This document shows, one piece after another, positions 1-64,000 of a stretch of 64,000 bases of DNA. Position numbers and translations under genes: made by a program. The stretch lies in NCBI GenBank assembly GCA_004366385.1, contig ML178785.1, positions 141,828 to 205,827 of the forward strand, given 5' to 3'. The stretch is from Actinomycetota bacterium (GTDB lineage: Bacteria > Actinomycetota > Thermoleophilia > Gaiellales > Gaiellaceae). The notes beneath the pieces are model-generated. The model worked only from the letters and a program-made list of their open reading frames with translations, had not been told where the DNA came from and searched no databases. The number at the start of each line of letters is the position of its first letter. Position 1 is the stretch's first letter.

Positions 1-224
1 AACACGTGCGGCGAGCGGAAGTACGTGAACGGGATCGGGTCGTCGCTCACGTCGAAGTCGGTCTCGGTGACGATGCCGACGATGCGCTCCGCGTCGTCCG
101 GGTCGACGATGACCACGGAGCCGACCCGGCGCTCGAGCATCAACTCGGCGAGCTCCGCGAGCGTCGTGCCCGGCATTGCGGTCGCCACCGGGCTCGTCAT
201 CACCTCGCGCACCTTGCGCCGCAT
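1..224 (-). CDS. CBS-domain protein (C-terminus off the window)
   Basis: Only the first 74 codons are present; the gene runs off the left edge. The protein begins MRRKVREVMTSPVATAMPG and continues with a CBS-type segment (LAELAELMLERRVGSVVIV, then an IVGIVTETDF motif). Such pairs of CBS motifs bind adenosyl nucleotides and often act as small stand-alone energy sensors. The ATG at 224 is preceded by a strong Shine-Dalgarno (AAGGAGG) about 7 bases upstream on the minus strand, which fixes the start. The family assignment is confident; partner and ligand cannot be told from this fragment. Confidence 0.85.
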   Translation of the reverse strand, partial: MRRKVREVMTSPVATAMPGTTLAELAELMLERRVGSVVIVDPDDAERIVGIVTETDFDVSDDPIPFTYFRSPHV

Positions 225-318
225 CGCGTCGCTGCCTCCTTCGGGTCGTCCGGACTCCGGGCTTCACGTCCATTCTGCCCGGAGGCGCCTTCGCGAACCT
301 CGGGTGCGGAGGTGGAGG

Positions 319-390
319 TGGCCCCGGGAGGAGTCGAACCTCCGCACGCAGATTCGAAGTCTGCCGCTCTATCCGCTGAGCTACGGGGCC
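319..390 (-). tRNA. tRNA-Arg (anticodon TCG)
   Basis: The minus strand folds into a complete cloverleaf. The acceptor stem GGCCCCG pairs with CGGGGCC and is followed by discriminator A. The anticodon stem GCAGA/TCTGC carries the loop CTTCGAA, and the T arm is GGAGG-TTCGACT-CCTCC. Anticodon TCG reads CGA. No CCA is encoded. The 5' end overlaps the stop codon of the upstream membrane-protein gene by 10 bases. Confidence 0.97.
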
Positions 391-1316
391 TCGTCGCGCA
401 CGGTAGCGCGCCGGCGGAGACGTCGCCGCGGGCGGTGCGGGCGTGGCGCCTCGCGCAGGAGGTCGCGCACGGACGCCGAGCGTCCCTTCGCGAACGCGAG
501 CACGGCGACCGCGCCGTAGAACCCCAGCCGCGGCCGCATCGAGCAGCAGCCCGGGCAGCGGCAGGCCGGGGCCGCCGACGCCTGGTTCAGGTCGCGCGCG
601 TAGATCCTCGGCACCCAGCGCGGGCCGCCCCAGCGCAGGTCGAACGCGAACGAGCGGACGACGTGCGCCCAGATCAGCCACGCCGTCCAGCGGGCGATCC
701 CGTAGAAGAAGGACGCGCGGTAGAGCGCGACGAGCATCGTCTCCGAGACGTAGCGCCCGGCCCAGCGCCAGAAGGGGTCCGCGGCCAGCACCGTCTCCCG
801 GAAGTAGCCGCGCGTGAGCACGCGCCAGCTCAGGATCGCCCACACGACGAAGATCCCGTCCCACACGAACCCGAGCCCGCTGAAGTACGCGCCCGCGTCC
901 ACGTAGCGCCCGGTCTGCCCCGCGTACGCCCAGGCGCCGACCGCGAACAGGTGGTCGGTGAACGGGAAGAACAGCATCGAGCCGACCGTGTCGCCCATGT
1001 CCGTGAGCGCGTGCGCCCACTGGCCGATCGTGAAGCTGTACGCCACGACCTTGTTCCGGCCGACGAGGTAGATGAGCAGGCCGACGAGGACGCCGAAGGT
1101 CAGTGAGTGCGTGAAGCCTGCGCCCGGCCAGCCGCGGTGGAACTGCGCGGGGTTGTCGGCCTTCAGCTCGAAGCCCGCGAGCCCGACGCCGTACACGAAC
1201 CACTTCGACATCAGGTCGGGCGCGTACGAGCCGATCAGCAGCGGGACGAAGGCGACCTTCTTCCCCAGGTGCTTCTGGATGACGTACGGCTCGAGGTCGT
1301 GCGCCGCCCAGCTCAT
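381..1316 (-). CDS. Membrane protein resembling YdjM/DUF457 metal-dependent hydrolases
   Basis: A 311-residue protein with several hydrophobic segments. Conserved-looking polar motifs lie near the membrane: PDLMSKW, then FHRGWPGAGFTHSLTFG, then GQWAHALTDMGD. His-rich motifs of this kind (HRG..THS and H-x-x-x-D) occur in the YdjM/DUF457 membrane-bound putative hydrolases, so that is the tentative family. The last 60 residues are Arg-rich and low in complexity. The start ATG overlaps the stop of the upstream small membrane gene (ATGA), implying translational coupling. The stop codon TAG lies inside the 5' end of tRNA-Arg. Function is not established. Confidence 0.55.
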   Translation of the reverse strand: MSWAAHDLEPYVIQKHLGKKVAFVPLLIGSYAPDLMSKWFVYGVGLAGFELKADNPAQFHRGWPGAGFTHSLTFGVLVGLLIYLVGRNKVVAYSFTIGQWAHALTDMGDTVGSMLFFPFTDHLFAVGAWAYAGQTGRYVDAGAYFSGLGFVWDGIFVVWAILSWRVLTRGYFRETVLAADPFWRWAGRYVSETMLVALYRASFFYGIARWTAWLIWAHVVRSFAFDLRWGGPRWVPRIYARDLNQASAAPACRCPGCCSMRPRLGFYGAVAVLAFAKGRSASVRDLLREAPRPHRPRRRLRRRATVRDEAP

Positions 1317-1534
1317 CTGCGCTCCGTGCGGACGCGGACGAAGCGGACGAGCGCCGGGAGCAGCACGACGCAGGTGACGAGGTAGCCGGCGGCGACCGGC
1401 CAGGAGAACAGAAACTCGGGGAAGGCGACCCCGATCGCGACGTAGACGACCCCGGCGCCGACGTAGAGGGCGAGCTCGCGCCAGCCGGCGGCCAGTGCGT
1501 CACGGAGAGAGGACGGCGATCCGTCGGGGCGCAC
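1313..1534 (-). CDS. Small two-helix membrane protein
   Basis: A 73-residue protein from a GTG start (VRPDGSPSSLRDALAAGW...). It has two predicted transmembrane helices, one around YVGAGVVYVAIGVAF and one around AAGYLVTCVVLLPALVRF, and ends in a basic tail. It overlaps the next gene by ATGA, so the two are probably one operon. The reading frame stays open far upstream, but that region is arginine/proline-rich antisense noise, which is why the short start was chosen. No family was recognised. Confidence 0.5.
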   Translation of the reverse strand: MRPDGSPSSLRDALAAGWRELALYVGAGVVYVAIGVAFPEFLFSWPVAAGYLVTCVVLLPALVRFVRVRTERR

Positions 1535-1596
1535 GGGCGCGAGTATGAACCGTCGCTGGGGTCCGGTCCATCCGACGGCGGTCCTACCCTCGCCAC

Positions 1597-1836
1597 ATGA
1601 CGCTCGGAATCGTGGTGTTCGGCGCCGCGTTCCTCGTCGGGCTCGGGCTCGGCACCTATACCCGCCGGCCCCTCTCGACCGCGTTCTTCGTCCTCGGCAG
1701 CTTCTCGGCACTGCTCGCGCTGTCGACGACGGGGGACCCGCTGGCCGCGGCCTCGATCCTCGCCATCGTGTTCCTGCTCGGCCTCGTCGCAGACAGCGTG
1801 CGCGAGACGTTCGCGCTGCTCGTCGGCGGGCGTTAG
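1597..1836 (+). CDS. Small hydrophobic membrane protein
   Basis: A 79-residue, strongly hydrophobic protein with about three short membrane segments (IVVFGAAFLVGLGLG, TAFFVLGSFSALLAL, AASILAIVFLLGLVA). There is no Shine-Dalgarno, but a TACCCT hexamer ends 6 bases before the ATG. This is the spacing seen at many other genes in the window and suggests a leaderless transcript. It is divergent from the small membrane gene at 1313-1534. Family unknown. Confidence 0.55.
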   Translation: MTLGIVVFGAAFLVGLGLGTYTRRPLSTAFFVLGSFSALLALSTTGDPLAAASILAIVFLLGLVADSVRETFALLVGGR

Positions 1837-1902
1837 CCCGGGCTGTCATCCGATCCGTGCCCGGCCGCCACGCGGTCGCGGCGGAGGATCGCCTCGGGAC
1901 GA

Positions 1903-1988
1903 TGCGGGCGGGAGGACTCGAACCTCCAAGGGCCTTGCGGCCCACCGGGACCTAAACCCGGCGCGTCTGCCAGTTCCGCCACGCCCGC
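1903..1988 (-). tRNA. tRNA-Leu (anticodon TAG)
   Basis: A class II tRNA with a long variable arm on the minus strand. The acceptor GCGGGCG pairs with CGCCCGC, then discriminator A. The anticodon stem is CCGGG/CCCGG with loop TTTAGGT, so the anticodon is TAG (reads CUA). The variable arm is a short hairpin (GGGCCGCAAGGCCC), and the T arm is GGAGG-TTCGAGT-CCTCC. No CCA is encoded. Confidence 0.96.
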
Positions 1989-2012
1989 GCGCGGTCGAAG
2001 GATACGGCCGCC

Positions 2013-3134
2013 TCAGGCGAAGCGGTCGAGCCGCAGGAAGCCGACGTCGTGGCTCGTGTCGCCGTCGAGGGCGAGGTCGGCGAGGATCTCGCCGACGACC
2101 GAGCAGAACTTGAAGCCGTGGCCGGAGAAGCCGGCGCCCAGCACCGCCAGCTCCGTCTCCGGATGGCGGTCGATGAGGAAGTGCTCGTCGGGGCTCGGCT
2201 CGAAGAGGCAGGTCTTGAGCGCGATCGTCGGGCCGGCGCCGTCCGGGAAGTAGCGCGCGGCGAACTCGCGCAGGGGCTCCTCGTCGTCCCGAGTGGGCTC
2301 GCGGTCGATCTCGTCCGGGTCGCCGCCGGCGCCGAAGTGGTCGTAGCGGCCGAGCTTGAAGCCCGGGATCCCGTACGCGGGGAAGCCGTAGAAGTGCTCG
2401 CCGTCGAGCGCGAGGTTGAAGACCGGGAACGCGTTCGGGTCGAAGAGCTCGGGCCGCGACGGCTGGAGCCACGCGAGCGACTGCCGCACTCCGCGCACGA
2501 GCCCCTCGGGGAGCCGCGCCACGTCCTGCGACCAGGCGCCGGCGGTGAGCACCAGCCGCTCCGCCTCGATGACGCCGCGGTCGGTCGTGACGCGGACGCC
2601 GTTCTCGCGCGTCTCCCACTCGAGCACGCGCTCGCGTGCCCGCACGACCGCCCCGCGCGCCAGCGCGCCCTGCACGTGCGCGACGATGCAGCGCTCCGGG
2701 ACGACGAAGCCGCCGTCCGGCTGGAAGAGGAGCTGCATCTCCGGCGGCAGCCGGTAGGCGGGGAAGCGGCGCGCGACCTCGTCTCCCGTCAGCACCTCGT
2801 GCGGGAGGTCGTGATCCGCGCAGGAGCGGAGCGCGCCCTCGAGGATCCGCTCGCCGCCCTCGACGATGCCGGTGATGCGGAGGAGCTCCTCGCCCGCCTC
2901 GGCCTCGAGCTCGCGCCAGAGCTCGTACGCGCGGCGGAGCAGCGGGACGTAGGACGAATGCTCGAAGTACGCCAGCCGGATGATCCGCGTGTGCCCGTGC
3001 GAGGAGCCGTGCTCGTGCGGCACGTCGAATCGCTCGAGCCCGAGGACGCGCTGCCCGCGGCGGGCGAGGTGGTACAGCGCGGCGCTCCCCATCCCGCCGA
3101 CGCCGGCGACCACGACGTCGTAGCGCTCGCTCAC
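2013..3134 (-). CDS. solA: FAD-dependent N-methyl amino acid oxidase (monomeric sarcosine oxidase / SolA family)
   Basis: A 373-residue DAO-fold flavoenzyme. The N-terminus has the dinucleotide motif GVGGMGSAALYHLARRG. Near the C-terminus Cys309 lies in KTCLFEPSPDEHF, matching the cysteine that carries covalent FAD in monomeric sarcosine oxidase and N-methyltryptophan oxidase. GAGFSGHGFKFC follows. The family oxidatively demethylates secondary N-methyl amino acids, releasing formaldehyde and H2O2. The GTG start has a TAGGAT -10-like box ending 8 bases upstream, so it is probably leaderless. It is transcribed divergently from tig. The exact substrate cannot be told; the symbol is by family resemblance. 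Confidence 0.8.
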   Translation of the reverse strand: MSERYDVVVAGVGGMGSAALYHLARRGQRVLGLERFDVPHEHGSSHGHTRIIRLAYFEHSSYVPLLRRAYELWRELEAEAGEELLRITGIVEGGERILEGALRSCADHDLPHEVLTGDEVARRFPAYRLPPEMQLLFQPDGGFVVPERCIVAHVQGALARGAVVRARERVLEWETRENGVRVTTDRGVIEAERLVLTAGAWSQDVARLPEGLVRGVRQSLAWLQPSRPELFDPNAFPVFNLALDGEHFYGFPAYGIPGFKLGRYDHFGAGGDPDEIDREPTRDDEEPLREFAARYFPDGAGPTIALKTCLFEPSPDEHFLIDRHPETELAVLGAGFSGHGFKFCSVVGEILADLALDGDTSHDVGFLRLDRFA

Positions 3135-3205
3135 GGGCGCGATCCTACGCCGCGCCCGGGGGACGGCTCGCCCCTTCCCCCGGCGGGAGGGGAGGGGCGG
3201 TCTGG

Positions 3206-4573
3206 TTGAATGGCCCGGTGGCCACCCAGGTCGAAGAGGTCGGCGAGAACCGCGTTCGCCTGACCGTCGAGGTTCCTCCCGAGCAGGTCAAGCACGCGGT
3301 CGAGCACGCGCTCCACGACCTCTCCGAGACCGCCAAGATCCCGGGCTTCCGGCAGGGCAAGGTCCCGCAGCCGATCCTCGTCTCGCGCCTGGGCAAGGAG
3401 CGGATCTACGCCGAGGCGGTCGACAGCCACATCGGCGGCTGGTTCTGGAGCGCGGCCTCGCGCAGCCGCATCCGCCCCGTGACCGAGCCCGAGTACGAGT
3501 TCGAGCTCCCTGCGAGCGCGGACGACGGCTGGAGCTTCGCCGCCACCGTGGACGTGCAGCCGCTGCCGGAGATAGTCGACTGGACGGAGCTCGAGGTGCC
3601 GCGGCCGGAGATCGACGTGCCCGAGGACGCGATCGACGCCGAGCTCGAGGCGCTGCGCGAGTCGGTCGCGGAGCTCGCGCCCGCGAACGGCCGCCCGGCG
3701 CAGGACGGCGACACGCTCGTCGTCGACCTCGTCGACTCCGAGGGCGAGGCGCAGCGCGACACCGTCGTCGAGCTCGGCGCCGGGACGCTGACCCCCGAGC
3801 TGGAGCAGGCGCTGATCGGCGCCGCCGCGGGTGACACGAGGGAGGTCACCTTCGCGCGAGGCGACGGCTCCTCCGGCACGGTCGAAGTCACGGTGCGGGA
3901 GGTGCAGGAGAAGGTCCTCCCGCCGCTCGACGACGAGCTGGCGCGCGCCGCGAGCGAGTTCGACACGCTCGCCGAGCTGCGCGAGTCCATCGCCGCCACC
4001 CTGCGCGAGCAGCTCGACGACGAGATCGACGCCGCGTACCGCGTGGCCGCGGTCGACGCGCTCGTGCAAGCCTCGGAGGTGCAGCCCGCGCTGCCCCTCG
4101 TCCGCACGCGCGCCACCGACCTCCTCACCGGCTTCGTCCGCTCGCTCGAGCGGCGCGGGGTCACCCTCGAGACCTACCTCGCCGCCAGCGGCACGCCCGC
4201 CGAGGAGCTCCAGCGCCAGTTCGTCCTCGAGGCGGCCGTCTCGGTCGCCCGCGAGCTCGCGCTCGAGGCGCTCGCCGCGAAGGCGGGCATCGACGTCTCG
4301 GACGACGACGTGAAGGCGTACCTGCGCGAGGAGGCCGAGAGCGCAGGCGAGGAGGACGTCGACGGCCTGATCGAGGACGTGTGGGCGCACGGCCAGCAGG
4401 AGACGATCCGCGAGGACCTGCGGCTGCGCGACGCGCTCGACCGGCTCGTCGCCGACGTGAAGCCGATCGCGCCCGACCTCGCCGTCGCGCGAGACAAGCT
4501 CTGGACCCCCGACAAGGAGAAGGCCGAGGCGGGCACGAAGTTGTGGACCCCCGGCGACAAGGAGAGTGCATGA
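3206..4573 (+). CDS. tig: Trigger factor (ribosome-associated chaperone / prolyl isomerase)
   Basis: A 455-residue protein with the trigger-factor layout. The N-terminal ribosome-binding domain contains the signature [17 protein letters not shown]-like middle (about residues 155-245) and a helical C-terminal chaperone domain follow. The TTG at 3206 lies 8 bases after GGAGGGG and is chosen here; a GTG at 3218 (VATQVEEV) would look more like family N-termini but is 20 bases from that site. The C-terminus ends with a duplicated KLWTP motif. It overlaps clpP by ATGA, so nascent-chain folding and proteolysis are co-expressed. Confidence 0.93.
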
Positions 4574-5154
4574 GCCCGTTGATTCCGATGGTGATCGAGC
4601 AGACCTCGCGCGGCGAGCGCTCGTTCGACATCTACTCCCGCCTGCTCAACGAGCGGATCATCTTCCTCGGCACGCCGATCGACGACCAGATCGCGAACCT
4701 CGTCGTCGCGCAGCTCCTCCACCTCGAGTCGGAGGACCCCGACAAGGACATCTCGATCTACATCAACTCGCCCGGCGGGATCGTGTACGCGGGCCTCGCG
4801 ATCTACGACACGATGCAGTACATCAAGCCGGACGTGCAGACGATCTGCGTCGGCATGGCGATGTCGATGGGCGCGGTCGTGCTCGCCGGAGGCACGCCCG
4901 GGAAGCGCTCGGCGCTGCCGCACTCGAAGATCCTCATCCACCAGGGCTCGGCCGGGTTCCACGGCCAGCCCACCGACATCGAGATCCAGGCGCGGGAGGT
5001 GATCAACCTCAAACGGCTAATGGAGGAGATCATGTCCAGGCACACCGGCCAGGAGATCGACAAGGTGCAGAAGGACATGGATCGCGACTACTACATGACG
5101 GCTCAGGAAGCGAAGGACTACGGGATCATCGACCGTGTCATCGAGCACCACTGA
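4570..5154 (+). CDS. clpP: ATP-dependent Clp protease proteolytic subunit
   Basis: A 194-residue serine peptidase that forms the barrel of the Clp protease. The catalytic triad is visible: Ser99 in [10 protein letters not shown], His124 in KILIHQ, and Asp173 in DRDYYM. The INSPGG and [13 protein letters not shown] motifs are also typical. The start overlaps the tig stop (ATGA) and clpX follows 47 bases later, the usual tig-clpP-clpX order. Only one clpP is present here, whereas actinobacteria often have two in tandem; another copy could lie elsewhere. Confidence 0.97.
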
Positions 5155-5201
5155 GCGAGCCCCCCTGGCAATGACGAGGGAATCGGAGTAAAAGGAGACA
5201 C

Positions 5202-6476
5202 GTGGCTCGGGCGAGCGAAGGAAACGAGCAGCTCCTCTGCAGCTTCTGCGGAAAGAGCCAGCGCCAGGTCAAGAAGCTGATCGCAGGCCCTGGCGTCTAC
5301 ATCTGCGACGAGTGCATCGATCTCTGTAACGAGATCATCGACGAGGAGCTGACGACCCCGACCCAGCTCGATCTCGACAACCTCCCGCGCCCGCTCGACA
5401 TCTACAGCGTCCTCAACGACTACGTCGTCTCCCAGGAGGAGTCGAAGCGCACGCTCGCGGTGGCGGTCTACAACCACTACAAGCGCGTGCGCATGGGCCT
5501 GGACGACGGCGACGTCGAGCTCCAGAAGTCGAACATCCTCCTCCTCGGGCCGACCGGCTGCGGGAAGACGCTCCTGGCGCAGACGCTCGCGCGCATCCTC
5601 AACGTCCCGTTCGCGATCGCGGACGCGACGGCGCTGACCGAGGCCGGTTACGTCGGAGAGGACGTCGAGAACATCCTGCTGAAGCTCATCCAGGCCGCGG
5701 ACTTCGACATCAAGAAGGCGGAGACCGGGATCATCTACATCGACGAGGTGGACAAGATCGCGCGCAAGGCGGACAACCCGTCGATCACGCGCGACGTGTC
5801 CGGCGAGGGCGTCCAGCAGGCGCTCCTCAAGATCCTCGAGGGGACGGTCGCCTCGGTGCCGCCGCAGGGTGGGCGCAAGCACCCGCACCAGGAGTTCCTC
5901 TCGATCGACACGACGAACATCCTCTTCATCTGCGGCGGCGCGTTCGCCGGGCTGGACAAGATCATCGAGCGGCGGATCGGGAAGAACACCGTGGGCTTCG
6001 GCGCCGACATCCGCTCGCGCGCGTCGGAGGAGAGCGCGGAGCTGCTGACCCAGGTGATGCCGGAGGACCTGATGGCGTTCGGGCTCATCCCCGAGTTCGT
6101 CGGCCGCCTGCCCGTGATCAGCGCCGTGCACCAGCTCACGCGCGAGGATCTCGTCGAGATCCTCGTCGAGCCGAAGAACGCGCTCACGAAGCAGTACCAG
6201 CGCTTCTTCGGGTACGACTCGATCGAGCTCGTCTTCACCGACGACGCGCTCTGGGAGATCGCCGACCACGCGCTCATGCGCGAGACGGGCGCCCGCGGGC
6301 TGCGCTCGATCATCGAGCTCGCGCTGCTCGACGTCATGTTCGAGCTGCCGTCGCGAACCGATGTGACGAAGTGCGTCATCACCAAGGAGACGATCTCGAA
6401 AGGCCAGCGGCCGACCCTCGTCACGAGTGCGGGCGCCTCGGACGACGAGCTCGAGCTCACGGAAGAGTCCGCGTAG
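5202..6476 (+). CDS. clpX: ATP-dependent Clp protease ATP-binding subunit ClpX
   Basis: A 424-residue AAA+ unfoldase that feeds substrates to ClpP. The N-terminal zinc-binding domain has Cys13, 16, 35 and 38. Walker A is GPTGCGKT at 116-123. The pore motif GYVGED, Walker B ([11 protein letters not shown]) and sensor motifs ([19 protein letters not shown]) follow. The GTG start is preceded by AAAGGAGA 3-4 bases upstream. It lies in the tig-clpP-clpX cluster. Confidence 0.98.
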
Positions 6477-6502
6477 TCCTACGCGCAGGCGGGGAGGCAG
6501 CG

Positions 6503-6787
6503 ATGCCGAGGTACATCATCGAGCGGCGGTTCAGCGTTACCGAGGAGGGTATGCCGGAGCTCGGCCAGAAGTCCAACACCGTGATTCGCGATGATGAGCC
6601 CGCGATCACGTGGGAGCACAGCCACGTCACCGTCGGCGAGGACGGGCTCGTGCGCACGTTCTGCATCTACGACGCGCCGCACGAGGCCGCCGTGCTTCGT
6701 CACGCCGACCTGCTTGGCGCGCACGTGGTCGCGAGCATCAGCGAGATCGTCGCGGACGTGACGCCCGAAGACTTCCCGATCGACTAG
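6503..6787 (+). CDS. DUF4242 family protein (SCO4226-like)
   Basis: A 94-residue protein starting MPRYIIERRFSVTEEG, the typical N-terminus of DUF4242 ferredoxin-fold proteins; a Streptomyces member, SCO4226, is a nickel-binding protein. A conserved-type W-x-H-S-H-V core and a TFCIYDAPHEAAVLRHA segment support the family. GGGGAGG lies 5 bases before the ATG. The gene follows clpX by 26 bases and ends convergently on the cyclase gene, the two stops sharing CTAG. Metal binding here is inferred from the family only. Confidence 0.75.
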   Translation: MPRYIIERRFSVTEEGMPELGQKSNTVIRDDEPAITWEHSHVTVGEDGLVRTFCIYDAPHEAAVLRHADLLGAHVVASISEIVADVTPEDFPID

Positions 6788-8861
6788 CCGGTCGTCTCGT
6801 CGCGCGTCGTGTGCCGCAGCGCGCGGGCGTCCGTGACGTGATAGCGGCTGACCTCCGCGACGGCGACGCGCCGGCGCAGCTCGCTGCGCAGTTCCTCGTC
6901 CTCGGGCGCAGCGAGCGTGAGCGCAGCCTTGTAGAGCGCGAGCGCGTGCTCCTTCGCCCAGCCTCGGCCGGCCTGCTCGGCCGCGGCGACGAGGCAGTCG
7001 AGTGCGCGCCTGCTCTCTCCGGCCTCGCGCCAGTGCTCCGCGATCGCCTCGTTCGCCTGGCCGACGTCCCCGGTGCGCTCCTCGAGGAACGCAGCGACCG
7101 CAGCGTGGCGCTCGCGTCGTGCCGCCCGCGGGAGCCGCTCATACGCGACCTCGCGGATGACGGCGTGCTTGAACGCGAACTGCTGCTCGCCGGTGATGCG
7201 CGACACGGCCTCGCGGCGGACGAAGTCCCGCTCCTCGAGCGTCCCGAGCGCGCTCGCGAGGTCGGCGTCCGGTGAGATGCGCGCAAGGGCGCCGCGCCAG
7301 AAGACGCGCCCCACGACGGAGGCGTCCACCAGCACGCCGCGTTCGGCAGGGGGCAGCGCGTCGAGTCGCGCGGCGACGATCGCCCGCACGCTCGTCGGCA
7401 GCCCCGCGTCCACGATCGAGCGCTCGACGACGGACGCCGCGAGCTCCTCGATGAAGAGCGGGTTACCCTCGGCGGTCCGCGCCACGACGTCGGCCTGCTC
7501 GGGCGACGCGCCGGCGCGGTCGAGCAGCAGCTCGGCGAGCTCCTGCGCGTTCTCCTCCGAGAGGCGGTCGAGCGGCAGCGCCGTGTACGCGGGCAGCCCG
7601 CCGCCCCAGGTCGGCCGCTCCGTGAGCAGCTCGGGGCGTGCGAGCGCGACGAGGAGCAGCGGCACGTCGCGAACGCGTGCGGAGAGCGTCTCGATCAGGT
7701 CGAGGAGGCTGGAGTCGGCCCAGTGGATGTCCTCGAAGAGGAGCATCGTCGGCTCCCGCGCGGCGAGCAGCTCGACGAGCACGCGCGCGGAGAAGAACAG
7801 CGTCTCGCGGTCGGTCGCCTCGCCCGAGCCGCCGAGGCCCACGAGCATCGCCAGGTGCTCCGCATGCCCTCCGCCTCCTCGAGGCCGTCGACGAGGTCGG
7901 AGACCGACGCGCGCAGCTTCCGCCGCGCCTCGTCGAGCTCGTCGTTGTCGAAGACGCCGGCGATCTGCTTCACGTGCTGGCCGAAGGCGCTGTACGGGCT
8001 GCTCGCGCCGTACGGCGTCGAGCGGCCGCGGAGCGCGAGCCCACCCCGTGCGGTGACGTGCTCCGCGAGCTCGAGCGCGAGCCTCGACTTCCCGATCCCG
8101 GAGGGCCCGAAGACGGTCACGAGCGCGGGCCGCCGTTCCGTCGAGACGTCCTCCCAGATCCTGCGCAGCTGCTCCAGCTCGCGCTCCCGGCCGACGACGG
8201 GGATCGCGGTGAGCGGCCGCTCGCCCGCGGGAGCGGTCGCCCGCAGCGCGAGCCACGCGCGGACGGGCTCCGACTTCCCCTTCGCGGCGATGGGCGGCGC
8301 GGGCCGGTACTCGATGGACGAGCGCGTCGCGGCGTACGTCTCGTGGCCGACGAGCACGCCGCCGACGGGCGCCGAGGTCTGGAGCCTGGCCGCCGTGTTC
8401 ACGACGTCGCCTGCGATCATCGCCTCGCCCTGCTCCGTCCGCGCCTCGAGCTCGACGATCGCCTCGCCCGTGTTCACCGCGACCCGAATCTCGAGCCCGT
8501 CGGCCGTCGCCCACTCCTGCACCGCGAGCGCGGCCCGCACCGCGCGCTCGTGGTCGTCGCCGTACGCGACCGGCGCGCCGAAGACGCCCATGACCGCGTC
8601 GCCGATGAACTTCTCGACGCGGCCGCCGTACGACTCGAGCTCGGAGCGCACGCGCTCGTAGTACGGGACGAGGAACGCGCGCACGTCCTCGGGGTCGAGT
8701 TGCTCCGCGCGGGTCGTGAAGCCGACGAGGTCGACGAAGACCACGGAGACGATCCGCCGCTCCTCGACCGGGGTCGCGCGCTCGCCCAGCGTAGCTCCGC
8801 AGGCGCTGCAGAAGCGCGCGGTGTCGGCGTTCTCCTCGCCACAGCGTGCACAGATCCCCAC
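6784..8861 (-). pseudogene. Adenylate/guanylate cyclase-ATPase regulator, interrupted by a frameshift
   Basis: The first part (from GTG 8861) has a zinc ribbon (CARCGEENADTARFCSACG). Next comes a class III nucleotide cyclase domain (VVFVDLVGFTTRAEQ, then FIGDAVMGVFG) and a P-loop ATPase (Walker A FGPSGIGKSRLAL). Near 7863-7867 the frame breaks. The remainder continues in another frame, from HAEHLAMLVGLG through LLFEDIHWADSSLLDLIE to a helical tail ending at 6784. Adding one C to GGCATGCGG would restore a full-length protein of about 690 residues. It is either a real one-base deletion or a base-calling error. A TAGTGT box ends 8 bases before the GTG. Intact relatives are large signalling ATPases (cyclase plus AAA16-type ATPase). 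Confidence 0.8.
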
Positions 8862-8885
8862 GGCGAGAACACTAGAGTCCCTCCG

Positions 8886-10559
8886 GTGTTCACGACGAGG
8901 CCGGAGCTGCGCGGGACGTTCGGGATGGTCGCGTCCACGCACTGGCTCGCATCGCAGGCCGGGATGGCGGTGCTCGAGCGCGGCGGGAACGCGTTCGACG
9001 CCGCGGTCGCGACCGGCTTCACGCTCCAGGTCGTCGAGCCGCACCTGAACGGGCCCGGCGGCGAGGTGCCCGCGATCTTCTACTCGGCGGAGCGCGACGC
9101 GGTGCAGGTGCTCTGCGGCCAGGGTGTCGCACCGGCGCGCGCGACGATCGAGGCGTTCCGCGACCTCGGCCACGAGCTCGTGCCGGGGACGGGCGTGCTC
9201 GCCGCGTGCGTGCCGGGGTCGTTCGGCGCCTGGCTGCTGCTGCTGCGCGAGCACGGGACGTGGCGGCTCGAGGACGTGCTCGAGCACGCGATCGGGTACG
9301 CGGAGCACGGGTTCCCGCTCGTCGCCGGGATCCGCGCCACGATCGACCGGACGGAGGCGTTGCTCGCGACGTGGCCCGGCTCGCGCGATCTCTACCTGCC
9401 CCCGCCCGAGGTGGGCGCGCTCTTCAGGAACCGCCCGCTCGCGGCGACGTACCGGCGCATCGTGGAGGAGAGCCGCGGCGGGTCGCGGGAGGAGGAGGTC
9501 GAGCGCGCGCGCAGCCTCTTCTACGGGGGCTTCGTCGCGGAGGAGATCGACCGCTTCGTCGCGGCCGAGGGCGGCTTCCTCTCCGCGGACGATCTCGCCG
9601 CGTGGGACGCGACCTTCGAGGAGGCGGCGGCGATCGAGTATCGCGGGCTCACCGTGTGCAAGACCGGCGCGTGGGGCACGGGCCCGGCCGGGCTCCAGCA
9701 GCTCGCGCTGCTGCGCGGCTACGACCTCGCGGAGCTCTCCGAGCCCGAGCTGCTCCACGTCGTCACGGAGTGCGCCAAGCTTGCGTTCGCGGACCGCGAC
9801 GCGCTCTACGGCGACGCGTCCGAGATCCGGCTCGACATCCTGCTCTCCGAGGAGTACGCGGGCGAGCGCCGCGCGCTCCTAGGCGAGGAGGCCTCGGCGG
9901 AGTACCGCCCGGGCTTCGGGCGGCTGCCGCGCGTCCACGCGGGCGCCGAGGCAACGGTCGGCTCGGGCGAACCGAGCCGCGGCACCTGCCACTTCGACAT
10001 CGCGGACCGGCACGGCAACGTGATCTCCGCGACGCCGAGCGGCGGCTGGCTCCAGAGCTCCCCCGTGATCCCGGCCCTCGGCTGGCCCCTCGGGACGCGC
10101 GCGCAGATGTTCTGGCTCGAGGAGGGGCTGCCCTCGTCGCTCGTGCCGGGGACGCGCCCGCGGACGACGCTCTCGCCCGGCCTCGCGCTCCGCCACGGGC
10201 GGCCGTACCTCGCGTGGGGGACGCCGGGCGGCGACCAGCAGGAGCAGTGGGCGCTACACGCGTTCCTCCGCCACGTCGACCTCGGCCTCGACGTCCAGGC
10301 GGCGATCGACGCGCCGGAGTTCCACACCGACCATCTGATCTCGTCCTTCTACCCGCGCGGGTTCCAGGAGCGCTCGCTCGCGCTCGAGGCGCGCGTGGGG
10401 TCGCGGACGGTCGCGGATCTCCAGCGGCGCGGGCACGAGGTGACGCTGTGGCCGCCGTGGTCGCTCGGCCGCGTGACGATGGTCGCGCGCGAGCCCGACG
10501 GGTTGCTGAAGGCGGGGGCGAACCCGCGCGGGATGCAGGGCTACGCGGTCGGGCGCTGA
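8886..10559 (+). CDS. Gamma-glutamyltransferase family protein
   Basis: A 557-residue Ntn-hydrolase of the gamma-glutamyltranspeptidase family. The N-terminal part has FGMVASTHWLASQAGMAVL and RGGNAFDAAVATGF. The autoprocessing/catalytic Thr is probably Thr367 in SRGTCHFDIADRHGNVIS, aligned with the T-T/S-H pattern of characterised enzymes, with Cys in place of the second hydroxyl residue. Members transfer gamma-glutamyl groups or act as acylases. The GTG start has TAGAGT ending 7 bases before it. It is divergent from the cyclase gene with only 24 bases between. No signal peptide is visible, so it may be cytoplasmic; the substrate is unknown. Confidence 0.85.
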   Translation: MFTTRPELRGTFGMVASTHWLASQAGMAVLERGGNAFDAAVATGFTLQVVEPHLNGPGGEVPAIFYSAERDAVQVLCGQGVAPARATIEAFRDLGHELVPGTGVLAACVPGSFGAWLLLLREHGTWRLEDVLEHAIGYAEHGFPLVAGIRATIDRTEALLATWPGSRDLYLPPPEVGALFRNRPLAATYRRIVEESRGGSREEEVERARSLFYGGFVAEEIDRFVAAEGGFLSADDLAAWDATFEEAAAIEYRGLTVCKTGAWGTGPAGLQQLALLRGYDLAELSEPELLHVVTECAKLAFADRDALYGDASEIRLDILLSEEYAGERRALLGEEASAEYRPGFGRLPRVHAGAEATVGSGEPSRGTCHFDIADRHGNVISATPSGGWLQSSPVIPALGWPLGTRAQMFWLEEGLPSSLVPGTRPRTTLSPGLALRHGRPYLAWGTPGGDQQEQWALHAFLRHVDLGLDVQAAIDAPEFHTDHLISSFYPRGFQERSLALEARVGSRTVADLQRRGHEVTLWPPWSLGRVTMVAREPDGLLKAGANPRGMQGYAVGR

Positions 10560-10561
10560 GC

Positions 10562-11044
10562 GTGGCCGACCGCACGCGCACCTACTCCTGGGACGATCCC
10601 TTCGCGCTCAGCGAGCACCTCGCCGGCCGCTCGGGGCTCGAGCTCATGCAGGCGATGGCCTCGGGCGAGCTGCCCGCGCCCCCGATCGCGCACACCCTCG
10701 GGTTCCGGCTCGTCGAGGTCGAGCGCGGCCGCGCCGTGTTCGAGTGCCAGCCGGCGGAGTTCCACTACAACCCGATCGGCACGGTCCACGCCGGGCTCCC
10801 GACGACCCTGATGGACTCCGCGATGGGTCTCGCGTTCGTGACGACGCTCGAGCAGCCGGTCCCGTGGACGACGCTCGAGCTGAAGGCGAACTTCACGCGC
10901 GCGCTCACGGTCGAGACAGGCCTCGTCCGCTGCACCGGCACCGTGATCCACGCGGGCCGGCGGGTAGCGACGACCGAGGCGCGGGTCGAGGATGCCGAGG
11001 GGCGCCTCTACGCCCACGGCACGAGCACGATCCTGGTGCTCTGA
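10562..11044 (+). CDS. PaaI-type hotdog-fold thioesterase
   Basis: A 160-residue protein with the hotdog thioesterase core: FHYNPIGTVHAGLPTTLMDSA followed by a beta sheet through LELKANFTRAL. The GTG start lies 2 bases after the gamma-glutamyltransferase stop, so the two are co-transcribed. PaaI-like enzymes hydrolyse acyl-CoA or aryl-CoA thioesters; the substrate cannot be inferred. The N-terminal 45 residues preceding the hotdog core are extra. Confidence 0.82.
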   Translation: MADRTRTYSWDDPFALSEHLAGRSGLELMQAMASGELPAPPIAHTLGFRLVEVERGRAVFECQPAEFHYNPIGTVHAGLPTTLMDSAMGLAFVTTLEQPVPWTTLELKANFTRALTVETGLVRCTGTVIHAGRRVATTEARVEDAEGRLYAHGTSTILVL

Positions 11045-11045
11045 G

Positions 11046-11549
11046 CTACGTCTCGTCGCGCGGCGCGCGTAGCAAGTCGGAGATCGCTCGCAGCTCTCCA
11101 GCTACCACCTTGTCGTGAGGGCGACCAGCGGCTTCCTTCATGCCGATCAAGTGATCGAGCGAGGCAATGCGGATCGTGCGGCCCTCGAGTGTCGACTCGA
11201 ACGCCTCGGCGCGTAGCGCCTCGTATGCCGGTGCGCCGTCTGGATACGCGCGGATGTCGAGCTTCCCGACGTCGGTGTCGAACGTGAAGTTGCCGCCGGC
11301 GGCCGGCGATCTCGCGTCGAGGACGAACGGTACGTCCTGCGGAGCTCCACGCATCGTGGCGCTGAGGTCGTTCAGAACCGCCGCGAGCCGTTCGAGGTTC
11401 TCAGCGGTGCGCGAGTACGCGACGTCGACGTCGTAGGTCGGGTAGGCAGAGCCATGCGCTCCGGCCGCCAGACCTCCGGTCAGAACGAAGTCGACACCCG
11501 CGTCCGCGAGCCGGATGAGCGCCGGCGTGGGGTCGAACTCATCGGCCAA
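11046..11549 (-). CDS. Nucleotidyltransferase-like protein, toxin half of a TA-like pair
   Basis: A 167-residue protein starting with TTG at 11549. It contains FVLTGGLAAGAHGSAYPTYDVDVAYSR, where the GG-(A)-H-G and D-V-D pattern is the metal-binding core of the MNT/AbiEii-type nucleotidyltransferase fold. SLDHLIGMKEAAGRPHDK is the usual C-terminal motif of this family. It directly follows an Xre-type helix-turn-helix gene and overlaps its reconstructed end, an arrangement common in actinobacterial toxin-antitoxin-like loci. Target unknown. Confidence 0.7.
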   Translation of the reverse strand: MADEFDPTPALIRLADAGVDFVLTGGLAAGAHGSAYPTYDVDVAYSRTAENLERLAAVLNDLSATMRGAPQDVPFVLDARSPAAGGNFTFDTDVGKLDIRAYPDGAPAYEALRAEAFESTLEGRTIRIASLDHLIGMKEAAGRPHDKVVAGELRAISDLLRAPRDET

Positions 11550-11855
11550 CGGCAGCCTGGAAACGTTGGAGTCCCTGCGTGAATGCGACTTGCTGGCGCA
11601 TGCGCGTCTCGGGCTCGAGCCTCAGCTTCGGCTCGTTGAGCGTCGTGTCGAATCCCGGTCCACAGGCTCGGCGGCGAGCTCGAGCCGCTCGTTCATGAGC
11701 CAGAGGAGCTCGGCGAGCGTGTCGACCGAGGGCGATACGAGCTCGCGCTCGATCCGCGAGATCGCCGCCTGCGACGTCCGTGCGCGCATGGCGAGCTGTT
11801 TCTGGGTGAGCCCGTGGCGCCTTCTCGCATCACGGAGCAGCTCACCTGCGGTCAT
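11539..11855 (-). pseudogene. Xre-family regulator (antitoxin-like), frameshifted near its C-terminus
   Basis: The ATG at 11855 starts a helix-turn-helix protein (ELLRDARRRHGLTQKQLAMR, then SQAAISRIERELVSPSVDT). As read, it stops at 11622 after an unlikely Arg/Ser tail. One frame over, starting at about 11657, the sequence reads PGFDTTLNEPKLRLEPETR, then MRQQVAFTQGLQRFQAAVGR, and stops at 11539, overlapping the nucleotidyltransferase start. This is the C-terminus expected for the family. One extra C in the GGACCGGGA stretch would restore a protein of about 105 residues. It is a recent one-base loss or a sequencing error. Confidence 0.75.
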
Positions 11856-11862
11856 GCGGCGA

Positions 11863-11882
11863 AGATATCAGATCAGATATCT
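11863..11882. promoter_or_regulatory. Inverted-repeat operator of the Xre/nucleotidyltransferase pair
   Basis: AGATATC-agatca-GATATCT is a perfect 7-base inverted repeat located just upstream of the Xre ATG and in unusually AT-rich sequence. On the minus strand TATCTT, overlapping one arm, ends 6 bases before the ATG and fits a -10 box. Binding by the adjacent Xre protein would block transcription, which is the usual autoregulation; this is inferred. Confidence 0.65.
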
Positions 11883-12001
11883 GCTACCCTCAGGCCCGTG
11901 CGCCGCGACGAGCAAGGCACCGCACTGTCCCCGGTAACCCGGCGGCGCCCGCACGCGTAAGCGCCGAGCGCCGCGACGCAGCCTTTCTAGACTCCCCGCG
12001 G

Positions 12002-14419
12002 ATGGATCCGCTGTACAAGCCCGAGGGCGTCGAGACGCGCTGGCAGGAGACGTGGGAGGCGGAGGGCCTGTACGAGGCCGAGCCCGATGCCGCGGGGCCC
12101 ACGTTCGTGATCGCGATCCCGCCGCCGAACGTCACCGGCGAGCTGCACATGGGGCACGCGTTGAACGCCTCGATTCAGGATCTGTTGATCCGCTGGCATC
12201 GCATGCGCGGCTTCTCGACGCTCTGGCAGCCGGGCTACGACCACGCGGGGATCGCGACCCAGAACGTCGTCGAGCGCGACCTCGCGAAGGAGGGGATGAC
12301 CCGCCACGACCTCGGCCGTGAGGCGTTCGTCGAGCGCACGTGGGCCTGGCTCGAGCACTACGGGAAGGTCATCTACTCGCAGTTCCGCCGGCTCGGCGCC
12401 TCGCTCGACTATCGCCGCGAGCGGTTCACGATGGACGAGGGCTACGTGCGCGCGGTGCTCAAGTACTTCGTGCACCTGTACGACCGCGGCCTGATGTACC
12501 GCGACAACCGGATCGTGAACTGGTGCCCGCGCTGCGCGAGCGCGATCTCCGACCTCGAGGTGAACCACACGGACGAGGACGACACGCTGTACCGGATCCG
12601 CTACCCGCTCGCCGACGGGGCCGGCCACGTGACGATTGCGACGGTGCGCCCGCCGACGATGCTCGCGGACGTCGCGGTCGCGGTGCACCCCGACGACGAC
12701 CGCTACCGCGAGCTCGTGGGGAAGGAGGCGATCCTCCCCGTCGCGGAGCGGCGGATCCCGATCGTCGCGGACGACCGCGTCGACCCCGAGTTCGGCACCG
12801 GCGCCGTGAAGATCACGCCCGGGCACGATCCGATGGACTTCGAGATCGGCCGTACGCACGGGCTCCCCGAGCTCACGGTCATCGGCCTCGACGGGAACAT
12901 GAACGAGGAGTCCGGCGAGTTCGCGGGGCTGGAGCAGAAGGAGGCCGAGAAGCGCATCGTCGCGCGGCTCGAGGAGCAGGGTCTCCTCGAGTCCGCCGAG
13001 CCCTACCGCCACTCCGTCGGGCACTGCGACCGTTGCGGCTCGCGCATCGAGCCGCTCATCACCTTGCAGTGGTGGTGCGAGATGACCGAGCTCGCGCGCC
13101 CTGCGATCGACGTCGTGAAGGAGGGCCGCGTGGTCTTCCGCCCGGAGCGCTACGCGAAGATCTACCTCGACTGGATGGAGTCCATCCGACCCTGGTGCGT
13201 GTCCCGCCAGCTCTGGTGGGGGCACCGGATCCCTGTCTGGTACTGCCCCGACGGGCATCTCACGGTCGTGGAGACGGAGCCCGACGCGTGCGCCGAGTGC
13301 GGGTCGGCGGAGCTCACGCAGGACGAGGACGTCATGGACACGTGGTTCTCGTCGCAGCTCTGGCCGTTCGCCACGCTCGGCTGGCCGGACGACACTCCTG
13401 AGCTCCGCCGCTGGTACCCGAACGACGCCAGCTCGACCGACCGCGGGATCATCTTCCTCTGGGAGGCGCGGATGATCATGGCCGGGCTCGAGCTGATGGG
13501 CGAGATCCCGTTCCACACGGTCAACATCCACTCCACGATCAACGCGCCGGACGGCCGGCGGATGTCGAAGAGCCTCGGAACCGGGATCGACCCGATGGGG
13601 CCGATCGAGCAGTTCGGCGCCGACGCGACTCGCTACGGGCTGCTGAAGAACTCCTCGACGCAGGACGTCCGCTTCTCCTACGGGACGATCGAGGAGGGGC
13701 GGAAGCTCGCGAACAAGCTCTGGAACGTCTCGCGCCTGATCCTCCAGCATGCGGAGGGCGTCACGCCGGAGGCGCGGCCGCGCGAGCTCGAGGAGCGCTG
13801 GATCCTGGCACGGATCGACGCGACTCGGAACGAAGTAGAGGAGGCGTGGGGGCTCTACGAGTTCGCGCCGTCGATGAGCGCGGTGTACCGCCTCGTCTTC
13901 GACGACTTCTGCGACTGGTACGCGGAAGCGGTCAAGCCGCGGCTGTACGAGCGCGACCCGGACACCGCCGCGACCGCGCTCGCGGCGCTCGAGCGCGTGC
14001 TCACGTTGCTGCACCCGGTGATGCCGCACGTCACGGAGGAGATCTGGACGGCGCTGCCGGCGCGCGAGAGGCGGCTGATCGTCTCGCCGTGGCCGGAGCC
14101 GGACGAGCGCTTCGCGGCGGACGCGGGCGCGCTCGACCGCGTGCAGGAGGCCGCGCAGATCTTCCGCCGGAGCGGGGTCGAGGTCGAGCTCTCGTCGGAC
14201 GACGAGCGGCGGATCTTCGCGGCTGTCGTGCGCCCCGAGCGAGCGCGCGTCGACGGCAACCGCGAGGCCGAGCTCGAGCGCCTGCGCAAGGAAGTCGCGC
14301 GCGGCGAGGGCATGCTCGCGAACGAGCGCTTCACACGGAACGCACCGGCCGAGGTGGTGGAGGCCGAGCGCGAGAAGCTCGAGCGCTACCGCCGCGAGCT
14401 CGCAGCGCTCGAGGGTTGA
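12002..14419 (+). CDS. valS: Valyl-tRNA synthetase
   Basis: An 805-residue class I aminoacyl-tRNA synthetase. HIGH motif: PPNVTGELHMGHAL (H49-M-G-H52). KMSKS motif: GRRMSKSLGTG (Met521 onward). The editing (CP1) domain contains TVRPPTMLADVAVAVHPDD and the zinc-type Cys pairs NWCPRCASA and HCDRCGS. The C-terminus carries only a short coiled-coil-like tail, so the protein is somewhat shorter than the 860-950 residues of many ValRS. TAGACT ends 8 bases before the ATG. No T-box leader was found. Confidence 0.96.
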   Translation: MDPLYKPEGVETRWQETWEAEGLYEAEPDAAGPTFVIAIPPPNVTGELHMGHALNASIQDLLIRWHRMRGFSTLWQPGYDHAGIATQNVVERDLAKEGMTRHDLGREAFVERTWAWLEHYGKVIYSQFRRLGASLDYRRERFTMDEGYVRAVLKYFVHLYDRGLMYRDNRIVNWCPRCASAISDLEVNHTDEDDTLYRIRYPLADGAGHVTIATVRPPTMLADVAVAVHPDDDRYRELVGKEAILPVAERRIPIVADDRVDPEFGTGAVKITPGHDPMDFEIGRTHGLPELTVIGLDGNMNEESGEFAGLEQKEAEKRIVARLEEQGLLESAEPYRHSVGHCDRCGSRIEPLITLQWWCEMTELARPAIDVVKEGRVVFRPERYAKIYLDWMESIRPWCVSRQLWWGHRIPVWYCPDGHLTVVETEPDACAECGSAELTQDEDVMDTWFSSQLWPFATLGWPDDTPELRRWYPNDASSTDRGIIFLWEARMIMAGLELMGEIPFHTVNIHSTINAPDGRRMSKSLGTGIDPMGPIEQFGADATRYGLLKNSSTQDVRFSYGTIEEGRKLANKLWNVSRLILQHAEGVTPEARPRELEERWILARIDATRNEVEEAWGLYEFAPSMSAVYRLVFDDFCDWYAEAVKPRLYERDPDTAATALAALERVLTLLHPVMPHVTEEIWTALPARERRLIVSPWPEPDERFAADAGALDRVQEAAQIFRRSGVEVELSSDDERRIFAAVVRPERARVDGNREAELERLRKEVARGEGMLANERFTRNAPAEVVEAEREKLERYRRELAALEG

Positions 14420-14478
14420 GCGAGGAGAACGACGGTCTGCCGCTGGACGGGTGAGCGCGGGCGTCGCATGATGCCAGG

Positions 14479-16116
14479 GTGCGTGACGACCTCCCCCGCG
14501 GAACGGTCACGTTCCTCTTCACCGACATCGAGGGGTCGACGAGGCTCCTCCACGAGCTCGGCGCCGAGCGCTACGCAGAGGTGCTGGGGGAGCACCAGCG
14601 GATCCTGCGCTCGGTCTTCGACGCGCACGGCGGCCGTGAGGTCGACACGCAGGGCGACTCCTTCTTCGCAGCGTTTCCCCGCGCGAAGGACGCGGTCGCG
14701 GCCGCGGTCGACGCCCAGCGGCAGCTCGCTGCGTACTCGGCGGGCGGAGTCGAGGTGAAGGTACGAATGGGGCTGCACACCGGCGAGCCCGTCGTCGGAG
14801 ACGACCGCTACGTCGGCATGGGCGTTCACAAGGCCGCGCGAATCGGAGCCGTCGGCCACGGTGGCCAGGTGCTCCTGTCGCGGAGCACGCGCGAGCTCGT
14901 CGAGGACGACCTGCCCGACGGGGTCGCCCTGCGGGATCTCGGCGAGCGCCGGCTCAAGGACCTGGAACGCCCGGAGCAGCTCGCTCAGCTCGAGGTTGCC
15001 GGGCTCCCGAGCGAGTTCTCGCCGGTGAGGACGCAGGACGTCGAGGCTCGGCGCAGGCGGCGGGTGCGCCTCGGCGTGCTTGCCGCGTTCGCCGTCGTCG
15101 TGGCGGCCGCGGTCGCGCTCGGTCTCGGTTTCGGCCGAGGCGGTGGCGGGACGGGCGTTGCTCCGAATTCGGTCGGCATCGTCGACGCGGCATCGAATCG
15201 GGTCGTCGAGTCGATCCCGGTGGGGATCGGCCCGCGGTCGGTTGCCGTCGGCGGCGGCGCGGTCTTCGTCGCGAACACGGCGGACGGGACGGTGTCGCGA
15301 ATCGACCCGGCCACGCGCCAGGTCGTGCGCACGATCGCGGTGGGTGACTTCCCCAGCGACGTCGCGGTCGCCGACGGCGCGGCCTGGGTCGCGCTCGGCG
15401 GCAACGCGCAGCTCCGCCGGATCCCCCTCGACCAGAACGAGGCGGAGAACGCGATCTCCGCCCTTGGGCCGACCGAAGGGTTCGTGGTCCAGCCGTGCAG
15501 CCGGCCATGGGCGAGCGTCGTCGCGGGCGGCGGCGTGCTCTGGTTCGCCTGCAACAACGACAACAACTCGTACCCGCTCGCAGATGCCTCGCGCGTCGAT
15601 CCGCGGGCGGGTGAGGCGGTACGGCTCGAGGACGCACTCGTCAGCTCGTCGCCGCTCGGGGTCGCGTTCTCCGACATCGCGTTCGGCGAAGGCGAGGTGT
15701 GGCTGGCGAACCTCAGCGGCGACGCAGTGATCCAGCTCGACGCTCGGACGGGCCTGAGAGTGCGCGATGTCGCTGTGGGAGCGCGCCCGGAGGCGATCGC
15801 GGTCGGGTTCGGATCCGTGTGGGTCGCGAACGCGGGTGACGGGAGTGTCTCGCGCATCACGATCGAAGGCGGCCCGGAGCGGCCGGCCGACGTCCGGGCG
15901 ATCCCCGTCGGGCGCGAGCCGGCCGATGTGGCCGTCGGCGGGGACGCCGTGTGGGTCGTCAACCGCGGAGACGGGACGCTCTCGCGCATCGATCCGAAGA
16001 CGTCTGAGGTGGTCGCGACCGTGCGAGTCGGCAGCCGGCTCGAGCGGGCTGCCGTCGGCGACGGGCTCGTGTGGGTCACGGTGCAGGCGGAGGAGGCCGG
16101 GGATGCGGAGCCCTGA
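14479..16116 (+). CDS. Membrane-anchored class III cyclase with extracellular YVTN beta-propeller
   Basis: A 545-residue fusion. Residues 1-180 form a class III nucleotide cyclase domain (TVTFLFTDIEGSTRLL, GDSFFAAFPRAKDAV, VGMGVHKAARIGAVGHGGQV). A basic stretch and a single membrane helix (VRLGVLAAFAVVVAAAVALG) follow at about 196-215. The outer part is a set of about 40-residue repeats of the YVTN/SMP-30 propeller type (SIPVGIGPRSVAVGGGAVFV, AIAVGFGSVWVANAGDGSVS, DVAVGGDAVWVVNRGDGTLS). The propeller may sense an external signal and control cyclic nucleotide synthesis. Metal aspartates are present; in place of the usual transition-state Asn there is a His, common in this subfamily. Confidence 0.8.
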   Translation: MRDDLPRGTVTFLFTDIEGSTRLLHELGAERYAEVLGEHQRILRSVFDAHGGREVDTQGDSFFAAFPRAKDAVAAAVDAQRQLAAYSAGGVEVKVRMGLHTGEPVVGDDRYVGMGVHKAARIGAVGHGGQVLLSRSTRELVEDDLPDGVALRDLGERRLKDLERPEQLAQLEVAGLPSEFSPVRTQDVEARRRRRVRLGVLAAFAVVVAAAVALGLGFGRGGGGTGVAPNSVGIVDAASNRVVESIPVGIGPRSVAVGGGAVFVANTADGTVSRIDPATRQVVRTIAVGDFPSDVAVADGAAWVALGGNAQLRRIPLDQNEAENAISALGPTEGFVVQPCSRPWASVVAGGGVLWFACNNDNNSYPLADASRVDPRAGEAVRLEDALVSSSPLGVAFSDIAFGEGEVWLANLSGDAVIQLDARTGLRVRDVAVGARPEAIAVGFGSVWVANAGDGSVSRITIEGGPERPADVRAIPVGREPADVAVGGDAVWVVNRGDGTLSRIDPKTSEVVATVRVGSRLERAAVGDGLVWVTVQAEEAGDAEP

Positions 16117-16152
16117 CGGCTGACGTCGTCGCGACGCTCGTACGATTCCCAC

Positions 16153-17220
16153 GTGACCGCTGTCGAGTGGCTCGACACGCTCTCTCCCTGGCCGCGGGAC
16201 GGCTTCGGCGTCGAGCGCATGCGCCGGCTCCTCGCCGAGCTCGGAGAGCCGCAGGACGCCTACCCGGCGATCCACGTCGTCGGCACGAACGGGAAGTCGA
16301 CCGCGACGGTCACGATCGAGGGGCTGCTCCGGCGCGACGGGCTCTCGGTCGGCGCGACGATCTCCCCGCACGTCGTCTCCTGGAGCGAGCGGATCCGCGT
16401 CGACGGCGCGGAGGTCGACTTCGAGGAGGCGGTCGCACGCGTGCGCGAGGCGGCCGAGCGGCTGGGGGCGACGCAGTTCGAGATCGTCACCGCCGCGGCG
16501 CTCGCGGCGTTCGCGGACGCGGGGGTGGACGTCGCGGTCGTCGAGGCGGGGCTCGGCGGTCGGCTCGACGCGACGAATGTGCTCCGCTCGCGCGTCGTCC
16601 TGCTCACCAGCGTGGCTCTCGAGCACACGGACGTCCTCGGCGACACCGTCGACGAGATCGCGCGCGAGAAGCTCGCCGTCGCGCCCGCAGACTGCGTCGT
16701 CGTCCTCCCCGACGGCGCCTTCGTCGACCTCGTCCCCGGCCGCGACGTCGTGCTCGGCGGCGCGCACGAGGCGGCAGAGGCGTTCCTCGGCCGCCCCCTC
16801 GCGCGCGGCCCCGACGCCGTCCTCCCCGGCCGCCTCGAGCGGCGCGGAAGCGAGGTCCGCGACGGCGCGCACAATCCGCACGGTGTCCGGTACCTCCTGG
16901 AGCGGCTTCGGGACGAGGCGGGCGACTTCACCGTCGTCGTCTCGATCCTCGCGGACAAGGACGCGGACGGGATGCTGCGCGAGCTCCGGCGGCTCGGGCC
17001 GCGCCTCGTCGCGACGCGCTCGTCCTCCGAGCGCGCGCTGCCGGCCGAGGACATCGGCGAGCTCGCGCGCGAGCACTTCGAGCACGTGGAAACGATCGAC
17101 GATCCCGCTGCCGCGCTCGCGCGCGCGCACGAGCTGGGCGAGCCGGTGCTCGTGACCGGCTCCCTGTACCTCCTCGGCGACCTCGCGCAGAGGGAACGGG
17201 AGGCCGCGTGGCGAAGGTGA
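16153..17220 (+). CDS. folC: Folylpolyglutamate synthase / dihydrofolate synthase
   Basis: A 355-residue Mur-ligase-fold enzyme that adds glutamate to folates. The P-loop is VVGTNGKST (about residues 42-50). SPHVVSWSERIRVDG and VVEAGLGGRLDATNV are FolC signatures, and DGAHNPHG begins the C-terminal domain. It is about 60 residues shorter than typical: the segment after DEIAREKLAV is compressed and the usual L-x-G-x-H-Q-x-x-N motif is missing or degenerate. The GTG start has TACGAT ending 6 bases before it. valS and folC are near neighbours in many bacteria; here the cyclase gene lies between them. Confidence 0.88.
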   Translation: MTAVEWLDTLSPWPRDGFGVERMRRLLAELGEPQDAYPAIHVVGTNGKSTATVTIEGLLRRDGLSVGATISPHVVSWSERIRVDGAEVDFEEAVARVREAAERLGATQFEIVTAAALAAFADAGVDVAVVEAGLGGRLDATNVLRSRVVLLTSVALEHTDVLGDTVDEIAREKLAVAPADCVVVLPDGAFVDLVPGRDVVLGGAHEAAEAFLGRPLARGPDAVLPGRLERRGSEVRDGAHNPHGVRYLLERLRDEAGDFTVVVSILADKDADGMLRELRRLGPRLVATRSSSERALPAEDIGELAREHFEHVETIDDPAAALARAHELGEPVLVTGSLYLLGDLAQREREAAWRR

Positions 17221-17321
17221 GGGAGCGGCTCGCGGTGCTCGCGTTCGCCGCGCTCATCGTCGTGACGATCGTGGGAGGCGCGTTGGCGCTCGGCTACCTG
17301 GTGGGCAAGCTTCTGCTATGA
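17208..17321 (+). CDS. 37-residue single-helix membrane peptide
   Basis: GTG at 17208 overlaps the folC 3' end and starts a 37-residue peptide: a short basic N-terminus (VAKVRERLAVL), one long hydrophobic helix (AFAALIVVTIVGGALALGYL) and VGKLLL. GGGAGG lies 4 bases upstream. Its stop overlaps the next gene's start (ATGA), so it sits between two genes with translational coupling on both sides. That makes it likely to be translated. No family recognised. Confidence 0.6.
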   Translation: MAKVRERLAVLAFAALIVVTIVGGALALGYLVGKLLL

Positions 17322-17845
17322 GGATCGCGCGCATGCCGATCGCCCAGTCCGTCGACTCCGTCGACCTCACGCTCCTCCGCAACCTCGGGATCGCCTTCGT
17401 CGTGATCCTCTGGCTCGCGACCGCGTTCTGGACGTTCAAGGACGCACGGCGGCGGATCGCCGACCCGTGGCTGGTCGCGCTGGCGTCGCTCCTCGGCCTC
17501 GTCGTCCCGTTCCTCGGGCCGGTGATCTATATGTTCTTCCGCCCGCCCGAGTACCTCCAGGACGTCCACGAGCGGGACCTCGAGATCAAGGCGATGGAGC
17601 AGCGGCTCGCGGAGCTCGACCAGCGCTGCCCGGTCTGCCGCGCGCGGGTGGAGCCGCACTACCTCGTGTGCCCCGTGTGCACGACGAGGCTGAAGCAGGC
17701 CTGCGACTCCTGCGGGCAGCCGCTCGACGCGCTCTGGCAGGTCTGCCCGCACTGCGCGACCCCAGTGCGGCTGGAGCTGGCTCCGCTCGAGGACTTCACG
17801 CGCGGCCTGCCCGCGCCGCCCCGGCGGCGGGAGATCTCCGAGTAG
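17318..17845 (+). CDS. Membrane protein with double zinc ribbon
   Basis: A 175-residue protein with two N-terminal membrane helices (NLGIAFVVILWLATAFWTF and ALASLLGLVVPFLGPVIYMF). A helical linker (about 80-100) follows, then four CxxC pairs forming two zinc ribbons (CPVCRARVEPHYLVCPVC and CDSCGQ...CPHC). It is co-transcribed with folC and the 37-residue peptide. Zinc-ribbon membrane proteins of this kind are common in actinobacteria but have no assigned role. Confidence 0.7.
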   Translation: MRIARMPIAQSVDSVDLTLLRNLGIAFVVILWLATAFWTFKDARRRIADPWLVALASLLGLVVPFLGPVIYMFFRPPEYLQDVHERDLEIKAMEQRLAELDQRCPVCRARVEPHYLVCPVCTTRLKQACDSCGQPLDALWQVCPHCATPVRLELAPLEDFTRGLPAPPRRREISE

Positions 17846-17862
17846 TTAGACTCCGCCGCCGC

Positions 17863-18279
17863 ATGGCCCGCGAAACGACGCTCGTCCTCGTCAAGCCCGA
17901 CGGCATGCGCCGCGGCCTCGCCGGCGAGATCCTCGCGCGCTTCGAGCGGCGCGGGCTCGAGCTCAGGGGCGCACGGCTGCTCAAGGTCTCGAAGGCGCTG
18001 GGGCGCGAGCACTACGCGGAGCACAAGGGGAAGCCGTTCTTCGGCGACCTCGTCGACTTCATCTCGTCCGGCCCGGTGCTTGCACTCGCGGTCAGCGGCG
18101 AGTCGGCGATCTCGGTCGTCCGGACCATGATGGGCGCGACGAACCCGCTCGACTCCGCGCCGGGAACGATCCGCGGCGACTTCGCGCTCGAGCTCTCCGA
18201 GAACATCGTCCACGGCTCGGACTCCAAGGCGAGCGCGAAGCGAGAGCTCGCGCTGTTCTTCCCCGACGGTCTTGTCTGA
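17863..18279 (+). CDS. ndk: Nucleoside diphosphate kinase
   Basis: A 138-residue enzyme that transfers the gamma-phosphate of ATP to NDPs through a phosphohistidine. The N-terminus TLVLVKPDGMRRGLAGEIL and the active site NIVHGSDS (His117) are canonical, and length matches the family. TAGACT lies 10 bases before the ATG. The gene overlaps the following methyltransferase by 8 bases. Confidence 0.97.
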   Translation: MARETTLVLVKPDGMRRGLAGEILARFERRGLELRGARLLKVSKALGREHYAEHKGKPFFGDLVDFISSGPVLALAVSGESAISVVRTMMGATNPLDSAPGTIRGDFALELSENIVHGSDSKASAKRELALFFPDGLV

Positions 18280-19036
18280 GCCGGACTACGTCGCTCGCAA
18301 CCGCGAGCTGTGGACGACGACCAACGCCGAGTACACCGGCCCCGCGGCCGCGAGGTCATGGGCCCGGGAAGAGCTCACCTGGGGCATCTTCGGGACGCCC
18401 GAGGGTGAGGTGGGGGTGCTCGGAGACGTCGCCGGGCTCGACGTCGTGGAACTCGGCTGCGGGACGGCGTACCTCTCCGCGTGGCTCGCGAGACAGGGTG
18501 CGCGGCCGGTGGGCATCGACGTCACCCCGGCGCAACTCGAGACCGCTCGTGCGCTCCAGCGCGAGACGGGCATCGAGTTCCCACTCGTCGAGGCCAACGC
18601 GGAGGAGGTGCCGCTGCCCGACGCAACCTTCGATCTCGCGGTCTCCGAGTACGGGGCGAGCATCTGGTGTGACCCGTATCGGTGGATCCCCGAGTCGTAC
18701 CGTCTGCTCCGCTCGGGCGGTCGCCTCGTCTTCCTGCGCGGCAGCCAGCTCCTGATCCTCTGCGCCGTCGAAGAGCCGGACTCGACGTCCGAGACGCTCC
18801 AGCGACCACAGCGCGGCATGCATCGGATCGAGTGGTCGGACGGAGGCGTCGAGTTCCATCTCGGGCTCGGCGAGCTGTTCGCGGTGCTGCGGGAGTCCGG
18901 CTTCGTGGTCGAGAGCCTGATCGAGCTCTACGCGCCCGAGGGCGCCAAGACGCACGAGTACTACTCCTACGTCACCGCGGAGTGGGCGAGCAAGTGGCCG
19001 GTGGAGGAGCTCTGGGTCGCACGCAAGCCGGCGTGA
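18272..19036 (+). CDS. Class I SAM-dependent methyltransferase
   Basis: A 254-residue methyltransferase starting at TTG (MSEPDYVARNRELWTTTNAE). Motif I is VVELGCGTAYLSAWLA, motif II GIDVTPAQL, and the acidic loop VEANAEEVPLPDATFDLAVS is typical. The Trp-rich N- and C-termini resemble the Methyltransf_11 group found in actinobacteria. The start overlaps ndk and the end overlaps the next gene (GTGA), so ndk, methyltransferase, SDR and maf form one compact operon. Substrate unknown. Confidence 0.8.
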   Translation: MSEPDYVARNRELWTTTNAEYTGPAAARSWAREELTWGIFGTPEGEVGVLGDVAGLDVVELGCGTAYLSAWLARQGARPVGIDVTPAQLETARALQRETGIEFPLVEANAEEVPLPDATFDLAVSEYGASIWCDPYRWIPESYRLLRSGGRLVFLRGSQLLILCAVEEPDSTSETLQRPQRGMHRIEWSDGGVEFHLGLGELFAVLRESGFVVESLIELYAPEGAKTHEYYSYVTAEWASKWPVEELWVARKPA

Positions 19037-19938
19037 CCGTGGACGTCGTGACGGGCGCGTTCTCGTACACCGGCCGGCACATCGCCGAGGCGCTGCTCGA
19101 GCGCGGGCGCGAGGTGCGCACGCTCACCCGGCGCCCGGCGGATCCGACGCACCCGCTCGCCGGACGGGTCGACCGGCGTCCGCTCGTCTTCGACGACTCG
19201 CTGGCCGAGAGCCTCGAGCGCGCGGACACGCTCTACAACACGTTCTGGGTTCGCTTCGAGCGCGCCGACACGACGTTCGCGCGGGCGGTCGAGAGCACGC
19301 GCGCGCTCTTCGCTGCCGCCGCACGCGCGGGGGTGCGGCGCATCGTCCATGTGAGCGTCTCGAACGCCGACGCGCGATCACCGTTCCCCTACTTCCGCGG
19401 CAAGGCCGAGACGGAGGAGGCGCTGCGCGAGTCCGGCCTCTCGCACGCGATCGTCCGGCCGACCCTCGTCTTCGGGCCGGAGGACATCCTGCTGACGAAC
19501 ATCGCGTGGGCGCTCCGGCGGCTGCCGGTCTTCCTCGTCGCGGGCGACGGCGGCTACGAGGTGCAGCCGGTCTCGGTCGGGGACACCGCGCGGATCTGCG
19601 TCGACGCCGGCGCGGCCGACGGCGACGTCGTCGTCGACGCCGCCGGCCCGGAGCGGCTGACGTTCGACGCGCTCGTCCGGCTGCTCGTGCGGGCGACCGG
19701 CTCGCGCGCGCGGGTCATGCATGCGCCCCCGCGCGTCGCGCTCGCGGTCGCGAGGCTCGCCGGCCTGCTCCTGCGCGACGTCGTCGTCACGCGCGAGGAG
19801 CTCGACGCGCTGCGCGCGGGCCTCCTGGTCTCGGACGAGCCGCCGCGCGGGACCGACCGCATCCGGCCGTGGCTCGAGGAGCACGGCTCCGAGCTCGGCC
19901 GCTCGTACACCTCCGAGCTCGCCAGGAACTTCGCATGA
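19033..19938 (+). CDS. NAD(P)-binding Rossmann protein (NmrA/complex I NDUFA9-like)
   Basis: A 301-residue atypical short-chain dehydrogenase. The cofactor loop is VTGAFSYTGRHIAEALL near the N-terminus. RIVHVSVSNADARSPFPYF carries a serine and YFRGK the Tyr-x-x-x-Lys pair. IVRPTLVFGPED is the conserved strand of NAD-dependent epimerase/NmrA proteins. The C-terminus PPRVALAVARLAGLLLRDVV is hydrophobic. It overlaps the methyltransferase and maf. The function may be redox or regulatory NAD sensing. Confidence 0.75.
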   Translation: MTVDVVTGAFSYTGRHIAEALLERGREVRTLTRRPADPTHPLAGRVDRRPLVFDDSLAESLERADTLYNTFWVRFERADTTFARAVESTRALFAAAARAGVRRIVHVSVSNADARSPFPYFRGKAETEEALRESGLSHAIVRPTLVFGPEDILLTNIAWALRRLPVFLVAGDGGYEVQPVSVGDTARICVDAGAADGDVVVDAAGPERLTFDALVRLLVRATGSRARVMHAPPRVALAVARLAGLLLRDVVVTREELDALRAGLLVSDEPPRGTDRIRPWLEEHGSELGRSYTSELARNFA

Positions 19939-20504
19939 TCCTCGTCCTCGCCTCCAGCTCGCCGCAGCGGCGGGCGATCCTCGAGCAACTCCGGATCCCG
20001 TTCGAGGTCGTGGCCCCGGCGTACGTCGAGGACGACCCGCCGGACGCGGACCCGGTCGAGCTCGTCCACAGGCACGCCGAGGGGAAGGCGCGGTCGGTGC
20101 ACGCCGAGGGCCGGGTCACGCTCGGGGTGGACACGACGGTCGTCCTCGACGAGCGCGTCTACGGGAAGGCGGCGGACGCCGGCGAGGCGGCGCACATGCT
20201 CAACCAGTTCTCCGGGCGGACGCACACGGTCGTCTCCGGCGTCTGCCTGCTCGGCGGGGACGAGGACGTGGTCGGGCACGAGCTGACCGGCGTCACGTTC
20301 CGGCTGCTCTCACCGCAGCTCGTCGAGGCCTACGTGGCGAGCGGCGAGTGGGAGGGACGCGCGGGCGCGTACGCGATCCAGGGCCTCGGCGGGCGGCTCG
20401 TCGAGCGGATCGAGGGCGACTACCTGAACGTGGTCGGCCTGCCGGGCGCGCTACTCGTCTCGCTGCTCGAGCGGCACGCGCCAAAGATGCTGGAAACCGC
20501 GTAG
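19935..20504 (+). CDS. maf: Maf-like nucleotide pyrophosphatase
   Basis: A 189-residue Maf/Ham1-fold protein. LASSSPQRRAILEQL is the N-terminal signature, and GVDTTVVLDERVYGKA and QFSGRTHTVVSGVCLL are the other conserved blocks. Maf proteins hydrolyse modified or canonical nucleoside triphosphates and are linked with septum and cell-shape control. The location just before mreB fits that. ATGA overlap with the upstream gene. Confidence 0.93.
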   Translation: MILVLASSSPQRRAILEQLRIPFEVVAPAYVEDDPPDADPVELVHRHAEGKARSVHAEGRVTLGVDTTVVLDERVYGKAADAGEAAHMLNQFSGRTHTVVSGVCLLGGDEDVVGHELTGVTFRLLSPQLVEAYVASGEWEGRAGAYAIQGLGGRLVERIEGDYLNVVGLPGALLVSLLERHAPKMLETA

Positions 20505-20522
20505 GTACACTCCTGCCTTCTC

Positions 20523-21575
20523 ATGGCGTGGTTCAAGACCCTGACCGGCTTCGGCGGTCGCGACATGGCCGTCGACCTCGGCACCGCGAACACGCTCGTG
20601 TACGTGCGGGGCCGCGGGATCGTGCTCTCGGAGCCGTCCGTCGTCGCGATCGACCAGCGCACCGGCGAGGTGCACGCGGTCGGCGTCGAGGCGAAGCGGA
20701 TGCTCGGGCGCACGCCCGGGACGATCTCCGCGATCCGGCCGCTCAAGGACGGCGTCATCGCCGACTTCGACGTCACCGAGCAGATGCTCCGCCACTTCAT
20801 CCAGAAGGTGCACCAGCATCGCTTCGCGCACCCGCGGGTGGTCGTGTGCGTGCCGTCGGGCGTGACGGGGGTGGAGAAGCGCGCGGTCGAGGAGGCGACG
20901 CTCTCCGCCGGCGCGCGGCAGGCCTACCTGATCGAGGAGCCGATGGCCGCCGCGATCGGCGCCGGGCTGCCCGTGGCCGAGCCGACGGGGAACATGATCG
21001 TGGACATCGGCGGCGGGACGACCGAGGTCGCGATCATCTCCCTCGGCGGCATCGTCGTCTCCCAGTCGATGCGTGTCGGCGGCGACGAGATGGACGAGTC
21101 GATCGTCAACCACATCAAGAAGGAGTACAAGCTCCTCGTCGGCCAGCAGACGGCGGAGGAGATCAAGCTCGAGATCGGGTCGGCGTTCCGCCTGCGCGAG
21201 GAGCTCCAGGCGGAGGTGCGCGGGCGCGACATGCTCACCGGCCTCCCGAAGACGGTCGTCATCTCCTCGGAGGAGGTGCGCCGCGCGCTCGACGAGCCGG
21301 TGACGCAGATCATCGACGCGATGAAGTCGACCCTCGACAAGACGCCGCCCGAGCTCGCGGCGGACATCATGGACCGCGGGATCGTGCTCGCCGGCGGCGG
21401 CGCGCTCCTGCAGGGGCTCGACGAACGGGTCCGGCACGAGACGCACATGCCGGTCCACCTCGCCGAGAGCCCGCTCACGTGCGTCGCGGTCGGCTCCGGG
21501 CGGAGCCTGGAGGAGTTCGACGTGATCCACCGCTCCGCCAGAAGCCGCGCCCGCCGCAACGGCATGCTGCGGTAG
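20523..21575 (+). CDS. mreB: Rod-shape determining protein MreB
   Basis: A 350-residue bacterial actin. Phosphate 1 loop [11 protein letters not shown], phosphate 2 [17 protein letters not shown] and the adenosine motif [13 protein letters not shown] are present. MreB filaments guide lateral wall synthesis by the products of the following mreC-mreD-mrdA-rodA genes. TACACT lies 11 bases before the ATG. The extra N-terminal stretch [14 protein letters not shown] before MAVDLG is amphipathic and could serve as the membrane-binding helix. Confidence 0.97.
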
Positions 21576-21649
21576 CCACGCGGCGCCTTCCGGGCGACGC
21601 GAGCCGTGTCTCGGCGCACGCCGAGCGTAAACGCGCGCGCGTCGATCCA

Positions 21650-21694
21650 GGGTCAGACCCCGGGTCAGACCCGGACACGTCCAGGGTCAGACCC
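21650..21694. repeat. Three copies of the palindrome-like unit GGGTCAGACCC
   Basis: GGGTCAGACCC occurs at 21650-21660, 21662-21672 and 21684-21694 in the mreB-mreC gap. Each unit is an inverted repeat around a central A, and the middle copy extends to CCGGGTC-A-GACCCGG. The outer copies share a longer block (CCAGGGTCAGACCCCGG). The pattern looks like a REP-type extragenic element that can fold into a hairpin; a role in mRNA stability or termination between mreB and mreC is possible. Confidence 0.75.
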
Positions 21695-21724
21695 CGGACA
21701 TGTCTGCAACGGACGGTGCGAGGT

Positions 21725-21740
21725 GTCACGAGTTCGTGAC
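21725..21740. promoter_or_regulatory. Inverted repeat upstream of mreC
   Basis: GTCACGA-gt-TCGTGAC is a perfect 7-base inverted repeat about 100 bases upstream of mreC. It is nested inside a wider inverted pair (GTGCGAG at 21716-21722 and CTCGCAC at 21763-21769), and AGGTGTCA occurs twice (21721-21728 and 21752-21759). Together with the TACACT box at 21829-21834, this suggests mreC has its own regulated promoter. The binding factor is unknown. Confidence 0.4.
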
Positions 21741-21842
21741 GATTCACCAACAGGTGTCATGGCTCGCACGGACGGTTCAGTTCGTGAGAAGCGCCCGCAG
21801 GCCGCCTGGATCCGGCTCTCCCCCTAGCTACACTCGGCGGTC

Positions 21843-22781
21843 GTGCCCAGAGGACGCAGCGCTCGCTCGGCGGCGCTGGGCGTGACAGTCCGGCGCATCC
21901 CCACGAAGACTCTCGGCCCGCGTGGGGCCGGTGCGCTTCGCCGACGGCTCGTCGTCGGCTGCCTCGTCCTCGCGTCGCTCGTGCTGATCACCATCTCCTT
22001 CCGCTCCGGCGACGACGGGCCGCTCGCGGGCGTGCAGTCGGCGGCCTCGACCGTCCTCCGCCCCTTCGCGGTCGGCGTGGAACGGGTCGCGCAGCCGTTC
22101 CGCGACGCCTACCACTGGGCCGACAGCCTCCTCGACGCGCGCTCCGATGCGGAGCGGTACCGCCAGGAGGCGAGGGAGCTCCGGCAGCGGGTGATCCAGG
22201 CCGAGTTCGCGCTCCAGGAGAACGAGTACCTGCGCCGCCTGCTCGACTACGTCGACGGGCCGCGCTTCCCCGAGGACTTCGAGCCCGTGCCGGCGGAGGT
22301 GATCGGACGGCCCGGCGGCGCGTTCACGCAGGCGATCGTCGTCGCCGCCGGCTCGGAGAACGGGATCCGGGTCAACGACCCCGTGGTCACCGCCGACGGC
22401 CTCGTGGGGATCGTCACCCGGGTCATGCCGCGCGAGGCGCGCGTCCAGCTCCTGACCGACCAGGAGGCCGCGGCGTCGGCGATCGACGTCCGCACGCAGG
22501 CGCAGGGCATCGTCCGGCACGCGCTCGGGACGCGCGAGACGCTCGTCCTCGACCGGGTGCGGAAGCGCGACGTCGTCCGGCCGGGGGACGAGATCGTGAC
22601 GGCGGGCTGGCGCACCGGCGGCCTCAGCTCGTTGTTCCCGAAGGGGATCCCGATCGGCGTCGTCACGAGCGTGGGGCAGACCGACACCGATCTCTTCCAG
22701 CAGGTCCAGGTCGATCCCTATGTCGACTTCGGCGATCTCGACGCCGTCCTCGTCCTCGTGCCCCTGGAGCCGCGGGAGTGA
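21843..22781 (+). CDS. mreC: Rod-shape determining protein MreC
   Basis: A 312-residue bitopic periplasmic scaffold of the elongasome. The layout is a basic N-terminus, one membrane helix (LVVGCLVLASLVLITISF), a coiled coil (about 100-135, LRQRVIQAEFALQENEYLRR) and the MreC beta domain (GAFTQAIVVAAGSENGIRV, GLVGIVTRVMPREARVQLLTD). GTG start with TACACT 8 bases upstream. It overlaps mreD by GTGA. Confidence 0.93.
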   Translation: MPRGRSARSAALGVTVRRIPTKTLGPRGAGALRRRLVVGCLVLASLVLITISFRSGDDGPLAGVQSAASTVLRPFAVGVERVAQPFRDAYHWADSLLDARSDAERYRQEARELRQRVIQAEFALQENEYLRRLLDYVDGPRFPEDFEPVPAEVIGRPGGAFTQAIVVAAGSENGIRVNDPVVTADGLVGIVTRVMPREARVQLLTDQEAAASAIDVRTQAQGIVRHALGTRETLVLDRVRKRDVVRPGDEIVTAGWRTGGLSSLFPKGIPIGVVTSVGQTDTDLFQQVQVDPYVDFGDLDAVLVLVPLEPRE

Positions 22782-23305
22782 TCGTCCCCGCGTCGGTCCG
22801 GGGCGCCGCGCTGCTCTTCGGGGTGGTGCTGATCCAGGCGGTGATCGTGCCGCCGTACCTCGTCGCGGGCGGCGCCCCCGACCTCCTGCTCCTCGTGGTG
22901 ATCTCGCTGGGGCTGCTCCGCGGCTCGAGCGCGGGCGCGGCGTACGGCTTCGCAGGGGGTCTCCTCCTCGACCTGCTCACGCTCGAGACGCTCGGGGTCT
23001 CCTCGCTCGTGCTCACGCTCGCCGGGTTCTGGGCCGGCCGCTACGCGGAGACGACCGGCCGCGGCCGGCGTCTGGCTCCGGTGCTCTCGGCCGCGGTGAT
23101 CACCGTGCTCGCCGCCCTCTTCGCGTTCTTCCTCCACTCCCTGCTCGGCGACGACGTCGTCGCCCGTCACGCCCTCGTGACGGTGCTCGTGCCGACGCTC
23201 GCCGTGAACGTCGTGCTCGCACTCCCCGTGCACTGGCTCGTCCGCTCCGTGGTTCCGGAGCGCGAGGTGCTCGGGCCTGCACAGAGGGTCGAGGTCCTTG
23301 TCTGA
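22778..23305 (+). CDS. mreD: Rod-shape determining protein MreD
   Basis: A 175-residue polytopic membrane protein with about five or six helices (LLFGVVLIQAVIVPPYLV; PDLLLLVVISLGLLRG; GFAGGLLLDLLTLETLG). The PDLLLL...G...GF..GLL.DLL pattern is the MreD signature. Position between mreC and mrdA, with overlaps on both sides, confirms the assignment. Confidence 0.92.
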   Translation: MIVPASVRGAALLFGVVLIQAVIVPPYLVAGGAPDLLLLVVISLGLLRGSSAGAAYGFAGGLLLDLLTLETLGVSSLVLTLAGFWAGRYAETTGRGRRLAPVLSAAVITVLAALFAFFLHSLLGDDVVARHALVTVLVPTLAVNVVLALPVHWLVRSVVPEREVLGPAQRVEVLV

Positions 23306-25304
23306 CGGCGCGTACCGTGAGCGGCGCTCGCTCTCCGAGCGCTTCCTGCCGCCCGACCCGCGGGTGCGCGAGCCGTATCGGCTGACGCCGCCGCTGGCGC
23401 TGCGGGTCGGGATCCTCGGCGCGGTCGCGCTCGCGCTCTTCGCGATCCTCTTCCTGCGCCTCTGGTCGCTCCAGGTGCTCTCGGGCGACGAGTACCTGAA
23501 CGCGGCGCAGAACAACCAGCTCAGGCTCGTGCGGCTCGAGGCGCCGCGCGGCTCGATCGTCGACCGCCGGGGGCGCGCGATCGTCTCCAACGTTCCCGGG
23601 ACGGCGGTTCAGCTCTGGGTCGGAGACGTCCCGGAGGAGCGCCGGGCCGAGCTGATCCGCAAGCTCGCGAAGGTGCTGAACGTGCCCGCCGGCGAGCTCG
23701 GGAGGAAGGTCGAGGCCCGGAGGAACGACCCGCTGACCCCGATCGTCGTCAAGGCGTCGGTCAGCGAGGAGAAGATCCACTATCTCTACGAGCGCCGCGC
23801 CGAGTTCCCGGGCGTGCGCGTCGCGGGCGCGTACCTGCGCAGCTACCCGTACGGCTCGCTCGCGGCCCACCTCCTCGGCCACGTCGGCGAGATCTCCGAG
23901 GACGAGCTGAAGAAGCTCCGGAGGAAGGGCTACCGCGCGGGCGACCGCATCGGGAAGACGGGGATCGAGGCGGCGTTCGACACCTACCTGCGCGGCCGGC
24001 CGGGCGCGGCGCAGATCCGCGTCGACTCGCTCGGGAACCAGGTCAGCGACTCCGAGCTGCGCCAGGAGGCGCGCGCCGGGTACGCGCTCCGGCTGACGCT
24101 CGACGTGAAGCTCCAGCGCGCCGCCGAGGAGGCGCTCGCGTACGGGATCGACCTCGCGCACCAGAACAAGCACTGGGCTGCGAACGGCGGCGCGATCGTG
24201 GCGCTCGACCCGCGCGACGGAGCGGTGCGCGCGCTGGCGTCGTCGCCGACCTACCGGCCGTCCGTGTTCGTCGGCCGCAGCGACCCGCAGAAGCTCGCGC
24301 CGCTCCTCGACGAGGAGGCGGCGCGCCGGGCCAACTACCCCGGCCTGAACCGCGCGCTCGCAGGTCTGTACCCGCCGGGCTCGACGTGGAAGCCCGTCAC
24401 CGCCCTCGCCGGGATGCAGGAGCACGTCTTCTCCGCGTACGACTCGCTCCAGTGCACGCCGGTCGCCTACTACGGTCTGGACAGGCAGAAGTTCGTCAAC
24501 TGGAACCCGTACGTGAACCGCCCGATGACGCTCCCGGAGGCGCTCGCCGAGTCCTGCGACACGTACTTCTACGAGATCGGGAACCGCTTCTACGAGCGCG
24601 GCCGCGAGGGGCGGGAGCGCATGCAGCAGTGGGCCCGAGGGTTCGGCTTCGGTACGCCGACCGGGCTCGACATCGGAGGTGAGGCCGAGGGTCTCGTCCC
24701 GACCCCCGACTGGCGCTGGAAGACGTTCGAGAGCGACTGGGACAAGGCCTGGAACCCCGGCGACTCGATCCAGCTGGCGATCGGCCAGAAGGACCTGCTC
24801 GTGACGCCGATCCAGATGGCCGCGTTCTACGCGATGCTCGCGAACGGCGGGAAGCTGGTCACGCCCCATCTCGCCTCGGCGGTCGAGCAGCCGCGGGCGA
24901 AGGGGTCGCCGAGCGTCGTCCTCCGCCGCTTCGCGCCACCTCCGCCGAGGCCGACCGGGATCGACCCGGGCGCGCTCGCCGCGATCCGCGACGGGCTGTA
25001 CCTGGCGACGCACTCGACTACCGGCACGTCGTCGGGGGTGTTTGCGAACTACCCGATCCCGATCTCCGGCAAGACGGGGACGGCGGAGAAGGTCGTCCCG
25101 CTCCCCGGGTACCCGAGCGACCACCTCGAGGACCAGTCGTGGTGGTGCGGCTGGGGGCCGTCGAACGACGCGCGGCTCGTCGTGTGCGCGCTGATCGAGA
25201 ACGGCGGCCACGGCTCCACGGCCGCCGCCCCCGCCGCCCTGCGCCTGTTCGAGCGCTTCTTCAGCCGGGACGCTCCCCCCGCGATCCTGACGGAGACCGA
25301 CTGA
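23298..25304 (+). CDS. mrdA: Penicillin-binding protein 2 (elongation transpeptidase)
   Basis: A 668-residue class B PBP that cross-links peptidoglycan during elongation. One N-terminal membrane helix (VGILGAVALALFAILFLRLW). The pedestal domain begins LEAPRGSIVDRRGRAIVSN. The transpeptidase domain has SxxK at Ser362 (GSTWK), SCD at 419 in place of SxN, and KTG at 592 (SGKTGTAE). The start is TTG, overlapping mreD by 8 bases. It is paired with the SEDS glycosyltransferase RodA downstream. Confidence 0.96.
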   Translation: MSDGAYRERRSLSERFLPPDPRVREPYRLTPPLALRVGILGAVALALFAILFLRLWSLQVLSGDEYLNAAQNNQLRLVRLEAPRGSIVDRRGRAIVSNVPGTAVQLWVGDVPEERRAELIRKLAKVLNVPAGELGRKVEARRNDPLTPIVVKASVSEEKIHYLYERRAEFPGVRVAGAYLRSYPYGSLAAHLLGHVGEISEDELKKLRRKGYRAGDRIGKTGIEAAFDTYLRGRPGAAQIRVDSLGNQVSDSELRQEARAGYALRLTLDVKLQRAAEEALAYGIDLAHQNKHWAANGGAIVALDPRDGAVRALASSPTYRPSVFVGRSDPQKLAPLLDEEAARRANYPGLNRALAGLYPPGSTWKPVTALAGMQEHVFSAYDSLQCTPVAYYGLDRQKFVNWNPYVNRPMTLPEALAESCDTYFYEIGNRFYERGREGRERMQQWARGFGFGTPTGLDIGGEAEGLVPTPDWRWKTFESDWDKAWNPGDSIQLAIGQKDLLVTPIQMAAFYAMLANGGKLVTPHLASAVEQPRAKGSPSVVLRRFAPPPPRPTGIDPGALAAIRDGLYLATHSTTGTSSGVFANYPIPISGKTGTAEKVVPLPGYPSDHLEDQSWWCGWGPSNDARLVVCALIENGGHGSTAAAPAALRLFERFFSRDAPPAILTETD

Positions 25305-26494
25305 TGATCGGGCTCGCCGAACGCCCGAGTGCCGTCGCGGCCCGCAGGCCCGAGTCGCTGCCGCTCGCCTTCCTGCGGCGCCTGGACTGGGTGCTCATCT
25401 CGGCGACGGCCGCACTCGTCGTCTACGGGCTCTGGGTGGTCGCCGGGATCACGAAGTTCGACGTGCCCGGGGACGAGGGCTACTACGTCGCGCGGCAGGC
25501 GTTCGCGGCGGGGCTCGGCGCCGTTGGGCTGGTCCTGGCGATGCTCGTCCCGACGGACGTCTTCCGGCGCTACTGGCGCGTCGTGTACGCGGCGACGCTC
25601 GGTCTCGTCCTGATCGTGTTCCTCGCTGCCGAGACGATCCGGGGCTCGAGGCGCTGGCTCGACCTCGGCGTCATCCAGTTCCAGCCGTCCGAGCTCGGGA
25701 AGGTGCTGTTCGTGCTCGCGATCGCGGGCTACCTCGTCGAGCGCGCCGGCCGTGTCACGCGCTGGCGCACGGTGCTCTCCGCGCTCGGGCTCGGCGCGAT
25801 CCCGATCCTGCTCGTCTTCCTCCAGCCGGACCTCGGGACCGCGCTCGTGTACGGCGCCGCGCTGCTGGCGGCGCTCTTCTTCGTCGGCGTGCGCTGGAGG
25901 CAGCTGGTCACGCTCGTGCTTGCGGGCGCGCTCGTCGTCGTCGCCTCCGTCTGGGTCCTTCCCTCCGCGGGCATCCAGGTCCTGAAGCCGTACCAGATGG
26001 ATCGCGTCGCCGGCCTGCTCGATCCCGACCGCGACCCGCAGGGCCTGACGTGGAACGTCACCCAGTCGAAGACCGCCGTCGGGGCGGGCGGACTGACCGG
26101 CCGCGGCGTGGTCGACGCGAGCCAGACGCGCCTCGACTACCTGCCCGAGCACGCGACCGACTTCGCGTTCGCGTCGCTCGCCGAGCAGCGCGGGTTCGTC
26201 GGGTCGTCGGTCCTGCTTCTCCTCTACCTGCTCGTCGTCTGGCGAGGGCTGCGCGTGATCACGGTCTCGGGCGACCTGTACGGCGCCGTGGTCGCGGGGG
26301 CGCTCGTGTTCGCCCTCCTCTTCCAGGTCGTCGTCAACGTCGGCATGACGATGGGGATCGCGCCCGTCACCGGGATCCCGCTGCCGTTCGTGGCCGTCGG
26401 CGGCAGCTCGCTCGTGACGAACCTCGTCCTCGTCGGCGTGCTCCAGGGCATCCACGCCCGCGGCCTGCTCGCCGGCCGTGACGCGGCGCCGTGA
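25304..26494 (+). CDS. rodA: SEDS peptidoglycan glycosyltransferase RodA
   Basis: A 396-residue protein with about ten membrane helices. SEDS landmarks: RGSRRWLDLGVIQFQPSELGK (split here), FLQPDLGTALVYGAALL, PEHATDFAFASLAEQRGF and GIPLPFVAVGGSSLV. The acidic residue in PEHATDFAFA corresponds to the region essential for polymerase activity in RodA/FtsW. Start ATG overlaps the mrdA stop (TGATG). Confidence 0.96.
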   Translation: MIGLAERPSAVAARRPESLPLAFLRRLDWVLISATAALVVYGLWVVAGITKFDVPGDEGYYVARQAFAAGLGAVGLVLAMLVPTDVFRRYWRVVYAATLGLVLIVFLAAETIRGSRRWLDLGVIQFQPSELGKVLFVLAIAGYLVERAGRVTRWRTVLSALGLGAIPILLVFLQPDLGTALVYGAALLAALFFVGVRWRQLVTLVLAGALVVVASVWVLPSAGIQVLKPYQMDRVAGLLDPDRDPQGLTWNVTQSKTAVGAGGLTGRGVVDASQTRLDYLPEHATDFAFASLAEQRGFVGSSVLLLLYLLVVWRGLRVITVSGDLYGAVVAGALVFALLFQVVVNVGMTMGIAPVTGIPLPFVAVGGSSLVTNLVLVGVLQGIHARGLLAGRDAAP

Positions 26495-27285
26495 GGCTCG
26501 CCGACCTCCGGGGCCTGGCGCTCGAGGGCCGCACGGCGATGGGCGCGATCCAGAGTGCGCAGGCGCCGTCCTCGACCGGGTCGGTCGTCGTCAGCGGGAT
26601 GCTCGCGGAGCAGCTCGCGCGCGAGCTGGCCGCGGGCGCGCGGACGGGGTCGGTCGTCCTCGGCGACGAGGTCGCGCTCCGCGGAGCGGCGGTCGCCGTC
26701 CGTGTGATCGCGGGCGACCCGAGCGGCGAGGACGTCTCCTTCGTCGACGCGGCCGACGACGCGCTCGTCCCGGTCGTCCTCGTCCAGCTCTGGCCGCAGG
26801 CCGTGTGGAGGGCGCCGTTCGTCCTCTCGCCGTTCGTCGTCGAGTGCGAGGCCGGCAAGGGCTTCCCGCTCCGTGAGATCGCGACGAGGATCGCCGAGGC
26901 GACGGAGCACGCGCCGGAGCTCGCCGCCCGCATGCCCGCGCTCGCCGAGGCGGTCGAGGCCGCCGTCGTGCGCTCCGCCGTCGTGCGCGCGACGATGTTG
27001 GCGCTGCTCGCGCGCAAGCCCGGCACCCGCGCCCTGCTCGCGCTCGAGCAAGTGCGGATGCTCTCGCGGCTGCGCGCCGTCTCCGCCCCGGCCGAGCCGG
27101 ACCCCACCTCGGTCGTCGCGGGCGTGGCAGCGGGCTCGGTCGCGCTCGGGCTCGCGCTTCGATCCGTTGCCCGCTCGGCTCAGGGTGTGCTGCCGGGCCC
27201 GGTCGCCAACGCGGCGGTGGCAGCGGCGGGGACGTGGGCTCTCGCGCGCCTCGCGCGCGAGGTCGCACGCCGTCTCGAGGCCTGA
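26491..27285 (+). CDS. Conserved-looking hypothetical protein after rodA
   Basis: A 264-residue protein, GTGA-overlapped with rodA and so presumably in the cell-shape operon. The N-terminal half is alpha/beta (VVVSGMLAEQLARELAAGAR; VLVQLWPQAVWRAPFVLSPF) and the C-terminal half is Ala-rich helices, two of which (SVVAGVAAGSVALGLALRS; NAAVAAAGTWALARLA) could be membrane-associated. No motif known to me. A link with wall synthesis is inferred only from position. Confidence 0.6.
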   Translation: MRLADLRGLALEGRTAMGAIQSAQAPSSTGSVVVSGMLAEQLARELAAGARTGSVVLGDEVALRGAAVAVRVIAGDPSGEDVSFVDAADDALVPVVLVQLWPQAVWRAPFVLSPFVVECEAGKGFPLREIATRIAEATEHAPELAARMPALAEAVEAAVVRSAVVRATMLALLARKPGTRALLALEQVRMLSRLRAVSAPAEPDPTSVVAGVAAGSVALGLALRSVARSAQGVLPGPVANAAVAAAGTWALARLAREVARRLEA

Positions 27286-27370
27286 CTCGCTCCCCGGGCG
27301 TCCCGCCCACGGCTCCGTCCGGTCCTGGTCCTAGCATCCGCGCGGACCGAACTCCGACGCAGGAGGGACG

Positions 27371-27565
27371 ATGGCGGACACGGAGCTGGCGGAGGAGCTG
27401 CTGCAACTCGAGGAGGCGGACGCGTGGTTCGAGTACCTCGAGTCGACTCGAGGGCAGGCCGAGACACGCTACGCCGAGCTCGAGCCCTGGGCCTGGGCGC
27501 GCCTCGCCCAGCGGCTTCGCGCCGTCCGTGCGCGGCGTTCGCGGCTGCGGACGGCAGCGGCCTGA
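27371..27565 (+). CDS. Small helical protein (64 residues)
   Basis: A 64-residue acidic-to-basic helical protein (ELAEELLQLEEADAWFEYLE ... LAQRLRAVRARRSRLRTAAA). GGAGGG is 4 bases before the ATG, which supports real translation. It stands alone between the rodA operon and rne. Function unknown. Confidence 0.65.
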   Translation: MADTELAEELLQLEEADAWFEYLESTRGQAETRYAELEPWAWARLAQRLRAVRARRSRLRTAAA

Positions 27566-27593
27566 GCACGGCCTGCTGCTAGCCTTCGCCACA

Positions 27594-27605
27594 GGTCATA
27601 TGACC
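27594..27605. promoter_or_regulatory. 12-base perfect palindrome upstream of rne
   Basis: GGTCATATGACC is a perfect palindrome about 90 bases before the rne start, in locally AT-rich sequence. It could be an operator for a dimeric regulator of the rne-rplU-rpmA operon; the regulator is unknown. Confidence 0.35.
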
Positions 27606-27637
27606 GAGGTATTTCACACAATCCGCTGCGCGACCCC

Positions 27638-27656
27638 GGACGCCCCCTCGGCGTCC
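27638..27656 (+). promoter_or_regulatory. Leader hairpin (possible terminator or attenuator) before rne
   Basis: GGACGCC-CCCTC-GGCGTCC is a perfect 7-base stem with a 5-base loop, followed by GTTCTTT. It lies 38 bases upstream of the rne start. It could end the transcript of the 64-residue protein gene or act in the rne 5' leader, where RNase E autoregulation is known in other bacteria. Confidence 0.45.
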
Positions 27657-27693
27657 GTTCTTTCGCGCGCGATCGAACAGGGAGACTCTCACC

Positions 27694-30597
27694 TTGGCAC
27701 TACGCTGGTTTCGCTTCGGCAAGAAGCAGACGGAGAGCGCGGCCGAGCCGGCCGCGCCGCAACAAGAAGAACGGGAAGCACAGGAGGAGCCGCCTGAGGT
27801 AGCGGCGGCAGAGGAGGGAGCCACGGAGTCGCAGTCGGCTCCGGAGGAGGCGAGGAAGAAGCGCCGCCGCGGGAGCCGCGGCGGGCGCGGGAGGAAGAGG
27901 CCCGGGGCACAGGGCTCGGCCGATGCGACAGCCGGGGAGGCCGACAAGGCCCCGGCGGCCGGCTCGACCGCCGCGGCGAAGGGGCGAGCGGAGCGCAGGC
28001 CGTCCGAGCGGAAGTCCGAGCGGAAGTCCGAGCGCAAGCCCGCGAAGTCGCGCCGCCGGACGCCGATTCGCCGTGCAGCGCTCCCCGCGGCGAAGCGCGA
28101 GCTCCTGATCTCGGTCGACGTGGGCGAGCAGCGCGTCGCGATCCTCGAGGACGACCGGGTCGCGGAGGTCTACCTCGAACGCCCGGAGCGCCGTTCGATC
28201 GCCGGGAACATCTACCTCGGTGTCGTCGACAACGTCCTCCCCGGGATGGAGGCCGCGTTCGTCGAGATCGGCCTCGAGAAGAACGGGTTCCTGTACGTGG
28301 ACGAGATCGTCGTCCCGGAGCTCGAGGGCGCGAAGGGCGCCCGCCGCATCCAGGATCTGATCAAGCGCGGCCAGACGATCCTCGTGCAGGCCGTGAAGGA
28401 CCCGATGAAGTCGAAGGGCGCGCGGCTCACGACCGAGATCTCGCTCCCCGGCCGCTTCCTCGTGTACGTCCCGAACGGCGACGGCTACGGCGTGTCGCGG
28501 CGGCTCGAGGACGACGAGCGCGCGCGGCTGAAGGGCATCGTCAAGGACCTCGACGCGAAGGGCGGCGGCATCATCGTCCGCACGGCGGCCGAAGGAGCGT
28601 CCGCGGAGGACATCGAGCGCGACCTCGTCTTCCTCCAGCGGCTCTGGAAGACGATCGAGAAGCAGGCGAAGGCCGCAAGCGCGCCCGAGCTCGTGTACGA
28701 GGAGGCGGAACTGCCGCTCCGCATCGTGCGCGACCTCTTCGCCGGCGACTTCGTGGGTGCGCAGATCGACGACGAGCGCACGCACAAGCGCATCGTCAGC
28801 TACCTGAAGAAGACCTCGCCGCACATGATCGAGCGCGTCCACCGCTACAAGGAGAAGGAGCCGCTCTTCGAGGCGTCCGGCATCGAGCAGGAGATCAACT
28901 CCACGCTCGACCGCCGCGTCGACCTCCCGTCCGGCGGGTACCTCGTCTTCGACTACGCCGAGGCGTTCACCGTCATCGACGTGAACACGGGCCGCTTCGT
29001 CGGCTCGCGCGGCAAGTCGTCCCAGGGCCGGCTCGAGGACACGATCGTGAAGAACAACCTCGAGGCCGTGAAGGAGGTCGTGCGCCAGCTCCGGCTGCGC
29101 GACATCGGCGGGATCATCGTCATCGACTTCATCGACATGTCGAACCCCAAGAATCGGGCGACCGTCGAGGACGCGCTGCGCACGGAGCTCGAGCGCGACC
29201 GGACGAAGACGTACGTCGTCGAGATCTCGCCACTGGGCCTCGTCGAGATGACGCGCCAGAACGTCACCGACGGCCCGCGCGAGATCCTCACGAACAAGTG
29301 CACGGTCTGCGGCGGCGACGGCGTCGTCGTCTCCGAGGCGACGCACACGCTCGAGGTCGAGCGGAAGCTGCGCGCGCTCGCGAAGGGCTCGCGCGTGCAG
29401 GGCTTCCGGGTTGCCGTGCACCCGCGCGTGCTCGCGCTGCTCGCCGGCCCGGGCGGAGCGCGCCTGGCCGGGATCGAGGCGGCCGCGCGGCGGCGGTTCT
29501 TCCTCGTCGCCGTGGACGGCGGCGGCAACGGGCACGTCCACCTCGACCACTTCGAGGTGCTCGGGCAGGGCAAGCTCGAGACGCTCGCGCCGGACACTCC
29601 CGTCGAGGAGGGCGCCACGCTCGAGCTCAAGCTCGTCGAGGTCGGCCTGCACGATGCGACGACGGCCGTCGGCAAGGTCGGCGGCTACGAGGTCGTCGTC
29701 TCCGGCGCCGCGAAGCTCGTCGGCAAGAAGGTGCAGGTGACCGTCGGGCGGGCGCTCGAGGGTGTCGCGTTCGGCACGCTCGCCGACGCGGCGGTCCTCC
29801 CGACACCGATCACGTTCGAGGCCGAGGCCGAGAAGCCCACGCGCGCCCCGAGCCGCAGGGCGGAGGCGAAGAGGCCGGCCGAGAAGCCGGCCGAGGAACA
29901 GGTGAAGGCGGAGAAGCCTCCCGCCGCGCGCAAGTCGCGGGCGAAGGCCCAGAAAGCCGAGACTGTCGCCGTAGCGGGCGAGGTCGAGGCCGAGGTCGGG
30001 GAGGCGGAGACGGAGACGGAGACGGAGACGGAGGCTCCCGAGGTGGGTGCCACAGCGGACGGCCAGCCGAAGAAGAAGCGGACGCGCCGAGGCTCGCGCG
30101 GCGGGCGGAGCCGCAAGAAGACGGGCGCTGCCGCTGCGGCGGGGGACGCGGCCGAGCCGGGCGAGGCTCCCGCCGAGGACGGCCGCCGGGCGGCGCCCAG
30201 GATCCACGTCCCTGCCGCCGAGCTCGAGGCCGAGGCCGAGCCCGCGGCCGGGCCGGCAGCGGAGGGAGGCCCCGCGCCGGAGGCGGGCGAGGGGACGACG
30301 CCCCCGAAGAAGCGCACGCGTCGCGGGACGCGCGGCGGCCGCAAGCGCAAGAAGCCCGCCGCGGCGGCGGCGAACGGCGGCGAGGCGGCTGCCCCCGAGG
30401 CCGAAGGCACCGTCGCGGTCGCCGAGGCGCCGGCGCAGGCCCCAGCCGAGCCCCCAGCCGAGCCCCCGGCCCGTACCGCAGCCGAGAGGCCTGCCCGGCC
30501 CGGCGCGGACGAGGCCGAGACCCCTCCAGAAGGCGACGGCTACGTGCCGATGTCGGAGTGGATCGAGGACTTCGACAGCCGCGCCCGCGCGCGGTAG
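27694..30597 (+). CDS. rne: Ribonuclease E/G
   Basis: A 967-residue endoribonuclease for mRNA decay and rRNA/tRNA processing. An N-terminal Ala/Glu/Lys-rich extension (1-125) precedes the RNase E/G core. The core has the S1 domain (GNIYLGVVDNVLPGMEAAFV, GLEKNGFLYV), catalytic Asp429 (VIDVNTGRFVG) and Asp478 (IVIDFIDMSNPKNR), and a Zn-link at Cys536/Cys539 (CTVCGGDG). The C-terminal region beyond about 700 is disordered. A basic RG motif occurs three times in the protein (RRRGSRGGRGRKR near residue 60, RTRRGSRGGRSRKK, RTRRGTRGGRKRKK), probably for RNA or ribosome contact. TTG start after GGGAG. Confidence 0.94.
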   Translation: MALRWFRFGKKQTESAAEPAAPQQEEREAQEEPPEVAAAEEGATESQSAPEEARKKRRRGSRGGRGRKRPGAQGSADATAGEADKAPAAGSTAAAKGRAERRPSERKSERKSERKPAKSRRRTPIRRAALPAAKRELLISVDVGEQRVAILEDDRVAEVYLERPERRSIAGNIYLGVVDNVLPGMEAAFVEIGLEKNGFLYVDEIVVPELEGAKGARRIQDLIKRGQTILVQAVKDPMKSKGARLTTEISLPGRFLVYVPNGDGYGVSRRLEDDERARLKGIVKDLDAKGGGIIVRTAAEGASAEDIERDLVFLQRLWKTIEKQAKAASAPELVYEEAELPLRIVRDLFAGDFVGAQIDDERTHKRIVSYLKKTSPHMIERVHRYKEKEPLFEASGIEQEINSTLDRRVDLPSGGYLVFDYAEAFTVIDVNTGRFVGSRGKSSQGRLEDTIVKNNLEAVKEVVRQLRLRDIGGIIVIDFIDMSNPKNRATVEDALRTELERDRTKTYVVEISPLGLVEMTRQNVTDGPREILTNKCTVCGGDGVVVSEATHTLEVERKLRALAKGSRVQGFRVAVHPRVLALLAGPGGARLAGIEAAARRRFFLVAVDGGGNGHVHLDHFEVLGQGKLETLAPDTPVEEGATLELKLVEVGLHDATTAVGKVGGYEVVVSGAAKLVGKKVQVTVGRALEGVAFGTLADAAVLPTPITFEAEAEKPTRAPSRRAEAKRPAEKPAEEQVKAEKPPAARKSRAKAQKAETVAVAGEVEAEVGEAETETETETEAPEVGATADGQPKKKRTRRGSRGGRSRKKTGAAAAAGDAAEPGEAPAEDGRRAAPRIHVPAAELEAEAEPAAGPAAEGGPAPEAGEGTTPPKKRTRRGTRGGRKRKKPAAAAANGGEAAAPEAEGTVAVAEAPAQAPAEPPAEPPARTAAERPARPGADEAETPPEGDGYVPMSEWIEDFDSRARAR

Positions 30598-30698
30598 CAG
30601 AGCACGTTCGCTATCATGCGCCGGCTCGCGGGCGGCTCGCCCAGGAGCCGACGCTGGAGCCGGGGTCGCGCCGCGATCCCACCGATCTCGATAACGAC

Positions 30699-31286
30699 AT
30701 GACGTACGCGATCATCAAGGTTGCCGGGAAGCAGTACCGCGTCCGCGAGGGCGAGCGGCTGCTCGTGGACCGCCTGCGCGAGGACGACGGGGCGACGTTC
30801 GCTCCGACGGTGCTGCTCGTCGGCGGCGACGGGGAGCCGAACCTGAGCCCGGCCGAAGCCACCGTGACCGCGAAGGTCCTCGGCCCCGTCAAGGGCCCGA
30901 AGATCCGCATCGGGAAGTACAAGAAGCGCACCGGCTACCGCCGCCACACAGGCTTCCGCGCCTCGCTGACGCAGATCGAGATCGAGTCGATCGCCGGCGC
31001 GAAGCGCTCCAAGGCGGCGTCGAAGCCGAAGGCCGAGCCCGAGGCGAAGGCGAAGCCGAAGGCCGAGCCCAAGGCAAAGGCCGAGGCGCCGGCGCAGGAG
31101 GAGCGGGTGAAGGGCATGCCGGCGGGCTACGAGGAGCTGACCATCCCGCAGATCAAGGAGGCGGCGCCGGGCTGGAACCGCCCGATGCTCGCGGCGGCCC
31201 TCGAGTACGAGCAGGCGCACGCCAACCGCAAGGGCGCGATCGCGGCGCTCGAGTCGGCGATCGGAGCGAAGGAAGGTGAGTCCTAG
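30699..31286 (+). CDS. rplU: Ribosomal protein L21 with a long C-terminal extension
   Basis: A 195-residue protein. Residues 1-103 are ordinary bL21 (MTYAIIKVAGKQYRVREGER; KYKKRTGYRRHTGFRASLTQ). The rest is additional: a Lys/Ala/Glu/Pro linker (KPKAEPEAKAKPKAEPKAKA) and then a compact helical module (YEELTIPQIKEAAPGWNRPM, LAAALEYEQAHANRKGAIAA). bL21 is normally about 100 residues. The helical module resembles small HeH-like modules attached to other actinobacterial proteins. The gene directly precedes rpmA with no gap. Confidence 0.95.
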   Translation: MTYAIIKVAGKQYRVREGERLLVDRLREDDGATFAPTVLLVGGDGEPNLSPAEATVTAKVLGPVKGPKIRIGKYKKRTGYRRHTGFRASLTQIEIESIAGAKRSKAASKPKAEPEAKAKPKAEPKAKAEAPAQEERVKGMPAGYEELTIPQIKEAAPGWNRPMLAAALEYEQAHANRKGAIAALESAIGAKEGES

Positions 31287-31547
31287 ATGGCGCACAAGAA
31301 AGGTCTCGGCTCGTCCAGGAACGGGCGCGACTCGCAGTCCAAGCGCCTCGGCGTGAAGGTCTTCGCCGGCCAGCCCGTGAAGGCCGGGATGATCATCGTC
31401 AGGCAACGCGGCACGAGGTTCCGGCCCGGGCCGGGGGCGGCTCTCGGCCGCGACGACACGATCTTCGCGCTCCGCGAGGGCACCGTGGAGTTCCGGCGGA
31501 GCGGCGAGAAGCGCTTCGTCTCGGTCTCCGAGCCCTCGGCGTCGTAG
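31287..31547 (+). CDS. rpmA: Ribosomal protein L27
   Basis: An 86-residue bL27 ([38 protein letters not shown]). The N-terminus MAHKKG is the mature form, with no cleavable extension. ATG follows the rplU stop immediately. Confidence 0.98.
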
Positions 31548-31567
31548 GGGCGAGGCTTGCCTCGCCC
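31548..31567 (+). repeat. Perfect hairpin between rpmA and obgE
   Basis: Immediately after the rpmA stop, GGGCGAGG-CTTG-CCTCGCCC forms a perfect 8-base stem with a tetraloop, followed by TCT. It may attenuate transcription into obgE or protect the rpmA 3' end. Its perfect palindromy is also typical of dispersed extragenic repeats. Confidence 0.6.
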
Positions 31568-31585
31568 TCTCTGAGGGGCGGCGCC

Positions 31586-32773
31586 GTGTTCCACGACAGG
31601 GCCACGATCCACGTCGAAGCCGGGCGTGGCGGCCACGGCGGGCTGAGCTTCCGGCGGGAGAAGTACGTCCCGCGCGGCGGCCCGGACGGCGGCGACGGCG
31701 GCCGCGGGGGCGACGTCGTCCTCCTTGCCGACCCTGCGTTGCGCGACCTCTCCTCGCTCCGCCGGGTGAAGCGGCTCGCGGCCGGGAAGGGCGGCCCGGG
31801 GCGCGGGAGCCGCAAGCACGGCGCGGACGGCGACACCGTCGAGGTGCGCGTGCCCGTCGGGACGCAGCTGCTCGATCCGGGCGGGGGTCTCGTCGCCGAC
31901 CTCGCGAGCGCGGGCGCGCGGTACGTCGCCGCGCGGGGGGGCGCGGGAGGGCGCGGGAACGCACGCTTCGCGACGCCGACGCGGCAGACGCCGCGGTTCG
32001 CCGAGACGGGGCTCCCGGGCGAGGAGGCCGACCTCGTCCTGCACCTGAAGCTGGTCGTGGACGCCGCGCTCGCGGGGCTCCCGAACGCGGGCAAGTCCTC
32101 GCTCCTGCGCCGGATCTCGAACGCGAAGCCGAAGGTCGCGGACTACCCGTTCACGACCCTCGAGCCCGTGCTCGGCACCGTCGACGGCCCTGACGAGCGC
32201 CAGCTCACGGTCGCGGACGTGCCCGGCCTGATCGAAGGCGCTGCCGACGGGGCAGGGCTCGGCCACGAGTTCCTCGCGCATCTCGAGCGGGCTCGGCTCC
32301 TCGTGCACGTGCTCGACGCGTCGGAGCCCGAGCTCGAGGAGCGCTTCCGCACGATCGACCGCGAGCTCGCGGCGTACGGCGCAGGTCTCGTCGAACGGCC
32401 GCAGATCGTCGTCCTCAACAAGATCGACCTACTGGAAGCGCCGCAGGAGCTCGTGCTTGCGGACGCGCGGATCGCGCGCGTCGTCGCGACCTCGTGCGCG
32501 ACCGGCGAGGGCATCGACGCGCTGAAGCTGGCGCTGTTCGAGCTCTGCCCGGTCGAGGCCGACGAGCCGGAGGAGCAGCCGCTGCCGGAGTTCCTCGAGT
32601 ACCACCCGAAGCCGCGCCGCGGCCCGCGGTACCGGATCCTTCGCACCGACGGCGGCTACCGCGTCGTCGGGACGCCGCCGCCGCCGGACGAGCTCGAGGA
32701 GGCGCTGCGGAAGATCGGGATCAAGCGCGGCGCCGAGGTCGAGGTGGCCGGGGAGGCGCTCGAGTGGCAGTAG
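31586..32773 (+). CDS. obgE: GTPase Obg
   Basis: A 395-residue ribosome-associated GTPase. The glycine-rich Obg domain (VEAGRGGHGGLSFRREKYVP, GPDGGDGGRGGDVVL) is followed by the G domain: G1 GLPNAGKSSLL, G2 FTTLEP, G3 DVPGLIEGA, G4 NKID. A C-terminal OCT domain (YRILRTDGGYRVVGTPPPP) ends the protein. GTG start. rplU-rpmA-obgE is a conserved order. It overlaps nadD by 10 bases. Confidence 0.97.
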   Translation: MFHDRATIHVEAGRGGHGGLSFRREKYVPRGGPDGGDGGRGGDVVLLADPALRDLSSLRRVKRLAAGKGGPGRGSRKHGADGDTVEVRVPVGTQLLDPGGGLVADLASAGARYVAARGGAGGRGNARFATPTRQTPRFAETGLPGEEADLVLHLKLVVDAALAGLPNAGKSSLLRRISNAKPKVADYPFTTLEPVLGTVDGPDERQLTVADVPGLIEGAADGAGLGHEFLAHLERARLLVHVLDASEPELEERFRTIDRELAAYGAGLVERPQIVVLNKIDLLEAPQELVLADARIARVVATSCATGEGIDALKLALFELCPVEADEPEEQPLPEFLEYHPKPRRGPRYRILRTDGGYRVVGTPPPPDELEEALRKIGIKRGAEVEVAGEALEWQ

Positions 32774-33366
32774 CCCGAACGGGAGTCCTCGGCGGCGCGT
32801 TCGACCCTCCGCACGAGGGCCACGTCGCGCTGGCGAGAGCCGCCGTCGAGCAGCTCGGGCTCGAGCGGCTCCTCGTCCTCGTCGTCGCCGACCCGGGCCA
32901 CAAGGACGTCGCCGCACCGGCCGAGGCGCGGCTCGAGCTCGCGCGCCTCGCGTTCGCGGACGTCCCCGGAGCGGAGGTCGAGCTCGACCCGCACGCGCGC
33001 ACCGTCGACTCGCTGGAGGCGCGGCAGCTCGCCGACGCCGTTTTCGTCCTGGGGGCGGACGAGCTCGTGGACTTCCCGGGCTGGAAGCGCCCCGAGCGTG
33101 TCCTCGAGCTCGTCCGCCTGGCGGTGGCCACGCGGCCGGGCGTCCCCGACGAGCGCGTGCGCGAGGCAGCGGCTCGCCTCCCAGCGCCCGACCGCATCAC
33201 GTATTTCGCGCTCGAGCCGGTTCCGGTTTCGTCGTCGCTCGTGCGCGAGCGGATAGCCCGCGGCGAGGAGATCGGCGATCTCGTGCCGCGGGGCGTCGGG
33301 GAGGCGATCGCACGCCTCGGCCTGTACGGCGGCGACTACACTGCGACCCGAGGACGAGAGGACTGA
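32764..33366 (+). CDS. nadD: Nicotinate-nucleotide adenylyltransferase
   Basis: A 200-residue nucleotidyltransferase making NaAD from NaMN and ATP. TGVLGGAFDPPHEGHVAL contains the (H/T)xGH-type site. VFVLGADELVDFPGWKRPE is the substrate-binding block and VSSSLVRERIARGE the C-terminal ISSTxIR-type motif. The GTG start has GGGGAGG 7 bases upstream inside obgE. It is shorter at the C-terminus than some family members but complete. Confidence 0.93.
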   Translation: MAVARTGVLGGAFDPPHEGHVALARAAVEQLGLERLLVLVVADPGHKDVAAPAEARLELARLAFADVPGAEVELDPHARTVDSLEARQLADAVFVLGADELVDFPGWKRPERVLELVRLAVATRPGVPDERVREAAARLPAPDRITYFALEPVPVSSSLVRERIARGEEIGDLVPRGVGEAIARLGLYGGDYTATRGRED

Positions 33367-33725
33367 CGACCGACCTGAAACCGCTCGAGCAAGCACGCCG
33401 AACCGCCGCTCTCTGCCAGGAGAAGCTGGCCACCGACGTCACCATCCTCGACATGCGCGGCGTCTGCGACTTCACGGACTTCTTCGTGATCGCGACCGGG
33501 CGCAACCCGCGGCAGACGAAGGCGATCTACGACGAGGTGGCGGGGACGCTGAAGAAGGAGCACCGCCTGCTGCCGCGCGCGAGCGCCGGCGTGCAGGAGG
33601 CGACGTGGATCGTCGGCGACTACACCGATGTCGTTCTGCACATCTTCACGCCCGAGACACGCCGCTTCTACCGGCTCGAGGAGCTGTGGAGCGACGTGCC
33701 CTCGGTCGAGGTCGCCGCGGGCTGA
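33363..33725 (+). CDS. rsfS: Ribosomal silencing factor RsfS, probably from a CTG start
   Basis: RsfS binds L14 and blocks subunit joining under starvation. The core is clear: VTILDMRGVCDFTDFFVIAT, RQTKAIYDEVAG, DYTDVVLHIFTPETRRFYRL. The reading frame contains no ATG, GTG or TTG ahead of the essential N-terminal helix; the first ATG (33453) would remove about 30 residues, including that helix. CTG at 33363 overlaps the nadD stop as CTGA and gives TTDLKPLEQARRTAALCQEK, as expected. CTG at 33375 is an alternative. GAGAGGA directly precedes it. nadD-rsfS is a conserved pair. Confidence 0.8.
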   Translation: MTTDLKPLEQARRTAALCQEKLATDVTILDMRGVCDFTDFFVIATGRNPRQTKAIYDEVAGTLKKEHRLLPRASAGVQEATWIVGDYTDVVLHIFTPETRRFYRLEELWSDVPSVEVAAG

Positions 33726-33747
33726 GCGAGCTAGACTTCCGAGTCGC

Positions 33748-33820
33748 GGGGCCATAGCTCAGTTGGGAGAGCGTCTGGCTGGCAGCCAGAAGGTCGCCGG
33801 TTCGAGCCCGGCTGGCTCCA
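33748..33820 (+). tRNA. tRNA-Ala (anticodon GGC)
   Basis: Complete cloverleaf: acceptor GGGGCCA/TGGCTCC with one G-T pair and discriminator A, anticodon stem TCTGG/CCAGA with loop CTGGCAG (anticodon GGC), T arm GCCGG-TTCGAGC-CCGGC. TAGACT at 33732-33737 ends 10 bases before the tRNA and is probably its -10 box. No CCA is encoded. Confidence 0.97.
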
Positions 33821-33935
33821 TCTCTCGCCTCACGGCGACGAGTCGACCGATGAGTGTCGACTCGCGGCGGAGTCCTTCGTCTCAGAGATGCACGCGGTGG
33901 AGAGATCCACCGAACCCGACGCGGAAGGAGCAGGC

Positions 33936-34298
33936 ATGGCAGGGCAGATGGTTCACGTCGAGCTCCCGGCCGGCGACACGCAGGCGGCGCGCGAGTTCTG
34001 GAGCGGGCTGTTCGGCTGGGAGTTCCAAGCGTTCGAGGGCTCGCCGAGCGAGTACCTCATGACCCGGTTCTCCGAGACGCAGGGCGGCGCGATCATGGAG
34101 GCCGACGGGGACACGCGCGGGCCGCGCGTCTACTTCGACGTCGACGACATCGACGCGGCGACGGCGAGGGTGAGCGAGCTGGGCGGGCGCGGCGGCGACG
34201 CGATGCCGGTCCCGGGCATGGGCTGGTTCGCCGTCTGCAGCGACAACCAGGGGAACGAGTTCGGCCTCTGGCAGACCGACCCGAACGCCGGCGAATAG
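33936..34298 (+). CDS. VOC/glyoxalase-family protein
   Basis: A 120-residue vicinal-oxygen-chelate protein with two beta-alpha-beta-beta-beta units: VHVELPAGDTQAAREFWSGL and PRVYFDVDDIDAATARVSEL, ending GWFAVCSDNQGNEFGLWQ. The His in the first strand and Glu in the last (NEFGLW) fit metal positions. GGAAGGAG 5 bases before ATG 33936 decides the start over an upstream in-frame ATG at 33888. Substrate unknown; members include lyases, dioxygenases and resistance proteins. Confidence 0.8.
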   Translation: MAGQMVHVELPAGDTQAAREFWSGLFGWEFQAFEGSPSEYLMTRFSETQGGAIMEADGDTRGPRVYFDVDDIDAATARVSELGGRGGDAMPVPGMGWFAVCSDNQGNEFGLWQTDPNAGE

Positions 34299-34409
34299 GC
34301 GCCGCGTTCACGACCGAGAGCGGCGGCGCGCCGATCGCGTCGCCCTCTCGCGCACGCGCGGCGACACGGGTGCGGTAGAACGTGTCCAACGACTTCGAAA
34401 GGACGTGCC

Positions 34410-35603
34410 ATGCCGTTCTACCAGCGTCGCGGGGACGTCCCGCGCAAGCGCCACATCGTGTTCCGGGAGAACGGGACCCTGCTCACCGAGGAGGTGATGG
34501 GGCTCGAGGGCTTCTCCGGGAACGAGTCGATCCTCTACCACCTCGTCTCCCCGTGCCGCGTGAAGGAGCTCGGCGACTTCACGCCGATCGAGCGCGAGGA
34601 GTGGATCCCGGAGACCCACGCACACCGCCTCCAGAACACGTACGACGTCGAGCCCGAGGGCGACGAGATCTCCGGCCGGCGCACGCTCATGTGGAACGAC
34701 GACGTCGAGATCTCGCTCTGCCGCCCGTCCGGCACGATGGACTACTTCTTCCGAAACGGCGAGGGCGACGAGGTGATCTTCGTCCACGAGGGCTCGGGGA
34801 CGCTCGAGACCATCTTCGGCGACGTGCCGTACAAGGACGGGGACTACATCGTGGTCCCGCGCGGGACCACGTACCGCTTCGTGCCCGACGGCCCGCAGCG
34901 CTACCTCGTGTTCGAGACGCCGGGGCTGATCGAGATCCCGCGCCGCTACCGGAACCAGTACGGCCAGATTCTCGAGGGCGCGCCGTACTACCACCGGGAC
35001 ATCCACCCGCCCGCGGAGCTGCACACGCACCGCGACCGCGGCGACCACCTCGTCAAAGTGCGCGTCCGCGGCGGCTACCAGGACTACGTGCTCGACTACC
35101 ACCCGTTCGACGTCGTCGGCTGGGACGGCTACCTGTACCCGTGGACGTTCTCGATCCACGACTTCGAGCCGATCACGGGCCGGATCCACCAGCCGCCGCC
35201 CTCGCACCAGACCTTCCAGGGGCCGAACTTCGTCATCTGCTCGTTCTGCCCCCGCAAGCTGGACTTCGACCCGGACGCGATCCCCATTCCGTACCACCAC
35301 AGCAATCTTCAGTCGGAGGAGATGATCTACTACGTCTCCGGCAACTTCGGGTCGCGCAAGGGGATCTCGGTCGGCTCGATCACGCTCCACCCGTCCGGCC
35401 TCCCGCACGGCCCGCAGCCGGGGCTCGCGGAGAAGTCGCTGGGCGTCGCGGAGACCACCGAGCTCGCGGTCATGTGCGACACCTTCCGCCCCCTCAGGCT
35501 GTCCACGTTCGCGCGCGACCTCGACGACGGCAAGTACGCGCTGTCGTGGTACGAGCCGCCGTCCGAGGACCCGACGCTCGCGGGGGTGACGTCGCACCTG
35601 TGA
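34410..35603 (+). CDS. hmgA: Homogentisate 1,2-dioxygenase
   Basis: A 397-residue cupin-type dioxygenase that opens the ring of homogentisate in tyrosine/phenylalanine catabolism. N-terminal MPFYQRRGDVPRKRHIVFRE. The metal site is in the C-terminal cupin: IPYHHSNLQSEEMIYYVSG (His and Glu) and LHPSGLPHGPQPG (His). It is close in type to the shorter bacterial homologues (about 390 residues). AAAGGA 9 bases before the ATG. No maiA/fahA lies next to it, so the rest of the pathway must be elsewhere. Confidence 0.88.
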   Translation: MPFYQRRGDVPRKRHIVFRENGTLLTEEVMGLEGFSGNESILYHLVSPCRVKELGDFTPIEREEWIPETHAHRLQNTYDVEPEGDEISGRRTLMWNDDVEISLCRPSGTMDYFFRNGEGDEVIFVHEGSGTLETIFGDVPYKDGDYIVVPRGTTYRFVPDGPQRYLVFETPGLIEIPRRYRNQYGQILEGAPYYHRDIHPPAELHTHRDRGDHLVKVRVRGGYQDYVLDYHPFDVVGWDGYLYPWTFSIHDFEPITGRIHQPPPSHQTFQGPNFVICSFCPRKLDFDPDAIPIPYHHSNLQSEEMIYYVSGNFGSRKGISVGSITLHPSGLPHGPQPGLAEKSLGVAETTELAVMCDTFRPLRLSTFARDLDDGKYALSWYEPPSEDPTLAGVTSHL

Positions 35604-35607
35604 GCGC

Positions 35608-36249
35608 GTGAACGCCGACCGCTTCCTCGAGGAGCTCCCGCGGCTCTTCCAGGACTTCCCGCGCTCGGAGCATCCGCGCGACCGCCGCTTCCAGCCGGTG
35701 GTCGAGCAGGTGACGAACCTCGCGTCGGAGAACGTCCTCGCGCTCCTCAACCTCGCCGCCTCGCTCTTGGAGCCCGACGAGGCGTACGTCGAGATCGGCG
35801 TCTTCCACGGCGCGAGCCTGATCGCGGCGATGACGGGGAACGAGGGCCGCCGCTTCGTCGGCATCGACAGCTTCGGCTTTCGTGACGCCTCGCTCGGACA
35901 GGTGGAGCGGAACCTCGAGCGCTTCGGCCTTCCGGCGCCGGAAGTCCTCGTCGGGGACGCGTTCGAGCTCGTCCCCGGCGGCGCGCTCGACGACATGAGC
36001 ATCGGCCTCTGGTACTACGACGCCGCGCACGACTACGACTCTCAGGTCGAAGGCCTTCGGATGGCGGAGCCACACCTCGCCCCGGGCGCGCTCGTGATCG
36101 TGGACGACACCGACTGGGAGCAGGTCGAGCGCGCGCTCGACGACTACCTCGCCCGGCAGCCGCGTGCCCGCCGCCTGCTCACGATCGACGGGAAGAGCCG
36201 CGGGCAGCCGCAGTGGTGGGAGGGCGTGCAGGTGCTCGAGTGGGTGTGA
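35608..36249 (+). CDS. Class I SAM-dependent methyltransferase (Methyltransf_24 type)
   Basis: A 213-residue protein. The SAM site is YVEIGVFHGASLIAAMTGNE, followed by RFVGIDSFGFRD. The acidic strand LWYYDAAHDYDSQVEGLRMA and LVIVDDTDWEQV match the family that includes class-24 methyltransferases and cephalosporin hydroxylase-like enzymes. The GTG start lies 4 bases after the hmgA stop, so co-transcription is likely, but a functional link is unknown. Confidence 0.75.
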   Translation: MNADRFLEELPRLFQDFPRSEHPRDRRFQPVVEQVTNLASENVLALLNLAASLLEPDEAYVEIGVFHGASLIAAMTGNEGRRFVGIDSFGFRDASLGQVERNLERFGLPAPEVLVGDAFELVPGGALDDMSIGLWYYDAAHDYDSQVEGLRMAEPHLAPGALVIVDDTDWEQVERALDDYLARQPRARRLLTIDGKSRGQPQWWEGVQVLEWV

Positions 36250-36278
36250 CGTGGGGGCGGGTATGCCCGGCCCCCACG
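36250..36278. terminator. Bidirectional terminator between convergent genes
   Basis: CGTGGGGGC-GGG, loop TATG, CCCG-GCCCCCACG forms a strong 12-pair stem with one bulge right after the methyltransferase stop and just before the convergent glycosidase stop. No T-tract, as is common in high-GC actinobacteria. Confidence 0.65.
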
Positions 36279-36285
36279 GTTCGCT

Positions 36286-37716
36286 CTACTTCCTCCCGCG
36301 GATCGTGAAGGTGCGCGTGCCCTGCGTGCCGTTCCCGTCGCTCAGGGCGAAGGTCGCCCTGTACGTGGCGCCCTTCGCCACGGTGAAGCCGAGGCGCGCC
36401 GGGAGCGTGCAGTCCGAGCGGAGCGGGACCGTCTGCACGCCGCTCCTGACGACCCTGGAGCCCTGCTGCACGCGCCAGGTGATCTCGATCGGCGTGCCCG
36501 CCGCGTTGGCCTCGCAGAACTTCCGTGCCGGGACCATGACCAGCGGCGTCAGCGTCTTCGCGGGGAAGGTGTACACGGCGTTCCGCGCGTCCACCGATCT
36601 CGCGCTCGCCTGGAACCGCGCCGGCGACGGGTTCTTCGCCGCGCCGGTCTCCGTGTAGATCCCCGACTCCCACGGCTGCCCGGGGCTGTCCTGGTACACG
36701 AACCAGATGAACATGGGCACGAAGGTGAAGCGCCTGGCGATGTCGATCGCCCGCTTGATGTACGTCGCCTGCGTCGAGTAGGGGACGCCGAACGAGTCTT
36801 GCGGCCGCGTCTGGTGGCCGTACTCCGTCACCCAGATCTCCACGTTCTTGCGCTTGAACGACTTCACGAGCTCCTTCTGGAAGCGGGGGAGGGAGGCGAG
36901 CGAGACGTTCGGCCACTTCACGACCTGCGACGGGGCCGAGTTCGGGTTGAACGGGTAGGGATGGTGCGCCCACGCGTCGAACCGGAGGCGCTTGTTCGCC
37001 TTCGCCACGAGCTCGGCGAACCGGCCGGGCGAGTGCGTGTCGGAGACGCCCTTCACGCGCCTGTCCCGCCCGCGCGCGGAGGTCTCGCCGATTGCGACCT
37101 TCGCCAGCGGGTTCCCGGTCTTGACGCCTGCCACGCCGGCGGCGGCGATGCGCGCGTACGTCGCGGGCGCGACCGACTTGCCCTTCGCGTTGAACTGCGG
37201 CGTCAGGAAGGTCGTGAGGTTCGGCTCGTTCCAGATCGACCAGAAGCGGACGAACGGGATGTCCTTGTTCCTACCCGAGTAGCGGGAGGCGATCGCGCGC
37301 GCGAACGTCTGGAAGTCGGCCATGCGGGTCGGCGCGACGTTCGGCGTCTTGCCGCCGTTCGCCCAGCGCGGCGTCCCCGAGATCGTGATCATCACCTCGA
37401 GGTCGTTCGCCTGCGCGTTGCGGACGGCCTCGTCGATGTCGTCGAAGCGGTACGCGGGGTCGAAGGGGTTCGCGGGGCTCGCGGGCCGTGTCGGCGCCGT
37501 GGTGTTCCACTGCACGAGCAGCCGCATGATCGACGACCCGTTCTGGGCCGTCGAGCGGATCCGGTCCGCCCGGTCGTTCACCCACCGGAAGCTGGGATCG
37601 TCGTGGAAGCCGACCCACATCCTCTCCGCCGCGAAGGCTGCCGGCGTCACGAGCGCGGCGAGCGCGCTCAGGGCCAGGACGCACAGGGCTAGGAGAAGAT
37701 GGGTAGCTCGTCTCAC
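36286..37716 (-). CDS. Secreted clan GH-A glycoside hydrolase-like protein
   Basis: A 476-residue protein from a GTG with AAAGGAGG 5 bases upstream. A signal peptide (VRRATHLLLALCVLALSALA, cleavage after AAFA) precedes a (beta/alpha)8 domain. FWSIWNEPN carries the acid/base Glu and IWVTEYGHQ the nucleophile Glu, the GH-A clan pattern (GH39/GH5-like). The last 110 residues form an extra beta domain (VYTFPAKTLTPLVMVPARKF onward, with two Cys). The target polysaccharide is unknown. Confidence 0.78.
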   Translation of the reverse strand: MRRATHLLLALCVLALSALAALVTPAAFAAERMWVGFHDDPSFRWVNDRADRIRSTAQNGSSIMRLLVQWNTTAPTRPASPANPFDPAYRFDDIDEAVRNAQANDLEVMITISGTPRWANGGKTPNVAPTRMADFQTFARAIASRYSGRNKDIPFVRFWSIWNEPNLTTFLTPQFNAKGKSVAPATYARIAAAGVAGVKTGNPLAKVAIGETSARGRDRRVKGVSDTHSPGRFAELVAKANKRLRFDAWAHHPYPFNPNSAPSQVVKWPNVSLASLPRFQKELVKSFKRKNVEIWVTEYGHQTRPQDSFGVPYSTQATYIKRAIDIARRFTFVPMFIWFVYQDSPGQPWESGIYTETGAAKNPSPARFQASARSVDARNAVYTFPAKTLTPLVMVPARKFCEANAAGTPIEITWRVQQGSRVVRSGVQTVPLRSDCTLPARLGFTVAKGATYRATFALSDGNGTQGTRTFTIRGRK

Positions 37717-37840
37717 GGGGCCTCCTTTGACTTCGCGACGTGCACGGCGACGGATGCGGTCGAAATCGAAGTTCCCCACCGTAGCGGCTCGAATGTGTCG
37801 CGGGTGTTAGGACCTACAGGGCGTCGCGTAGACTCCGCGC

Positions 37841-38101
37841 ATGGCTTCGGTGTCGGCGTGGGAGGCGATCTTCATGCTCGTCGTCCTCAAGATCCCCGTC
37901 GTCTACCTGGCCGGCGTGGTCTGGTGGGCGATCCGCGCGGAACCGCACGCGGCCGGTGGAGCGGCCGGCGACGACCATGCCTTCGTGCCTCTGACACCGT
38001 GCGGCTGGGACGAGTGGCGGCGCTCGCGGGCGCGTGTCCGCCGGCCGATCGGGCCGCGCGGAGCCTCGGCGCGCCGTCCCCGCGTGGGAGCGCACGCGTG
38101 A
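37841..38101 (+). CDS. Small membrane protein, one helix and basic tail
   Basis: An 86-residue protein with one N-terminal membrane helix (AIFMLVVLKIPVVYLAGVVWW) and an Arg-rich C-terminus (WDEWRRSRARVRRPIGPRG). TAGACT ends 6 bases before the ATG, consistent with a leaderless mRNA. It overlaps the next membrane gene by GTGA. No family known. Confidence 0.65.
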   Translation: MASVSAWEAIFMLVVLKIPVVYLAGVVWWAIRAEPHAAGGAAGDDHAFVPLTPCGWDEWRRSRARVRRPIGPRGASARRPRVGAHA

Positions 38102-38349
38102 GCTCGGTCGCCCACCGCCAGGCGGACCGCGTGGCCGGCTACCTGTGCGCGTTCTCGCTCGTGCTCTCGGGGCTTGCGCTCGCCCGCCATCCGGGGCTTC
38201 TCGCGACGACTGCGATCGTCGTCGCGCTCGTGGCCTCCCGCATGACGCACTCCCATCGCACGCTGGCGGCGGCTGCCGTCTTCGTGGGGGCACTCGCGTT
38301 CGTCCTCGGCATGACGATCGCGATCGCGACCGACGCGCCCCTCTACTGA
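38098..38349 (+). CDS. Small membrane protein, about three helices
   Basis: An 83-residue hydrophobic protein (GYLCAFSLVLSGLALA; LLATTAIVVALVASRM; AAAVFVGALAFVLGMTIAIA). Start GTG overlaps the stop of the previous gene. It lies just before the 2-oxoglutarate dehydrogenase gene, but no functional tie is visible. Confidence 0.65.
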   Translation: MSSVAHRQADRVAGYLCAFSLVLSGLALARHPGLLATTAIVVALVASRMTHSHRTLAAAAVFVGALAFVLGMTIAIATDAPLY

Positions 38350-38384
38350 CGTCTCGCCGCGGCCGCCCTGCTACAACGAGGAAC

Positions 38385-41309
<2,925 letters not shown>

Positions 41310-41314
41310 CCCCG

Positions 41315-41470
41315 CTACGGACGCCGGCGCCGGAGGCTCATGGCGCGCGTGGCCAGCTTCGGCCCGTGGCGCCCCGCGAGGACGAGCGCCTGCCTGCGCT
41401 GCCTCGCCGGGAGGCGCCGCCACATGCGGTACACGAGCATGAACAGCCAGAACGCGCGCAGGAACGGCAC
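41315..41470 (-). CDS. Small basic protein with hydrophobic N-terminus
   Basis: A 51-residue protein (VPFLRAFWLFMLVYRMWRRL, then QALVLAGRHGPKLATRAMSL). The first 16 residues could insert in the membrane; the rest is basic and helical. The frame is open further upstream but that part is not protein-like, so the GTG at 41470 is preferred. It ends 5 bases from the sucA stop, convergent. Unknown function. Confidence 0.5.
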   Translation of the reverse strand: MPFLRAFWLFMLVYRMWRRLPARQRRQALVLAGRHGPKLATRAMSLRRRRP

Positions 41471-41541
41471 GGCGACACCATAGCCGCCGGTGCCCGGGGC
41501 TCGGATCCCGCCCTGTTCGGTAAACTCGGCCACCGTTCACC

Positions 41542-41904
41542 ATGCCGGAACTGGAAGACCACTCCGTCGACACGGACTCGCTCTTCGCAGACGCGATCCG
41601 CGACCACCTCGACCTCAAGGCCCGCAACGCAGAGCTCGACGGCGAGATGCCGCTCGAGCGCTACCTGAACGGCGATCCGCTCGAGAACCACCCGCTCTTC
41701 AAGAGCGAGGAGCAGGCGCGGATCGAGGAGACGCTGGACGGGGAGGTCCCCGCCGTCGAGCTCTCCGCCGAGCGGATGCCGTGGCCGGGCGAGGAGACTG
41801 TCGAGGACGTCGAGGGAGTCGAGGGAGCCGAGGGAGCCGAGGGCGCTGCGCTCGACGAGACGCTCTGGACGGGCCGCCCGCGGGACTTCGACTGGGGCGA
41901 CTGA
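41542..41904 (+). CDS. Acidic hypothetical protein
   Basis: A 120-residue, strongly acidic protein ([40 protein letters not shown]). The C-terminal part has a short tandem repeat ([14 protein letters not shown]) encoded by near-identical 9-base units at about 41812-41850. TAAACT lies 15 bases before the ATG. Followed 10 bases later by the aminopeptidase gene. Unknown function. Confidence 0.65.
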
Positions 41905-41914
41905 CCTCCACTCC

Positions 41915-43132
41915 GTGACCCCCGACGAGCGCCTGCGTCGCTACGCGAAGCTGGCCGTGTGCGTGGGCGCGAACGTCCAGCCGGGGCAGGACGTCGTCGT
42001 CGCGTGTCTCGTCGAGCACGCGGAGATCGCGCGTGCGGTGACGCGCGAGGCGTACCGGGCCGGTGCGAGTCACGTGCTCGTGCTCTACGGCGACCTCCAC
42101 GTCCGCCGTGCGGCGATCGAGCTCGGGCCGGAGGAGGAGCTCGGGTGGTCGCCGCCGCACCTCCTCCACCTCTACGGCGGCTGGAGCGACGGAAAGACGG
42201 CGCTCGTCGTGCTCAGCGGGAATCCCGACCCGGGGCTGCTCGCAGACCTCGATCCCGCGCTCGTCGGGCGCGCGGAGCCGAAGGAGCTTCGCAAGCTCGG
42301 GCTGAAGCACGTCGAGGCGCGAACCATCAACTGGACGATCGTGCCCGCGCCGAACGAGGGCTGGGCGGCTGAGGTCTTCGGCGAGCCCGACCTCGAGCGC
42401 CTGTGGGACGCGGTCGCGACGGCGACCCGGCTCGACGCCGACGACCCGGTCGCGGCCTGGCGCGAGCACGCCGAGAAGCTGAAGACGCGAGCCCGCGAGC
42501 TCGGGGCACGCGGATTCGACGCGTTGCGCTTCCGCGGGCCGGGCACCGACCTCACGATCGGGCTGATCCCGGGAGCGAGCTGGGAGTGCGCGAGCACCGA
42601 GACGGCGACGGGCATCCCGCACATCCCGAACATGCCGACCGAGGAGGTCTTCACGAGCCCGGACTGGCGCCGGGCCGAGGGCACGGCCCGCTCGACGGCG
42701 CCGCTCATCGCCGCCGGGACGCGCGTCGACGACCTCGAGGTCGCGTTCGAGGGCGGGAAGATCGTCGACGTGCGCGCGAGCTCCGGCGCCGACATCATCC
42801 GCCACCAGCTCTCGGTCGACGAGCAGGCGCCGTACCTCGGCGAGGTCGCTCTCGTCGACGGCGACTCGGCGGTCAAGCGGACCGGTCTCACCTTCCACGA
42901 CACGCTCTTCGACGAGAACGCGACCTGCCACATCGCGTTCGGGAGCGGATTCCCGCGCGCGCTGCCCGACGGGGACGGCCTCTCGCCGGCGGAGCGCCTG
43001 GAGCGCGGCGTGAACGTTTCGGGCGTCCACACCGACTTCATGATCGGCGGCCCCGAAGTCGAGGTGGACGGGCTGGACGCCGACGGGACGGCCACCCCGA
43101 TCCTCCGCGACGACGCCTGGCAGCTCGCCTGA
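41915..43132 (+). CDS. M29 family aminopeptidase (AmpS/PepS type)
   Basis: A 405-residue metallo-aminopeptidase. Family blocks: [20 protein letters not shown] (metal-binding Glu), [15 protein letters not shown] (Glu), [20 protein letters not shown] (His/Glu), [16 protein letters not shown] (His/Asp). N-terminal [20 protein letters not shown] is typical. M29 enzymes remove N-terminal residues and use Co/Zn. GTG start. Confidence 0.9.
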
Positions 43133-43219
43133 GCCGCATGCTCCACTTGTCCGTCGGGCACAACGTTGGCTCAACCATGCGGTGCCGTGGGTGGCTTCAG
43201 AAGCGTGTCAATCTTGACC

Positions 43220-43255
43220 TTGACATGCCGCGCGAATGATGTCATAGTGATGTCA
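43220..43255 (+). promoter_or_regulatory. Promoter and direct-repeat operator of the HicB-like operon
   Basis: TTGACA (43220-43225), 17 bases, CATAGT (43243-43248) is a near-consensus vegetative promoter ending 9 bases before the ATG, so the mRNA should be almost leaderless. TGATGTCA occurs twice (43237-43244 and 43248-43255), overlapping the -10 box and the start. Each copy is itself a TGA-TG-TCA half-palindrome. This is a plausible autoregulatory operator for the encoded ribbon-helix-helix protein. Confidence 0.7.
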
Positions 43256-43257
43256 CG

Positions 43258-43713
43258 ATGCAGCTGGACAGTCACATCGAAGCAATCCAGGGGGATCTCG
43301 CAGCGGCCGCAGGCCTCGGGGACGAGGCGGTCGCCCAGGCGGCGCAGCGGCTGATCGAAGCCCTCGGGACGACGCTCCACCTCCGACTCCTCGACCTCCT
43401 CGGCGAGGCGACGCTCGAGATCAGCGGCCAGCTCGTGAGTGGCCGTGTCGAGGTTCGCCTCGCCGGCCGCGAGCCCGAGCTCGTGGTCGTGTTGGAGGAG
43501 ACCCAGGACGCCGTGCAGATGGCACCCGGGGAGGAGTACTCGGGGCGCATCACGCTCCGCCTCCCGGAGTCGCTGAAGATCGCGATCGAGGCCGCGGCCG
43601 CCGAAGACGGCGTCTCGACCAACGCGTGGCTCGTGCGCACGCTCGCGCGCACAGCCGCCCCCCGCACCCACAAGCGCGGCAGGAACCGCCTTCAGGGCTA
43701 CGCCCAGGGTTGA
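43258..43713 (+). CDS. HicB-like protein with C-terminal ribbon-helix-helix domain
   Basis: A 151-residue protein. The first 90 residues are an unassigned alpha/beta domain; the C-terminal SGRITLRLPESLKIAIEAAA-AEDGVSTNAWLVRTLA region is an Arc/HicB ribbon-helix-helix DNA-binding fold. In actinobacteria this protein often precedes a DUF4097 gene, as here, rather than a HicA toxin; no HicA is present. It probably binds the TGATGTCA repeats at its own promoter. Confidence 0.78.
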   Translation: MQLDSHIEAIQGDLAAAAGLGDEAVAQAAQRLIEALGTTLHLRLLDLLGEATLEISGQLVSGRVEVRLAGREPELVVVLEETQDAVQMAPGEEYSGRITLRLPESLKIAIEAAAAEDGVSTNAWLVRTLARTAAPRTHKRGRNRLQGYAQG

Positions 43714-43739
43714 CGACCCCGGGCCGAAAGGAGATCGAC

Positions 43740-43859
43740 ATGCTGCTCACCCCCATCCCGTTCGAGTACACGAAGCTCCTCGACCCGGGCGACCGCACCC
43801 GCCGGGCGCGCAAGTCGACCACCGACCGGGTTCGCCGGGCCCGCTCGCCGAAGGTCTGA
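43740..43859 (+). CDS. 39-residue conserved-position peptide
   Basis: A short basic peptide (MLLTPIPFEYTKLLDPGDRT, then an Arg/Lys-rich tail) between the HicB-like and DUF4097 genes. AAAGGAGAT is 4-5 bases before the ATG, one of the best ribosome sites in the window, and the next gene starts 2 bases after its stop. Translation is therefore likely; function unknown. Confidence 0.6.
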   Translation: MLLTPIPFEYTKLLDPGDRTRRARKSTTDRVRRARSPKV

Positions 43860-43861
43860 CG

Positions 43862-44707
43862 ATGCAGGTCTTCGACACTCCCGGGAGCGTCTCCCTCCGG
43901 TTTCGGCTCCCGAGTGGACGCGTCGTGGTCACGACGGCCGACGAGCCGCGGACGAGCGTCGAGCTCGTCCCGCTCGGCCGTCGTGGCTCCGACGCGATCG
44001 AGAACGTCGAGGTGACTGTCGACGAGCACGCCGGCGGTCACGTGATCACGGTCGAGGAGAAGGACCGCATCCGCTGGGGCCCGCTCCGCATCACGTGGGG
44101 CGCCGACGTCGAGGTGCGCGTGACGTGCCCTCCCGGCGCCGACGTCGATCTCTCCGGCGGCTCGACCGACCTGCGGGCCGACGGCGTGCTCGGCGAAGTC
44201 GAGGCCCGCACGGCCTCGGGCGACATCCGGCTCGAGACGGTCGCGAAGAAGCTCCAGGCGAAGACCGCGAGCGGCGACCTCTCCGTCCGGGCGATCGAGG
44301 CCGGCGGCTCCGTCGCCACGGTCTCGGGCGACCTCGAAATCGGCCGCGTCGAGGGGACGCTGAGCGCCCGCGCGGTCTCCGGGGACGCGCGCGTGCGCGT
44401 CGTCCGGGCGCTGCTGACCCTCTCGACGACGTCGGGCGACGTCGAGCTCGAGTCCGTCGAGGCCGGCGACGTCCGTATCCAGTCCGTGTCCGGCGACATC
44501 CGTATCGGCGTCGGCCGCGGCACGCGCGTCTTCATCGACGCCGCCTCGGTCTCGGGTCAGCTCACCTCCGAGCTCGGCCTCGAGGACGACGAGCCGTCGT
44601 CGGAGAGTGCCGAGGCCGAGCGCGAGCCGGCTCCGGTCGTCCCGCTCCAGGTGAAGACGGTCAGCGGGGACGTTTCGGTCGTCCGCGCGACGCCCGTGTC
44701 GGCCTAA
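43862..44707 (+). CDS. DUF4097 beta-strand repeat protein
   Basis: A 281-residue protein made mainly of repeated short strands with the SGD motif (ARTASGDIRLETVA, AKTASGDLSVRAIE, ATVSGDLEIGRVEG, ARAVSGDARVRVVR, STTSGDVELESVEA, QSVSGDIRIGVGRG), predicted to form a right-handed beta-solenoid. No signal peptide. Co-transcribed with the HicB-like gene. The family is common near envelope-stress and regulator genes but its activity is unknown. Its stop shares CTAA with the convergent gene. Confidence 0.82.
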   Translation: MQVFDTPGSVSLRFRLPSGRVVVTTADEPRTSVELVPLGRRGSDAIENVEVTVDEHAGGHVITVEEKDRIRWGPLRITWGADVEVRVTCPPGADVDLSGGSTDLRADGVLGEVEARTASGDIRLETVAKKLQAKTASGDLSVRAIEAGGSVATVSGDLEIGRVEGTLSARAVSGDARVRVVRALLTLSTTSGDVELESVEAGDVRIQSVSGDIRIGVGRGTRVFIDAASVSGQLTSELGLEDDEPSSESAEAEREPAPVVPLQVKTVSGDVSVVRATPVSA

Positions 44708-45066
44708 GACGGCCTAACCGCGCGGACCAGCGCGACGACGTCGTCCACGCGGCCCTCGCGCAGCAGGTCGTACACGCGCTCGTCGCCGGTGAGCCCCCGG
44801 CGGGCGGTGAGGATCGAGAACAGCCGCCCCTCGTCGACACCCGCCTCGCGAGCCGCGCGCACGATGCGGGGGATGCTCTGGAGCGGCTCGCGGCCGTCGA
44901 ACTGCCACGGCGGATACAGCCACACGGTCGAGCCCGGCTCGCGCACGGCGAGCAACTCCCCGCCGCGGCGCAGCGCGTCGATCTTCGCGGGCTCGATCGC
45001 CAGCCGTACCGCGAGCCACGTCGCGGGCTGGCAACCCTCGTAGCGGCCCTGGGTCGAGGTCGTCAC
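44704..45066 (-). CDS. Antitoxin-like / MbcA-type domain protein (tentative)
   Basis: A 120-residue protein. IEPAKIDALRRGGELLAVRE followed by WLYPPWQFDGREPLQSIPRI resembles the Xre/MbcA/ParS toxin-binding fold in which a Y-P-x-x-Q-F motif is conserved. No RES toxin gene is adjacent, so it could be solitary. GTG start with TAGGCT ending 7 bases upstream. It lies downstream of the TlpA-like gene with 24 bases between. Confidence 0.6.
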   Translation of the reverse strand: MTTSTQGRYEGCQPATWLAVRLAIEPAKIDALRRGGELLAVREPGSTVWLYPPWQFDGREPLQSIPRIVRAAREAGVDEGRLFSILTARRGLTGDERVYDLLREGRVDDVVALVRAVRPS

Positions 45067-45090
45067 GGGTCGGAGCCTACCGCGGAGCCG

Positions 45091-45633
45091 TCACGGCAGC
45101 TGCGCGAGGAGCCCCGACCAGATCTGCTCGTCGCCGCCCCCCTGGTGCGACGCGACGATCCGGCCGTCCGCGTCCACCAGGACGAAGTGCGGCTGGTACT
45201 CGGCGCCGAGCGTCCGTGCCCGCGCACGCTCCGGGTCGAGGATCGACGGCCACGTCCAGCCGTACCGCTCGACGAAACCCTGTCCCTCTCCGAGCGAGCT
45301 GGCGACGCTCAGGCCCAGGTACTCGACCTCCGGGTGAGCCTGCTGGAACTCCGCGTAGGCGACCGCCTCGCTCTGGCAGGTGCTTCACCAGGACGACCAG
45401 ACGTTCACGAGCACCGGCCGGCCGCGGAAGTCCGCGAGCGCGAGCTCCTCGCCGTCCAGCGTCGTCCCCGCCACGGGCGGCGCTTCCGGCCGGGTCGGGT
45501 CGCCGCCCGGCTCCTCGGTCTCGACGGGAGGCGGCTCGGGCGCCGCCGGCGTCGTCTCCTGCGTGCTCCGCTCGCCTCCGCATGCGGCCACGGCGAGCGC
45601 GACGGCGGAGAGGACGAGGACGAGCGCACGCAC
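45091..45633 (-). CDS. TlpA-like lipoprotein thioredoxin with an in-frame TGA at the redox cysteine (candidate selenoprotein)
   Basis: Read through one TGA (45387-45385), this is a complete 180-residue protein. Lipoprotein signal VRALVLVLSAVALAVAAC (lipobox AVAAC), Pro/Glu linker, then a TlpA/ResA-type thioredoxin fold. TLDGEELALADFRGRPVLVN leads to VWSSW-[TGA]-STCQSEAVAYAEFQ. The fold continues with EYLGLSVASSLGEGQGFVER, WTWPSILDPERA and YQPHFVLVDADGRIVASHQG. TGA is codon 83, exactly the first Cys of CxxC; the partner Cys86 is intact. No start codon follows the TGA that could restart the second half. TACAGT ends 6 bases before the GTG. A nonsense mutation or base error would also explain it. 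Confidence 0.78.
45357..45384 (-). promoter_or_regulatory. Candidate bacterial SECIS stem-loop after the TGA
   Basis: Two alternative hairpins start right after the TGA. (A) ACC-U-GCC, loop AGAGCGA, GGC-GGU (45381-45362): six pairs with a bulged U and a G at loop position 2, like the upper stem of E. coli fdhF, but the loop is only 10 bases from the TGA. (B) AG-a-GCGA, loop GGCGG, UCGC-CU (45374-45357): six pairs, G first in the loop, 17 bases from the TGA, within the usual distance, but the bulge is A. Either is suggestive, neither decisive. Confidence 0.45.
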
Positions 45634-45676
45634 GCGTCCACTGTAGAGACGGGCGCGAACGGCCGATGGAGAGAGC

Positions 45677-46696
45677 ATGCGGCGCCTCTTCGCCTTCGCC
45701 TGCATGCTCGCCCTTGGGGCGGCCGCCGCCGGCACCGCCGGCGCGCAGTCCGGCGCGCGCTCGTGGGCCACGCCGCAGATCCGGGCCGTCGTGGATGCCG
45801 GCCTCATGGGGCCGAGCGTCGGCGCGTTCCGGCCGCAGGACCCGGTCACCGCCGGTGAGCTCGCGCCCGTTCTCGCCACCTTCGGCCTCGAGATCGCCGT
45901 CGCCGACCCCGCGCGGCCGGTCCTCCTGCGCGAGCTCGACGCGCAGCTCGTCACCGCCGCCGGGCTCCGCGAGCAGGCGCGCGTGCTCCAGCGCACCGCC
46001 TTCGACGCGGGCCTGAAGCCAACGAGGTGGCTCGGGACCGAGACCGTCGCGCGCCTGCTCGGCCTGCGCCTCAACCACACGAAGGATCGCGAGCACCTCG
46101 AGCTCCAGCTCGACCAGCCCGCGACGCGCGCCGAGGCCGCGTACTCGCTCGCGCGGCTCCTCTCCCTGACCGAGACGGAGGTCGAGAGCGTCCGTGCGCT
46201 CGCCGACTCGTTCTACCTCCCCGCGCTCACCGCCGCCCAGCGGACGCTGCTCGCGCGCGCGGCGAAGCTCGTCGGCTCGCCGTACGTGTGGGCGGGGACG
46301 TCCGAGCGCCCGCAGCGGCTCGGCGGCAAGCTCCGGCCGGGCGGCTTCGACTGCTCCGGCTTCGTCTGGCGCGTCGTCAAGCTCCAGCCGACGCCGGGCG
46401 CACGCTGGCTCACGTCGGCGCTGAAGGGCCGGACGACCTTCGAGATGAGCGGTGAGTTCCCGAAGCGGGCACGCGTGACGCGCGCTGCGCTCCAGCCGGC
46501 CGACGTCGTCTTCTTCGGCACGCGCGGCCCGCGCTCGAAGCCGAACGAGGTGGGGCACATGGGGATCTACCTCGGGAACGGCTGGATGGCGCACTCGTCC
46601 GACCGCGGCACGACGCTGACGCCGATGACCGGTTGGTACGAGACGCGCTTCGCCTGGGGGCGGAACGTCCTCGCCGAGGTCGGCCCGGCGGTCTGA
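45677..46696 (+). CDS. Secreted NlpC/P60 peptidoglycan hydrolase
   Basis: A 339-residue protein with signal peptide (LFAFACMLALGAAAAGTAGA). Two SLH-like/repeat helical modules (WATPQIRAVVDAGLMGPSVG and RTAFDAGLKPTRWLGTETVA) precede the C-terminal NlpC/P60 domain: Cys226 in GGFDCSGFVWR, His294 in EVGHMGIYLGNG, and His306. It is probably a gamma-D-Glu-diaminopimelate endopeptidase acting on the wall. ATG follows GGAGAG. It is divergent from the thioredoxin-like lipoprotein with 43 bases between, so both may serve the envelope. Confidence 0.85.
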   Translation: MRRLFAFACMLALGAAAAGTAGAQSGARSWATPQIRAVVDAGLMGPSVGAFRPQDPVTAGELAPVLATFGLEIAVADPARPVLLRELDAQLVTAAGLREQARVLQRTAFDAGLKPTRWLGTETVARLLGLRLNHTKDREHLELQLDQPATRAEAAYSLARLLSLTETEVESVRALADSFYLPALTAAQRTLLARAAKLVGSPYVWAGTSERPQRLGGKLRPGGFDCSGFVWRVVKLQPTPGARWLTSALKGRTTFEMSGEFPKRARVTRAALQPADVVFFGTRGPRSKPNEVGHMGIYLGNGWMAHSSDRGTTLTPMTGWYETRFAWGRNVLAEVGPAV

Positions 46697-46703
46697 GCGC
46701 GAC

Positions 46704-46853
46704 TCAGCTGTACTGCGTCCGCTCGATCGCGTCGAGCTTCGCCAGGATCGCCTCGAGGAGCGCGCTCTGGCGCGCCGACTCCTCCCGCAGTGCCCGCAGC
46801 TCCTCGAGCAGCCGCTCGAGCAGTGCGGCAACCTCTGCATCCCGCGTGTCCAC
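46704..46853 (-). CDS. Small coiled-coil peptide (49 residues)
   Basis: A helical heptad-like peptide (AEVAALLERLLEELRALREE, then SARQSALLEAILAKLDAIER). GTG at 46853 is preferred; the frame continues to 46898 but then overlaps the vapB operator. Convergent with the NlpC/P60 gene. No clear ribosome site. Unknown role. Confidence 0.45.
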   Translation of the reverse strand: MDTRDAEVAALLERLLEELRALREESARQSALLEAILAKLDAIERTQYS

Positions 46854-46879
46854 GGCTGCAGCGTAGTGTGATCCTTGCG

Positions 46880-46907
46880 TTACACACTCATGACGCATAG
46901 TGTGTAA
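46880..46907. promoter_or_regulatory. vapBC operator, perfect 9-base inverted repeat
   Basis: TTACACACT and AGTGTGTAA are perfect complements separated by 10 bases (ATGACGCAT within). The right arm ends 2 bases before the vapB ATG and overlaps a CATAGT -10 box (46896-46901) 8 bases before the start. This is the expected position for VapB ribbon-helix-helix autorepression. Confidence 0.75.
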
Positions 46908-46909
46908 AC

Positions 46910-47158
46910 ATGGCCCGGATGCGCAGGATCCAGGTGGTGATCGACCCGGAGCTCGACGATCGGCTCGCGCGGGAGGCCGCGGCGCGCGGCACGTCGAAGA
47001 GCGCCCTCGTCCGCGAAGGCGTCCAGCGCGTGCTCGAGCCCGTGCCGTTCGACAACGGGCTCTTTCGGCTGGGCGAGGAGCTGAGCGGACTGTTCGACGA
47101 CGTGGAGCCGGAAGACATCGACACCGTGCTCTACGGCCCGCTCGAGGCTGACTCGTGA
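46910..47158 (+). CDS. vapB: VapB-type ribbon-helix-helix antitoxin
   Basis: An 82-residue protein: MARMRRIQVVIDPELDDRLA then EAAARGTSKSALVREGVQRV, an Arc/MetJ ribbon-helix-helix domain, followed by an acidic C-terminal tail (LSGLFDDVEPEDIDTVLYGP) that should bind the toxin. The start lies directly after an inverted-repeat operator. The stop overlaps vapC (GTGA). Confidence 0.82.
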   Translation: MARMRRIQVVIDPELDDRLAREAAARGTSKSALVREGVQRVLEPVPFDNGLFRLGEELSGLFDDVEPEDIDTVLYGPLEADS

Positions 47159-47553
47159 CGTTCGTCGACAGCTCGTTCTGGATCGCACGGTTCGTTCGGA
47201 ACGACAGCCGCTACGAGGAGGCGCGGACACTGTCGCTCGCGGTGGCGGATCGGCGCCTCGCGACATCCAACCTCGTCGTCGGCGAGACGTGGACGTACCT
47301 CCGTCGCAAGCGCGGGCATCGCGAGGCGATGACGTGGCTCGACGGGGTGACTGGGCAGATCGACGTGCAGGTGGTTCCGGTCGACCGCGATCTCGAGGCC
47401 GAGGCGTGGGGCTGGTTGCGTACCCACCACGAGCGGCCGTACTCGTTCGTCAACGCCACGAGCTTCGCGCTCATGCGCAAGCTGCGGATCCGGGACGCGC
47501 TCGCCTTCGACGGCGACTTCGCCGCCGCCGGCTTCACCGAGCTCCGGGTCTAA
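47155..47553 (+). CDS. vapC: VapC-type PIN ribonuclease with an Asp-to-Asn change in the active site
   Basis: A 132-residue PIN domain. Acidic residues Asp5 (TFVDSSFW), Glu44 (VVGETWTY) and Asp119/Asp121 (LAFDGDF) are present. The third conserved Asp, normally in SF(T/V)D-x-x-SF, is Asn100 (YSFVNATSFALM). This residue binds Mg/Mn in VapC toxins, so activity may be reduced or lost. The gene is otherwise complete and overlaps vapB. Confidence 0.82.
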   Translation: MTFVDSSFWIARFVRNDSRYEEARTLSLAVADRRLATSNLVVGETWTYLRRKRGHREAMTWLDGVTGQIDVQVVPVDRDLEAEAWGWLRTHHERPYSFVNATSFALMRKLRIRDALAFDGDFAAAGFTELRV

Positions 47554-47561
47554 CGCGCAGC

Positions 47562-47587
47562 TGCGTTACGCCTTGTTGCGTAACGCA
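47562..47587. promoter_or_regulatory. Perfect 10-base inverted repeat upstream of the AAA ATPase gene
   Basis: TGCGTTACGC-cttgtt-GCGTAACGCA, followed by another half-site TTGCGTA and a CATAGT box (47586-47591). ACGCATAGT is shared with the vapBC promoter region (46893-46901 and 47583-47591). It lies between the vapC stop and the ATPase ATG (47609) and can be either the ATPase operator or a hairpin ending vapBC. Confidence 0.6.
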
Positions 47588-47608
47588 TAGTTGCGTACCA
47601 TACGAAGC

Positions 47609-48745
47609 ATGACTACGAACCCGTTCCGCTACGGCGCCCTCGCGCTCGACGACGCCTTCACCGACCGCGAGGCCGAGATCGACGAGCTCCTCTCCGACAT
47701 CGTCAACGGCCAGGACGTCGTCGTCTTCGCGCCGCGCCGGTACGGGAAGTCGTCGCTCGTGTGGCGCGTCACGCAGGAGGCGGTCGCGCGCGGCGTGCTC
47801 GTCGCGCACGTGAACCTGATGACGACGCCGACGAAGGAGAAGCTCGCGGAGAAGCTCGCGGGGACGATCCACGACGACCTCGCGACGACGCTCTTCCGCG
47901 CGCGCGAGCGGCTGCGCGTGTTCTCCGGGCTCCGGATCACGCCGATCGTCACCGTCGACCCGAACACGGGCAACCTGAGCTTCAGCTTCGCCGCCGGCCA
48001 GGCGCCGCAGGACGTGGACGCGACGCTCGAGCGGCTCCTCGAGCTCCCCGGCCAGCTCGCCGCCGAGCGGGAGCGGAAGGTCGCGCTCGTCCTCGACGAG
48101 TTCCAGGAGATCGTGGACATCGACCCGAACCTGCCGAAGCTCATGCGCTCGGTCTTCGAGACGCAGCCCGAGGTCGCGCACGTGTACCTCGGGAGCAAGC
48201 GGCACATGCTCGAGCGGATCTTCGACGACGAGAACGAGCCGTTCTGGCGCAGCGCGAAGCAGATGCAGCTCGGCGTGATCCCGCCGCCGCTCTTCCGCGG
48301 GTACATCGACGAGCGGTTCGCGGGGACGGGGCGGGCGGTGGAGGAGGGCGTGGTGTCGCGGGTGCTCGAGGCGACGCTGGGCCACCCGTACGCGACGCAG
48401 CAGCTCTGCTACTTCCTGTGGGAGGAGACGCCGGAGGGCGGGCGCGCCGGGGAGCCGGAGTACGAGGCGGCGCTGGTCAAGCTGCTGCGCTCGGAGCACG
48501 CGCACTTCGGGCTCGTGTGGGAGAAGGCCGCGCGGGCGCAGCGCCTCGTCCTGGGCGCGCTGGCGAAGGAGCCGGGCCGGCCGTTGGTGCGGGAGTACCG
48601 CCACCGCCATGGCCTCCCGGGCGCGTCGACGGTGCAGCGTGCGCTGGATGCGCTGGTAAAGGACGAGCTGGTCGCGCGAGTCGACGGTGAGTACCGAATA
48701 GCGGAGCCGTTCCTGGCGGAGTGGCTGGTGCGCGACGAGCTGTAG
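47609..48745 (+). CDS. AAA ATPase (archaeal-type ATPase_2 family)
   Basis: A 378-residue P-loop ATPase. NPFRYGALALDDAFTDREAE is the family N-terminus, Walker A VVFAPRRYGKSSLV, Walker B KVALVLDEFQEI. The C-terminal part is a winged-helix domain (LGALAKEPGRPLVREYRHRH, STVQRALDALVKDELVARVD). Such ATPases occur widely in archaea and some bacteria, often as mobile or defence-associated singletons; function unproven. ATG chosen after the operator; an upstream in-frame codon at 47591 is less likely. Confidence 0.8.
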   Translation: MTTNPFRYGALALDDAFTDREAEIDELLSDIVNGQDVVVFAPRRYGKSSLVWRVTQEAVARGVLVAHVNLMTTPTKEKLAEKLAGTIHDDLATTLFRARERLRVFSGLRITPIVTVDPNTGNLSFSFAAGQAPQDVDATLERLLELPGQLAAERERKVALVLDEFQEIVDIDPNLPKLMRSVFETQPEVAHVYLGSKRHMLERIFDDENEPFWRSAKQMQLGVIPPPLFRGYIDERFAGTGRAVEEGVVSRVLEATLGHPYATQQLCYFLWEETPEGGRAGEPEYEAALVKLLRSEHAHFGLVWEKAARAQRLVLGALAKEPGRPLVREYRHRHGLPGASTVQRALDALVKDELVARVDGEYRIAEPFLAEWLVRDEL

Positions 48746-49096
48746 TCAGATCGCCAGCACGAGGTCGCGCCACGCGTCCTGCTCGGGAAGGCGCTCGAGG
48801 GCGTCGAGCACATCGGCGACGAGCGAACCGAACTCGTCGGTCTCACGGGTCCAGATCAGGAGGACGCCCGCATGCCGGAGGTCGAGACTCGCCCAGCGGC
48901 GCGTGATCCGGTCGAAGTCCTTCGCGTTCCGGGTCACGAACATCCGGCCTTCGCCGGCGGCGAGCTCAAGAACCTGGTCGTCCGCGAGCGCCGCGTACGC
49001 GGACGTCTCGGCGATCGCGAGCACGTCGTGGCCGGCAGCCGAGAGCGGTCTCCCGACGCGCCGTGGCGAGAGATGCGCGTCGAGCAGCAGCCGCAT
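48746..49096 (-). CDS. DUF5615 PIN-like toxin
   Basis: A 116-residue PIN-like protein: MRLLLDAHLSPRRVGRPLSA, AGHDVLAIAE, then MFVTRNAKDFDRITRRW and AGVLLIWTRE. The Asp in LLLDAHLS and the N-x-K-D-F motif are the family's conserved residues. Its upstream partner, ending 6 bases before, looks like the antitoxin. Convergent with, and abutting, the ATPase gene. Confidence 0.8.
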   Translation of the reverse strand: MRLLLDAHLSPRRVGRPLSAAGHDVLAIAETSAYAALADDQVLELAAGEGRMFVTRNAKDFDRITRRWASLDLRHAGVLLIWTRETDEFGSLVADVLDALERLPEQDAWRDLVLAI

Positions 49097-49102
49097 TCGT
49101 GA

Positions 49103-49549
49103 CTACGTGCGCGCGGGTGCGTGGCGCACGTGCGGCGCGTGGAGGAGCCGCTCCTCGGGAGGGCGGGCGTTCTCGGCGACGAGGTCGTCGATCTCGTCCG
49201 TGTACGCGGCCCGGTACGCGACCGCGAGCTCGCAGTGCCGCCGCTCGACCAGCGGGAAGTCGTCGACGACCGACTCGGGATCCGGGTAGCGGTCGAGGAG
49301 CTCGCAGAGCTCCCAGACGTCCAGGCCTGCGCCGATGACCCACGCTCGGCGGTACGGAGGCTCGTCGCGGAACGCGATCCCGGGGAACCGCCGCGTGCGA
49401 AGCGCCTCGTCCGCCAGCTCCTCGACGACCGCAGTGCGCGACCGCTTCGACCGCCGAGCCTCCTCCTCGATCAGGAGCTGCGTCCGCGGCTCGAACCGAA
49501 CTGTGAACGGCTCGCCCTTCGAGCGAGCGCGAGGCTGACGCGGAGACAT
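49103..49549 (-). CDS. DUF433-like antitoxin with RHH-type N-terminus
   Basis: A 148-residue protein. The N-terminal half (FTVRFEPRTQLLIEEEARRS, RTAVVEELADEALRTRRFPG) looks like a ribbon-helix-helix region. The second half (RRAWVIGAGLDVWELCELLD, YPDPESVVDDFP) resembles DUF433. DUF433/DUF5615 pairs are known as putative toxin-antitoxin systems. TAGACT ends 6 bases before the ATG on the minus strand. GTAGT/ACTAC repeats upstream (49554-49589) may be the operator. Confidence 0.78.
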   Translation of the reverse strand: MSPRQPRARSKGEPFTVRFEPRTQLLIEEEARRSKRSRTAVVEELADEALRTRRFPGIAFRDEPPYRRAWVIGAGLDVWELCELLDRYPDPESVVDDFPLVERRHCELAVAYRAAYTDEIDDLVAENARPPEERLLHAPHVRHAPART

Positions 49550-49616
49550 GGTCGTAGTCTAGAGAGTCGTTGTACTACGCGGTAGTGTCCCAAATAGTCA
49601 GTGGAGCGACCAAGGG

Positions 49617-50507
49617 TTATCCGGCGGTGCTGAAGCGTTCGAACCGAACCGCGAGCCGTTCGCGATCGGGGCGCTGGCTGGGTCGCGACGGGAGATGGAT
49701 CCGCTGGCGATGGAACCTCTTCAGCACCTCGAGCATCGGGCCGTCCTCGTCCTCCATCAGCGCACGCGACACGTGCACGTCGTAGTCGGGGGAGATCCCG
49801 ATGAGATCCTGGTCGAAGGCACGGTGGTGGATCGAGCACAGGCTCACGCCGTTGGGGACGACTGCTTGCCCGCGCTCTTCGACATCGCCGACGATGTGCG
49901 CTGCATCGAGCAGCCGTTCCTCTCGTAGGGCGCAGATCGTGCAGCGGTGGTCATAGGCGGGAAGCACGATCCCTCGGAACCGCGACTGATGAAGACGTAC
50001 CCGTCGCTCGACGACTGCATAGCGCCGCTCGACGACGTCCTCGAAGGGCCGCGGTGAACCCATGGGTGTGCGACGACCCGGTTCCAGGCGCACGCGCCGT
50101 TCAGAGGGCAGGTTCTCCGCGACGTATGTCGGGTACATCGTGTGGAAGCGACCCGGTCGCGTGCCGACGTAGTAGACGATCGGCACCTGTAGGTGATGCG
50201 CCTCAAGAAGTGCGCGGTTGTCGGCGCCCTCAACGGAACCGGCTCGGTACGCGTAGAGAAAGCCGTCCGGCGTCTCCTCGTCGTCGTACGGTGAGTTGAC
50301 CGAGGTCATCACGGAGAGTGCCGCCGGACCTGTCTGCGCGGCGGCGCGGTAGATGCCCTTTTGGCCGTTGAGAAACGGAACTCTCCGGTTCCGCCACGTG
50401 AAGCCGCGAGCGAGCACGTCCTTGTACGGAAGCTCGTCCCCGTGCTGCGCGCGCAACGCGTCGAGCGTCAGGAAGCAGACTGAGCGGAGATCGTCGTCAC
50501 GCATCAC
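49617..50507 (-). CDS. HNH endonuclease (HNH_2, restriction-like)
   Basis: A 296-residue protein. The C-terminal HNH domain reads YDHRCTICALREERLLDAAH then VVPNGVSLCSIHHRAFDQDL, with Cys pair, His and Asn/His in HNH_2 arrangement. The N-terminal 150 residues (YKDVLARGFTWRNRRVPFLN, VPIVYYVGTRPGRFHTMYPT) look like a recognition domain found in putative restriction endonucleases that cut modified DNA. GTG at 50507 and ATG at 50504 are both possible starts. Divergent from the nuclease-helicase gene, consistent with a defence cluster. Confidence 0.78.
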   Translation of the reverse strand: MMRDDDLRSVCFLTLDALRAQHGDELPYKDVLARGFTWRNRRVPFLNGQKGIYRAAAQTGPAALSVMTSVNSPYDDEETPDGFLYAYRAGSVEGADNRALLEAHHLQVPIVYYVGTRPGRFHTMYPTYVAENLPSERRVRLEPGRRTPMGSPRPFEDVVERRYAVVERRVRLHQSRFRGIVLPAYDHRCTICALREERLLDAAHIVGDVEERGQAVVPNGVSLCSIHHRAFDQDLIGISPDYDVHVSRALMEDEDGPMLEVLKRFHRQRIHLPSRPSQRPDRERLAVRFERFSTAG

Positions 50508-50586
50508 GGGGATTGTTGGCTGACATCGTGCGCGTAGTCAAAGTCAGCGTAAGCGCCAGGCTCCGCAGCGCTGATACTGGAAGGCA

Positions 50587-53500
50587 ATGCGCCTCGCTGA
50601 TGACGGTTCGCTTCGGCTCTCGCCTTCCGATCTGGCGAACCATCTTGCTTGCCCGCACTTGACTCAGCTCGAGTTGCTCGTGCAGCGCGGGGTCATGGCG
50701 CGGCCTCGCGTCGACGACGCGTGGGGTGACGTCATCCGGCGAAAGGGGAACGAGCACGAGGATGCGTACCTCGCTCGGCTCGAGGCCGACGGGCTCCACG
50801 TCGAGAAGATGCGCACCTACGACGACGGCGATTTCGACCCCGTCGCCGCCCGCGCGGCCACCGAGGACGCAATTCGGGCCGGCGAGGCGGACGTCATCTA
50901 CCAGGCCTACCTCACTGACGGAATCTGGCGCGGGTTCGCCGACTTCCTCATGCGGCAGCCGGACGGCACTTACGAGCCCGTGGATACGAAGCTCGCGCGC
51001 TCTGCAAAGCCGCTGCACGTCATCCAGCTCTGCTTCTACGCGGAGCAGCTCGAGCGGATCCAAGGGGTCCTGCCGGAGCACGTCCACGTCGAGCTCGGGA
51101 CCGGCGAGCGCGAGACACTGCGAACGGGCGACTTCATCGCGTTCTTCCGGCGGTCGCGCGAGCGGCTGCTTGCCGCGATCGACAGCGCGCCGACGAACGG
51201 CACGTACCCCTGGCCCGTGGATCACTGCGGGATCTGCGACTTCCGGAACGTCTGCCGGCAGAAGCTCGTCGACGACGACCACCCCGTCCTCGTCGCCGGG
51301 CTCGGGCGGCTGTACGCGGAGCGCCTCGCCCCGGCCGGCATCACCACCCTCACGCAGCTCGGCGAGACCGCGCCCAACACAGAAGTCGAGCGCATCCGGC
51401 CCGAGGTCTTCGAGCGCCTCCGCGACCAGGCGCGGCTCCAGCTCCACTTCAACCGCACGGGCGAGCGGCTCTTCGAGCTCCTGCCCGACGAGGAGGATCG
51501 CGGCTTCCGGCTGCTCCCGCCTCCGTCCGAGGGCGACGTCTGGCTCGACCTCGAGGGCCACCCGTTCTACGAGCCGGCGCGCGGGCTCGAGTACCTCTTC
51601 GGCTGGTGCTACCGCGAGGACGGGGAGGAGCACTACGAGGTCGTCTGGGGGCTCGACCGCGCGGGCGAGAAGGCCGCGTTCGAGCAGTTCGTGGACTGGA
51701 TCGAGGCGCGCCGCCGCCGCTACCCCGACCTGCACGTCTACCACTACGCCGCGTACGAGCGGACGGCGCTGCGGCGGCTCATGGGCGAGCACTCGACGCG
51801 CGAGGCCGAGATCGACGACTGGCTGCGGCGCGAGCTGCTCGTCGACCTCTACCGCGTCGTGAAGGGCGCGCTGCGCGCGGGCGTGCCGAGCTACTCGATC
51901 AAGGAGATCGAGAAGCTGTACGGGTTCGCGCGCACGGCCGAGGTCGCGGGCGGCGACGAGTCGGTCGTCCTCTTCGAGCAGTGGCTCGAGCTCGACGACC
52001 GCGAGCTGCTCGAGGGGATCCGCGCGTACAACGAGGAGGACTGCCGCTCGACCGTCCGGCTGCACGAGTGGCTGCTCGGGCTCCGGCCGGGCGAGGTCGA
52101 CTGGCGCGCGCCGCCGGAGGAGCGGGAGCTGAGCGAGGAGGCGGAGGAGAAGAACGCGGCGCGTGCGGCTCTCCATGAGGCGCTTCTCGCAGCCGGGGAG
52201 GAGGGGAGCCCGCGCTGGCTCCTCGGCCACCTCCTCTACTACCACCAGCGCGAGGCGAAGTCGCAGTGGTGGGAGTGGTTCCACCACCTCGAGCTGGACG
52301 ACGACGAGCTGCTCCACGACACGGACACGATCGGCGGGCTCGTGCTCGTTGGGCGGCCGGTCGTGGACGGGAAACACCTCGTCTACGAGCTCGAGTTCCC
52401 GCCGCAGGAGCACAAGATCGACGGGCGCAGCTTCGACCCCGAGACCGGGATCGCGTACAACGCCGCGGTCGACGACGAGCGCGGGATCGTGACCATCCGG
52501 CGCCACGAGGATTACGCGGAGCAGCCGCTCCCGCGCGCGCTGATCCCGCCGCCGCCGATCCCGGACCGGGTGCACCGGGAGTCGGTCGAGCGGTTCGCGC
52601 GGGCGTACCTCGACGGGGCCGCGAGCGGGCCGCGTGTCGAGATCCTCGAACGCCGCCCGCCGCGGGCGCGGCTCGACCTCCCCGTGCCGGAGGCCGCGCT
52701 CTCGCTCGACGGCAGCTACCTCTTCGTCCAAGGGCCGCCCGGGTCGGGGAAGACCTGGCAGGGCGCGAAGGCGGCGGTCGCGCTCATGCGCGCGGGTCGG
52801 CGCATCGGCGTGACCGCGCTCAGCCACAAGGCGATCGGGAAGCTGCTCTCCGAGATCGAGCGCGAGGCGCGCGAGCAGGGCTTCCGCTTCCGCGGGCGCA
52901 AGAAGTCGTCCGGTGACGACGAGACCCGCTACGAGGGTGACTTCATCGACTCGAGCGACGCGAACGCGGACATGCTCGACGAGGAGCTCCAGCTCGTCGC
53001 GGGCACGTCCTGGCTCTTCGCGCGCGAGGAGCTCGCGGGCCACCTCGACACGCTGATCGTGGACGAGGCCGGGCAGGTCGCGCTCGCCGACGTCGTCGCG
53101 ACGGGGCATGCCGCGCGCAACATCGTGCTCCTCGGCGACCCGAACCAGCTCCCGCAGGTCTCGCAGGGCGCGATGCCGGACGAGGCGAAAGCGTCCGCGC
53201 TCCAGCACCTGCTCGGCGGGGAGACGACGGTGCCGCCGGACCGCGGGATCTTCCTCGAGCGCACCTGGCGGCTGCGGCCGGAGCTGACCGCGTTCACCTC
53301 GGAGGCGTACTACGCCGGCCGGCTCGAGTGGGAGCCCGTGACCGCGCGCCGCACGGTCGCGGCCGGGGACGGGCTCGTCACCCGCCAGGTCGCGCACGCG
53401 GGGAACGGCCAGCTCTCGAGCGAGGAGGCCGACGCGGTCGCGGCGGCGGTCGCGGCGCTGCTCGGCAGCGAGTACACGGACGCGAGGGGTGTCACGCGGC

Positions 53501-53874
53501 CGCTCGGGATCGAGGACGTGCTGATCGTGACGCCGTACAACGCGCAGGTGCGGACGCTCAAGCGCGCGCTCCCGGACGGAGCTCGAGTCGGCACCGTCGA
53601 CAAGTTCCAGGGGCAGGAGGCGCCGGTCGTGCTCGTGTCGCTCGCGAGCTCGAGCGGGGAGGAGGCGCCGCGCGGCCTCTCGTTCGTCTTCAACAAGAAC
53701 CGGATCAACGTCGCGACCTCGCGGGCGCAGTGCCGGGTCGAGCTCGTCTGCTCCCCGCGGCTGCTCGAGGCCGACTGCAAGAAGATCGACGACATGCGGC
53801 TCGTGAACGCGCTCTGCCGCTTCGTGGAGCTGGCCGAAGCGGACGTGTCACTCTCGGGCAGGAGTGACACCTAG
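50587..53874 (+). CDS. RecB-like nuclease / RNase H-fold exonuclease / SF1 helicase fusion (TM0106 family)
   Basis: A 1095-residue protein with three enzymatic parts. (1) TM0106/Cas4-like RecB nuclease with four Cys for an Fe-S cluster (Cys22, 214, 217, 223) and a catalytic YEPVDTKLAR segment. (2) An RNase H-like DEDD exonuclease: Asp321/Glu323 in VWLDLEGHPFYE, VYHYAAYERTAL, and Asp485 in AYNEEDCRSTVRLHEW. (3) A UPF1/Dna2-type SF1 helicase: Walker A GPPGSGKT (716-723), LIVDEAGQVALAD, LLGDPNQLPQVSQG, TVDKFQGQEAPVV and NVATSRAQ. It probably degrades or repairs DNA or RNA ends. Its operon position beside HNH and TA genes suggests a defence role, which is inference. Confidence 0.88.
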   Translation: MRLADDGSLRLSPSDLANHLACPHLTQLELLVQRGVMARPRVDDAWGDVIRRKGNEHEDAYLARLEADGLHVEKMRTYDDGDFDPVAARAATEDAIRAGEADVIYQAYLTDGIWRGFADFLMRQPDGTYEPVDTKLARSAKPLHVIQLCFYAEQLERIQGVLPEHVHVELGTGERETLRTGDFIAFFRRSRERLLAAIDSAPTNGTYPWPVDHCGICDFRNVCRQKLVDDDHPVLVAGLGRLYAERLAPAGITTLTQLGETAPNTEVERIRPEVFERLRDQARLQLHFNRTGERLFELLPDEEDRGFRLLPPPSEGDVWLDLEGHPFYEPARGLEYLFGWCYREDGEEHYEVVWGLDRAGEKAAFEQFVDWIEARRRRYPDLHVYHYAAYERTALRRLMGEHSTREAEIDDWLRRELLVDLYRVVKGALRAGVPSYSIKEIEKLYGFARTAEVAGGDESVVLFEQWLELDDRELLEGIRAYNEEDCRSTVRLHEWLLGLRPGEVDWRAPPEERELSEEAEEKNAARAALHEALLAAGEEGSPRWLLGHLLYYHQREAKSQWWEWFHHLELDDDELLHDTDTIGGLVLVGRPVVDGKHLVYELEFPPQEHKIDGRSFDPETGIAYNAAVDDERGIVTIRRHEDYAEQPLPRALIPPPPIPDRVHRESVERFARAYLDGAASGPRVEILERRPPRARLDLPVPEAALSLDGSYLFVQGPPGSGKTWQGAKAAVALMRAGRRIGVTALSHKAIGKLLSEIEREAREQGFRFRGRKKSSGDDETRYEGDFIDSSDANADMLDEELQLVAGTSWLFAREELAGHLDTLIVDEAGQVALADVVATGHAARNIVLLGDPNQLPQVSQGAMPDEAKASALQHLLGGETTVPPDRGIFLERTWRLRPELTAFTSEAYYAGRLEWEPVTARRTVAAGDGLVTRQVAHAGNGQLSSEEADAVAAAVAALLGSEYTDARGVTRPLGIEDVLIVTPYNAQVRTLKRALPDGARVGTVDKFQGQEAPVVLVSLASSSGEEAPRGLSFVFNKNRINVATSRAQCRVELVCSPRLLEADCKKIDDMRLVNALCRFVELAEADVSLSGRSDT

Positions 53875-53889
53875 CGCTTCATGTGTCAC
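53845..53889. promoter_or_regulatory. Triple half-site operator upstream of the AbrB-VapC pair
   Basis: GTGTCACTC (53845-53853) and GAGTGACAC (53862-53870) form a perfect 9-base inverted repeat inside the end of the helicase gene. GTGTCAC (53883-53889) adds a third half-site just before the AbrB ATG (53900). Alternating orientation at about 17-21-base intervals fits cooperative binding by the AbrB-fold antitoxin. Confidence 0.7.
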
Positions 53890-53899
53890 ACTTCGGCGC

Positions 53900-54181
53900 A
53901 TGGCAGCGATACCAGTACGGGTGGGGCCCAAGGGCCGCGTGGTCGTGCCGGCTCCGATCCGCAAGGAGCTCGGCATCGAGGAGGGCACGGAGCTCATGGC
54001 CCGCGTCGAAGGCGACGGCATCGTGCTCGAGCCTCGCGCGGCCGCGCTCAAGCGGTTGCGGGCGCGCTTCGCTCACATTCGTTCTGACGTGAGCCTCGTC
54101 GACGAGCTCATCGCAGACCGACGCGAGGAAGCACGCCGCGAGGAGGAGAAGCTCCAGGCGTGGCTCGATTCGCGTGAGTGA
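53900..54181 (+). CDS. AbrB/SpoVT-type antitoxin
   Basis: A 93-residue protein: swapped-hairpin AbrB domain (VRVGPKGRVVVPAPIRKELG, TELMARVEGDGIVLEPR) and a charged helical C-terminus (IADRREEARREEEKLQAWLD) that should hold the toxin. ATG 53900 is chosen because the AbrB domain begins at once; an upstream in-frame codon overlaps the operator. It overlaps vapC by 8 bases. Confidence 0.85.
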   Translation: MAAIPVRVGPKGRVVVPAPIRKELGIEEGTELMARVEGDGIVLEPRAAALKRLRARFAHIRSDVSLVDELIADRREEARREEEKLQAWLDSRE

Positions 54182-54572
54182 CGCAGCTCCCGCGAGCCGC
54201 GTTGTCGACGCGTCCGCACTGCTCGCTTACCTCCTCGACGAGCCGGGAAGCGAGGTCGTCGAGTCGCTCAGCGTCGCGGCCGTCATCTCCACCGTGAATT
54301 GGGTCGAGGTGGTCGAGCGGTCGCTCGACCGGGGCACTGACGTGATCGGGATGCGCGAGGAGGTCGAGGAACTGGGGGTCACAGTGACGCCCTTCGCCGT
54401 CGAAGACGCCGAACGCGCTGCCCGACTTCGTCAACGTACGCGCGCCGTGGGTCTCTCACTCGGGGACCGCGCGTGCCTCGCGCTCGCCTCCCGCCTCGGC
54501 GTGCCCGCGATCACGGCCGACCGAGCGTGGCTCGATCTCGACGTCGGCATCGAGATCGTCTGCATTCGGTAG
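54174..54572 (+). CDS. vapC: VapC-type PIN ribonuclease toxin
   Basis: A 132-residue PIN domain with all four acidic positions: Asp12 (VVDASALLAYL), Glu45 (NWVEVVER), Asp98 (LSLGDRACLALA) and Asp116 (ITADRAWL). So the active site is intact, unlike the vapC at 47155. GTG start overlapping the AbrB-type antitoxin gene. Confidence 0.88.
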   Translation: MSDAAPASRVVDASALLAYLLDEPGSEVVESLSVAAVISTVNWVEVVERSLDRGTDVIGMREEVEELGVTVTPFAVEDAERAARLRQRTRAVGLSLGDRACLALASRLGVPAITADRAWLDLDVGIEIVCIR

Positions 54573-54631
54573 TACCCGCGCGCCCCGCGCTCGTCACCCG
54601 GTAGGGTTGAGACCGAGCCGAAGGAGGTGTC

Positions 54632-54943
54632 ATGCACGCACGGATGGCTCGCTACAAGTTCGTCGGCGATCCGAGAGAGCTCGCGCGGCGGACGCAGGAG
54701 AGCATGCTCCCCCTCTTCCAGGCCCAGCCCGGGTTCGTGTCCTACTCGGTGATGTCCACCCCGGGCGAGGTGCTCTCGTTCTCGATCTGGGAGACCCACG
54801 AGCAGGCCGACGCGGCGAACAAGGTGTCGCGAGACTGGGTCGCGGACAACATCGACCCGAGCCGGATCGAGCTCGTCGACAGTCGCGTGGGCGAGATCCT
54901 CGTCGCGACCGCGCTCGGCGTGGACGCGCTGGCGACGGTCTAG
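54632..54943 (+). CDS. ABM-like dimeric alpha/beta-barrel protein
   Basis: A 103-residue protein (MARYKFVGDPRELARRTQES, PLFQAQPGFVSYSVMSTPGE, SFSIWETHEQADAANKVSRD) with the antibiotic-biosynthesis-monooxygenase-type ferredoxin fold. Excellent ribosome site GAAGGAGGTG 3 bases before the ATG. Stand-alone gene; substrate unknown. Confidence 0.7.
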   Translation: MHARMARYKFVGDPRELARRTQESMLPLFQAQPGFVSYSVMSTPGEVLSFSIWETHEQADAANKVSRDWVADNIDPSRIELVDSRVGEILVATALGVDALATV

Positions 54944-54961
54944 CGGCGACTCGGAATACGA

Positions 54962-55004
54962 GCGCCCGCGGCGGCCGGGCTCGAGCTCGGGCAGCCGCGG
55001 GCGC
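54962..55004. terminator. Bidirectional terminator hairpin
   Basis: GCGCCCGCGGC (54962-54972) pairs perfectly with GCCGCGGGCGC (54994-55004); the interior CCGGGCTCGAGCTCGG can fold as an inner hairpin. It lies between the convergent ABM-like gene and the secreted-protein gene at 55044. Confidence 0.65.
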
Positions 55005-55043
55005 CGGAACAGGTCGTAGGCTGGAATCGCGCCGCGCGCGGGA

Positions 55044-56438
55044 TCAGCCGCGCGTGACGACGAAGGTGCGCGTCCCGAGCAGCTTCCCGTACGTGCTCGC
55101 CGAGCGCTTCCCGAAGCCCGGCCAGACGTACCAGCGGTACGTCCCCGGCGTGAGGCGCTGGGCGCGGCCGTCGTAGGTCCACGAGCGCTGGAGCCGGAAC
55201 GACTCGCCTGCGGGCCACGCCGTGAGGATCTTCTTCCCGTTGCGGAAGAGCTGGACGTTGTAGTACGTCGCCTTCGCCACCGGGTCCCACGCGAGCACCG
55301 GCGGGACGCCGAGACGGGCTCCCGCCGCAGGCCGGAGGAGGGCGGGCCTTGCTCCGGTGCGCGCCGTCCGCTCTCCGGAGCCGGCAGCCACCTCGACGGC
55401 GCGCATCCGCTGACCTTTCACGGCAGTGTTGCCCGCGTCGTCCGAGGCCGTGACCGTGTACCGGTAGCGGGTCCCTTCCGCGACGCGTCCGTCGACGAAG
55501 CTCGCCTTCGGGCCGGTGTAGAGCGTCGAGAGCCCCCTGCCGTCGAGGCCGGGCCGGCGGACGACTGCGAACGAGCTCGCGTCCGCGGACGCGCGCCAGC
55601 GCAGCGCGATGCCGTCCCTCCCCGCCGCCGCCTTCAGCCACGCGAGCACCGGCGGACGCGTGTCGAAGCGGAGCTCGTACGCGGCGGCCGCGCTCGTGTT
55701 CGCCGCCCGGTCCGTGCACGTGCCCGCGACCGAGGTCTTGCTCGCGTCGGGGCCGGCGTAGGTCACGCTCGGGGCGCACGACCCGACGCCGGAGGTCGCA
55801 TCCGAGCCGACGAAGTCGACCGTGACCTTGCGGTTGTACCACCCCTTGCGGTCCGGGTCTCTCGCCGGCCTGGCGGTCACCGCGGGCGGCGTCGCGTCGT
55901 ACTGGAAGGTGAACGTCCCCGTGCGCGCGTTTCCGGCCTGGTCCGCGCACGTCCCGGTGACCGACGCGACGCCGGAGTCGGGGCCGGGGTACGCCTTGGT
56001 GGGCGAGCAGCCCGCGAGCCCCGACATGGCGTCGGCGCCCGCGAAGTCGACCGCGAGCGGGCGGTTGTACCAGCCGTTGCTGTCCGGGCCTCGGCTCGGC
56101 CTCACGTCGATCGAGGGTGGCGTCGCGTCCCGTCGCACGGACACGCCCGTCGTCTTGAACGCCGAGAAGTCCGAGCTCCACCACGTGCACGACACCACCG
56201 TTCCCGCGGTGTCGACCGTGATCGTCTTCGGGTCGCAGCCCTCCGCGATCACTCCGGGCGGTGGGGACGCCCACGTGACGGTCACGACGGCCGCCGTGTG
56301 CCAGGCGTGGCAGTCGGCCGGGGCCGGGGAGCACGTGGGATCCGGTGGAGCGGGCACCTGCGCGGCCGCGGACCCGGGCAGCCCGAGCGCCCCGGCGACC
56401 GCCAGCGCGGCGACGACCGTGAGCCGCCGGCCGCTCAC
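55044..56438 (-). CDS. Secreted multi-domain protein with Ig-like/FN3 repeats
   Basis: A 464-residue protein. Signal peptide VSGRRLTVVAALAVAGALGL, cleavage after SAAA. Two near-identical Ig-like repeats (DATPPSIDVRPSRGPDSNGW and DATPPAVTARPARDPDRKGW; each has WYNRP/K-x-V-DF-x-G-x-DA-x-SG-x-x-x-C and a second Cys for a disulfide) follow an incomplete first one. A fibronectin type III segment (LRWRASADASSFAVVRRPGL) and a C-terminal beta domain (YYNVQLFRNGKKILTAWPAG) come next. It is probably a cell-surface adhesin-like protein. Start overlaps the upstream gene by GTGA. Confidence 0.75.
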   Translation of the reverse strand: MSGRRLTVVAALAVAGALGLPGSAAAQVPAPPDPTCSPAPADCHAWHTAAVVTVTWASPPPGVIAEGCDPKTITVDTAGTVVSCTWWSSDFSAFKTTGVSVRRDATPPSIDVRPSRGPDSNGWYNRPLAVDFAGADAMSGLAGCSPTKAYPGPDSGVASVTGTCADQAGNARTGTFTFQYDATPPAVTARPARDPDRKGWYNRKVTVDFVGSDATSGVGSCAPSVTYAGPDASKTSVAGTCTDRAANTSAAAAYELRFDTRPPVLAWLKAAAGRDGIALRWRASADASSFAVVRRPGLDGRGLSTLYTGPKASFVDGRVAEGTRYRYTVTASDDAGNTAVKGQRMRAVEVAAGSGERTARTGARPALLRPAAGARLGVPPVLAWDPVAKATYYNVQLFRNGKKILTAWPAGESFRLQRSWTYDGRAQRLTPGTYRWYVWPGFGKRSASTYGKLLGTRTFVVTRG

Positions 56439-57001
56439 GCCCGCGGCTCCAGAGCGCCTGCGCGCGCGAGGAGGAGGAGCAGGCCGCCGCTCGTGAGCGC
56501 GAGCGCGGCGAGCCCGAGTCCTCCGAGCAGCAGGCGTCCGCCGTCGACCGGCGGCCTCAGCGGTGCCGGTCGCGCGCGCTGTGTCGTCGGCTTCTGCTGT
56601 TCGCCGCTCGGCGCGGCCGCCCGCCCGGTCGAGGTCTTGGAGCCTGCCGCCTTGGTCGTGCTCGTCGTCGTGCCGCTCGTGGTCTCCGGCGACGTCGTGC
56701 GCGCTTCCGTGCCCGCGGGAGCCGCCGGCGCCGGCCGGGTGGCGGGCGCGCGGGTCGAGGCCCGCTCGCGGTAGGGGTCTGGAGTCGGCGTCCCCGTCGA
56801 GCCCGACGCCGCGGGATGCGGGTCGGGTTCCGCGCTCGGTGCCGCAAGCGCTGCGTCGATCTGCCCGCCCCCCAGCACGAGCAGCACGAGCGCCACGAGC
56901 GCGCCACGACGGGGACGCGTGCCTCCGGCCGCAGTCCCCCCATCCGGCTGTCGAAGCCGGACAGTCGATCGCCGCAGCAGCCTCCCGACATCGGCCCTCA
57001 C
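56435..57001 (-). CDS. Ser/Thr/Pro-rich protein with two membrane segments
   Basis: A 188-residue protein. An N-terminal hydrophobic segment (ALVALVLLVLGGGQIDAAL) acts as signal or anchor, a long Thr/Ser/Pro/Ala-rich region (TTSPETTSGTTTSTTKAAGS) could be glycosylated, and a C-terminal helix (LLLGGLGLAALALTSGGLLL) ends with a short tail. The plan resembles a wall-spanning surface protein. Coupled to the following secreted-repeat gene by a GTGA overlap. Confidence 0.65.
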   Translation of the reverse strand: MRADVGRLLRRSTVRLRQPDGGTAAGGTRPRRGALVALVLLVLGGGQIDAALAAPSAEPDPHPAASGSTGTPTPDPYRERASTRAPATRPAPAAPAGTEARTTSPETTSGTTTSTTKAAGSKTSTGRAAAPSGEQQKPTTQRARPAPLRPPVDGGRLLLGGLGLAALALTSGGLLLLLARAGALEPRA

Positions 57002-57092
57002 GAGCCGCCCCCAAAGGTTGCTTCCGTTCTCTCCTGCACGCTACTCCTCGTCGTCCGAACCGTCAACCGGTCGTCCGGTATCGAGCCGGGAC

Positions 57093-57124
57093 GCCCGCCG
57101 GCCGTGCCGGACCGGCCGGCGGGC
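57093..57124. terminator. Terminator hairpin after the repeat-protein gene
   Basis: GCCCGCCGGCC (57093-57103) and GGCCGGCGGGC (57114-57124) form a perfect 11-base stem with a 10-base loop, 32 bases beyond the stop of the minus-strand gene at 57157. No T-tract. Confidence 0.6.
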
Positions 57125-57156
57125 ACCCCCTCCTCGTGTGTGCGCTCCGGTCTCAC

Positions 57157-59283
57157 CTACTCCCGCTCGTGGCCGCGCGCATGCCCGCCCGTCCGCACGG
57201 GCGCCGAGAGGTTCGACGCGCCGAGCTGGAACGTGGCGGCCGCTGCCGCGGCCGACTGGTCGCTCTCCGCGAGCTGACCGATCGCCTGGATCCCGAACGT
57301 CTCCCAGCACCGGCAGGGAGTCGACTGGAACTGGCGGGCGGTCTGCGTCGTGGCGTTGAGGTTGAACGCGTCCGCATCCGACGTCGCCGTGTTCGACTGG
57401 CTCACCGAGCCGTCGTCACCGGGGCTCTCGACGCGGACGGGCTCGTTCACGTTGCCGAACGTCGGCTCGCCCGAGCACGTGCACGGCCGCTTGATCCCGG
57501 TCTGGACGGTCAGAGCGGCTGCCGTGGCGTCCTGGTCGTTCGTCGCCAGCTGCCCGATCGCCTGGATGCCGGTCCCGCAGCAGTCGGGCTCGTCGTGCTT
57601 CCGGCCGTGCCGGCCCTTGCCGTCGTCGCCGCCCTGCCACTGGCTCGCGTCCTGCTCCGTCCAGTTGACGTTGCCGGCGGTCGCGTCCGACGACGCGGTG
57701 TTCGCCTGCGTGACCGAGCCGCCGTCACCCTTGCTCAGAACGCGGATCGGCGTGCTCTCGTTCGACGCCCCGAGTTGGAACGTCGCGGCGAGCGCCGTCG
57801 CGTCCTGGTCGTTGTGAGCGGCCTGGCCGATGACCTGGATCCCCGAGCCGGACTGCTTCTGCTCGGCGTCCTGCGCCGTGAGATTCAGGTTCCCGGCCGC
57901 GGCGGCCGACGCGGCCGTGTTGGTCTGTGTCACGGGGCCGTCGTCGCCCTCGCTGAGGACGCGGATCGACGTGTTCGTGTTGGACGGCTTCACCTGGAGC
58001 GTCGCGGCGAGCGCCGTCGCATCCTGCTCGGACGTCGCCGACTGGCCGATCAGCTGCTTGCCGTCGCCGCTGCACTTGCAGCCGCGACCGCCCTGCTCCT
58101 GGTCGGCGTCCTGCGCCGTCCCGTTCAGGTTCACAGCCGCCGCTGAGGAGCTGGCGGTGTTCTCCTGCGTCACCGGCCCTCCGTTCCCGGGGCTGAGGAC
58201 CCGGACGGAGATGTTGGTGTTCGACGGCTTCTCCTGGACGGTCTTCGCCAGCGCCGTCGCCGTCTGGTCGTTCTCGGCCGACTGGCCGATGGCCTGGAAG
58301 CCGGAGCCGGCCTGCTCCTGCTCCGCGTCCTGCTTGGTCAGGTTCTCGTTTCCTGCCATCGCGGTGGACGTGGCCGTGTTCGTCTGCGTCACGGGGCCGT
58401 CGTCGCCCGGGCTGAGGACGCGAACCGAGATGTTCCGGTTCGTCGGCTTCACCTGGACGGTCTCCGCAGCGGCTGCCGCCGTCTGCGTCGACTCGGCCGA
58501 CTGCGCGATGAGCTGCGTCCCGCCGTCGCCCTTGCACTTGCAGTCGCCCGACTGCTCCTGCTCGGCCTTCTGGCCGGTCAGGTTGAGATTCCCGGCCGTC
58601 GCGCTCGACGACGCGGTGTTCGTCTGCGTGACAGGCCCGTCGTTGCCGGGGCTGAGGACCCGGACGGAGACGTTCGTGTTCGTCGGCTTCTCCTGGACGG
58701 TCTTCGCCAGGGCCGCCGCCTTCTGCTCGTTCTCGGCGGCCTGGCCGATGACCTGGGTGCCGCCGTCGTCGTGCTTGCACTTGCAGTCGCCCGACTGCTC
58801 CTGCTCGGCCTTCTGGCCGGTCAGGTTGAGATTCCCGGCCGTCGCGTCCGACGTCGCGGTGTTCTCCTGCTTCACGTCACCGGAGCCGCCCTTGCTGCCG
58901 ACGGTCACCGGTGCGTTCGTGTTCGAGGCGCCCTTCTGGAGCGTCAGCGCGAGCGCCAGCGCGTCCTGCTCGTTCTTCGACGACTGGGCGATCGCCTGGA
59001 TGCCGGGGCCACCCTGGGCCTGCTCGGCGTCCTGCTTCGTCCCGTTCGCGTTCCCGGCCGTCCCGCTCGACGAGGCGCCGTTCGCCTGCTCGAGCGAAGC
59101 TGGGCTGGGAACCGCGGCGACGGGATCGCCCGCGTCCGTGGCTTCCTGCTGCACCGGCCCTGCGGCGGGCCCCGTCAGCTGCTCTGCGGTGAGCAGCTCC
59201 GGCGTGTCCGCCGCGGCTGTCCCGACCCCTGCGACCAGCAGGAGCAGCACAGCCATGGCCAGCGCGAGGCAGAGACGTTTCAT
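57157..59283 (-). CDS. Secreted Asn/Gln-rich eight-repeat protein
   Basis: A 708-residue protein from ATG 59283 (AAGGGAG upstream). Signal peptide MKRLCLALAMAVLLLLVAGV, cleavage near TAAA. After about 65 residues it consists of eight tandem units of 70-100 residues. Consensus: (P/S)VTQ-x-NTA-S-x-A-x-AGN-x-N-x-T-x-QDAEQ-x-Q, an optional Cys/Gly loop (CKC), G-x-Q-x-IGQ-x-A-x-N-x-Q-x-A-x-A-x-TVQ, and VRVLSPG-x-DG. Regularly spaced Asn and Gln with small hydrophobics suggest a stacked beta structure like curlin or other amyloid-type surface proteins, though no homology to CsgA is clear. Likely a secreted fibre or coat protein. Confidence 0.75.
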   Translation of the reverse strand: MKRLCLALAMAVLLLLVAGVGTAAADTPELLTAEQLTGPAAGPVQQEATDAGDPVAAVPSPASLEQANGASSSGTAGNANGTKQDAEQAQGGPGIQAIAQSSKNEQDALALALTLQKGASNTNAPVTVGSKGGSGDVKQENTATSDATAGNLNLTGQKAEQEQSGDCKCKHDDGGTQVIGQAAENEQKAAALAKTVQEKPTNTNVSVRVLSPGNDGPVTQTNTASSSATAGNLNLTGQKAEQEQSGDCKCKGDGGTQLIAQSAESTQTAAAAAETVQVKPTNRNISVRVLSPGDDGPVTQTNTATSTAMAGNENLTKQDAEQEQAGSGFQAIGQSAENDQTATALAKTVQEKPSNTNISVRVLSPGNGGPVTQENTASSSAAAVNLNGTAQDADQEQGGRGCKCSGDGKQLIGQSATSEQDATALAATLQVKPSNTNTSIRVLSEGDDGPVTQTNTAASAAAAGNLNLTAQDAEQKQSGSGIQVIGQAAHNDQDATALAATFQLGASNESTPIRVLSKGDGGSVTQANTASSDATAGNVNWTEQDASQWQGGDDGKGRHGRKHDEPDCCGTGIQAIGQLATNDQDATAAALTVQTGIKRPCTCSGEPTFGNVNEPVRVESPGDDGSVSQSNTATSDADAFNLNATTQTARQFQSTPCRCWETFGIQAIGQLAESDQSAAAAAATFQLGASNLSAPVRTGGHARGHERE

Positions 59284-59357
59284 GGTGTCTCCCTTCGTGC
59301 TGTCGGTGGGCGCCGGGCCCCGTCGGGCGCGGCGCGGTGGCTGGAAGACAGCGCGCG

Positions 59358-60920
59358 TCAGCCTGGGCGCTCGAGACGAGCTCGGACGGGAGCGCGCGGG
59401 CTCAGCTCCCGCGTCTCCCGAATGGGCCGCCCCAGGCCGGGGGCGGCGAGAGTGACGAAGCTTGTGAGCGCGGCGACGTTGCCGCCGCCGCCGCTCGACG
59501 CGCTTCCGCTCGGGCTCGGCGAGCCGGCGGTGCGCGTCGGTGCGTCGAGCGGCAGCCGCGGTGTGCGCGTCCGTCGCGGCTCGGACGGCCGCGTGCGTGT
59601 CGGCGATGAGGCGGAGACCGTCGCCGTCCGAGCCGGCCGCTGCAGGCTCGGTGCGGCCGCGGTCTGTGAGGGCCACTCCGCACCCGGCGCTCTCGCGCTC
59701 GGGCGCGGTGTCGATACCACGCGTGGTACCGCCGCCTGCGTCCTGATCGGCGAGCTCAGCAGCGGCGCGGCGATCGGCGGCGGCGGCCCGTGCCTGAGCA
59801 CCGAGCCGCCGGCCGCGTGGATCGCCCCCTCCCCTCCCATGAGCTGGTCGATCCAGGGGAGAGCCTCCGGCGGGTCAGGGTTGCCGGAGGGATCTTCGGG
59901 AGCCCCCTGCCCGTCCTCGCCGCTCGGCGCTGCGGTGCACGCCCACTCCCACGTCCAGTTCCAGACCCAGTTGAGCGAGGTCGCGGTTGTCGTGCTCATG
60001 GAGATCGTCGTCACGTGCCCGCAGAACGTGAACGTCCACGTCCAGGTCCAGAGAGCACCGGCGCCGGTCTGCTCGTCCTCAGGGGCCGGTGTCGACACCT
60101 GGGTAGAGACGATCGTCGAGCCCGAGGGGTCGTCGCGGAGCGCATCGCGGGCGGACTCGCTCGCGCCGTCGAGCCCGCAGCTCCACTTCCACGTCCAGAT
60201 CCACGTCCAGTTGCCCGACGCGCTGTTACCGACCTCGCTGGAGATCGAGGACACGATACCGCTGCAATCCAACTCGAGATACCACGACCATGTCCAGGAA
60301 TCGATATTGGATACTGCATCTGATTGATATCGAGAATCGCCTTCCTGATACTGCACTCGAGGTTCGCGTGGTTCGCTCGCCTCAAGGCGCCGGTCGACCG
60401 TGTCGGCGGACGGGATGGCCTCGAGCTCGTCGACGATCGCCTCGCGCTGCTCGGGGCTCGTGACTCCCGGTGCAGAGAGCGCATCCGCGACCTCCCCGAG
60501 ACCGATCGAGCCGGGGCCGTGCGGCGTCTCGGGCATGTCGCTTCCCCCTGCCCTGTCGATCTCGCCCGTCTGGGTCGCGGTGGTCGTGATATCAGGCTCC
60601 AGCTCCGGTGATACCACAGTAGGAGCGATGATCTCGGAGCCGTCCGGGCTGTCCGGCTCCGCGTCCTCGGTCGCCGCCTCGAGCGGAGGGACGGCAACCT
60701 CCAGGCTGTCGATCTCGGGGAGTTCGGGCATCCGCTCCAGGATCTCACCGGCCTCCATGACCGGCGGCGCGAGCGACTCCTCGAGGTCGGCGCCGAACGC
60801 GGGTGGCGCACCCGCTCCGAAGAGCGCTCCGCCGACGAGGCCGGCGACGAGCAGCATGCGACGTCTGGCGACAGTTCTGCCGCATGATCGACGTCGCGAA
60901 GGATGCGAGATATGCGTCAC
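59358..60920 (-). CDS. Secreted protein with alternating-tryptophan strands
   Basis: A 520-residue protein from GTG 60920. Export signal RRRMLLVAGLVGGALFGAGA after a basic N-terminus; an Arg-Arg pair precedes the helix but no clear Tat motif. Residues 45-195 are acidic and Pro-rich. The centre holds four Trp-x-Trp strands each ending in Cys: SWTWSWYLELDC, NWTWIWTWKWSC, LWTWTWTFTFC, NWVWNWTWEWAC. The C-terminal third is Ser/Pro/Arg-rich and disordered, ending in a hydrophobic patch (NVAALTSFVTLAAPGLG). Alternating aromatics and Cys suggest a flat, cross-linked beta sheet. No family known to me. Confidence 0.7.
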   Translation of the reverse strand: MTHISHPSRRRSCGRTVARRRMLLVAGLVGGALFGAGAPPAFGADLEESLAPPVMEAGEILERMPELPEIDSLEVAVPPLEAATEDAEPDSPDGSEIIAPTVVSPELEPDITTTATQTGEIDRAGGSDMPETPHGPGSIGLGEVADALSAPGVTSPEQREAIVDELEAIPSADTVDRRLEASEPREPRVQYQEGDSRYQSDAVSNIDSWTWSWYLELDCSGIVSSISSEVGNSASGNWTWIWTWKWSCGLDGASESARDALRDDPSGSTIVSTQVSTPAPEDEQTGAGALWTWTWTFTFCGHVTTISMSTTTATSLNWVWNWTWEWACTAAPSGEDGQGAPEDPSGNPDPPEALPWIDQLMGGEGAIHAAGGSVLRHGPPPPIAAPLLSSPIRTQAAVPRVVSTPRPSARAPGAEWPSQTAAAPSLQRPARTATVSASSPTRTRPSEPRRTRTPRLPLDAPTRTAGSPSPSGSASSGGGGNVAALTSFVTLAAPGLGRPIRETRELSPRAPVRARLERPG

Positions 60921-61041
60921 TCAGAGAAGGAATACCCACGGCGATACAATCTCTAGCGCCGAGTTCTTACATTCGTTTATAGTTCTGAATTGAACGCGAG
61001 ATGCACGAGGAGATATCGAGACTGCGGGAGGGGACGGTTTC

Positions 61042-61821
61042 GTGGTCGAGGGTCGGGACAGACGGCGAGAGGAGTCGGCAGCGCTGCTTCGCGCCTACGG
61101 CGAGAGCGGCGATCCGGATTCGAGGAGGCGCCTGATCGAGCTGCACCTGCCGCTCGTACGTGCGCTCGCCCGGCGCTACGTGAACGGTGGAGAGCAGTTG
61201 GAGGACCTCGTCCAGGTGGGCTCGATCGGCCTGATCGAAGCGGTCGACCGGTTCGACCCGGACCGCGGGAGCGACCTCGTGCGATTCGCGGCGCCGACGA
61301 TCTGCGGCGAGATCAAGCGCCACCTGCGCGACCGCTCGTGCACCGTTCGCATCCCGCGGCGTCTCGACGAGCTCGACCGGCGACTTCGCCCTTCACGCAC
61401 CGCGCTCGCCGCGCGGCTGTCCCGGGCCCCCACGCTGCCGGAACTCGCGCGGGAGGCCGGCGTGGCCGTGAGTGAGGCGGCAGAGGCCGTCGCGACTGAA
61501 CGTGCACGTGTCCCCGTGTCCCTCTCGACGGCGGACGAGCCGGCCGCTCTCGGCGCTGCCGTCGTCGTGGACGACGCGTTCGACCGGAGCGACGATCGCC
61601 TGTTGCTCGCGGCCGGGTTCCGCACCCTCGACGCGCGGGAGCGCAGGATCCTGCACCTGAGCTACTTCGCGGGCCTGAGCCAGGTCGAGATCGCGCGCGA
61701 GCTCGGCCTCTCGGAGATGCAGGTGTCGCGGTCGGCGCGGTCGGCGCTCGAGCGCCTGCGCGGGGCGCTTGCAGAGCGGAAGGGCGACCTGGCCGGCGCC
61801 GCGCCGCCGGCGCGGAGCTAG
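61042..61821 (+). CDS. SigB/SigF-type alternative sigma factor
   Basis: A 259-residue sigma-70 family factor. Region 2: HLPLVRALARRYVNGGEQLE, DLVQVGSIGLIEAVDRFDPD, RGSDLVRFAAPTICGEIKRH. Region 3: LPELAREAGVAVSEAAEAVA. Region 4: LDARERRILHLSYFAGLSQV, EIARELGLSEMQVSRSARSA. This is the group 3 (SigB/SigF) arrangement that controls general stress or development. GTG with GGGAGGGG 8 bases upstream. No anti-sigma gene is adjacent. It is divergent from the Trp-strand protein gene. Confidence 0.9.
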   Translation: MVEGRDRRREESAALLRAYGESGDPDSRRRLIELHLPLVRALARRYVNGGEQLEDLVQVGSIGLIEAVDRFDPDRGSDLVRFAAPTICGEIKRHLRDRSCTVRIPRRLDELDRRLRPSRTALAARLSRAPTLPELAREAGVAVSEAAEAVATERARVPVSLSTADEPAALGAAVVVDDAFDRSDDRLLLAAGFRTLDARERRILHLSYFAGLSQVEIARELGLSEMQVSRSARSALERLRGALAERKGDLAGAAPPARS

Positions 61822-62005
61822 TTGGTTGATGCCACGACCTCGCGCGTCCGGATGCGCGATCCGCGTCGCGGCCAAACCCGCCGCGTGCGCTTCGCGCCGG
61901 CAGAGCGGCCCCGAGGCGTCCAGCCTTGCAGCCGCTCTCCCGCCACGCCCCCGAGCGGCCGGCTCACGCCCCGGAGCAGGCGACCTCGTGGCATCAACCA
62001 TCTAG
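61818..62005. repeat. 188-base element bounded by 26-base imperfect inverted repeats
   Basis: Left end 61818-61843 and right end 61980-62005 are inverted copies with three mismatches; the central 15 bases (TGGTTGATGCCACGA at 61823-61837 and its complement at 61986-62000) match perfectly, and both ends finish in CTAG. The sigma-factor stop codon lies in the left end. No gene is evident inside. It looks like a MITE-type or other dispersed extragenic element; a large-loop RNA hairpin is also possible. Confidence 0.65.
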
Positions 62006-62037
62006 TCCGTTTCCACGTCGGCTAGTACACTCGGAGC

Positions 62038-62433
62038 ATGGTGAGAGGGCCGTCGCTCACCGAGGAGACGGCGTCCTCGGGGGACGGAACGCAGGCGCAG
62101 CCGGCCGCGACGAGCGGAGCGCGCCACAGCGGGAAGCTGCTCGTCCGTATGCCCGCGACCCTGCACGACGAGCTCGCGCGCGTGGCCAAGGCCGAGGGCG
62201 TCAGCCTGAACCAGCTCATCACGGGCGTCCTCGCGAGCTCGGTCGGGTGGCGCGGGAACGGCGAGGTGCAGGAGATTGCCCGCCCCGACCGGGACGGGGA
62301 CGCGCCCACCGCGGAGCCGTCGCTCTCCCCGCGCCTCACCCGCGCCGCGCTCGTCGCGAACCTCGTCGTGCTCGTCCTCGCTGCTGGCGTCGCGATCGCG
62401 CTGCTCGTCGCCGCCTGGCAAGCCGGTCTCTAA
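62038..62433 (+). CDS. HicB-like ribbon-helix-helix protein with a C-terminal membrane helix
   Basis: A 131-residue protein. SGKLLVRMPATLHDELARVA and KAEGVSLNQLITGVLASSVG form a HicB/Arc-type ribbon-helix-helix domain. A linker with acidic residues follows, then one membrane helix (ALVANLVVLVLAAGVAIALL). A DNA-binding fold anchored to the membrane is uncommon. TACACT ends 6 bases before the ATG, suggesting a leaderless mRNA. No toxin gene is adjacent. Confidence 0.72.
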   Translation: MVRGPSLTEETASSGDGTQAQPAATSGARHSGKLLVRMPATLHDELARVAKAEGVSLNQLITGVLASSVGWRGNGEVQEIARPDRDGDAPTAEPSLSPRLTRAALVANLVVLVLAAGVAIALLVAAWQAGL

Positions 62434-62492
62434 CAGGCCGCGGGCTACCCGGCGCAGGGGCGCCCGTGCCGCGCGGATCGAGCCACGCGCAA

Positions 62493-62526
62493 AGCAGGAG
62501 GGGCCGGTTGCCCGGCCCCTCCTGCT
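62493..62526. terminator. Strong bidirectional terminator
   Basis: A perfect 15-base stem (AGCAGGAGGGGCCGG, loop TTGC, CCGGCCCCTCCTGCT) between the convergent genes at 62433 and 62551. It serves both strands. Confidence 0.85.
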
Positions 62527-62550
62527 GCGGAAGGCGTGCGCGGCAGCCGC

Positions 62551-62961
62551 CTACTGCAGCGAGCCCATCTCCTCCGTGCTCTCTTGCCAGCGTGCGGTCA
62601 GCGCGTACAGCACCACGATGTTCAGGATGATCGCGGTCAGCGCCCACAGCGGGTAGTCGCTCGAGCCCACGAAGCCCAGCTGGGCGAGGATGTTGAGCGA
62701 CACGACGAAGATCCCGAACCAGCGTGCCCAGGACTGCCCGCCGAGCAGCCCGAGGCCGGCCACCACGAGCAAGGCGCCCCAGAACACCATGAACCAGCCC
62801 CACGCCGTGAGGTCGACCACGAGGTAGCCGGCCTGCGTGGGAATGAAGTACTCGTCCTCGAAGATCGCGATCAGCCCCTGAAAGAAGTCGATCGCGCCGA
62901 TGATCAGCATCACGATCCCGGCAAACCCGATCCATCCCGCCATCGAGCTCTTGGTGCTCAT
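62551..62961 (-). CDS. DUF7144 family four-helix membrane protein
   Basis: A 136-residue protein with four membrane helices (WIGFAGIVMLIIGAIDFFQG; LTAWGWFMVFWGALLVVAGL; WFGIFVVSLNILAQLGF; LWALTAIILNIVVLYALTAR). The WxxFAGxxLxxxGxxxxxxGL start and GWxxxxxGxxxxxxGxxL pattern are typical of the actinobacterial DUF7144 family. GGAGGGTGAG before the ATG. Function unknown. Confidence 0.82.
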   Translation of the reverse strand: MSTKSSMAGWIGFAGIVMLIIGAIDFFQGLIAIFEDEYFIPTQAGYLVVDLTAWGWFMVFWGALLVVAGLGLLGGQSWARWFGIFVVSLNILAQLGFVGSSDYPLWALTAIILNIVVLYALTARWQESTEEMGSLQ

Positions 62962-63220
62962 CTCACCCTCCTGTCCGACGCGCCGCTCCCGCGACGCCGT
63001 TGCCGACGCAGTGCACTAGCCAGGCCGAGAGGCCTGCGGGCGGATTATGCAAGGGGCTGCCGACGGCGTCGTCGACACCGCCGCAATCACCCGGGTGAAC
63101 GGTGCCCCACCGCACCGCCGTCGCGACGGTTCGGCGGGACGTCGTCCGTTCGGTCGAGGTGGGCGGAACTTTGCGGTGCGCAAACCACACCGTCAAAGCC
63201 GAGCCGCTTGATCTCACTTA
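62962..63220. other. Intergenic region without a recognised gene
   Basis: 259 bases between divergent genes. No convincing coding frame. The only notable part is lower-GC sequence at about 63185-63220 (CTTGATCTCACTTA) that may hold the promoter of the zinc-ribbon gene. No hairpin of note. Confidence 0.4.
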
Positions 63221-63679
63221 ATGAGCCGCTGGCCCAGTTCTGTGTCCTACGCCGACAGCCGCGTCGGCGAGACTTCGTCGGTGATGAGCGAGGCGGGCGT
63301 TGGATGTGGAGCCTGTGGTGAGCCGCTCGACGAGCGGCCTGACCTGCCAGTCGGCGCGCGGCAGGGGTGTCCGCGGTGTGGTTCAACGTCGCGGCGATTC
63401 GGCATCCACCTCGAGGGGACAGTCGAGCTGAAATCTCAGCTTGGCCTCAAGGCGCGCTCGCCCGGCGAGAAGAAGCCGTTTTTCGAGCAGAGGACGGGCG
63501 ACGATCTCTTTCGGAAGGCGAGGCGCTGGATGGTTCTCAATCGGATCATCGACCGCCGCAGGAACCGGTACTTCGAGCGTGTAGAAGATCCGGAAACCGG
63601 CGCCGTTCTCCGTCATGTTGACGAGAAGCTGACGGACCATCGAGGTCGCGGATCGGCTCGCCATAAGCGTGATCAGTAG
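63221..63679 (+). CDS. Zinc-ribbon protein of unknown function
   Basis: A 152-residue protein with an N-terminal zinc ribbon (CGACGEPLDERPDLPVGARQ, then CPRCGSTSR), followed by a conserved-looking block: LKARSPGEKKPFFEQRTGDD, LFRKARRWMVLNRIIDRRRN, RYFERVEDPETGAVLRHVDE, LTDHRGRGSA. Short proteins with this GxKKP...E...GDDLF pattern are widespread in bacteria without known role. An in-frame ATG at 63284 is an equally good start (131 residues) since the zinc ribbon begins right after it. Confidence 0.65.
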   Translation: MSRWPSSVSYADSRVGETSSVMSEAGVGCGACGEPLDERPDLPVGARQGCPRCGSTSRRFGIHLEGTVELKSQLGLKARSPGEKKPFFEQRTGDDLFRKARRWMVLNRIIDRRRNRYFERVEDPETGAVLRHVDEKLTDHRGRGSARHKRDQ

Positions 63680-63682
63680 GCC

Positions 63683-64000
63683 CTAGGTTGAGAAGCGCGT
63701 CCGAAGCGGGCGGGTGTTCTCGGCCCGCAACTGGAGCAGGATCTCAAGCCGACTCAGGGACCTGACCTCAAGCACACCATCGGGTGTCCCACCGGTCCAG
63801 GGCATGTTGTCGACGAAGCTGTAGAAGTGCGAGATCCGCTCGGTTTCGGCGACCGCTGATCCGCTGACGACACCGAGGATCGATGTCGCGAACGGAAAGT
63901 CGTATTCGGGCGCTGGCCGCGCGTGGAGGTAGAGCAGCTCGGGGTCGTCTTCTGGGTCAGCGCCGTCCGACAAGAGTTCGGGAGTTGGAGTAACCGCAAG
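63683..64000 (-). CDS. Hypothetical protein, N-terminus off the window
   Basis: The minus-strand frame is open from the right edge to the stop at 63683 (105 codons present). Visible sequence: PELLYLHARPAPEYDFPFAT, SILGVVSGSAVAETERISHF, YSFVDNMPWTGGTPDGVLEV, and the end RLEILLQLRAENTRPLRTRF. It lies 3 bases from the convergent zinc-ribbon gene. Base composition is lower in GC than most of the window. Family not recognised. Confidence 0.55.
   Translation of the reverse strand, partial: LAVTPTPELLSDGADPEDDPELLYLHARPAPEYDFPFATSILGVVSGSAVAETERISHFYSFVDNMPWTGGTPDGVLEVRSLSRLEILLQLRAENTRPLRTRFST

Follow-up and report, generated by a model that had tools for sequence, protein, structure and literature searches.

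The UGA codon at the first catalytic cysteine position of a predicted lipid-anchored, ResA/TlpA-like thioredoxin-fold protein is, to judge from sequence, very probably decoded as selenocysteine (Sec) in an actinobacterium of the Gaiellaceae. The gene lies in the 64,000-nucleotide stretch of DNA that we analyzed (the window), and its features are collected in Table 1. The original prediction described a minus-strand frame from 45633 to 45091 that is unbroken save for one TGA at 45387-45385. We confirmed this TGA as the sole interruption: read-through gives 180 residues, and the terminal stop is a second TGA at 45093-45091. The read-through product carries a lipobox (V15-A16-A17-C18) and then the stretch W-S-S-W-[TGA]-S-T-C86. 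Its description as a lipoprotein with a thioredoxin fold held as well, the V-A-A-C18 lipobox by eye and the fold by Pfam matches above cut-off to Redoxin (PF08534, 62.5 bits, cut-off 26.6) and AhpC-TSA (PF00578, 57.8 bits, cut-off 26). As assessed by eye, the C-G-G of the lipobox is retained in several relatives and 2 relatives, L015 and L016, are without a lipobox. A TACAGT box, which had been taken as support for expression, does lie six bases before the GTG start as described, but it is suggestive and gives no evidence of expression; of 9 relatives compared, 4 (L011, L012, L013, and L190) carry it 6 to 7 bases ahead of the chosen start, and the other 5 differ.

Table 1. Features of the predicted selenoprotein gene and its surroundings (positions in the window).
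Feature	Position	Strand	Basis or remark
Sec-type ResA/TlpA-like lipoprotein gene (predicted), internal TGA read through, 180 aa	45091..45633	-	frame, Pfam, AlphaFold2 model, PDB folds
In-frame TGA predicted to encode selenocysteine at residue 83, the U of UxxC	45385..45387	-	position common to the TGA copies of two families
TGC codon of the retained second (resolving) Cys86	45376..45378	-	frame and relatives
Signal peptide and lipobox V-A-A-C18	45580..45633	-	by inspection; helix 2-17 in the AlphaFold2 model
TACAGT, which may be the -10 box for a leaderless transcript	45640..45645	-	inference only
Predicted bSECIS hairpin GCGAGGC-GGUC-GCCUACGC, one bulged A on the 3' arm	45353..45371	-	folding, synonymous-codon constraint
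Divergent secreted NlpC/P60 hydrolase, single Cys past the signal peptide (C226 of GFDCSG), possible partner	45677..46696	+	PF00877, 48.7 bits
Gene of 120 aa downstream, without a Pfam match; of 16 loci compared, 4 (relatives L011-L014) have it next to the Sec gene	44704..45066	-	

We checked whether close relatives have TGA or TGC at this codon. With the read-through protein as query, at least 20 TGA-bearing matches were obtained in 299 genomes of the class; in 20 of 20 the TGA stood at the codon of residue 83 and the second Cys was kept, and the 26 stop-free relatives examined alongside them have TGC or TGT at the site. A profile search (E 1e-30) of 103 genomes of the window's family returned 36 places, 23 with TGA, in 19 genomes, and 13 stop-free; eight of these TGA copies were new, with the same codon and the second Cys retained. 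The claim that the TGA falls on the first catalytic Cys of the CxxC motif, with Cys86 kept, was borne out throughout: codon and second Cys are the same in 23 of 23 copies of the window's family and in 5 of 5 copies of a second family (f7). TGC or TGT occupies the codon in all 30 distinct stop-free relatives fetched. The TGA is shared and recurs in separately assembled genomes, which confirms that it is a trait of the family and that the observation is real.

In a search of 5.8 billion proteins 167 matches passed; among the 120 of these that were listed, 28 stop one residue short of the site, 5 have Trp at the site, as a TGA=W code would give, and 10 have NVWASW followed by CxxC and are ordinary Cys relatives. 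One truncated database copy (P0041) is labelled Gaiellaceae. In the metagenome proteins P0002-P0006, which read WSSWW-S/T-x-C, the TGA was apparently taken as Trp on short contigs, a trap for mis-annotation.

Downstream of the hairpin that follows the TGA (see below), all 9 pairs tested showed purifying selection, with dN/dS values of 0.05 to 0.40 by simple counting, and therefore translation probably continues past the TGA. A lone TGA in an otherwise open frame, and public proteins that end right before the site, might suggest a mistake in sequencing or assembly, or else a pseudogene that is decaying after a nonsense mutation. This explanation is scarcely credible, given the identical TGA in 23 copies from 19 genomes and the selection past it; moreover, a second stop was seen in a single family TGA copy, that of G277, whose additional TAA lies at a contig end. 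Very improbable, too, is that the UGA ends an 82-residue lipopeptide and that the remainder is made by re-initiation. Database relatives of the G168 type (P0008-P0012) do begin at a codon eight places past the TGA, but in the window no in-frame ATG, GTG, or TTG follows it until a GTG 70 codons further along, at residue 153, so that the absence of a restart codon stated in the original prediction holds in practice. In addition, the upstream piece would be without half the fold and the downstream piece without a signal peptide, and the second Cys is kept.

The choice of the true stop codon also differs between the two forms of the gene. TAA or TAG ends 17 of 21 family Sec genes, and TGA ends 11 of 15 family Cys genes (Fisher p 0.002, relatedness uncorrected). 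This comparison left out six duplicates, one stopless Cys gene, and L018 and L207, which are cut by contig ends or carry a stray TAA there. It looks as if UGA were avoided as a terminator in family Sec genes; the window gene is among the 4 that have a terminal TGA. These 4 bear on programmed read-through or reassignment of UGA to another residue (Trp or near-cognate) instead of Sec. Such decoding is suggested by the five database proteins translated with W at the site, but it has a very low probability because the frame of the window gene and those of 3 other family copies end in TGA, because the site is that of the catalytic Cys in every copy seen, and because a Sec gene set and a TGA-bearing formate dehydrogenase are present.

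The Sec machinery, which we looked for in the genome of the window (63 contigs, 97% complete), was found: selA (532 bits), selB, which adjoins selA and, although truncated where the contig ends, scores 312.7 bits, selD (above cut-off), and a tRNA-Sec with anticodon TCA (UCA). The tRNA gene is on a contig other than that of the selA locus, at which ARAGORN detected no tRNA. In the family, selA is present in 11 of the 19 genomes with the TGA, and selB is above cut-off in a twelfth; in the remaining 7, which are drafts (G135, G174, G261, G301, G302, G306, and G307), neither was detected. All 12 TGA-bearing family genomes tested for selD had it above cut-off, and 6 of the 12 tested for tRNA-Sec yielded one. 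selA is present in all 6 TGA-bearing genomes that reach 90% completeness with contamination no higher than 5%. Because selA is frequent in the family (55 of about 82 genomes, by hand count), co-occurrence alone is weak, and we dropped it as a statistic. A clean contrast to the TGA-bearing genomes comes from the same genus: G009, a genome in one contig in which the Sec gene is absent, gave no selA match, no selB or selD above cut-off, and no tRNA-Sec, its RF01852 match being a tRNA-Ser by ARAGORN, and its formate dehydrogenase is without a TGA. G057 has selA, tRNA-Sec, and a TGA-bearing formate dehydrogenase, yet no Sec copy was found in it.

The genome of the window also encodes a formate dehydrogenase (L088, contig C48, 92646-94664, minus strand) whose reading frame has a TGA preceding H-G-P and, after it, a GGUC-loop hairpin, and this is likely a second selenoprotein of the organism. 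The protein is unrelated to the TlpA-like one, and the order of UGA and GGUC-loop hairpin is the same; its stem is an unbroken 7 bp and its loop lies 23 nt past the UGA, whereas that of the TlpA-like gene lies 20 nt past it. The loop of the Escherichia coli fdhF hairpin is also GGUC.

The predicted hairpin of the TlpA-like gene starts 13 nt past the UGA, has its GGUC loop from 20 nt past it, and has a folding energy of -10.5 kcal/mol. Published limits for bacterial SECIS elements (bSECIS) are a loop of 3 to 9 nt, a stem of at least 4 bp, a G in the first two loop positions, a spacing of 16 to 37, and an energy of at most -7.5 (PMC13188914). Although 20 of 20 TGA copies fall within these limits, so do 483 of 600 random TGAs of the GC-rich window; the fit does not discriminate, and we dropped it as evidence. 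A more specific signal came from the codons. In the 17 genes of WSSW type among the 23 family copies, codons +4 to +11 past the TGA (8 columns) have a mean codon entropy of 0.27, versus 1.11 in 44 other conserved columns (p 0.0003 in a Mann-Whitney test of entropy relative to expectation). Each of three alanines in this stretch has a codon of its own in these genes: GCG at Ala+7 in 15 of 17, GCC at Ala+9 in 17 of 17, and GCA at Ala+11 in 14 of 17. Such near-frozen synonymous codons point to a constraint on the RNA rather than on the protein.

In the alignment the hairpin positions pair in 92.9% of 154 cells, versus 20% to 54% when the pattern is slid. No hairpin pair is altered on both sides in the 22 distinct rows, and the window hairpin does not exceed its dinucleotide-shuffled versions in stability (z 0.30). 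When the 21-nt core of the first 15 copies was shuffled synonymously, p values ranged from 0.02 to 0.61, 9 of 15 being under 0.05; on nt 10-55, 0 of 15 copies were under 0.10. In G261 most of the stem is missing. At gathering level, Rfam found three tRNAs and nothing else in the window. We also considered a fossil hairpin in L020, the Cys relative nested among the Sec genes (see below), and rejected it, its segment not forming that hairpin. On the selenocysteine reading, SelB and Sec-tRNA would bind the GGUC-loop hairpin and insert Sec at residue 83.

To place the protein, we built an AlphaFold2 model (45 sequences) and ran a fold search and a profile search, entering the TGA as Cys in all three. 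The model has a mean pLDDT of 91.9 and puts residue 83 directly before helix 84-99. Its nearest PDB folds are mostly ResA and related oxidoreductases (1su9, 1st9, and 4nmu at TMt 0.81-0.88), and DsbF and ResA rank first in the profile search. The read-through protein stays under the cut-off of all six NCBIfam families matched. Among these, ResA (NF002854) scores 55.9 bits versus a curated cut-off of 170, which makes the protein ResA-like without filing it as ResA, and the WAxxUGC selenoprotein (NF041054) scores 39.7 bits versus a cut-off of 300. The latter is alike in having a ResA-like fold with an active-site Sec, but its motif is UGC and that of the window protein is UxxC, outside the definition of the family. 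With ResA, TlpA, and CcmG (DsbE), the window protein has in common the fold, the CxxC frame, the invariant Pro148, the export signal, and a Glu three residues past the second Cys; it differs from them in its UGA-encoded first Cys, and the ccdA-like gene of its genome is on another contig than the Sec gene. The W before UxxC, P148 at the cis-Pro position, and E89 are features of the ResA/TlpA-like family. We regard the protein as a predicted lipoprotein of the ResA/TlpA type that is likely a selenoprotein.

The same features and the ResA-like nearest folds speak against a selenoprotein that acts mainly as a peroxidase of the Prx/GPx kind, with Sec83 reducing peroxides and Cys86 resolving. We regard that activity as unlikely, even though Redoxin is the best Pfam match and passages of the catalogues call such proteins Prx-like (PMC9312934, PMC13188914). 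By analogy with its ResA kin, our guess is that the Sec protein would be a reductase and not an oxidase or peroxidase. As an exported lipoprotein, it would use Sec83 to attack oxidized thiols, be they disulfides or sulfenic acids, on the outer side of the membrane, Cys86 would resolve the selenenyl-sulfide, and a membrane conduit, for example the single CcdA found, might return the protein to its reduced state.

A tree of 57 rows (duplicate loci and the partial L018 and L207 left out; L051 and L204 are one gene, entered twice) groups the 21 family Sec copies and the Cys gene L020 in one clade (99/93) and the 5 Sec copies of f7 in a separate clade (100/99). Given these separate clades, two origins of the Sec TlpA-like genes, or a transfer, are likely on sequence grounds. 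L020, inside the Sec clade, would be a reversion from Sec to Cys, a weak suggestion given its placement (88/40) on a long branch. The f7 Sec genes have a different hairpin, later than that of the window's family. Past the TGA (columns 28-52, the TGA being 1-3), L044-L048 carry a near-invariant palindrome, CTCGATAG-GT(T/A)-CTATCGAG, with L048 one base off. The stability of this hairpin exceeds that of synonymous shuffles in 5 of 5 copies (p at most 0.0175) and, on nt 10-55, in 3 of 5 at p values of at most 0.011, and its loop lies 35 nt past the UGA in four of the five. The palindrome is a strong SECIS candidate of another design. In f7 genomes (L080-L082 and others), selD is interrupted by a single internal TGA, a feature shared with known SelD proteins that contain Sec. 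Genome G168 holds four Sec-TlpA paralogues (L026, L040, L041, and L042) with sites of FAEHU, YAEHU, and FAEYU type, plus a Cys form; the formate dehydrogenase found in it has Cys at the site.

The surroundings of the gene were compared as well. The HicB-family (43258-43713, plus strand) and DUF4097 (43862-44707, plus strand) genes of the window are also near the Sec gene in L011, L012, and L013. Two small overlapping genes at 46910-47158 and 47155-47553 (both plus strand) resemble, by eye and by their motifs, a toxin-antitoxin pair of VapB/VapC type. Elsewhere in the genome, a Cys TlpA paralogue on contig C55 lies about 0.5 kb upstream of a CcdA-like match (L208, 471-1034 and 1501-2064), an ordinary ResA/CcdA pair. 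This is the one DsbD_TM (CcdA-like) match of the genome, and the Sec gene is on C48; we rejected a ccdA link of the Sec gene, and the position of the CcdA-like gene beside the Cys paralogue and away from the Sec gene makes the Sec protein look like a stand-alone branch.

The wall hydrolase from which the Sec gene was said to diverge is indeed there. A divergent secreted NlpC/P60 hydrolase adjoins the Sec gene in 11 of 23 loci, from two genera, and is absent in the other 12 within the compared DNA, of which some stretches are short. One of the neighbours (L182) is partial; the 10 copies showing the active site have, in the aligned stretch, one Cys past the signal-peptide region, the catalytic Cys of GFDCSG. 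In proteobacteria, according to passages of a published account, DsbG shields single-cysteine envelope proteins from oxidation (PMC7089426). We put forward, as a doubtful proposal, that Thermoleophilia-type actinobacteria on two or more occasions converted a ResA/TlpA reductase of the envelope into a selenoenzyme, and that the branch of the window guards the NlpC/P60 hydrolase, Sec83 reducing its single, otherwise unprotected catalytic Cys, as a selenium counterpart of DsbG.

Related selenoproteins are on record. Passages of two catalogues have entries for Prx-like thiol:disulfide oxidoreductases with UxxC (PF00578), for UGC forms, and for a redoxin family with UxxC, naming HEU0032618.1 and MBA3499694.1 as examples of a UxxC 'Redoxin family protein' (PMC13188914, PMC9312934), and those of the GOS survey give Prx-like 1 and 3 families with UxxC (PMC2398784). 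By description only, the Prx-like (PF00578) and Redoxin (PF08534) entries belong to the same Pfam families as the window protein and have the same motif; the passages of these three sources mention no form from Thermoleophilia and no lipoprotein form. A Sec TlpA is named in algae (PMC7539508); as described in part of that source, it is TlpA-like by name, eukaryotic, and has a hemerythrin domain. Among the matches listed in the open-licence literature there is no description of a Sec form of the TlpA-like lipoprotein of Thermoleophilia or Gaiellales; passages of PMC1794560 and PMC5029168 name no such lipoprotein, and none of the terms sought is present in the main text of the deep-Sep paper (PMC12013277). 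The original prediction knew of no described Sec form, which is too broad for UxxC Prx/TlpA-like Sec proteins, already catalogued, but the lipoprotein branch looks new. UxxC redoxin selenoproteins are known as a kind, and their lipoprotein branch in Thermoleophilia-type actinobacteria, set apart by descriptions only, is apparently undescribed.

The reading of the gene as a Sec envelope lipoprotein is supported by the Sec machinery in the genome, the TGA shared by relatives, and its recurrence across assemblies. If true, it would account for database proteins that stop half-way or read W, standard gene catalogues cutting the gene short. Bacteria for which the literature matches listed describe no Sec lipoprotein would also gain a conserved branch of selenoproteins, with two distinct clades of TlpA-like Sec proteins within a single class. 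Selenium would then do its chemistry at the cell surface, where the product of the neighbouring gene offers a substrate that can be tested.
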